Source of the DNA: a virus
Reading direction: 5' to 3' (one strand)
IMG/VR virus record: IMGVR_UViG_3300028835_000265
Coordinates: 1 to 22,225 of that record
Length of the DNA: 22,225 nucleotides
A program made the position numbers and the translations under genes. Shown piece by piece: positions 1-22,225 of the stretch. Positions within the stretch are counted from its first letter, which is position 1; each line of letters begins with the position of its first letter. A model generated the notes under the pieces. That model searched no databases. It was given only the letters and a program-made list of their open reading frames with translations, and was not told where the DNA came from.

Positions 1-46
1 CACCACGGCACACACCTAATAATTAACCTTCTAACATAAAAAGAAT

Positions 47-54
47 AAGGAGAG
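47..54 (+). promoter_or_regulatory. Ribosome binding site of the first gene
   Basis: AAGGAGAG lies 6 bases before the ATG at 61 and fixes that start. The rest of bases 1-60 is AT-rich and shows no gene or convincing promoter. The end of an upstream gene lies outside the window or before base 1. Confidence 0.7.
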
Positions 55-60
55 TCTCTC

Positions 61-1104
61 ATGGCGCTTATGGCAGGTAAAGACAGCACAGGCATTCCAC
101 GGTCTGCGGTGATTGATGATATCACCCGGTTCATGGTTTCGCTTCAAGCAGATGAACATCGAATCCATTTAGGGAAACAATTTGTCGCCAGCTACGTTCA
201 ATCCGTAACTGACACGAATGATATTTCCGCAATCGTTTTTAACACGCCAGCCCTGACACCACTGGTTGGTAATCGAAAATACATTCACATGATTGTTGAA
301 GGTCAGTCGCTGGATCAGGCTGAGTTCAAATTTATTGAAAAACCTTCAGTTGATGAAGCAGAGAGTACCGCTGTGATCGTACCTTTTAATCGCTTCCGGG
401 GCCACAGCAATGTGTCCTTACTAACTGACGCTGAGCCGGTCAAAGGTACCGGTGGAGTATTTGAGTGGACAGGCGTTGGTGAAGAGGGTGACTCCTTCTC
501 AATCGGCGTTGATCTTTTTTCTGTTCATGCGATTGAAGGCTCCGCACCCGCTGGCTCATTTTGGGTAGACCTTGGTGATGCGCAAGCCGCTACGATGGTT
601 ACAAACGCAACAGCCGCTATTGACGCAGCCCAAGCCACAACTGGAAATGACGCAACCGTTGAAGCCACCGATGGTGCTGGCAATACGATTGACGTTATTG
701 CTGACGGTTTTGGAACCGTTGGAAATCTCACACTCGCAGTCGTTGTCGGGGCGAACATGGCCGCTGCCGTTTCAATTACCGGTGGTATTGGCGCACCCAA
801 TGATGGTGGGGATACAGAGATTTATGGTGTTGCAAACTCGCTCACAGTGCTGGACAAGACGGATGCCGCAAATGCGAATATCACAACCACGATTGCACTG
901 GTTGATGAAATCGTTGGGCTGGCAGCCGCTACCCCGGCGAAAGACTCACAAGCGGGTCTGGCTCGTGGTGAGAGAGAATGGATTTTAATGCCGGGCACAC
1001 AGTACTGTCTGTATATGAAATCCTTGAATGCCAATGACAATGTCCACACCATTGACATGCATTGGTACGAAGTTGAGCATAAAGACGCTACATTTGAATT
1101 TTAA
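61..1104 (+). CDS. Virion structural protein with an inserted beta-rich domain
   Basis: This 347-residue protein has no signal peptide or membrane segment. Its outer parts (about residues 30-140 and 300-347) look like a phage virion protein family that ends in a strand pattern of the type W-I-L-M-P-G-T-x-Y, then H-W-Y-E-V. I recall that pattern from phages with N4-gp56 capsids. Residues about 165-250 are low-complexity, rich in Ala, Thr, Gly and Asp, with a pattern ending T-V-G-N-L-T and S-I-T-G-G. This resembles a beta domain that recurs in many phage structural proteins and looks inserted into the host fold. The gene precedes a paralogous virion pair. A head decoration or fibre role is inferred, not shown. 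Confidence 0.6.
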   Translation: MALMAGKDSTGIPRSAVIDDITRFMVSLQADEHRIHLGKQFVASYVQSVTDTNDISAIVFNTPALTPLVGNRKYIHMIVEGQSLDQAEFKFIEKPSVDEAESTAVIVPFNRFRGHSNVSLLTDAEPVKGTGGVFEWTGVGEEGDSFSIGVDLFSVHAIEGSAPAGSFWVDLGDAQAATMVTNATAAIDAAQATTGNDATVEATDGAGNTIDVIADGFGTVGNLTLAVVVGANMAAAVSITGGIGAPNDGGDTEIYGVANSLTVLDKTDAANANITTTIALVDEIVGLAAATPAKDSQAGLARGEREWILMPGTQYCLYMKSLNANDNVHTIDMHWYEVEHKDATFEF

Positions 1105-1111
1105 AACATAA

Positions 1112-1141
1112 AACGCTCACTGACCTTTGGCACGGGGCGTT
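1112..1141 (+). other. Intergenic hairpin
   Basis: AACGCTC (1112-1118) can pair with GGGCGTT (1135-1141), including one T-G pair, shortly after the stop at 1104. No T-run follows, so a classical terminator is not supported. A second short inverted repeat, GCAGGT/ACCTGC, lies at about 1199-1222 before the next gene. Either may be an RNA stability or processing element. Confidence 0.25.
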
Positions 1142-1239
1142 AGGTTTATCCGTTAACGTTGACAACCGGGAATCCATAACGGGTAACCCTTCTATAAAGC
1201 AGGTACTTTCCGGTAAACCTGCAAAGAGGTATTAACACT

Positions 1240-1800
1240 ATGAGTATTGAAAACCTATTTTCGCACAGAGCCATGAAGAATCTGTCCCGCTACCTGTCGT
1301 CTAACAACGTGGCAACTCAGGCATGTGACATCAAGTCTGATGGTGGAACCGATTACAAATGGACGGGTACTGCGCAGTGCGTCATTGACGGTGCGTTCGT
1401 GGCCAGCCTTGCTGCCGCCGCAACAATCAGTCTTGCTGCTGTCGCAACCACAATTCCCCTGTCAGGAAAGCTGACCGGTGACGGTGAATCTCCGTTGGTC
1501 GGAAAAGTTATCGCTGACAACGGCCAGTTCTACATGCTGGTAACAGCACAGGCCGATGGAACTCCGAAAGTTTATTGGGCGCATGATGATGTAACAGCCG
1601 AAGACGATGCTGCGCCGACTCTGAAAATCCCTTATTACAGCCCTGACGAACTTCCGGTTGGTCTGGTTCTGTATGACAATGATGACCTTGGTGCTGCCAT
1701 GACCATTGGTACTTCCATTGTGTCGGTCGATGATGACACATGGTACCAACTTCTTGGCCCGGCTCTGATGCCCCACGTTGACTTCTGGGATCAAAACTAA
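1240..1800 (+). CDS. Virion-type protein, first of a tandem paralogous pair
   Basis: This is a 186-residue, soluble, Ala/Asp-rich protein. It aligns by eye over its full length with the next gene (1838-2419). Both share the N-terminal pattern M-x-I-E-x-L-F-x-x-R-A-M-K, then A-T-Q-A, then G-T-A-Q-C-x-x-D-G-A-F-V-A-S-L. Further on they share K-V-x-A-D-N-G-x-F-Y, P-Y-Y-x-P-D-E-L and a C-terminal L-x-P-H-V. An AGAGG site precedes the ATG. Its setting among structural genes suggests a virion part such as a fibre or decoration protein. I do not recognise a named family, and no enzyme motif is visible. Confidence 0.65.
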   Translation: MSIENLFSHRAMKNLSRYLSSNNVATQACDIKSDGGTDYKWTGTAQCVIDGAFVASLAAAATISLAAVATTIPLSGKLTGDGESPLVGKVIADNGQFYMLVTAQADGTPKVYWAHDDVTAEDDAAPTLKIPYYSPDELPVGLVLYDNDDLGAAMTIGTSIVSVDDDTWYQLLGPALMPHVDFWDQN

Positions 1801-1837
1801 GTCGTAACCTAAACTTTTAAAAGGAGAAATAAATATC

Positions 1838-2419
1838 ATGGGAATTGAAACTTTATTTGGATATCGGGCTATGAAGGACTTTGCAAGATACATGTCTTCA
1901 CAAAATATGGCAACTCAAGCCATAGTCGTGAAGGGAAGTGCCGACAACGTTGCGTTTGCCTCAACTGGCACAGCGCAGTGTATTGTTGACGGTGCGTTTG
2001 TTGCATCCCTGACAGCAATCACTACTTTGGATTTGTCGGACGCTGCCGTTGCGCTTCCGATTCTACCACCGCTTGCACGCCGGGTAGACGGCCCACAGCC
2101 TCTGGCTGGAAAGGTCGTTGCAGATAATGGTCGTTTCTATCTGCTTATTACCACAAAGGCAGCCGGTGGAGACAGTGCTTCATACTGCCGTTGGGCGCAC
2201 GATAGCCTAACAGCCGAAGACGCAGCAGCCGCTACTCTAAGGGTGCCGTACTATGGCCCGGACGAGCTAACCATTGCGCTGGTTGCGTACTCCAATGACG
2301 CACTGACAGCCGCTTATACTGTCGGAGCCTCACTGCTCGACCATGACGCTGATGCGACTATCTATCAGCTAATTGGGCCGTCCCTGTTACCTCACGTTGA
2401 GAACATGGACTTGAATTAA
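1838..2419 (+). CDS. Virion-type protein, second of the paralogous pair
   Basis: This 193-residue protein is a diverged copy of the preceding gene, with the same order of conserved blocks. The main difference is a slightly longer segment near residues 65-85 (P-I-L-P-P-L-A-R-R-V-D-G-P). An AAAGGAG site sits before the ATG. The 37-base gap to the first copy holds little besides the ribosome binding site. The pair probably arose by tandem duplication and could form a hetero-oligomer or alternative capsid or tail decorations. The function is inferred from position only. Confidence 0.65.
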   Translation: MGIETLFGYRAMKDFARYMSSQNMATQAIVVKGSADNVAFASTGTAQCIVDGAFVASLTAITTLDLSDAAVALPILPPLARRVDGPQPLAGKVVADNGRFYLLITTKAAGGDSASYCRWAHDSLTAEDAAAATLRVPYYGPDELTIALVAYSNDALTAAYTVGASLLDHDADATIYQLIGPSLLPHVENMDLN

Positions 2420-2435
2420 ACTGTAAAAATCCGTG

Positions 2436-2495
2436 AAGGGGAAGTTGCATGACAGGGTTACCCGCTAATAGGGTGCTGGCTGCTGCCTTCCCCTT
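2436..2495 (+). other. Long-range intergenic inverted repeat
   Basis: AAGGGGAAG (2436-2444) and CTTCCCCTT (2487-2495) are perfect 9-base complements. They enclose 42 bases that contain a smaller ACCC/GGGT stem. The element fills most of the gap between the genes ending at 2419 and starting at 2525. No T-run follows. It may be a transcript-stabilising or attenuating structure. Confidence 0.4.
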
Positions 2496-2524
2496 GACTA
2501 ACTTAATTAGGGAGAGAGAAAATC

Positions 2525-3214
2525 ATGGCTATTGATAGACGAGACTTCGGAGCGTACAGTTCTCAAATGATTCAACAAATGCTGGATGCCTTCGCACCCG
2601 GTGGAAAGATTGACTCTGAGACGCAAACGCTTACTAACAAAACTGTATCAGGTGCCTTCACTGGTGACATTACAGGTGACCTTACAGGTCGGGCTTCCCG
2701 TTTAGGGACAGGCAACACCCCGGTCAATGCTGTACCTGCGGGTACCGTGACTATTACGTTTACGGACGATTCAGCAGATACGGAAGTCATTGACTTTGGT
2801 GACGATACCTATGAAATTGATTTAGATGCTGGTGGTGTAACCGCTGGTAATATTGCCATTCCTCTGGTAACTGGTTCGATAACCAAAGAGGATGCAGCCG
2901 CTGCTTTCGAGACAGTCTTTAATGCAAGCGGCACCCATCTATGGACAGCCGTGGATCAATTAGACGGTACCGTAGAATTAGACCCAACAGCCATCGTTGG
3001 TGGTGGTGTGATTGGAAATGGCATTGTAATAGATGCCTCTGGAGCAGCCCATGCTTCGTCTGACGTGGCCACGACAATCAGTGGTGTAGATGGCACACCG
3101 GCCACAATCGGCACGGTGATATTCAATACAACCAAATTATATGTGGCAGTCACTGCCGCCACGATTTACACAATAGCCGCTTGGTACACGGCAGATTTAA
3201 CAGTACTGTCATAA
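2525..3214 (+). CDS. Virion structural protein with phage beta domain
   Basis: This is a 229-residue soluble protein. Residues 1-60 include a helical start (A-Y-S-S-Q-M-I-Q-Q-M-L) and a fibre-like stretch containing T-N-K-T-V-S-G-A-F and repeated G-D-I/L-T-G. Residues about 70-185 follow the pattern of a widespread phage structural beta domain: P-A-G-T-V-T-I-T-F, D-D-T-Y-E-I-D, a G-N-I-A-I-P-L turn, then helix E-D-A-A-A-A-F-E-T-V-F-N-A. The C terminus resembles other phage fibres, with V-I-F-N-T-T-K-L-Y-V-A-V. It is the last protein gene before the first tRNA cluster. A fibre or head appendage role is likely but not certain. Confidence 0.6.
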   Translation: MAIDRRDFGAYSSQMIQQMLDAFAPGGKIDSETQTLTNKTVSGAFTGDITGDLTGRASRLGTGNTPVNAVPAGTVTITFTDDSADTEVIDFGDDTYEIDLDAGGVTAGNIAIPLVTGSITKEDAAAAFETVFNASGTHLWTAVDQLDGTVELDPTAIVGGGVIGNGIVIDASGAAHASSDVATTISGVDGTPATIGTVIFNTTKLYVAVTAATIYTIAAWYTADLTVLS

Positions 3215-3215
3215 C

Positions 3216-3237
3216 TGGTTACCTGCTTGGGTAACCA
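3216..3237 (+). other. Hairpin between structural gene and tRNA cluster
   Basis: TGGTTACC (3216-3223) and GGTAACCA (3230-3237) form a perfect 8-base stem with a 6-base loop. The hairpin starts just after the stop at 3214 and ends 5 bases before the first tRNA. There is no T-run, so it may be an mRNA 3' end or a tRNA-processing boundary rather than a terminator. Confidence 0.45.
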
Positions 3238-3242
3238 CCTGA

Positions 3243-3319
3243 GCGGGTATAGCAAAGTCCGGTAATGCGGAAGGCTTCCACCCTTCTATGCGTAGGTTCA
3301 AATCCTACTACTCGCTCCA
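3243..3319 (+). tRNA. tRNA-Gly (anticodon TCC)
   Basis: The acceptor GCGGGTA pairs with TACTCGC, then T and an encoded CCA. The anticodon stem is GAAGG/CCTTC with loop CTTCCAC, giving TCC. The T arm is GTAGG/CCTAC with loop TTCAAAT. The D stem is short (GCA/TGC). It is the first of five tRNA genes in the first cluster. Confidence 0.85.
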
Positions 3320-3326
3320 CAATTTT

Positions 3327-3405
3327 GGCTTGTTAGCTTAGCATGGCTTAAAGCACCGGCTTGTCAGGTCGGGGATCAACGGTTCGAATCCGTTACAGGC
3401 CGCCA
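3327..3405 (+). tRNA. tRNA-Asp (anticodon GTC)
   Basis: The acceptor GGCTTGT pairs with ACAGGCC, followed by G and encoded CCA. The anticodon stem CCGGC/GTCGG holds loop TTGTCAG (GTC). The T arm has the usual loop TTCGAAT. All arms are regular. Confidence 0.88.
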
Positions 3406-3411
3406 TTTAAT

Positions 3412-3487
3412 GGGGGAGTAGCTCAGTTGGGAGAGCAATTGCCTTGCACGCAATAGGTCGCAGGTTCGATCCCTGTCTCCTCCACCA
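3412..3487 (+). tRNA. tRNA-Ala (anticodon TGC)
   Basis: The acceptor GGGGGAG pairs with CTCCTCC, followed by A and CCA. The D arm is canonical (GCTC...GAGC). The anticodon stem ATTGC/GCAAT carries loop CTTGCAC. The T arm is GCAGG/CCTGT with loop TTCGATC. Confidence 0.93.
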
Positions 3488-3492
3488 TCCAT

Positions 3493-3568
3493 GCCGGGTT
3501 AGCTCAGTAGGAAGAGCGGTAGTCTTGTAAACTACTTGTCACAGGTTCGATTCCTGTACCCGGCTCCA
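3493..3568 (+). tRNA. tRNA-Thr (anticodon TGT)
   Basis: The acceptor GCCGGGT pairs perfectly with ACCCGGC, followed by T and CCA. The anticodon stem GTAGT/ACTAC has loop CTTGTAA. The T arm is ACAGG/CCTGT. It is a regular class I tRNA. Confidence 0.93.
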
Positions 3569-3571
3569 TAC

Positions 3572-3643
3572 GGGGCTGGTCACGGGTTGCACTTGTGGAC
3601 TCCAAATCCTAAAGGCAGGGTTCGATTCCTTGCAGCTTCGCCA
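3572..3643 (+). tRNA. tRNA-Trp-like (anticodon CCA), atypical
   Basis: The acceptor GGGGCTG pairs with CAGCTTC, with two G-T pairs, followed by G and CCA. The T arm is CAGGG/CCTTG with loop TTCGATT. The loop CTCCAAA places CCA as the anticodon. Only three pairs (GGA/TCC) close that loop and the D arm is irregular, so the 5' half is a few bases short. It may be a functional but divergent tRNA or a decaying copy. The Trp-repeat protein at 5661-6452 makes a Trp tRNA plausible. Confidence 0.5.
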
Positions 3644-3670
3644 CACTAACAAAAAAGTTTCACACTAACA
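3642..3670 (+). repeat. Short direct repeat CACACTAACA
   Basis: CACACTAACA occurs at 3642-3651, overlapping the end of the tRNA-Trp-like CCA, and again at 3661-3670. Nine bases separate the copies, just before the gene at 3695. It may be a scar of tRNA gain or loss by recombination. Confidence 0.35.
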
Positions 3671-3694
3671 TAACTATTTAACGGGGGGAAAAAA

Positions 3695-4021
3695 ATGTTA
3701 CGAGATAAAATTACACGAATTGCTCAGGCCAATATTCAAGAAGTATTGGTACCATTGCTTGAGCGGATTGAGGCACTTGAAGAAGCTATGGATGCCAAGT
3801 TTGCGGCTCCAGAGGTTGTTAAAGTGCCAGAGATCGTGCGTCAGCACAACAATCAATTACTGCAAGAAACGCTGGAAGGTGAAAACGATTACGTCCAGCG
3901 ACATCTGGAGGATGAAGAATGCGAAGAACTGGAGACAAACACGGAGCCAGAAGTGGAGGCACCAGCACCAGAGTCGTCATTAAATGCAGACGACCTAACG
4001 GAAGCCAAGGAAGGTAAGTAA
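3695..4021 (+). CDS. Small acidic protein with N-terminal coiled coil
   Basis: This 108-residue protein has heptad-like spacing of Leu, Ile and Glu at about residues 15-40. Its second half is very rich in Glu and Asp. A strong GGGGGG site precedes the ATG. The next gene begins 1 base after its stop, so the two are probably co-translated. Both sit between the two tRNA clusters. No family is recognised. The acidic tail and coiled coil would fit a DNA-mimic, assembly or partner protein, but nothing here decides this. Confidence 0.6.
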   Translation: MLRDKITRIAQANIQEVLVPLLERIEALEEAMDAKFAAPEVVKVPEIVRQHNNQLLQETLEGENDYVQRHLEDEECEELETNTEPEVEAPAPESSLNADDLTEAKEGK

Positions 4022-4022
4022 T

Positions 4023-4427
4023 ATGGGACGAGACAAAGGTACACCTAATCGAAGAAGTCAAATGCTTCTGCGTAAACTTGAAGACGATCATAAGTTCTTT
4101 GTTGTGAACGAACTGATTGAGCTATATGGTTACGAGAAGCAAATCGTGGTTTCTCTGGCAGAAAAGATTGGCAAGAATTTAGAAGCTAATCTGCCTGTGA
4201 ATCAGGGCTTCAATGAAGAGGAAGCGGAAATGTATAATGCGGCGAATAAGAATGCAACCAGTATTCTTGTAAGGCTTCTCGCATATCTATACCCGAAGCT
4301 CAAGGCTACCGAAATCTCCAGTGGATCAGGTGACAAAGTCATCTTTAATATTAATACGATGCCAGAGGTTTCATCCGAAAAGAAACAACAGCATCCACCG
4401 GCAGAGGTGGTGCAACTTAAAAAATAA
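4023..4427 (+). CDS. Putative terminase small subunit-like protein
   Basis: This 134-residue protein begins with a basic M-G-R-x-K-G-T-P-N-R-R segment. It has two helical blocks and a C-terminal L-L-A-Y-L-Y-P-K-L-K-A-T-E-I-S motif. That N- and C-terminal pattern is familiar from small-terminase or DNA-packaging-associated proteins of podovirus-like phages. If so, it would recognise phage DNA and recruit the large subunit at 12516. It lies about 8 kb from that gene, which is unusual. The ribosome binding site AAGGAAGG lies in the end of the upstream gene. The first tRNA of the next cluster starts at the base after its stop. The assignment is tentative. Confidence 0.5.
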   Translation: MGRDKGTPNRRSQMLLRKLEDDHKFFVVNELIELYGYEKQIVVSLAEKIGKNLEANLPVNQGFNEEEAEMYNAANKNATSILVRLLAYLYPKLKATEISSGSGDKVIFNINTMPEVSSEKKQQHPPAEVVQLKK

Positions 4428-4500
4428 CAGAGAGGCTATAAGGTATGGGCTGTGCTTTGGAAGCATGGCCAAGTTGGTTCGATTCCAACCTCTCTGACCA
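4428..4500 (+). tRNA. tRNA-Pro (anticodon TGG)
   Basis: The acceptor CAGAGAG pairs perfectly with CTCTCTG, followed by A and CCA. The T arm is GTTGG/CCAAC with loop TTCGATT. The anticodon loop TTTGGAA gives TGG on a stem with two G-T pairs. The D arm is weak and short. It begins directly after the stop codon of the preceding gene and ends directly at the next tRNA, so processing must cut with no spacer. Confidence 0.75.
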
Positions 4501-4575
4501 AGAGGGTTGGCGAATCGGCAAACGCAAGAGACTTTGAATCTCTCATAACTGGATCGACACCAGTACCCTCTTCCA
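4501..4575 (+). tRNA. tRNA-Gln (anticodon TTG)
   Basis: The acceptor AGAGGGT pairs with ACCCTCT, followed by T and CCA. The anticodon stem AGAGA/TCTCT has loop CTTTGAA. The T stem ACTGG/CCAGT is perfect. The T loop is ATCGACA, so the nearly invariant T at position 54 is A. Confidence 0.85.
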
Positions 4576-4579
4576 ATTT

Positions 4580-4649
4580 AGCGATCGTACAGAACCTCAT
4601 TGGCCTCATACGCCTTTCGAGATCGGAGCATTACCGATGATCGCAACCA
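4580..4649 (+). tRNA. Degenerate tRNA-like element (CAT anticodon, Met-like)
   Basis: Six acceptor pairs (GCGATC/GATCGC) are followed by A and CCA. A perfect T stem ATCGG/CCGAT is present. The loop CTCATAC closed by GGC/GCC would give CAT. The 1-72 pair is A-A. The D arm is too short and lacks the GG pair, and the T loop AGCATTA lacks TTCRA. It is probably a decayed or highly divergent tRNA-Met or Ile2 gene. Confidence 0.35.
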
Positions 4650-4653
4650 ATTT

Positions 4654-4739
4654 GGGAAGGCTGGGTACGAGTGAACCTAAGAGACTGTAAATCTCCCGCC
4701 TAACGGCTGTGAAGGTGCAAATTCCTTCTCTTCCCACCA
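4654..4739 (+). tRNA. tRNA-Tyr (anticodon GTA), class II
   Basis: The acceptor GGGAAGG pairs with TCTTCCC, followed by A and CCA. The anticodon loop is CTGTAAA. A long variable arm with a GCC/GGC stem is typical of bacterial tRNA-Tyr. The T arm is GAAGG/CCTTC with an 8-base loop (TGCAAATT), one base longer than usual. Confidence 0.82.
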
Positions 4740-4744
4740 CATAC

Positions 4745-4823
4745 GATGGTGTAGGCCTAATAGGCATAGGGCTATGAGTCTCTCAAACTCAGGGCACGGG
4801 TTCGAGTCCCGTCACCATCACCA
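4745..4823 (+). tRNA. tRNA-Glu (anticodon CTC)
   Basis: The acceptor GATGGTG pairs perfectly with CACCATC, followed by A and CCA. The anticodon stem TGAGT/ACTCA has loop CTCTCAA. The T arm is ACGGG/CCCGT with loop TTCGAGT. The D stem GGCC/GGCT is complete. Confidence 0.86.
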
Positions 4824-4828
4824 ATTTT

Positions 4829-4913
4829 GGCGGGATGCGTGCATGGGCACAAACCGGTGTTGAATACCGGGCTGAGGTTACACTCAAGAGTTCGATTCTT
4901 TATCCCGCCGCCA
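4829..4913 (+). tRNA. tRNA-Ser (anticodon TGA), class II
   Basis: The acceptor GGCGGGA pairs with TCCCGCC, followed by G and CCA. The anticodon stem CCGGT/ACCGG has loop GTTGAAT. The long variable arm has a TGAG/CTCA stem. The T stem is weak, with one mismatch, but the loop TTCGATT is normal. Confidence 0.85.
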
Positions 4914-4918
4914 GACAT

Positions 4919-4997
4919 GGTGGCAGTCATAATAAGTAGTTAATACCTTCGGCTGTGAACCGGAGGGATGCCGGTGCGAATCCGGTCTGTCACCCCA
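4919..4997 (+). tRNA. tRNA-His (anticodon GTG)
   Basis: The acceptor GTGGCAG pairs with CTGTCAC. An extra G at 4919 faces discriminator C at 4994, the usual His identity pair. The anticodon stem TTCGG/CCGGA holds loop CTGTGAA. The T loop is TGCGAAT, with G at the usual T55. Confidence 0.86.
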
Positions 4998-5002
4998 ATT
5001 AT

Positions 5003-5087
5003 GGGGGTATGGTGAAACTGGTAGACGCAGGGGATTTAGAATCCCCCGGAGCAATCCGTGAAGGTTCGACTCCTTCTACCCCCACCA
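5003..5087 (+). tRNA. tRNA-Leu (anticodon TAG), class II
   Basis: The acceptor GGGGGTA pairs with TACCCCC, followed by A and CCA. The anticodon stem GGGGA/TCCCC has loop TTTAGAA. A long variable arm and the T arm GAAGG/CCTTC with loop TTCGACT complete a regular tRNA-Leu. Confidence 0.93.
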
Positions 5088-5092
5088 TTTTA

Positions 5093-5181
5093 GGCAGGTT
5101 AGACAGATGGGAGAGTCACGCACTTTGCTAAAGTGTTCAGGGGTTAAACCCTTGCATGTTCGAGTCATGCACCTGCCGCCA
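5093..5181 (+). tRNA. tRNA-Ser (anticodon GCT), class II
   Basis: The acceptor GGCAGGT pairs with ACCTGCC, followed by G and CCA. The anticodon stem GCACT/AGTGT has loop TTGCTAA. The variable arm has a GGGG/CCCT-type stem. The T arm is GCATG/CATGC with loop TTCGAGT. Confidence 0.92.
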
Positions 5182-5184
5182 CAT

Positions 5185-5259
5185 AGCAGCGTAGCTCAGT
5201 GGTAGAGCAGACGACCGATAATCGTCAGGCCGAAAGTTCAAGTCTTTCCGCTGCTACCA
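5185..5259 (+). tRNA. tRNA-Ile (anticodon GAT) with C at position 33
   Basis: The acceptor AGCAGCG pairs with CGCTGCT, followed by A and CCA. The D and T arms are regular. The anticodon stem GACGA/TCGTC is perfect and its 7-base loop is CCGATAA. The anticodon is GAT, but position 33, almost always T/U, is C. Confidence 0.9.
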
Positions 5260-5262
5260 GAA

Positions 5263-5340
5263 GGGTCGGTAGCTCAGTCAGGTCAGAGCAGTAGGCTGTT
5301 AACCTACGGGTCGAAGGTTCAAATCCTTCCCGGCCCTCCA
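5263..5340 (+). tRNA. tRNA-Asn (anticodon GTT)
   Basis: The acceptor GGGTCGG pairs with CCGGCCC, followed by T and CCA. The anticodon stem GTAGG/CCTAC has loop CTGTTAA. The T arm is GAAGG/CCTTC with loop TTCAAAT. It is the last tRNA of the second cluster. Confidence 0.93.
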
Positions 5341-5370
5341 TACTAACCAGTACCTTAAGGAGAAAACGCA

Positions 5371-5649
5371 ATGAGTACAATTGAAGAAATCAAAGACAAA
5401 ATGGCAGAAGCCAAGGACTCCGTTGAGGACTCTCTGGAAGACATTGAAGCCAAACTGCGGGAACGCAAAGTGGATTTGGAAATTGAGCTTGACTCAATTA
5501 AAGACTCTCTTGGTGAGAAACTTGATGATGCCAAAGAAGAGATCGAAGGTTTTGTGAACAAAATCAAAGCCAACATCAAACCGATTCTGATTGGTGTAGC
5601 ACTTTTCGCTGGTGGAATTTTTGTAGGTTCACTAAGCTCAATCCTGTAA
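5371..5649 (+). CDS. Tail-anchored coiled-coil membrane protein
   Basis: This is a 92-residue protein. Residues 1-65 are a highly charged helix with regular hydrophobic spacing, predicted as a coiled coil. Residues about 68-90 form a single Gly-rich hydrophobic segment (I-L-I-G-V-A-L-F-A-G-G-I-F-V-G) that ends at the C terminus. This is the layout of a tail-anchored membrane protein. A TTAAGGAG site precedes the ATG, and the next gene starts 12 bases after its stop. The role is unknown. A holin/spanin-like lysis part or a virion membrane contact protein are possibilities only. Confidence 0.6.
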   Translation: MSTIEEIKDKMAEAKDSVEDSLEDIEAKLRERKVDLEIELDSIKDSLGEKLDDAKEEIEGFVNKIKANIKPILIGVALFAGGIFVGSLSSIL

Positions 5650-5660
5650 GGGGGTAAATC

Positions 5661-6452
5661 ATGTCAGTATATTGGAAATCAGGGGCTACTGTGAAGTGGA
5701 CTGAGCCTCTGATTGGGGCCACGGTTCATTGGTATGGCCTTTATAAATGGAGTGCATTTGACTCAAGTTGGAAAATATTTAACGTAGATTCATTTGACTC
5801 CTCATGGCAGATACGTGCTGCGGCTGGATTTGATTCAGCTTGGAAGATTTTTAATACCAACACATTCGATTCATCTTGGAAGATTTATAATTTAGATTCT
5901 TTTAACTCTGCATGGAAAATCTTTAATGTTGATTCGTTCGATGCGGCTTGGAAAATCTATAACTTAAATGCTTTCAATTCAAGCTGGAAGATATTTAATC
6001 TTGACTCGTTTAATTCCAGTTGGAAGATATTTAATCTTGACTCATTCAATTCGAGTTGGAAAATTTATAATTTAGATTCGTTTAATTCGTCATGGAAAAT
6101 CTTTAATTCGACAGGGCAAGATTTTAGCTGGAAGATTTTTAACCTTGCTGCGTTCGACTCCAGTTGGAAGTTATACAATCTTGCAGATTTTGATAGTTCG
6201 TGGACAGTGATTGGGGTACAGTATGAGCCAATTACTTTAGTCAAAGTGAATCCATTACTTTTTACAATTGATGCGCATCCTTTGATTTTTCAATTCAAAT
6301 CATTTAATTCAACATTGCCAATAACTACACATACAGTAAAACCAGTTGACTTTTCAATCAGTGCGACTCCGGTAGAGACAGATATCAAAGCCCATCCGGT
6401 AGACACTGAGTTTGTAACAACAAAACATAACCATACAAGTGAGGTAATTTAA
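5661..6452 (+). CDS. Trp-repeat appendage protein (13 x 12 residues)
   Basis: This is a 263-residue protein. After a Trp-rich lead (W at 5, 13, 24 and 30), residues 33-188 are thirteen tandem 12-residue units. The consensus is F-[DN]-S-[SA]-W-K-I-[FY]-N-[LV]-[DN]-[SA]. Units 2, 11 and 13 are the most divergent. Each unit keeps its Trp, and Lys follows in 11 of 13. The tail (about 195-263) has weaker V-x-P-x-x-F and A-H/T-P-[LV] repeats and ends in H-N-H. There is no signal peptide or membrane segment. The stop shares a base with the next start. Its place among virion genes suggests a fibre or adhesin shaft, perhaps a beta-solenoid. The family is not recognised. The repeat DNA is AT-rich compared with its neighbours. 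Confidence 0.65.
   Translation: MSVYWKSGATVKWTEPLIGATVHWYGLYKWSAFDSSWKIFNVDSFDSSWQIRAAAGFDSAWKIFNTNTFDSSWKIYNLDSFNSAWKIFNVDSFDAAWKIYNLNAFNSSWKIFNLDSFNSSWKIFNLDSFNSSWKIYNLDSFNSSWKIFNSTGQDFSWKIFNLAAFDSSWKLYNLADFDSSWTVIGVQYEPITLVKVNPLLFTIDAHPLIFQFKSFNSTLPITTHTVKPVDFSISATPVETDIKAHPVDTEFVTTKHNHTSEVI
5757..6224 (+). repeat. Thirteen 36-bp coding repeats
   Basis: These are tandem 36-base units encoding the Trp motif. Units 7 to 9 (about 5973-6080) are nearly identical in protein and very close in DNA, while outer units have drifted. This fits expansion by unequal exchange in the middle of the array. Confidence 0.85.
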
Positions 6453-6934
6453 TGGCTGCTGTAATAGAATTTAGACTAACCGGTGGAGGCGCAAACGCTG
6501 ACCCAGATGCATCTTTAGGTGGTACCATGAGTTCCGTGGAAATCTCAGGAACAGTCATGAACAATCTATTTGATCATGTGGACGAAGATGAGGCTACACC
6601 CGGCGACATTGAGTACCGGGCGTTTGATATCTATAACTCCGGTGCCGATCAAGCTGATGATGTCACCCTGTGGATAGATGATGAAACTGCTTCAGGCGAT
6701 ACCGCAATTGATGTGGGTATTGACGCTACAGCTACGCAGGAACTGGCAGATGAAGACACAGCCCCGGACGCACCAGTTGTGACCTTTACCCATCCGACCA
6801 CTGAGGGTGCCGCTTTAGATTGTGGTGACATTGCTGCCTCTGCTGCGGTTCGTATTTTTGTCAGACGGACAGTAGGCGCTGCTGCGGTCAACCACAACAA
6901 TGATCTGTGCGGAATAACTGTACGTTTCGCTTAA
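6452..6934 (+). CDS. Conserved beta-rich phage virion protein
   Basis: This is a 160-residue protein. The N terminus has E-F-R-L-T-G-G-G-A-N-A-D-P-D-A-S-L-G-G, followed by N-N-L-F-D-H-V and E-Y-R-A-F-D-I-Y-N-S-G. Near the end is V-R-I-F-V-R-R-T-V-G-A-A-A and an N-N-D motif. This order of motifs matches a beta-sandwich phage protein family I recall from structural modules, of unknown exact role. Its ATG overlaps the last base of the upstream stop, so translation is likely coupled to the Trp-repeat protein. A decoration or fibre-linked part is inferred. Confidence 0.65.
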   Translation: MAAVIEFRLTGGGANADPDASLGGTMSSVEISGTVMNNLFDHVDEDEATPGDIEYRAFDIYNSGADQADDVTLWIDDETASGDTAIDVGIDATATQELADEDTAPDAPVVTFTHPTTEGAALDCGDIAASAAVRIFVRRTVGAAAVNHNNDLCGITVRFA

Positions 6935-6945
6935 AGGTGTAAGTT

Positions 6946-7731
6946 ATGCCAGACAAAAACTTTTACCCCGCTGTAGGTCTTCTTGGTGGAACCACGGATG
7001 ATCTGGATGGGATAGACGGAGCTATTCTACTTGACAATTACAAAAGTTTTACGTTTGACGGTGATGAGCTATTCCTGCATAATCTGGATGCGGCTTCTGG
7101 TGCGGGTGAATCAAGCCCCGGCATTATCGCCCCGGACAACAACCCCGGCTCCAAACGTTGGATACTGATTGACAAGTTACGATTAGCAGAAACGGGATCA
7201 GAGACATTTAAAATTGGATCAGCCGGTACGCTTGAATACAATCAGAGTTCCCCTGCCGGTACAACCGTGCTGGGTTACAATGGGTATTTTTATGCAACCC
7301 GTGTTTATAATGCGTATCTCTCTGACTATGCCGATTTTATTAAATTGGCTGGCCCTGATGCACAGCCCGGCTATTGCTATAAAGCGTCTTGGATAGGCGC
7401 AATGAAAGCCGATAAACGCTGTCAGGAAGGAATCTTAGGTATCTCCTCTGACGTGTACGGCATGGCAGTCGGCCAACGAAAAAGCCAAAGACAGGTGCCT
7501 CTCGCAGTTGCGGGATGGGTGCTTGCTCACATAGACAATAAGCGTTATCACCCCGGTACGGTGCTGACCAGCAATAAGCATGGTGAGCTTACAAAGATGC
7601 GGTGGTATGAAAAGATTATTCATCCAGATAGAATTGTGGCCGTTTACATTGGCAAAGAACCAAACATCATCTGGGGGCCACCGGGAAATGAGGTTGAGGT
7701 TAACGGAAGGCATTGGGTAAAGGTAAAATAA
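6946..7731 (+). CDS. Appendage protein with probable Peptidase_G2-type C-terminal domain
   Basis: This is a 261-residue protein. Residues 1-75 are fibre-like, ending D-N-N-P-G-S-K-R-W-I-L-I. Residues about 95-261 resemble the Peptidase_G2 / intramolecular chaperone autocleavage domain of phage neck and tail appendages. They include Y-F-Y-A-T-R-V-Y-N-A-Y-L-S-D-Y-A-D-F, then Q-E-G-I-L-G-I-S-S-D, V-P-L-A-V-A-G-W-V and G-x-V-L-T-S. Such domains help fold trimeric fibres and then cut themselves off. The S-D-Y-A-D segment is the best match to that family. The gene lies between virion genes and ends 1 base before the Cys-repeat gene. Similarity was judged by eye. Confidence 0.6.
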   Translation: MPDKNFYPAVGLLGGTTDDLDGIDGAILLDNYKSFTFDGDELFLHNLDAASGAGESSPGIIAPDNNPGSKRWILIDKLRLAETGSETFKIGSAGTLEYNQSSPAGTTVLGYNGYFYATRVYNAYLSDYADFIKLAGPDAQPGYCYKASWIGAMKADKRCQEGILGISSDVYGMAVGQRKSQRQVPLAVAGWVLAHIDNKRYHPGTVLTSNKHGELTKMRWYEKIIHPDRIVAVYIGKEPNIIWGPPGNEVEVNGRHWVKVK

Positions 7732-7732
7732 A

Positions 7733-8587
7733 ATGGCTCAACAAACATGGACTGACCCTTCTTATGCGGTGACATTCAAGCCAGTTCATGCAGACGAACT
7801 GCAAGATGCCATTAATGCATGGGAAGCCGCTTACGGTATTTCGTTAACAACCTTCACGGATGAAGAGCCAACAACGAATACACGGATAGATGCGCTTCTC
7901 TTCACAGAAATGCAAGATGCTTTAGATGCTCTCAAGACCTTAATTGGTGAGGGTACATTCACATGGACAGCGGCAGCGGGGTATATATTTGGAAGCATCC
8001 CAATGACAGATGGGGGTGATCCGCTGGTTGAAGAAGTCAGAGACAACATGAACTATATACAGAATGGCAAGTGCTATCAATGCCATAACTGTGATACTGA
8101 TACCTGCGGCTGTGATGCTACATGTGATGGATATGTCTGTAATTGTGATGCCTCCTGTGATGGGAATGTTGACTGTACTTGTAATGCTTCGTGCTTTGGT
8201 TATTCAGCATGCTCGTGCAATAGCGCTTGCTACGGAAACGTAAATTGCTCATGCAATAATACCTGTCATGGATATGGGGCATGCTCATGCAACGGCGCTT
8301 GTAACAGTCAATCGTGTAAGGCTGATTCATGTAATTGTGACTTTTCATGTCAGGGTCATTCGGCTTGCTCATGCAATAATACATGTTACGGAAACGTAAA
8401 TTGCTCCTGCAATAGCGCCTGTTTTGGATACTCAGCTTGTAGCTGTGATTCATCTTGTGATGGAAATGTTGACTGTACGTGTGATTCAGTTTGTAACAAT
8501 GAGGGTGCGTGTTCTTGTGATGTGACGTGCTTTACCGATGTATGTGTTCAATGTCACGTTGCAGCTTATGAGTATCCTTGGACATAA
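7733..8587 (+). CDS. Virion-type protein with 42-Cys tandem repeat tract
   Basis: This is a 284-residue protein. Residues 1-110 contain two related phage-fibre segments (W-T-D-P/W-T-A-A starts, then H-A-D-E-L-Q-D-A-I-N and L-V-E-E-V-R-D-N-M), a typical virion attachment module. Residues 114-274 contain 42 Cys by my count. The basic unit is 12 residues, C-x-C-x-x-x-C-x-G-x-x-x. Two units make a 24-residue super-repeat, G-N-V-[DN]-C-[ST]-C then G-Y-[SG]-A-C-S-C. There is no signal peptide. The next genes are a membrane protein, a PanC-like enzyme and a radical SAM/SPASM enzyme, so the tract is a candidate modification substrate. Disulfide or metal binding are alternatives. Confidence 0.7.
   Translation: MAQQTWTDPSYAVTFKPVHADELQDAINAWEAAYGISLTTFTDEEPTTNTRIDALLFTEMQDALDALKTLIGEGTFTWTAAAGYIFGSIPMTDGGDPLVEEVRDNMNYIQNGKCYQCHNCDTDTCGCDATCDGYVCNCDASCDGNVDCTCNASCFGYSACSCNSACYGNVNCSCNNTCHGYGACSCNGACNSQSCKADSCNCDFSCQGHSACSCNNTCYGNVNCSCNSACFGYSACSCDSSCDGNVDCTCDSVCNNEGACSCDVTCFTDVCVQCHVAAYEYPWT
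8072..8554 (+). repeat. Cys-codon tandem repeat tract
   Basis: The tract has about 36-base units with a 72-base higher order. The 20-base word TACGGAAACGTAAATTGCTC occurs exactly at 8231-8250 and 8387-8406. A 16-base word TTGCTCATGCAATAAT occurs at 8245-8260 and 8365-8380. These point to recent internal duplication. Confidence 0.85.
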
Positions 8588-8618
8588 ATTTTAAATTAGT
8601 GTTAGGAGGGAAACTAAG

Positions 8619-9650
8619 GTGTGGAATTGGATTAAAGATAAATTTAACAAATTGAAAAGCATCAGTTATGATTGGCTACCGCTATCAGGCATGGTGCTAA
8701 TTGTCTATATGATTCAGCGAGGATTTTCTGCCATAGCAAAATCAGGTGTGGTGGAAATGAACTTGAAACAAGGAATGGGGATTTTCTTTACAACCGTTTC
8801 CTTATCAGTTCTGGCACTTGGCTTTATGAGCGATCGTGTGAAAGCACATTACCTAATAGCCGCTGCCACCTTTGCGGGTGTCTTAGGTATTCTTGGAGCA
8901 GCCTTTAACATGTGGCTGTTTGGAATCGGTCTGGGACTCGCAGCCGCAGCAGTTAAGATACTGCCGTTTGCAGTGCCGCTAAAGAATAAGGATAGTGAGA
9001 TTGACTCATTACGAGTTGCACCACAAGCATCAGCCAAGACTTTCGGAAGTGCCCTTTTCTATTTGCTACTGGCCGCTGTAGTCAAAGCCGCTGGCTTTAG
9101 TATGTTCGCAGCAGCAGCAGCCGCACTCTTTGCCTTCTTTGGTACATGGGCTTCGTTCGCAGTTAAAGATCATTCGTTCAAACTTCTATCATGGAGTAAA
9201 ACGAAGGTTGCGGAATTGCTCAAGACTCCGAAGTGGTGGTACTGGACAGCTTGGCATACGATCATCGGATGCGTGTATTATCTCTGTATCACAAAGGTGA
9301 TCCCGGCATTCATGACTTTTGGTATGACCAAGATGGAAGCCATTTACGCTTTTGGTATTGCAGCCCTAAGCACAGCGCTACTTCGTTGGCCCGGTGCTTG
9401 GTTAGGTACCAAGATCGGATACTGGAGAGCAATGTTGATTGCTGGTGTATGGCAGCTTGCTAATATCTGGCTGTTGATTAATCACCCCATAATTGGGCTA
9501 CCGTCCTTTTTCATTGGGATTCAACTAAACACTCAAAACTATTGGGCCTGTGCGAAGGAATGGTTCAAAGGCGACAAACTTGGTACCGCAATCGGAATGG
9601 CCTTTGTCATAACCTATATCGCTTTGGGCTTCACTTTTGGAAGATGGTAA
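8619..9650 (+). CDS. MFS-like multi-span membrane transporter
   Basis: This 343-residue, highly hydrophobic protein has about 11 membrane segments, at roughly residues 19-40, 52-72, 76-96, 98-121, 143-182 (two), 206-230, 240-262, 266-286, 290-307 and 323-343. The loop after segment 2 reads L-G-F-M-S-D-R-V-K-A-H-Y, close to the major facilitator motif A (G-x-x-x-D-R-x-G-R-R). The start is GTG with a strong GGAGGG site upstream. No nearer ATG fits. The following gene begins 1 base after its stop. Substrate unknown. It could move a precursor or product of the two enzymes downstream. A transporter inside a phage structural module is unusual. Confidence 0.6.
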   Translation: MWNWIKDKFNKLKSISYDWLPLSGMVLIVYMIQRGFSAIAKSGVVEMNLKQGMGIFFTTVSLSVLALGFMSDRVKAHYLIAAATFAGVLGILGAAFNMWLFGIGLGLAAAAVKILPFAVPLKNKDSEIDSLRVAPQASAKTFGSALFYLLLAAVVKAAGFSMFAAAAAALFAFFGTWASFAVKDHSFKLLSWSKTKVAELLKTPKWWYWTAWHTIIGCVYYLCITKVIPAFMTFGMTKMEAIYAFGIAALSTALLRWPGAWLGTKIGYWRAMLIAGVWQLANIWLLINHPIIGLPSFFIGIQLNTQNYWACAKEWFKGDKLGTAIGMAFVITYIALGFTFGRW

Positions 9651-9651
9651 A

Positions 9652-10539
9652 ATGGAAGTCATTAATCGGGAACAGGAATATAATCTAATCGCTGATCATG
9701 CTAACAATCCGATCGTTCACTTTGGATTGCAGGGCAAGAATGTATCATACCTACACGCTGGGCATGCGTGGATGATATCAGAGATTAAACGCTTGCGGCC
9801 AGACGCAAAAATAGTCGTAAAGATATTTATGCCAATTCTCGAACTCTTTACCCTGTCAGGTTGGTTAGATGGTGGAGATAGCTTTCACCCAAACTACCTC
9901 AAGCCCTATGAGCAAGATGCCCTTTTAGAGTGGTGTACCAACCACGGAATTGACTACGTTTTAGAAATGAGTCTGGAAGAGTTCACACCGTGGCATAATG
10001 ATAAAGATCGAATGGGCGCAGCAGTCATGCTCCCTCTACATAATTTAGACTTTGATGCGCTTTACAAACCGTTTGATAAAATTGTGGAGAAAGCAGATAA
10101 GATTATGCTTGATGATGAATTAGATATTTTTCATAATAAAATGATTGTTGGTCTTTTGCGATCGCATTTGATTGCGGCTCTTTCCGGTGCAGTTGATTAT
10201 AAAATTAAGGCTTCTGGAAAAAGAGATTTGTATATGAACATGGCCAAGGAATACATTTATAAAACTTATTCCAAGTATGAAGACTATCTTTTAATTGACC
10301 CGTACATAGATGAGGACTATGGTGTGCCTGTAAGTAGCTCCCGGCTTCTCATTGATGGTGCCGATGATTTTACCAAAGAGGAAAAGGCTAAAGTCAAAAA
10401 GGCAGCCTTGGATTTTTTAGACGACAAAACTGAACCCACTTTTAAATATACACCGAAATGGTTAAAGGGTTTATCATACTCAAAACTCAGCTACCAGCTA
10501 CCAACTGGCCGTTGGCTGGCAATACGAAAAATTAAGTAA
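9652..10539 (+). CDS. Pantothenate synthetase (PanC)-like HxGH ligase-fold enzyme
   Basis: This is a 295-residue protein, close to the usual PanC length. Residues 33-40 read Y-L-H-A-G-H-A-W. This matches the H-x-G-H nucleotide-binding signature of PanC, which usually appears as L-H-E-G-H-L-S-L. The I-V-V-K-I-F-M-P strand that follows matches the PanC V-V-V-S-I-F-V-N region. Residues 188-192 (S-G-K-R-D) and 227-234 (V-S-S-S-R-L-L-I) match the PanC G-E-K-D and M-S-S-R-N regions loosely. PanC joins pantoate and beta-alanine through an acyl-adenylate. This copy is divergent, so another acid-amine ligation or nucleotidyl transfer is possible. ATG 9652 was chosen over TTG 9637. The middle of the gene is markedly AT-rich. 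Confidence 0.6.
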   Translation: MEVINREQEYNLIADHANNPIVHFGLQGKNVSYLHAGHAWMISEIKRLRPDAKIVVKIFMPILELFTLSGWLDGGDSFHPNYLKPYEQDALLEWCTNHGIDYVLEMSLEEFTPWHNDKDRMGAAVMLPLHNLDFDALYKPFDKIVEKADKIMLDDELDIFHNKMIVGLLRSHLIAALSGAVDYKIKASGKRDLYMNMAKEYIYKTYSKYEDYLLIDPYIDEDYGVPVSSSRLLIDGADDFTKEEKAKVKKAALDFLDDKTEPTFKYTPKWLKGLSYSKLSYQLPTGRWLAIRKIK

Positions 10540-10547
10540 GGAGATAT

Positions 10548-11987
10548 ATGATGGAGGGATTATCATCCTGCACCCTTGATTTAACAGAGGGTTGTAACTT
10601 AGCGTGTGATTATTGTTTCACACATTCGCAGCATAAATCGAAGCATCTCACAATTGACATGGGAAAGCGGATACTTGATTGGTGGATGCCTCAAACGTCC
10701 ACTGACAGGCCTCTGAGTGTCACATGGTGGGGTGGGGAGCCATTAATCCGATGGGATACCCTACAAGAGTTGACGTACTATGCTGAGGCCAAGGCCAAAG
10801 AGTTAGGTCGAGAGGTTTCTTTTGGTGGTACCACAAACGGTGTTCTTTACACACCAGACAGAGTGAAGTGGTGTCTGGAGCATAAGTCACTGTTTATGAT
10901 ATCTATGGATGGCCTAAGAGATCAACATGACGCTCACCGTTGCTTTAAAAACGGTACTGGCTCATGGGATAAGGTAGTTGAAAATGTGCGTCTGGCCTTA
11001 GCGGTTGTACCGTCTACAAAGGTGCGTATGTCGCTGCATGCAGATCACGTTAAAGACTTTTTTAAATCTATAAAATTTATGTTTGAAGATTTGGGATTAC
11101 AGGAAGCAATTTATTCTCCGGTCTATGAGTCTAATTGGACACCTGAGAATCTTAAAATTGCGGCAGAGCAACTTGCGTTGACTGTAGAGTACCAAGTCGA
11201 GCGGGTTAAGAAAGGGTTACCTGCTACAATCAAACACCTTAATGATGAAGCCATTGGTAACGGTGGGCCGAAGTATAATCCATGCGGTGCCGGGACTCAT
11301 TATATGTCATGGTCAGTAGACGGGTATGGTTTTCCGTGTCACCGATTTAACAAACACGGGTTATCCGCTAACGAAAAAGCAGCGTCACCAACGTGTATCG
11401 CTCAACCAAAGGGAGACTCGTTCGAATGGATAAACCGGGACTTCCTTGACGAGTTCGACTTTATCAACGATCCCTGCACAAGCTGTCAGAAGTGCGAGAT
11501 TTGGGGTGCGGGTAAATCGGGCTGCAACGGCGGGTGCTATGCAACCAATTACGACTTTACGGGTGACATACGTAAACAGCCTAAAGTTGAATGTGCGTTC
11601 ACCAAAGTCCAGCACGAAGCGGGGTTATTGCTCCGGGCCAAAGCCAAAGAAGCTGGTGTGAGTTTAATGCAGAGTCCTCAACAGCATAAGCCTAAAGGCT
11701 GCGTTTGTTTTAACATGTGTTATTCAGAAGGAACCGATAGGGAGATCATCCATTTAGACCGAAGCTCTGAAAGGGCTTGCGTATGCGACCATACAAACTA
11801 CACGGGTAGTACAGAGGCTCAGGCCCGACCTATTCAGAACCGTTTTGCGGATCGGGAAATACTTACAAAGTTCTTGAACCTGAGTAAACGGATATTGGCT
11901 AACCCAGAGGGTGATGAAAAACAGCGTGAACTCTCAAACGACATTTTAAACAAAACGATAAGGATGATAGAAAATGCCAGATTTTGA
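10548..11987 (+). CDS. Radical SAM/SPASM peptide-maturase-like enzyme
   Basis: This is a 479-residue protein. C16-x3-C20-x2-C23 is the radical SAM cluster motif (C-N-L-A-C-D-Y-C). G62-G-E-P is the SAM-binding motif. A SPASM-type auxiliary cluster region follows, with C246 (C-G-A-G), C264 (P-C-H-R-F), C310, C313 and C316 (C-x2-C-x2-C), C326 and C330 (C-x3-C) and C349. SPASM enzymes make thioether or carbon cross-links in peptides or formylglycine in proteins. An extra tail carries C385, C387, C391, C411 and C413. An AAGGAGAT site precedes the ATG, right after the PanC-like gene. It ends in the only TGA stop and overlaps the next gene by 14 bases. The substrate is inferred to be the Cys-repeat protein. 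Confidence 0.85.
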   Translation: MMEGLSSCTLDLTEGCNLACDYCFTHSQHKSKHLTIDMGKRILDWWMPQTSTDRPLSVTWWGGEPLIRWDTLQELTYYAEAKAKELGREVSFGGTTNGVLYTPDRVKWCLEHKSLFMISMDGLRDQHDAHRCFKNGTGSWDKVVENVRLALAVVPSTKVRMSLHADHVKDFFKSIKFMFEDLGLQEAIYSPVYESNWTPENLKIAAEQLALTVEYQVERVKKGLPATIKHLNDEAIGNGGPKYNPCGAGTHYMSWSVDGYGFPCHRFNKHGLSANEKAASPTCIAQPKGDSFEWINRDFLDEFDFINDPCTSCQKCEIWGAGKSGCNGGCYATNYDFTGDIRKQPKVECAFTKVQHEAGLLLRAKAKEAGVSLMQSPQQHKPKGCVCFNMCYSEGTDREIIHLDRSSERACVCDHTNYTGSTEAQARPIQNRFADREILTKFLNLSKRILANPEGDEKQRELSNDILNKTIRMIENARF

Positions 11988-12333
11988 ACGTAAAACAATA
12001 GAGGTCAGATATTACAGTGATGATTACGGCCCACATAATTTTGACATGGAAGAAGCCCTACCAACAGGTACGGTACTTTCCTCAGCAACCGTCAAAAGTT
12101 ATCTTGGCAAAGTCGATAAGGAAGACGCAATCGCTGATCAGACAGAGACAACTTCTGAATTGATTAACGATTCAAAATCCATCGTAATCTCTGATTATAT
12201 CATTTCTGTTTACTTCGAGTATCCGTCTACCGCAGCTTACAAGAGCGGTCAGAAGCATACGGTTATATTTGAAGTCACCTTGGACAATGGCGCAAAGCAC
12301 AATTACTACTTTCAGTATGCAAGAGTGTTTTAA
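11974..12333 (+). CDS. Small beta-rich virion-type protein
   Basis: This 119-residue protein has alternating strands and no membrane segment. Motifs include A-L-P-T-G-T-V-L-S-S-A-T-V and F-E-V-T-L-D-N-G near the end, a pattern common in small Ig-like or beta-sandwich phage structural proteins. Its start overlaps the radical SAM gene by 14 bases, with a GGATGATAG stretch acting as ribosome binding site, so the two are probably translationally coupled. It marks the return to the structural programme before the terminase. Exact role unknown. Confidence 0.6.
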   Translation: MPDFERKTIEVRYYSDDYGPHNFDMEEALPTGTVLSSATVKSYLGKVDKEDAIADQTETTSELINDSKSIVISDYIISVYFEYPSTAAYKSGQKHTVIFEVTLDNGAKHNYYFQYARVF

Positions 12334-12532
12334 GATCATGCGGGATCATTGCGCCTTTGCGAAGTTAAATGGTAGTGGTCGGTGTATAGCTGACTGTCAC
12401 CGTAACTTAAAGGTGGGTTTTAAACATGACTGCGAAGGAATTACTCGTGAGCGAGAAGAGCATTTAGAAATCGAAGGACGTGAATATCAACTTGGGGGGA
12501 GATTTAAAAAGAATCATGGAACTAAACTATAG
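12317..12532 (+). CDS. Small Cys/His-containing protein, start uncertain
   Basis: The open frame overlaps both neighbours. Met codons at 12317 and 12338 are the likely starts, giving 71 or 64 residues. The product has C-x-I-A-D-C-H and H-D-C-E patterns and a charged C-terminal half, which would suit a small zinc-binding protein. No strong ribosome binding site is seen for either start. It ends in TAG, the only such stop here, and overlaps the terminase start by 17 bases. The 180-base gap it fills otherwise holds nothing. It could be spurious. Confidence 0.45.
   Translation: MQECFKIMRDHCAFAKLNGSGRCIADCHRNLKVGFKHDCEGITREREEHLEIEGREYQLGGRFKKNHGTKL
12494..12502 (+). promoter_or_regulatory. Ribosome binding site deciding the terminase start
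   Basis: GGGGGGAGA lies upstream of ATG 12516, with a somewhat long spacing of about 13 bases. The in-frame GTG at 12480 has its only purine-rich stretch touching the start, so ATG 12516 is preferred. Confidence 0.55.
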
Positions 12533-14021
12533 CAGCATACCAACGTTCGCACAGATACATGCAGATGATCGGAAGTACTTATTCTGCCGGGGGCCAGTAG
12601 GCTCTGGAAAATCATCTGGTTGTATTTGGCAGATCGTCTTAAACGCCATGAAGCAAAAGGTTTGGTATGACAACACACGGTTCAGTCGGTACGCAATCAT
12701 ACGAGCATCGTACCCGGCGTTGAAATCGACCGTCATTAAATCATGGAAGAACTGGTTTAAGGGCATGGTCAATATAGTGTACGATACACCTATCCGTGGA
12801 GAGCTACGGTTCCCGCACCCTGACGGGGAATCGCTGGTTGACATTGAGTTGGTCTTTATCGCTCTCGACCGTGAGGACGATGTCAACAAATTACAATCCT
12901 TGGAGTTAACTGGCATGCATATCAATGAGTGTGCTGAGATTCCAAGAGGCATCCATCAGATGTCCAAGTCTCGTATTAACCGGTTCCCACAAGAGCCGGG
13001 TGATGAATCATTAAGACCTGTATCACCATTTATTATTTGTGATTACAACTCCGTTGATACTTCGCATTGGCTTTACACTATTGCAGAAGAAGAGAAGCCA
13101 CCGAAGCATGGTTTCTACCATCAGCCGTCAGCACTGCTTCTGGTAGCCAACAACGATCCAAGGATTGACTCTAAGGAGCCAATTGTTGATGTTGCTGGGA
13201 ACCATTATATAATCAACTACGAAGCCGATAATGTTAGAAACGTACCTGACGATTACTACCAAGATCAGGTATACGGAGCCAGACCAGATTGGGTCAACAT
13301 TATGATCCTGAACAACTATGGTCTGATGCAGAGTGGGCGGCCAGTGTACCCAGAGTTTGATGATAATATTCATACAGCAAAGAATATTCACAAACCTCTT
13401 AAGGGTGTGCCACTGGTAATCGGAATGGACTTGGGCCTAACACCCGCTGCCTGTATAACGCAGCTTACGCCGATGGGAGAAGTTCTGGTACTGGACGAGT
13501 TGGTAACAGAGGACTGTTCAATTGAGAAGTTCTGTGAAGACCATCTTAAACCGTATCTCAAGAATAACTACAAAGGCTTTGCGTACCAATTGATTGTTGA
13601 TCCTTCAGCCACGAAACGGTCAGACAATGATATGCGTTCAGCGTGTGAAGTCATTAAGGCGGCTGGCCTACCGTATCGTACCGGGCTGACAAATAACTGG
13701 ACAAAGCGTAAGGAATCTGTGGTACACGTTTTGCGTAAATTAAAGGGCTTCATTTTAAATCCAACTTGTGAGGTATTACGAAAAGGATTTATCAGTGAGT
13801 ACCATTTTGAAAAGAAGCGTGTTGCCATTTCAGCAGGGAACTCCGATCCAAAGTTCCACGAAAAAGCAGATAAGAATATTTACTCACACGTTCATGATGC
13901 TTTACAGTATGCGGTCATGGAATTGACAGGGGGGAGAACAGCTAAGGGCCGTAAGAAGCTCAAGGCCAAGCATACTGAGACACCCACTAATATGCCAGCA
14001 GATAGTGATGCCGGTTACTAA
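12516..14021 (+). CDS. terL: Terminase large subunit
   Basis: This is a 501-residue packaging motor with ATPase and nuclease domains. Residues 26-34 (G-P-V-G-S-G-K-S-S) are the Walker A motif. A hydrophobic strand with V-F-I-A-L-D and the later M-H-I-N-E-C-A-E-I fit the Walker B/coupling region. The nuclease domain shows V-I-G-M-D-L-G-L-T (first Asp), L-I-V-D-P-S-A and H-V-H-D-A-L-Q-Y-A (last Asp), as in RNase H-like terminases. It cuts and pumps DNA through the portal encoded next. The candidate small subunit is far upstream at 4023. The length fits podovirus-type large terminases. The start was chosen by ribosome binding site. Confidence 0.92.
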   Translation: MELNYSSIPTFAQIHADDRKYLFCRGPVGSGKSSGCIWQIVLNAMKQKVWYDNTRFSRYAIIRASYPALKSTVIKSWKNWFKGMVNIVYDTPIRGELRFPHPDGESLVDIELVFIALDREDDVNKLQSLELTGMHINECAEIPRGIHQMSKSRINRFPQEPGDESLRPVSPFIICDYNSVDTSHWLYTIAEEEKPPKHGFYHQPSALLLVANNDPRIDSKEPIVDVAGNHYIINYEADNVRNVPDDYYQDQVYGARPDWVNIMILNNYGLMQSGRPVYPEFDDNIHTAKNIHKPLKGVPLVIGMDLGLTPAACITQLTPMGEVLVLDELVTEDCSIEKFCEDHLKPYLKNNYKGFAYQLIVDPSATKRSDNDMRSACEVIKAAGLPYRTGLTNNWTKRKESVVHVLRKLKGFILNPTCEVLRKGFISEYHFEKKRVAISAGNSDPKFHEKADKNIYSHVHDALQYAVMELTGGRTAKGRKKLKAKHTETPTNMPADSDAGY

Positions 14022-14032
14022 AAGAGGACGTT

Positions 14033-16153
14033 ATGCCTAAAGATAATCCAGAAGCATATAAAGACGATTTTGATGGTGCCTTTGATGAAATCGAAACCGC
14101 TGAAAAAGACGGTACCGGCATGGATGGTATTATCGAAATGGAGAAATACAGAACTCCATTAGGTTCTAACCTGCTGTCTATGTTTGGTGAGTTTGAGCGT
14201 GACAAGAGGCTCACAGAAGAGCGGTGGATTAAAGACCTTCGCCAATACCGGGGAGAGTATGACCCGGAAGTGTTGGCCAAACTTCATCCGAAACGATCTA
14301 AGGCTTTCTTAAGTCTAACTCGAACTAAGACGAAGACAGTCGCAGCAAGGGAAACTGACTTGCTCTTTCCCGCTAACGGCGATAAGAACTGGTCTATCAG
14401 TCCGTCACCGATCCCTGAGCTACTGCCAGAGGTCATTGAATCCATCATGCTGCAATACCAAGAGCAGACCGGTGAGGAGCCTACGGAAGAGTTGATCCGA
14501 AAGTTCATCAATGAAGAGGCAGAGTTGCGTAGCCGTAACATGGAACAAGAAATGCACGACCAGCTTAGTGAGTTGAAATACCGCTGGATTATCCGTCAAA
14601 CGATTTTCGATGGAAACCTGTACGGAACAGGTATCCTGAAAGGCCCACTGGCCAAGACGGTCACATCGAAACGTTGGTTACCTAATCAGGAAACCGGCGA
14701 ATGGGTAACCATTGAAATGAAGAAGCTGACTCCATACTGTGAAAACGTATCAGTATGGGACGTGTATCCTGACATGTCTGCACGCCAACCGGATGAAATG
14801 AGAGGAGCGTTTCAACGTTATGTCATGAACCGGCATAAGGTGGAAGAGTTAGGCCAGAGAGACGACTTCAATGGCGCAGCAATCAACGCATACCTCCGAC
14901 AGTATCCTGATGGTGATGCAGAGTTAAAGACCTTTGAGAACGATCTGAGGGGTCTTAATAACACATCTATATCCCAGACGTGGAGTGACAAGCATGAGTC
15001 GAGTGGCCCCGGCGTGATTGGCCGTAAAGGAAAATACGAGCTAAAAGAGTATTGGGGATTCTTGAGCGCTGACAAACTCCGTGATGCCGGTGTAGATATT
15101 CCAGACGAGTTTCAACTGGAAGTCGCAGCGAACGTTTGGATTTTGGGTGACATTATAATTAAGGCAAATGTCTCTCATATCGAAGGCGTGACACTGCCGT
15201 ACCATTTCTATTACTATGATAAAGACGATACCAGCCTTTGGGGAGAAGGTATCCCCAGCATTATGCGACAAGCGCAAAAGTTATTTAATGCGTCTGTCAG
15301 AGCAATGCTTGACAATGCTGCTATCTCAGCCGGGCCTATCATTGAGGCCAATACCGATCTGCTTGATGTAAACGAAGACCCAAAAGATTTATATCCGTTT
15401 AGAGTCTTCCTGCGGGACGGTACTGGAACTGATGCAACCGCTCAGGCCATACGGGTCTATAGTCTACCTTCATACACCAATGAGTTCATGGCGATGATTA
15501 ATTTCTTCATGAGCGCAACGGATGAAGTAACGGCTATTCCACGGTACATGTACGGCGACAGCCAGAACGTAGGCGGCGCAGGTAAGACGGCTTCCGGGCT
15601 TTCAATGCTTATGGGTGCAGCCAATGTAACCGTGAAGGATCAGATTAAAAACTTTGATGATGGTATTACCCTACCTTTTATTAAAGGGCTTTACTTCTGG
15701 AACATGGAGTTTAATCCGAAGGAAAATATCAAGGGTGATTATCAGGTCATGGCAAAGGGTAGTACTTCGCTAATCGCAAGAGAAGTAAAAGCGGAGTCAC
15801 TTATCACTTTTATGAATGTAACCAACAACCCGACCGACCTTATGTATACCAAACGGGACAACGTCCTTCGAGAGTATACCAAGGTTCTTGATCTGGACGA
15901 CATGGACTTGATCAAAGACCCGAACTCTGTCAAGATTGAAGAGAAGAGTCGAGCCGAAGCAGCCGCAGCCGATGCACAGTTCGAGAAGGATTTGGCAATG
16001 CTTAAAGCTCAGTCAGGTGGTCACGTAAGTAATGATCCGGGCGCAGCGGGAGATACCAATAACGCTGGCCCCGGCAACCAGAAGGATTTGAGTACCGGCG
16101 GGGGCACAGAGATTAAGCCCAACAATGGTAACCCAACCGCATCTGCACAGTAA
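14033..16153 (+). CDS. Portal protein
   Basis: This is a 706-residue protein. Position after the terminase, length and motifs fit the large portal of podovirus-like phages. The motifs include R-T-K-T-K-T-V-A-A-R-E-T-D-L-L-F-P, a G-x-G-I-L-K segment, W-G-E-G-I-P-S-I-M-R-Q-A-Q-K, and A-G-K-T-A-S-G-L-S-M-L-M-G-A-A. It forms the dodecameric ring at one capsid vertex. The C-terminal about 60 residues are Gly/Asn/Ala-rich and probably disordered. Residues 11-21 (D-D-F-D-G-A-F-D-E-I-E) carry a motif also found in the scaffold and, weakly, in the following small protein. An AGAGGA site precedes the ATG. Confidence 0.88.
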   Translation: MPKDNPEAYKDDFDGAFDEIETAEKDGTGMDGIIEMEKYRTPLGSNLLSMFGEFERDKRLTEERWIKDLRQYRGEYDPEVLAKLHPKRSKAFLSLTRTKTKTVAARETDLLFPANGDKNWSISPSPIPELLPEVIESIMLQYQEQTGEEPTEELIRKFINEEAELRSRNMEQEMHDQLSELKYRWIIRQTIFDGNLYGTGILKGPLAKTVTSKRWLPNQETGEWVTIEMKKLTPYCENVSVWDVYPDMSARQPDEMRGAFQRYVMNRHKVEELGQRDDFNGAAINAYLRQYPDGDAELKTFENDLRGLNNTSISQTWSDKHESSGPGVIGRKGKYELKEYWGFLSADKLRDAGVDIPDEFQLEVAANVWILGDIIIKANVSHIEGVTLPYHFYYYDKDDTSLWGEGIPSIMRQAQKLFNASVRAMLDNAAISAGPIIEANTDLLDVNEDPKDLYPFRVFLRDGTGTDATAQAIRVYSLPSYTNEFMAMINFFMSATDEVTAIPRYMYGDSQNVGGAGKTASGLSMLMGAANVTVKDQIKNFDDGITLPFIKGLYFWNMEFNPKENIKGDYQVMAKGSTSLIAREVKAESLITFMNVTNNPTDLMYTKRDNVLREYTKVLDLDDMDLIKDPNSVKIEEKSRAEAAAADAQFEKDLAMLKAQSGGHVSNDPGAAGDTNNAGPGNQKDLSTGGGTEIKPNNGNPTASAQ

Positions 16154-16162
16154 GGAGGGACT

Positions 16163-16399
16163 ATGCAACAACGGAAAACGGTAATGGCTGAATGCAAGGA
16201 GTTTGCCCAGACAGACGCAGCCCGTGCATTTCGTAAACTGGTCGGTGTTTGGATAGCCGACCTTCGGGAAAAGAACGATACAGCGGAGCAAGACGAGTTC
16301 TTAAAAAATCAAGGCGCAATCAGGGAACTCAAACTGATGCACAAGGGGATTGGCCCCAAAGTCCAAGTCACTGAATATGACGGTGCCTTCGGAGAATAA
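16163..16399 (+). CDS. Small helical protein between portal and scaffold
   Basis: This 78-residue protein is mostly helical and charged, with W30 and a C-terminal E-Y-D-G-A-F-G-E (residues 71-78). That end resembles the D-F-D-G-A-[FW]-D-E motif of the portal and scaffold. A strong AAGGAGGG site precedes the ATG 9 bases after the portal stop. Small proteins at this place are common in podovirus-like phages and mostly uncharacterised. An assembly accessory role is inferred from the motif and position. Confidence 0.65.
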   Translation: MQQRKTVMAECKEFAQTDAARAFRKLVGVWIADLREKNDTAEQDEFLKNQGAIRELKLMHKGIGPKVQVTEYDGAFGE

Positions 16400-16460
16400 T
16401 CAGACAGGAGGGAACCTGTCAAGTAATGCCCCTGCCCTGCAAAGGCTACGGGGATACGTT

Positions 16461-16466
16461 AGGAGA
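16461..16466 (+). promoter_or_regulatory. Ribosome binding site deciding the scaffold start
   Basis: AGGAGA stands 4 bases before ATG 16471. The earlier in-frame ATG at 16426 has no good site at the right distance, so 16471 is taken as the start. Confidence 0.7.
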
Positions 16467-16470
16467 CACT

Positions 16471-17568
16471 ATGATTACATTAGATCAAAAAGCACGAATA
16501 GAAGAGTTAGAGGCAATCGAAACTTTAAAGGCTGATGAAGCCGAAGAGTTAAAAACACTGAAAGCTCTTGAACCCGATGATCCTAATCAGGATGAATTTG
16601 ATGCCGGTTGGGACGAACTGGAAGGTAAGAAAGTTACCAAACCACTTGATGAAACAGATGCTGATCAGGAAGCTCAGTTAGCAAAGAATGAAGAAACGGA
16701 TGCCAAAGCTAAAGCGAAAGCGGAAGCAGACGCACTGGCAAAAGAGTCTCAGTCCACTGATTCTGGTGACACAGACGGTGACATTCTTAACACCGCCCAA
16801 GCTGACCCCGATAAGACGCTTGATAGTGATGGTAAGAAAATCACCCCTGATCCCCGTGACGCAGAGATTACAGCGCTGAAAGATGCACAGTCAGCGCAAG
16901 AGCAGAAGATGCGCTCGTGGGACGGCAGGATTAAAGCTGCGGAGAAGCGTGCAGCAGAGGCTGAACAAAAGCTCAAAGACGCAGAGGCTAAGGGAAAAGA
17001 TAGTACATCGGAAGTCTCCCCTGATATTGATGATGCTGAGTTGAGTGTTTTCTTCAAAGAATATCCTGATTTGGAAGGCCCAATGAAAAAGGTAGCGGAG
17101 AAGTTAGCTACCAAGATTTTCAATGACAAGATTGGCGACAAGATTGAAACGCTGGAAGAGAACCAAGGAGCAGCGCAGGAAACTGCACAGGTAGAGGCTG
17201 ATAGGATTCACATGGCCGCTATCAATACAGCCCACTCTGATTGGCAGAAGATTTATGACTCAGGGGCGCTGGAAACTTGGATCAAACGACAGCCTGAATA
17301 CTTGCAGCCCAGATTGCATGAGATTCTAAAAAAGGGTTCCGCATCAGAGGTTATCGGTATGTTTGACAGTTATAAACGTGCCGCTGGCAAAGGCAAAGAA
17401 ACCACAACCAATTCTGCAAGTTCTGAGGAGAAGAAGGCTAAGGCCGCAGCGATCGAAGCAGTACCTGCCAGCACCGCTGGCGCTAAGAAGGGTGCTGTTA
17501 AAATCACTAAGGACGACTTCGATGGAGCTTGGGACGAGTTAGAGAAAAAAGACGAAAAGCAGAAGTAA
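16471..17568 (+). CDS. Scaffold-like capsid assembly protein
   Basis: This 365-residue, very acidic, Ala/Lys/Glu-rich protein lies between portal and major capsid genes, the standard scaffold position. It has helical coiled-coil stretches at about residues 5-35 and 140-185, a low-complexity linker at about 70-140, and a basic Ala-rich segment near residues 310-345. Residues 41-51 (D-E-F-D-A-G-W-D-E-L-E) and 348-358 (D-D-F-D-G-A-W-D-E-L-E) are two copies of one motif near opposite ends. The scaffold would guide capsid shell assembly and then leave. No protease motif is visible. Assignment rests on position and composition. Confidence 0.75.
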   Translation: MITLDQKARIEELEAIETLKADEAEELKTLKALEPDDPNQDEFDAGWDELEGKKVTKPLDETDADQEAQLAKNEETDAKAKAKAEADALAKESQSTDSGDTDGDILNTAQADPDKTLDSDGKKITPDPRDAEITALKDAQSAQEQKMRSWDGRIKAAEKRAAEAEQKLKDAEAKGKDSTSEVSPDIDDAELSVFFKEYPDLEGPMKKVAEKLATKIFNDKIGDKIETLEENQGAAQETAQVEADRIHMAAINTAHSDWQKIYDSGALETWIKRQPEYLQPRLHEILKKGSASEVIGMFDSYKRAAGKGKETTTNSASSEEKKAKAAAIEAVPASTAGAKKGAVKITKDDFDGAWDELEKKDEKQK

Positions 17569-17589
17569 ACTATTTAAGGAGACACCATT

Positions 17590-18642
17590 ATGAGTCAAGT
17601 CATTTATGGAGATATTAGCCCCCGTACCGCAGCATACGTTGTCAGAGAACTTCTGAAACGTGGAATGCCGGTACTTGTTTTTGAGAAGTTCGGTCAGTCG
17701 AAACCGCTTCCTAAAAACTCGACAAAAACAGTATCGTTCAGACGGTACTTCCTGAAAGACGCCGCTCTTTCGACCTTTACACCGGCAGCGTATTTCTCCA
17801 CCGACAACTTCGATCCGACCCAGAAGCAACTGACAGAGGGTGTAACGCCTTCCGCAACCGCTCTGAGTAAACAGGATGTTACCGCTACGCTCGTGCAGTA
17901 CGGCGACCGGGTGGAAATTTCTGACGTGGTCATGGACACTCACGAAGACCCCGTTCTTCAAGAGGCCATCGAAGTCCTTGGTGAGCAAGCACCGATCATT
18001 CTGGAATCCGCACGTTTCAACGTTCTAAAAGCGGGAACCAACGTGATCTATGCGAATGGTACAGCACGTACCGATGTTAACACCGTTCTGGCACTGGCCG
18101 ACCTTCGCCGGGCAGAGCGTTCTCTTGAGCGGCAGCTTGCTAAGCCGATCATGAGTATGGTTCGTTCGACTCCGTCTTACGGGACAGAGGCGATCCTACC
18201 GGCCTTCGTAGGCGTGTGTCATACCGACATGCGTTACAATCTTGAGAAGCTGACGACCTTCGTGTCACCGGCTGACTACGGTAGCGTTTCACCGTGGGAC
18301 AACGAGATTGGTGCGATTGGTAAAATCCGCTTTGTCGCCTCTACACTCGTAGAGCCGTGGCGAGGTGGTGGTGCAAGCTCCGGTTCTAACGTCCTTGAGA
18401 CGGGTGGAATCGCAGACGTGTATCCGATCCTAATCTTTGCAAAAGACGCTTATGGTCTGGTTCCGCTGAAAGGCAAAGCCGCCATTACGCCGATGATCGT
18501 GAACGCAAAACCTTCGGATTCCGATCCGCTGGCACAGCGTAATCACGCATCTTGGAAGTCGATGCAAACGACCATCATCCTGAACGACTCATGGATGACC
18601 CGGATCGAAGTTGCAATCTCAGACGATGATGCCCTGACCTAA
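17590..18642 (+). CDS. Major capsid protein, N4-gp56 type
   Basis: This 350-residue protein forms the HK97-fold shell. Features typical of the N4-gp56 family include an N-terminal R-T-A-A-Y-V-V-R-E-L-L-K-R segment and F-R-R-Y. Also typical are L-V-Q-Y-G-D-R-V-E-I-S-D-V-V-M-D-T-H-E-D-P-V-L-Q-E-A, followed by G-T-N-V-I-Y-A-N-G, and H-T-D-M-R-Y-N-L near residue 210. Codon use appears more GC-rich and regular than in neighbouring genes, as expected for a highly expressed protein. A TAAGGAGAC site precedes the ATG, and a strong hairpin follows the gene. Confidence 0.88.
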   Translation: MSQVIYGDISPRTAAYVVRELLKRGMPVLVFEKFGQSKPLPKNSTKTVSFRRYFLKDAALSTFTPAAYFSTDNFDPTQKQLTEGVTPSATALSKQDVTATLVQYGDRVEISDVVMDTHEDPVLQEAIEVLGEQAPIILESARFNVLKAGTNVIYANGTARTDVNTVLALADLRRAERSLERQLAKPIMSMVRSTPSYGTEAILPAFVGVCHTDMRYNLEKLTTFVSPADYGSVSPWDNEIGAIGKIRFVASTLVEPWRGGGASSGSNVLETGGIADVYPILIFAKDAYGLVPLKGKAAITPMIVNAKPSDSDPLAQRNHASWKSMQTTIILNDSWMTRIEVAISDDDALT

Positions 18643-18681
18643 AGATCGGTTTAGGCTAATTGTCTTGGTAGTAATTAGTAT

Positions 18682-18739
18682 AGTGGTTTGGGTCGGGACT
18701 CCCTCCCCCGGCCCTCTCCACTTTAAAAATAAGAGAGGG
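18682..18739 (+). terminator. Post-capsid compound hairpin, probable terminator or attenuator
   Basis: GGGTCGGG (18690-18697) pairs with CCCGGCCC (18707-18714) around a 9-base loop. An outer AGTGG/CCACT pair (18682-18686 with 18718-18722) extends the stem. A competing stem CCCTCTC/GAGAGGG (18712-18718 with 18733-18739) shares the same 3' arm. Only a short T stretch follows, so partial termination or mRNA 3'-end protection after the capsid gene is more likely than full termination. Confidence 0.55.
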
Positions 18740-18775
18740 ATAATGTGAGGGCTAACCTGTTACCCAGCAGAGATC

Positions 18776-18783
18776 AAGGAGAT
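18776..18783 (+). promoter_or_regulatory. Ribosome binding site deciding the start at 18790
   Basis: AAGGAGAT lies 6 bases before ATG 18790. The upstream in-frame GTG at 18745 is not needed to explain the gene. Confidence 0.75.
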
Positions 18784-18789
18784 ATAATT

Positions 18790-19215
18790 ATGAGTAAAAC
18801 AAATTTATGGAGTTGGAAAGATTCCGAAATTCAAGGTGAACTGGATCGTCTCAGTATCAAACTTGAGAAGTACAATCGTAAAGCAGCAATTGACGCAATC
18901 AAACTGGCCGCAGTTAAAGGTGAAGTGGAGGAAACCCAAGAGCATGTGCAGGAGTTGAAAGACAAGGGCATTGATCTTAGAAAGGTTATCTTTCATTCCA
19001 TCGGAGAGCAAGACATACCGTATGTCTTCGTAGGCCATAACGGACGTGGCTTTTACATTCCCAAAGAGATCGAAGTCGAAGTTCCGAAGTACATTCTCGA
19101 TTCATGTATTAAGGATGCGGTTGAGGATCGTCTCTATCCCGCTACCATGATGGACGGTAGCATCGAATGGAAGTCACGAAAAGTCCAACGTTACCCTTAC
19201 AGTTACGTTGACTAA
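18790..19215 (+). CDS. Hypothetical phage protein after the capsid gene
   Basis: This 141-residue protein has a helical, charged N-terminal half (heptad-like at residues 15-60) and a beta-rich C-terminal half with F-Y-I-P-K-E-I-E-V-E-V-P-K-Y-I. There is no membrane segment. It is transcribed with, or just after, the capsid hairpin and precedes the adaptor genes. I do not recognise the family. A head completion or capsid accessory role is suggested only by position. Confidence 0.65.
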   Translation: MSKTNLWSWKDSEIQGELDRLSIKLEKYNRKAAIDAIKLAAVKGEVEETQEHVQELKDKGIDLRKVIFHSIGEQDIPYVFVGHNGRGFYIPKEIEVEVPKYILDSCIKDAVEDRLYPATMMDGSIEWKSRKVQRYPYSYVD

Positions 19216-19226
19216 TCGGAGGAGAA

Positions 19227-19901
19227 ATGGCTGAGACTTATCAAAGCATAATTGATAAAGCTGAAATCATACTACAGGATGAGGATTCGGATCAAACAAC
19301 CCGGCGCTGGACAGAAGCTGAGATGTTAGGTTGGGTCAAAGATGGTGAGACGGAAATCGCTAAACTTAAAACCGATTCTTATCCTGTGGTTGAAGCCGTG
19401 GCTTTAGCAGCAGGTTCGCAACAATCCCTACCTACACGAGCAGTGATGCTTCTTGACGTGCTGAGTAATATGGGCACAGATGGATTAACTCGTGGAGATG
19501 TGGTAGAGGTAGTTGATAAGAAGTTGATGAACGCTATCAATCCGGGCTGGATGGCTGACACGGCCAATGCAGTAGTTACGCATGTTATATATGATTCCAA
19601 ACGGGCACCGAAACTCTTTTGGGTGTATCCGAAATCAACAGGTACAAATTACCTTGAGGTCATGACCGGGAAGCTGCCTGACAATGGTTCAAAAGTTATT
19701 GGTGACGACATTATGATGGAAGACGAGTATGCCAATAGCCTATTGCATTATTGCTTGGCTTTATGTTTTTCAAAAGATACTGATATTGAAAACAGCTTTC
19801 TACGCACAAAGGGACACATGGATATCTTCTTAGAGAGCCTTGGCCGTAAGGAAGGCGCAGAGGAGATTTATAGTCCAAAGAAAAATAGGGAGACTGACTA
19901 A
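19227..19901 (+). CDS. Head-tail adaptor-like protein
   Basis: This 224-residue protein starts Y-Q-S-I-I-D-K-A-E-I-I-L-Q-D. It then has R-R-W-T-E-A-E-M-L-G-W-V-K-D-G, a pattern typical of phage adaptor proteins (the DUF6682-type group, as I recall) that bind under the portal. Later segments include V-T-H-V-I-Y-D-S-K-R-A-P-K-L-F-W-V-Y-P and D-E-Y-A-N-S-L-L-H-Y-C-L-A, also typical. A GGAGGAG site precedes the ATG, and the next gene overlaps by 1 base. Role: part of the neck joining head and tail. Confidence 0.7.
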   Translation: MAETYQSIIDKAEIILQDEDSDQTTRRWTEAEMLGWVKDGETEIAKLKTDSYPVVEAVALAAGSQQSLPTRAVMLLDVLSNMGTDGLTRGDVVEVVDKKLMNAINPGWMADTANAVVTHVIYDSKRAPKLFWVYPKSTGTNYLEVMTGKLPDNGSKVIGDDIMMEDEYANSLLHYCLALCFSKDTDIENSFLRTKGHMDIFLESLGRKEGAEEIYSPKKNRETD

Positions 19902-20602
19902 TGGCACATACCACAGCAATCACAGAATTGAAACAACTGATCAAGCCAGACGTTTTGTCATGCCCTGATCCGATCGTTCAGCGTGAAGTAGTCACAGTCA
20001 TTCTGGACTTCTGTAAGAAGACAAATATCCTACAGCGAGAGTTTGAGTTGGATATTGACGAAGACGATATTGATGATGATATCCAAGATTGTATCGACTT
20101 CGACATATCTGAATTTTGTCTGAACCTTCGCCCGGTAACTCTTCTTGAGATCATGATTGACGGAGAGCGCTATGTACCTTACAAGCGTAACATACGTAAC
20201 ACCCTGACGAATTGGGAGCAAACCAATACTGGTGCAGGTAGTGTTATTGCAAATGATAATCGGTTTAAGTTCTTTTGGATTCCAAACAATCATACCATAC
20301 GAGTCTTTGATATGGCTGACGACATGAGTACAATCTATTTTAAACTGTCTTTAAAGCCCCTGAGAGACGCTACAACGATCGACACCGATCTATTTGAGGA
20401 TTGGTCAGAGGCTTTCGTAGCTGGTGCAAAGTTTCGTATCCTTAAGATGCCGGGTCAAGTCTGGACAGATGGGCCTTCGGCTGGTGACTATCGTAGAGAG
20501 TATCGAAAGTATGTATCGAATGCAACCAAACATGCAATGTCTGGTGGTACCTCAACTCACCAAGAAACAATCAAATGGAAAGAATTTTCGGGAGGCGTAT
20601 AA
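19901..20602 (+). CDS. Neck or tail completion protein
   Basis: This is a 233-residue protein with an acidic stretch at about residues 48-65 rich in Asp and Ile. It also has F-F-W-I-P-N-N-H-T-I-R-V-F and L-K-P-L-R-D-A-T-T-I-D. Later come W-S-E-A-F-V-A-G-A-K-F-R-I-L-K-M-P and a Y-R-R-E-Y-R-K-Y near the end. This is the usual pattern of podovirus adaptor or nozzle-side proteins that follow the first adaptor. The start shares one base with the preceding stop (TAATG), indicating coupled translation. The assignment is mainly positional with family-like motifs. Confidence 0.6.
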   Translation: MAHTTAITELKQLIKPDVLSCPDPIVQREVVTVILDFCKKTNILQREFELDIDEDDIDDDIQDCIDFDISEFCLNLRPVTLLEIMIDGERYVPYKRNIRNTLTNWEQTNTGAGSVIANDNRFKFFWIPNNHTIRVFDMADDMSTIYFKLSLKPLRDATTIDTDLFEDWSEAFVAGAKFRILKMPGQVWTDGPSAGDYRREYRKYVSNATKHAMSGGTSTHQETIKWKEFSGGV

Positions 20603-20605
20603 ATC

Positions 20606-21496
20606 ATGGCCGACTTAGCCGTTCAAATAACAAACAATGCCACCGGGCAATTAGACGCTGGCATATCCGCTGCTGCGCTTACGCTAACAATGAAGGTTGG
20701 TGAAGGTGCAGAGTTTCCGTCAACCGCTGGTGACAATTACTTCTACGTCACTCTTCAAAAGGCAGATGGTAATTGGGAAATTGTAAAAGTCACAACTCGT
20801 ACCGCTGACGTGTTCGATGTGATCGTCCGTAATCAAGACTCTTCAACAGGTGCAGCACAAGCCTTCACTGCAAATGATATTGTCAGTCTACGGCCATGCG
20901 CTCAGATTATTGAAGACATGATCACCGAAATTGTTTCACATCAGATTCAACTCTATGCTCCGGTCGGAACCAAGATGTACTTCTATTGTGATGATGGAGA
21001 CGTGCCTGATGGGTGGACGTATGATGCTGGTGTTGCTGATGTTGTCCTTGCTATAAAGGGTGGATCAGACGACTACAACGTAGCCGGTGGGCAAGTAGTT
21101 GGTGATTGGGATCAAGGGACTCACGTTCATGCTATGAATGACCATACGCATACAACCCCTGATCACATATTAACTGAAGCTGAAATGCCCAGCCATACAC
21201 ATACAACCAACTCAAACGGCGGCCATAATCATGATCTGTCCCGGCGAACAGGAAATCCCGGCTCGTCTACCAACGCAGCAGTTGAGGGTGGCGAGGGTGA
21301 TTCTCATCCCATTGATCAAAGTGGCCACGTAAGTACGGAAGGCGCACATACACATACAGCCCTTGCCGCAGGTAGCGGGGATGCGCATAATCATGGTGCA
21401 ACTGGATTGAGTGGTACGGCTGATGGTGGCGCAAGTCAGACTCCAGCCACGTACCGGCCAGAGGCAGCCAATGGTGTTATTGCAACAAAAGATTAA
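20606..21496 (+). CDS. Tail collar/fibre protein with HxH metal-site motifs
   Basis: This is a 296-residue protein. Residues 1-110 form a beta-rich virion domain. Residues about 115-150 (Y-A-P-V-G-T-K-M-Y-F-Y, then P-D-G-W) match the start of a phage tail collar domain. The rest includes L-T-E-A-E-M-P-S-H-T-H and six H-x-H motifs by my count. In T4-type fibre tips, H-x-H motifs from three chains hold iron. It ends with a collar-like P-A-T-Y-R-P. A GGGAGG site precedes the ATG. It is probably a trimeric receptor-contact or collar fibre. Confidence 0.75.
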   Translation: MADLAVQITNNATGQLDAGISAAALTLTMKVGEGAEFPSTAGDNYFYVTLQKADGNWEIVKVTTRTADVFDVIVRNQDSSTGAAQAFTANDIVSLRPCAQIIEDMITEIVSHQIQLYAPVGTKMYFYCDDGDVPDGWTYDAGVADVVLAIKGGSDDYNVAGGQVVGDWDQGTHVHAMNDHTHTTPDHILTEAEMPSHTHTTNSNGGHNHDLSRRTGNPGSSTNAAVEGGEGDSHPIDQSGHVSTEGAHTHTALAAGSGDAHNHGATGLSGTADGGASQTPATYRPEAANGVIATKD

Positions 21497-21520
21497 TCTT
21501 AACTTTGGGAGGGAAACCAA

Positions 21521-21853
21521 ATGACAGGAACATGCTACATCAAATGTCCGTGGTGGAAAAAGTATAAAGAAAAGTGTCCTAATTTTATTAAGACAACTTG
21601 GAGGCCGGGTGGTGGAGGCCAGCCAGAGACGATTGACGACTGCGCACCCAAACGATCCACGCTAATGCTCATGGTTGTATTAGAGCGCTTAGAGGGTCAA
21701 CAGACCGCCGCCAATAAAGAACGCAACCGTCAGAACACCAATATCAAATTAATGGTTGCACACATTGGGCAACTTTCGGACGGCAACCCAATGCCTAAAT
21801 TAACTTATGACGCAGAAGCAGAGGTACTTCAAATTGAAGATAACAATAAATAA
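21521..21853 (+). CDS. Small conserved Cys-containing phage protein
   Basis: This is a 110-residue protein. The N terminus has C5-x3-C9-P-W-W and C19-P-N-F, then W-R-P-G-G-G-G-Q-P and D-D-C41-A-P-K-R, suggesting a small metal- or disulfide-stabilised domain. A helix follows, with L-M-L-M-V-V-L-E-R-L-E-G-Q. I recall similar small proteins next to tail genes in podovirus-like phages, with no assigned function. A GGGAGGG site precedes the ATG. The downstream gene overlaps its end by 20 bases. Confidence 0.65.
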   Translation: MTGTCYIKCPWWKKYKEKCPNFIKTTWRPGGGGQPETIDDCAPKRSTLMLMVVLERLEGQQTAANKERNRQNTNIKLMVAHIGQLSDGNPMPKLTYDAEAEVLQIEDNNK

Positions 21854-22225
21854 TTTTGAAGGTACGCAACCAAAATTAGCTACGCATTTACTCAAGGATA
21901 CTCAGGCACAGATAGCTCAGAATGTCCGGGTGGAGAAGAGTGACCTGCGTGCATGGAATAGAAATGACGTGCAGCAGATTATTGCTGCGGCTGCGTATAA
22001 ATCTCTTCATAGATATACAGAAGGCATCAATTCAAATTGGTTATACTCTGTGAATGATCTGGATTACGCAGAGTCACCAATCGCCTCTGATCAATTCGAG
22101 AGACTTTACTATACGGGCGAGGCCGAACCCCGTGCGCATGTGAATGATATTGACAGCGCACCGTTCGATCAGACCACAGACTATTATAAGTTTGGCCCTG
22201 CTGTTCCGGTTGATACTGGAACTTG
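21834..22225 (+). CDS. Virion-type protein, cut by the right edge
   Basis: The open frame runs to the window end with no stop (130 codons seen). The probable start is TTG at 21834, giving M-K-I-T-I-N-N-F-E-G-T-Q-P-K-L-A. No in-frame ATG lies nearby. The opening pattern, F-x-G-x-x-P-K-L-A-x-H-L-L then A-Q-I-A-Q-N-V-R-V, followed by L-R-A-W, is typical of a large phage virion protein family in tail modules. An AGAGG at about 21818 could serve as its binding site, inside the upstream gene. The C-terminal part is missing here. Confidence 0.75.
   Translation, partial: MKITINNFEGTQPKLATHLLKDTQAQIAQNVRVEKSDLRAWNRNDVQQIIAAAAYKSLHRYTEGINSNWLYSVNDLDYAESPIASDQFERLYYTGEAEPRAHVNDIDSAPFDQTTDYYKFGPAVPVDTGT

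Follow-up and report, generated by a model that had tools for sequence, protein, structure and literature searches.

The window, the whole 22,225-nucleotide stretch of viral DNA analyzed here (IMG/VR record IMGVR_UViG_3300028835_000265, positions 1 to 22,225), lies within a 69-kb viral contig, IMGVR_UViG_3300009488_000019, and derives from a podovirus-like phage. Its major capsid protein is of the N4-gp56 family (7e-88), and its portal is akin to the portals of Pseudomonas phage Rollin, HMO-2011, and Rhizobium phages. Between the terminase on one side and structural-type genes on the other lies a set of four genes on a single strand (7733-11987) encoding a Cys-repeat protein, an MFS-like membrane protein, a protein with an HxGH motif, and a radical SAM (rSAM) enzyme of the SPASM class (Table 1). 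The original prediction, made from the sequence alone, described the four as adjacent on one strand with minimal gaps; its coordinates are right, and the intergenic gaps are about 0-31 bp. The HxGH gene more likely begins at ATG 9652, judging from its upstream sequence, and the rSAM gene at ATG 10551, which is preceded by AAGGAG. Elsewhere in the window, 12 tRNA genes with differing anticodons cluster at 3243-5340, and 5661-6452 encodes a second repeat protein of about ten 12-residue units like SFNSSWKIFNLD, with Trp-Lys in almost all units and without a convincing family match.

Table 1. Features of the four-gene set and the gene that follows it
Feature	Position	Strand	Remarks
Cys-repeat protein, probable virion part; 284 aa, 42 Cys; proposed rSAM substrate	7733..8587	+	Full-length relative in L257
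N-terminal domain of Cys-repeat protein, ~residues 1-112	7733..8068	+	Conserved in L257
Array of 12 CxC[ND]xxC units	8105..8539	+	Residues 125-269; mostly 11-12 aa apart, one 16
MFS-like membrane protein, GTG start	8619..9650	+	PF07690 6e-4, below cut-off
HxGH protein, weakly PanC-like (putative member of nucleotidyltransferase/HIGH superfamily), conserved partner	9652..10539	+	HAGH motif
PapB/CteB-like radical SAM/SPASM enzyme, no fused RRE domain	10551..11987	+	Family, sequence, and fold matches
C-terminal segment of rSAM enzyme, ~residues 384-419, CVCFNMCY and CVCDHTNYTG	11697..11804	+	Conserved in L256, L257, L112, L259
Small protein after rSAM enzyme	11974..12333	+	Same place in L256, 47% identity

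The codons of the Cys-repeat protein, 26 TGT and 16 TGC, give exactly the Cys count that had been predicted, and the protein contains 12 CxCxxxC units. The rSAM enzyme has 20 Cys, the terminase nine, and all other genes of the window 0-4. The repeat units differ from one another at many synonymous positions, and the repeat is therefore kept at the protein level. Across 16 proteins from different phages the consensus unit is C-[ST]-C-[ND]-x-T-C-Y-G, with a unit-to-unit spacing of 12 residues in 65 cases and 11 residues in 34. Position 4 is Asn in 91 of 140 units and Asp in 36, and Tyr8 is conserved almost as well as Cys. A first search pattern, CxCxxxCxG, was dropped, as it returned mostly low-complexity or antisense noise and one real relative, L112 (L-numbers are labels of the phage contig loci compared with the window). 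The closest relative, in L257, is 48% identical over aligned positions (39% by tblastn); the alignment covers the whole protein, including the N-terminal domain and the C-terminal AYxYPW, and the first pair of its units is often CxxC in place of CxC. The N-terminal domain, with two copies of an H/T..EL/M(Q/R)DA segment, is possibly a virion anchor or recognition part. In L269, a Cys-rich protein encoded next to three rSAMs begins with a domain of similar appearance. Upstream of its rSAM genes, the L112 phage also has a second short Cys-rich ORF of 111 aa with 19 Cys (L258:4613-4945). In cultured phages, tblastn found no match to the Cys-repeat protein, the L112 repeat, or the HxGH protein, and the relatives of the rSAM enzyme found there are all below 30% identity. 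A repeat-pattern scan of bacterial and archaeal species genomes gave 56 matches and no convincing repeat gene.

Several relatives of the Cys-repeat protein contain tail-protein domains. The repeat lies ahead of a J-type central tail protein of the tail tip in L262 and L260 (5e-40 and 4e-35), inside a baseplate-like protein in L161, and after DUF2341 and a LamG-like domain in L144; the L132/L263 repeat protein also has a C1q-like match slightly under the cut-off. These domains indicate that the repeat proteins are virion tail parts and, together with gene position, suggest that the protein in the window is probably one as well. RiPP precursors are small and have a leader, and their product is cleaved and exported; the candidate here has 284 aa, many relatives have 200-800 aa, and no classical leader was seen.

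We then considered whether the repeat and the enzyme travel together. DNA patterns of the Cys repeat alone picked 17 contigs from the viral collection, some with real and some with weaker repeats, one being the window's own. Of the other 16, 14 have rSAM profile matches; the remaining two are fragments of 7.6 kb and 16.5 kb, the latter with a weak repeat. Among 50 control contigs that match a pattern by chance, rSAM matches are confined to two contigs and are weak in both (best 3.6e-8) (Fisher p = 1.7e-10 for 14/16 vs 2/50). When only strong matches (E<1e-20) are counted and a near-duplicate contig is removed, the ratio is 12/15 vs 0/50 (Fisher p 1.1e-10). The profile was built from six rSAM sequences out of five of these phages, originally detected by searches with the window enzyme or with its relatives from L112, and the contigs compared are metagenomic, some of them fragments. 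In the reverse direction, the closest rSAM relatives (L257-L264, L266, L129, L267, L145) share a contig with a Cys-repeat gene. Two do not: the L256 contig ends with the HxGH gene, and L265 is a fragment of 16 kb. Neither of the genomic outcomes named as refuting the original prediction, a repeat widespread without the enzyme or an enzyme widespread without the repeat, was observed for this enzyme clade. Two gut-phage rSAM matches, L326 and L327, have no Cys-repeat neighbor within the stretch read.

HxGH proteins accompany the pair in the window and in about eight of these phages (L256, L257, L112/L258, L136/L264, L132/L263, L148/L266, L260/L261, L181), and the predicted association of Cys-repeat protein, SPASM rSAM, and HxGH protein holds in unrelated phages. 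A second rSAM family and an uncharacterized protein, 'x', also recur; in L257 the order is Cys repeat, second rSAM, HxGH, rSAM. L256 and the window have portal (55%) and capsid (59%) in common, whereas neither was found in the other selected loci except for a very weak portal match in L265, in pieces that sometimes lack capsid genes, so the cassette seems to be present in different phage types. The distance from rSAM to repeat reaches kilobases in several phages, and some phages have two to four rSAMs, among which the enzyme acting on the repeat is not singled out.

The HxGH protein had been called a PanC-like ligase. With pantoate-beta-alanine ligase it shares the HxGH motif and, apparently, the beginning of the fold, and PanC leads the fold matches of a poor model (pLDDT 43), followed by TyrRS and FAD synthetase, none below 0.001. 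However, profile searches gave the window protein no family match, PF02569 included, and the relatives stay under its gathering score of 20.7 (L181, 19.2, E 7e-4; L256, 15.1, E 0.013). Alignment of the window protein with PanC is confined to the HxGH stretch at a probability of 30-45%, only H, G, and H are invariant across eight relatives, and, unlike those of PanC, the genes around it are not for pantothenate synthesis. The protein may belong to the HIGH superfamily, with a weak likeness to PanC. The MFS-like protein scores 19.2 bits against PF07690 over residues 53-336, where 33.4 is required. We rejected it as a cassette member: no homologue occurs in any of 14 related contigs, which goes against the suggestion that a transporter takes part and places the gene probably outside the conserved cassette. 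PDB sequence searches with the HxGH and MFS-like proteins returned nothing useful.

The rSAM enzyme matches PF04055 (3.5e-15), in agreement with its predicted class. Its CxxxCxxC motif occupies residues 16/20/23 and its SPASM Cys are at 246, 264, 313, 316, 326, 330, and 349, nearly all kept in relatives; in 14 sequences the columns of both clusters are invariant or nearly so. Its best family is the PapB ranthipeptide maturase (2.7e-58), followed by the SCIFF maturase and the QhpD-type maturase, with cyclophane-maker families at lower score. The nearest PDB structure is the thioether-forming SCIFF maturase CteB (sequence 3.2e-29, fold 1.3e-20). The enzyme is nevertheless under every curated family cut-off shown, with 197.8 bits (relatives 210-252) vs 340 for PapB (NF047865). 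Its rSAM motif begins about 15 residues after the enzyme start, leaving no room for a fused RRE, and a Pfam scan found no RRE family among ten neighboring proteins. Because of these scores and the lack of a fused RRE we do not file the enzyme as PapB or SCIFF, and a proposed substrate that is not a small peptide likewise places it outside these families and the sactipeptide enzymes.

Known systems nonetheless frame what the enzyme might do. PapA/PapB likewise pairs a SPASM rSAM with repeated Cys motifs and nearby acceptors, but the proposed substrate here is a phage-borne 284-aa virion protein in place of a small peptide, its repeats have Asn more often than Asp, and neither leader nor RRE was seen. 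CteB (TIGR03974; PDB 5WGG), whose chemistry is thioether formation, gives the best PDB match in fold and sequence, although the match begins at CteB residue 99, its N-terminal RRE part is missing from the window enzyme, and the family score is 145.7 vs 425. QhpD is a SPASM enzyme whose Cys-Asp/Glu cross-links are made within a protein subunit, not a small peptide. Its family, the quinohemoprotein amine dehydrogenase maturases (TIGR03906), is a strong match (6.2e-42) and also has a protein as target; unlike the Cys-repeat protein, that target is a single, bacterial, repeat-free enzyme subunit, and the score is 143.8 vs 453. The CXXX-repeat peptide modification system (TIGR04115) combines an rSAM with a Cys-repeat target, but differs in repeat spacing and location (123.4 vs 350).

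Taken together, these results suggest that the locus is likely a phage-encoded maturation cassette for a tail or appendage protein of the virion, and that the Cys repeat is very probably the rSAM substrate. The enzyme would bind SAM and Fe-S clusters to generate a 5'-deoxyadenosyl radical, and the Cys sulfurs of C-[ST]-C-[ND]-x-x-C-[Y]-[G] units would be joined to carbons of nearby residues at a cost of 2 Da per bond. By analogy with PapB and CteB, the acceptor would most likely be the following Asn/Asp or Thr/Ser. We favor such thioether chemistry, with some reservation. PapB joins Cys to the Asp beta carbon within CXnD, n=0-6, and its described acceptors are Asp/Glu (PMC9413430); Asn at position 4 of most units would be a departure from these. 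The least certain step is a further modification, for which the HxGH protein would activate either a carboxylate or a nucleotide.

A different rSAM reaction on the repeat, such as epimerization, a C-C or ether cross-link, or Tyr modification with no Cys thioether, we consider improbable: SPASM reactions are diverse, cyclophane makers do match at lower score, and Tyr8 rivals Cys in conservation, yet the best matches (PapB, SCIFF, QhpD-type TIGR03906) are thioether makers and Cys is the dominant residue of the repeat. The Cys and [ND] residues could instead serve disulfides or metals. Of these, disulfides survive somewhat better. The Tenebrio antifreeze protein is a disulfide-stapled beta-solenoid of 12-residue repeats, and a solenoid of that kind, oxidized after lysis while the rSAM acts elsewhere, would fit the 11-13-residue periodicity, the Cys-rich repeats, and the exposure of an extracellular virion part to oxygen. 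We find it unlikely, however, as it leaves unexplained both an rSAM peptide maturase in 14/16 repeat contigs and the repeat-like motif on the enzyme. Metal binding (Zn, Cu, or Fe-S), with the cassette building or modifying the sites, is a distant prospect: CxC and CxxC pairs are common metal-binding motifs, but enzymes of this SPASM group act on peptides, conservation extends to Asn/Asp, Thr, Tyr, and Gly positions that would also need explanation, and the neighboring genes have no metal-handling family match.

If rSAM cross-linking does occur, the 11-13-residue repeat array would become a chain of stapled loops, a stiff segment resisting protease and reduction and formed in the reducing cytosol before assembly. 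This mechanical role we put forward only tentatively.

The enzyme itself carries two motifs in its C-terminal segment that look like repeat units. The pair is also present in L256, L257, L112, and L259, reduced in L136, and absent from the second L112 enzyme, L129, and L262. Residues 378-433, between the SPASM domain and the helical end, are predicted to be disordered (pLDDT <50). This suggests that rSAMs of the window clade may bind or modify their own tail, which would be likewise modified or compete with the substrate. A folded metal site in the tail was also considered and is disfavored by the predicted disorder. In two other loci the rSAM genes (L146:2266-4569 and L267:1449-3119) have intein-like in-frame insertions at two different SPASM-region sites, each starting with Cys and ending in HN ahead of a Cys.

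We know of no phage structural protein matured by a radical SAM enzyme, and none was found described in the open-access literature by titles and abstracts. A dozen or more other uncultured phages with Cys repeat and rSAM suggest that some phages may cross-link part of the tail. On further phage contigs, rSAMs occur with Cys-rich proteins of other kinds. L276 has three rSAMs and a Cys-rich protein with 59 Cys in CTCNCNY units (L276:11379-12254). L269-L275 have three rSAMs with a Cys-rich protein bearing a window-like N-terminal domain, and in L282 (454-1191) a CK run (CKCK) precedes a tail-fiber S74 chaperone on an rSAM-bearing contig. Among cultured jumbo phages, SPN3US and phiEaH2 encode two Cys-rich ORFs, each of about 130 aa and 20 Cys, flanked by a virion structural gene on one side and a pair of rSAM genes on the other. 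These ORFs are of CSGxCSG type and un-, partly, or misannotated (L335:5035-5433, 5447-5848; L324:6063-6452, 6395-6862), and the region is present in 47 records. For the second rSAM of phiEaH2 the best matches are PapB (1e-38) and the CXXX-repeat maturase, and the arrangement appears analogous to the window cassette. Whether rSAM cross-linking of virions is a general phage strategy of several origins, acting on differing Cys-rich segments (CxCNxxCYG, CTCNCNY, (CK)n, CSGxCSG), with the window enzyme also modifying its own tail, we judge evenly balanced. Maturation of a virion protein by an rSAM, if true, would be a new virion chemistry, in which host-contacting parts receive irreversible staples while still in the cytosol, ahead of assembly. 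It would tie RiPP enzymology to phage tail biology, supply cross-linking enzymes with long, naturally occurring repeat substrates, and account for orphan rSAM genes beside virion genes in well-studied phages, e.g. SPN3US.

Two further loci were noted. L277:6629-6901 encodes an extreme Cys-rich segment (CCCC) on an rSAM-bearing contig, and Campylobacter phage CP220 has a protein with CxxC repeats (L323:16860-17231) whose gene lies within a few kb of genes for an rSAM and for a nucleotidyltransferase-domain protein.
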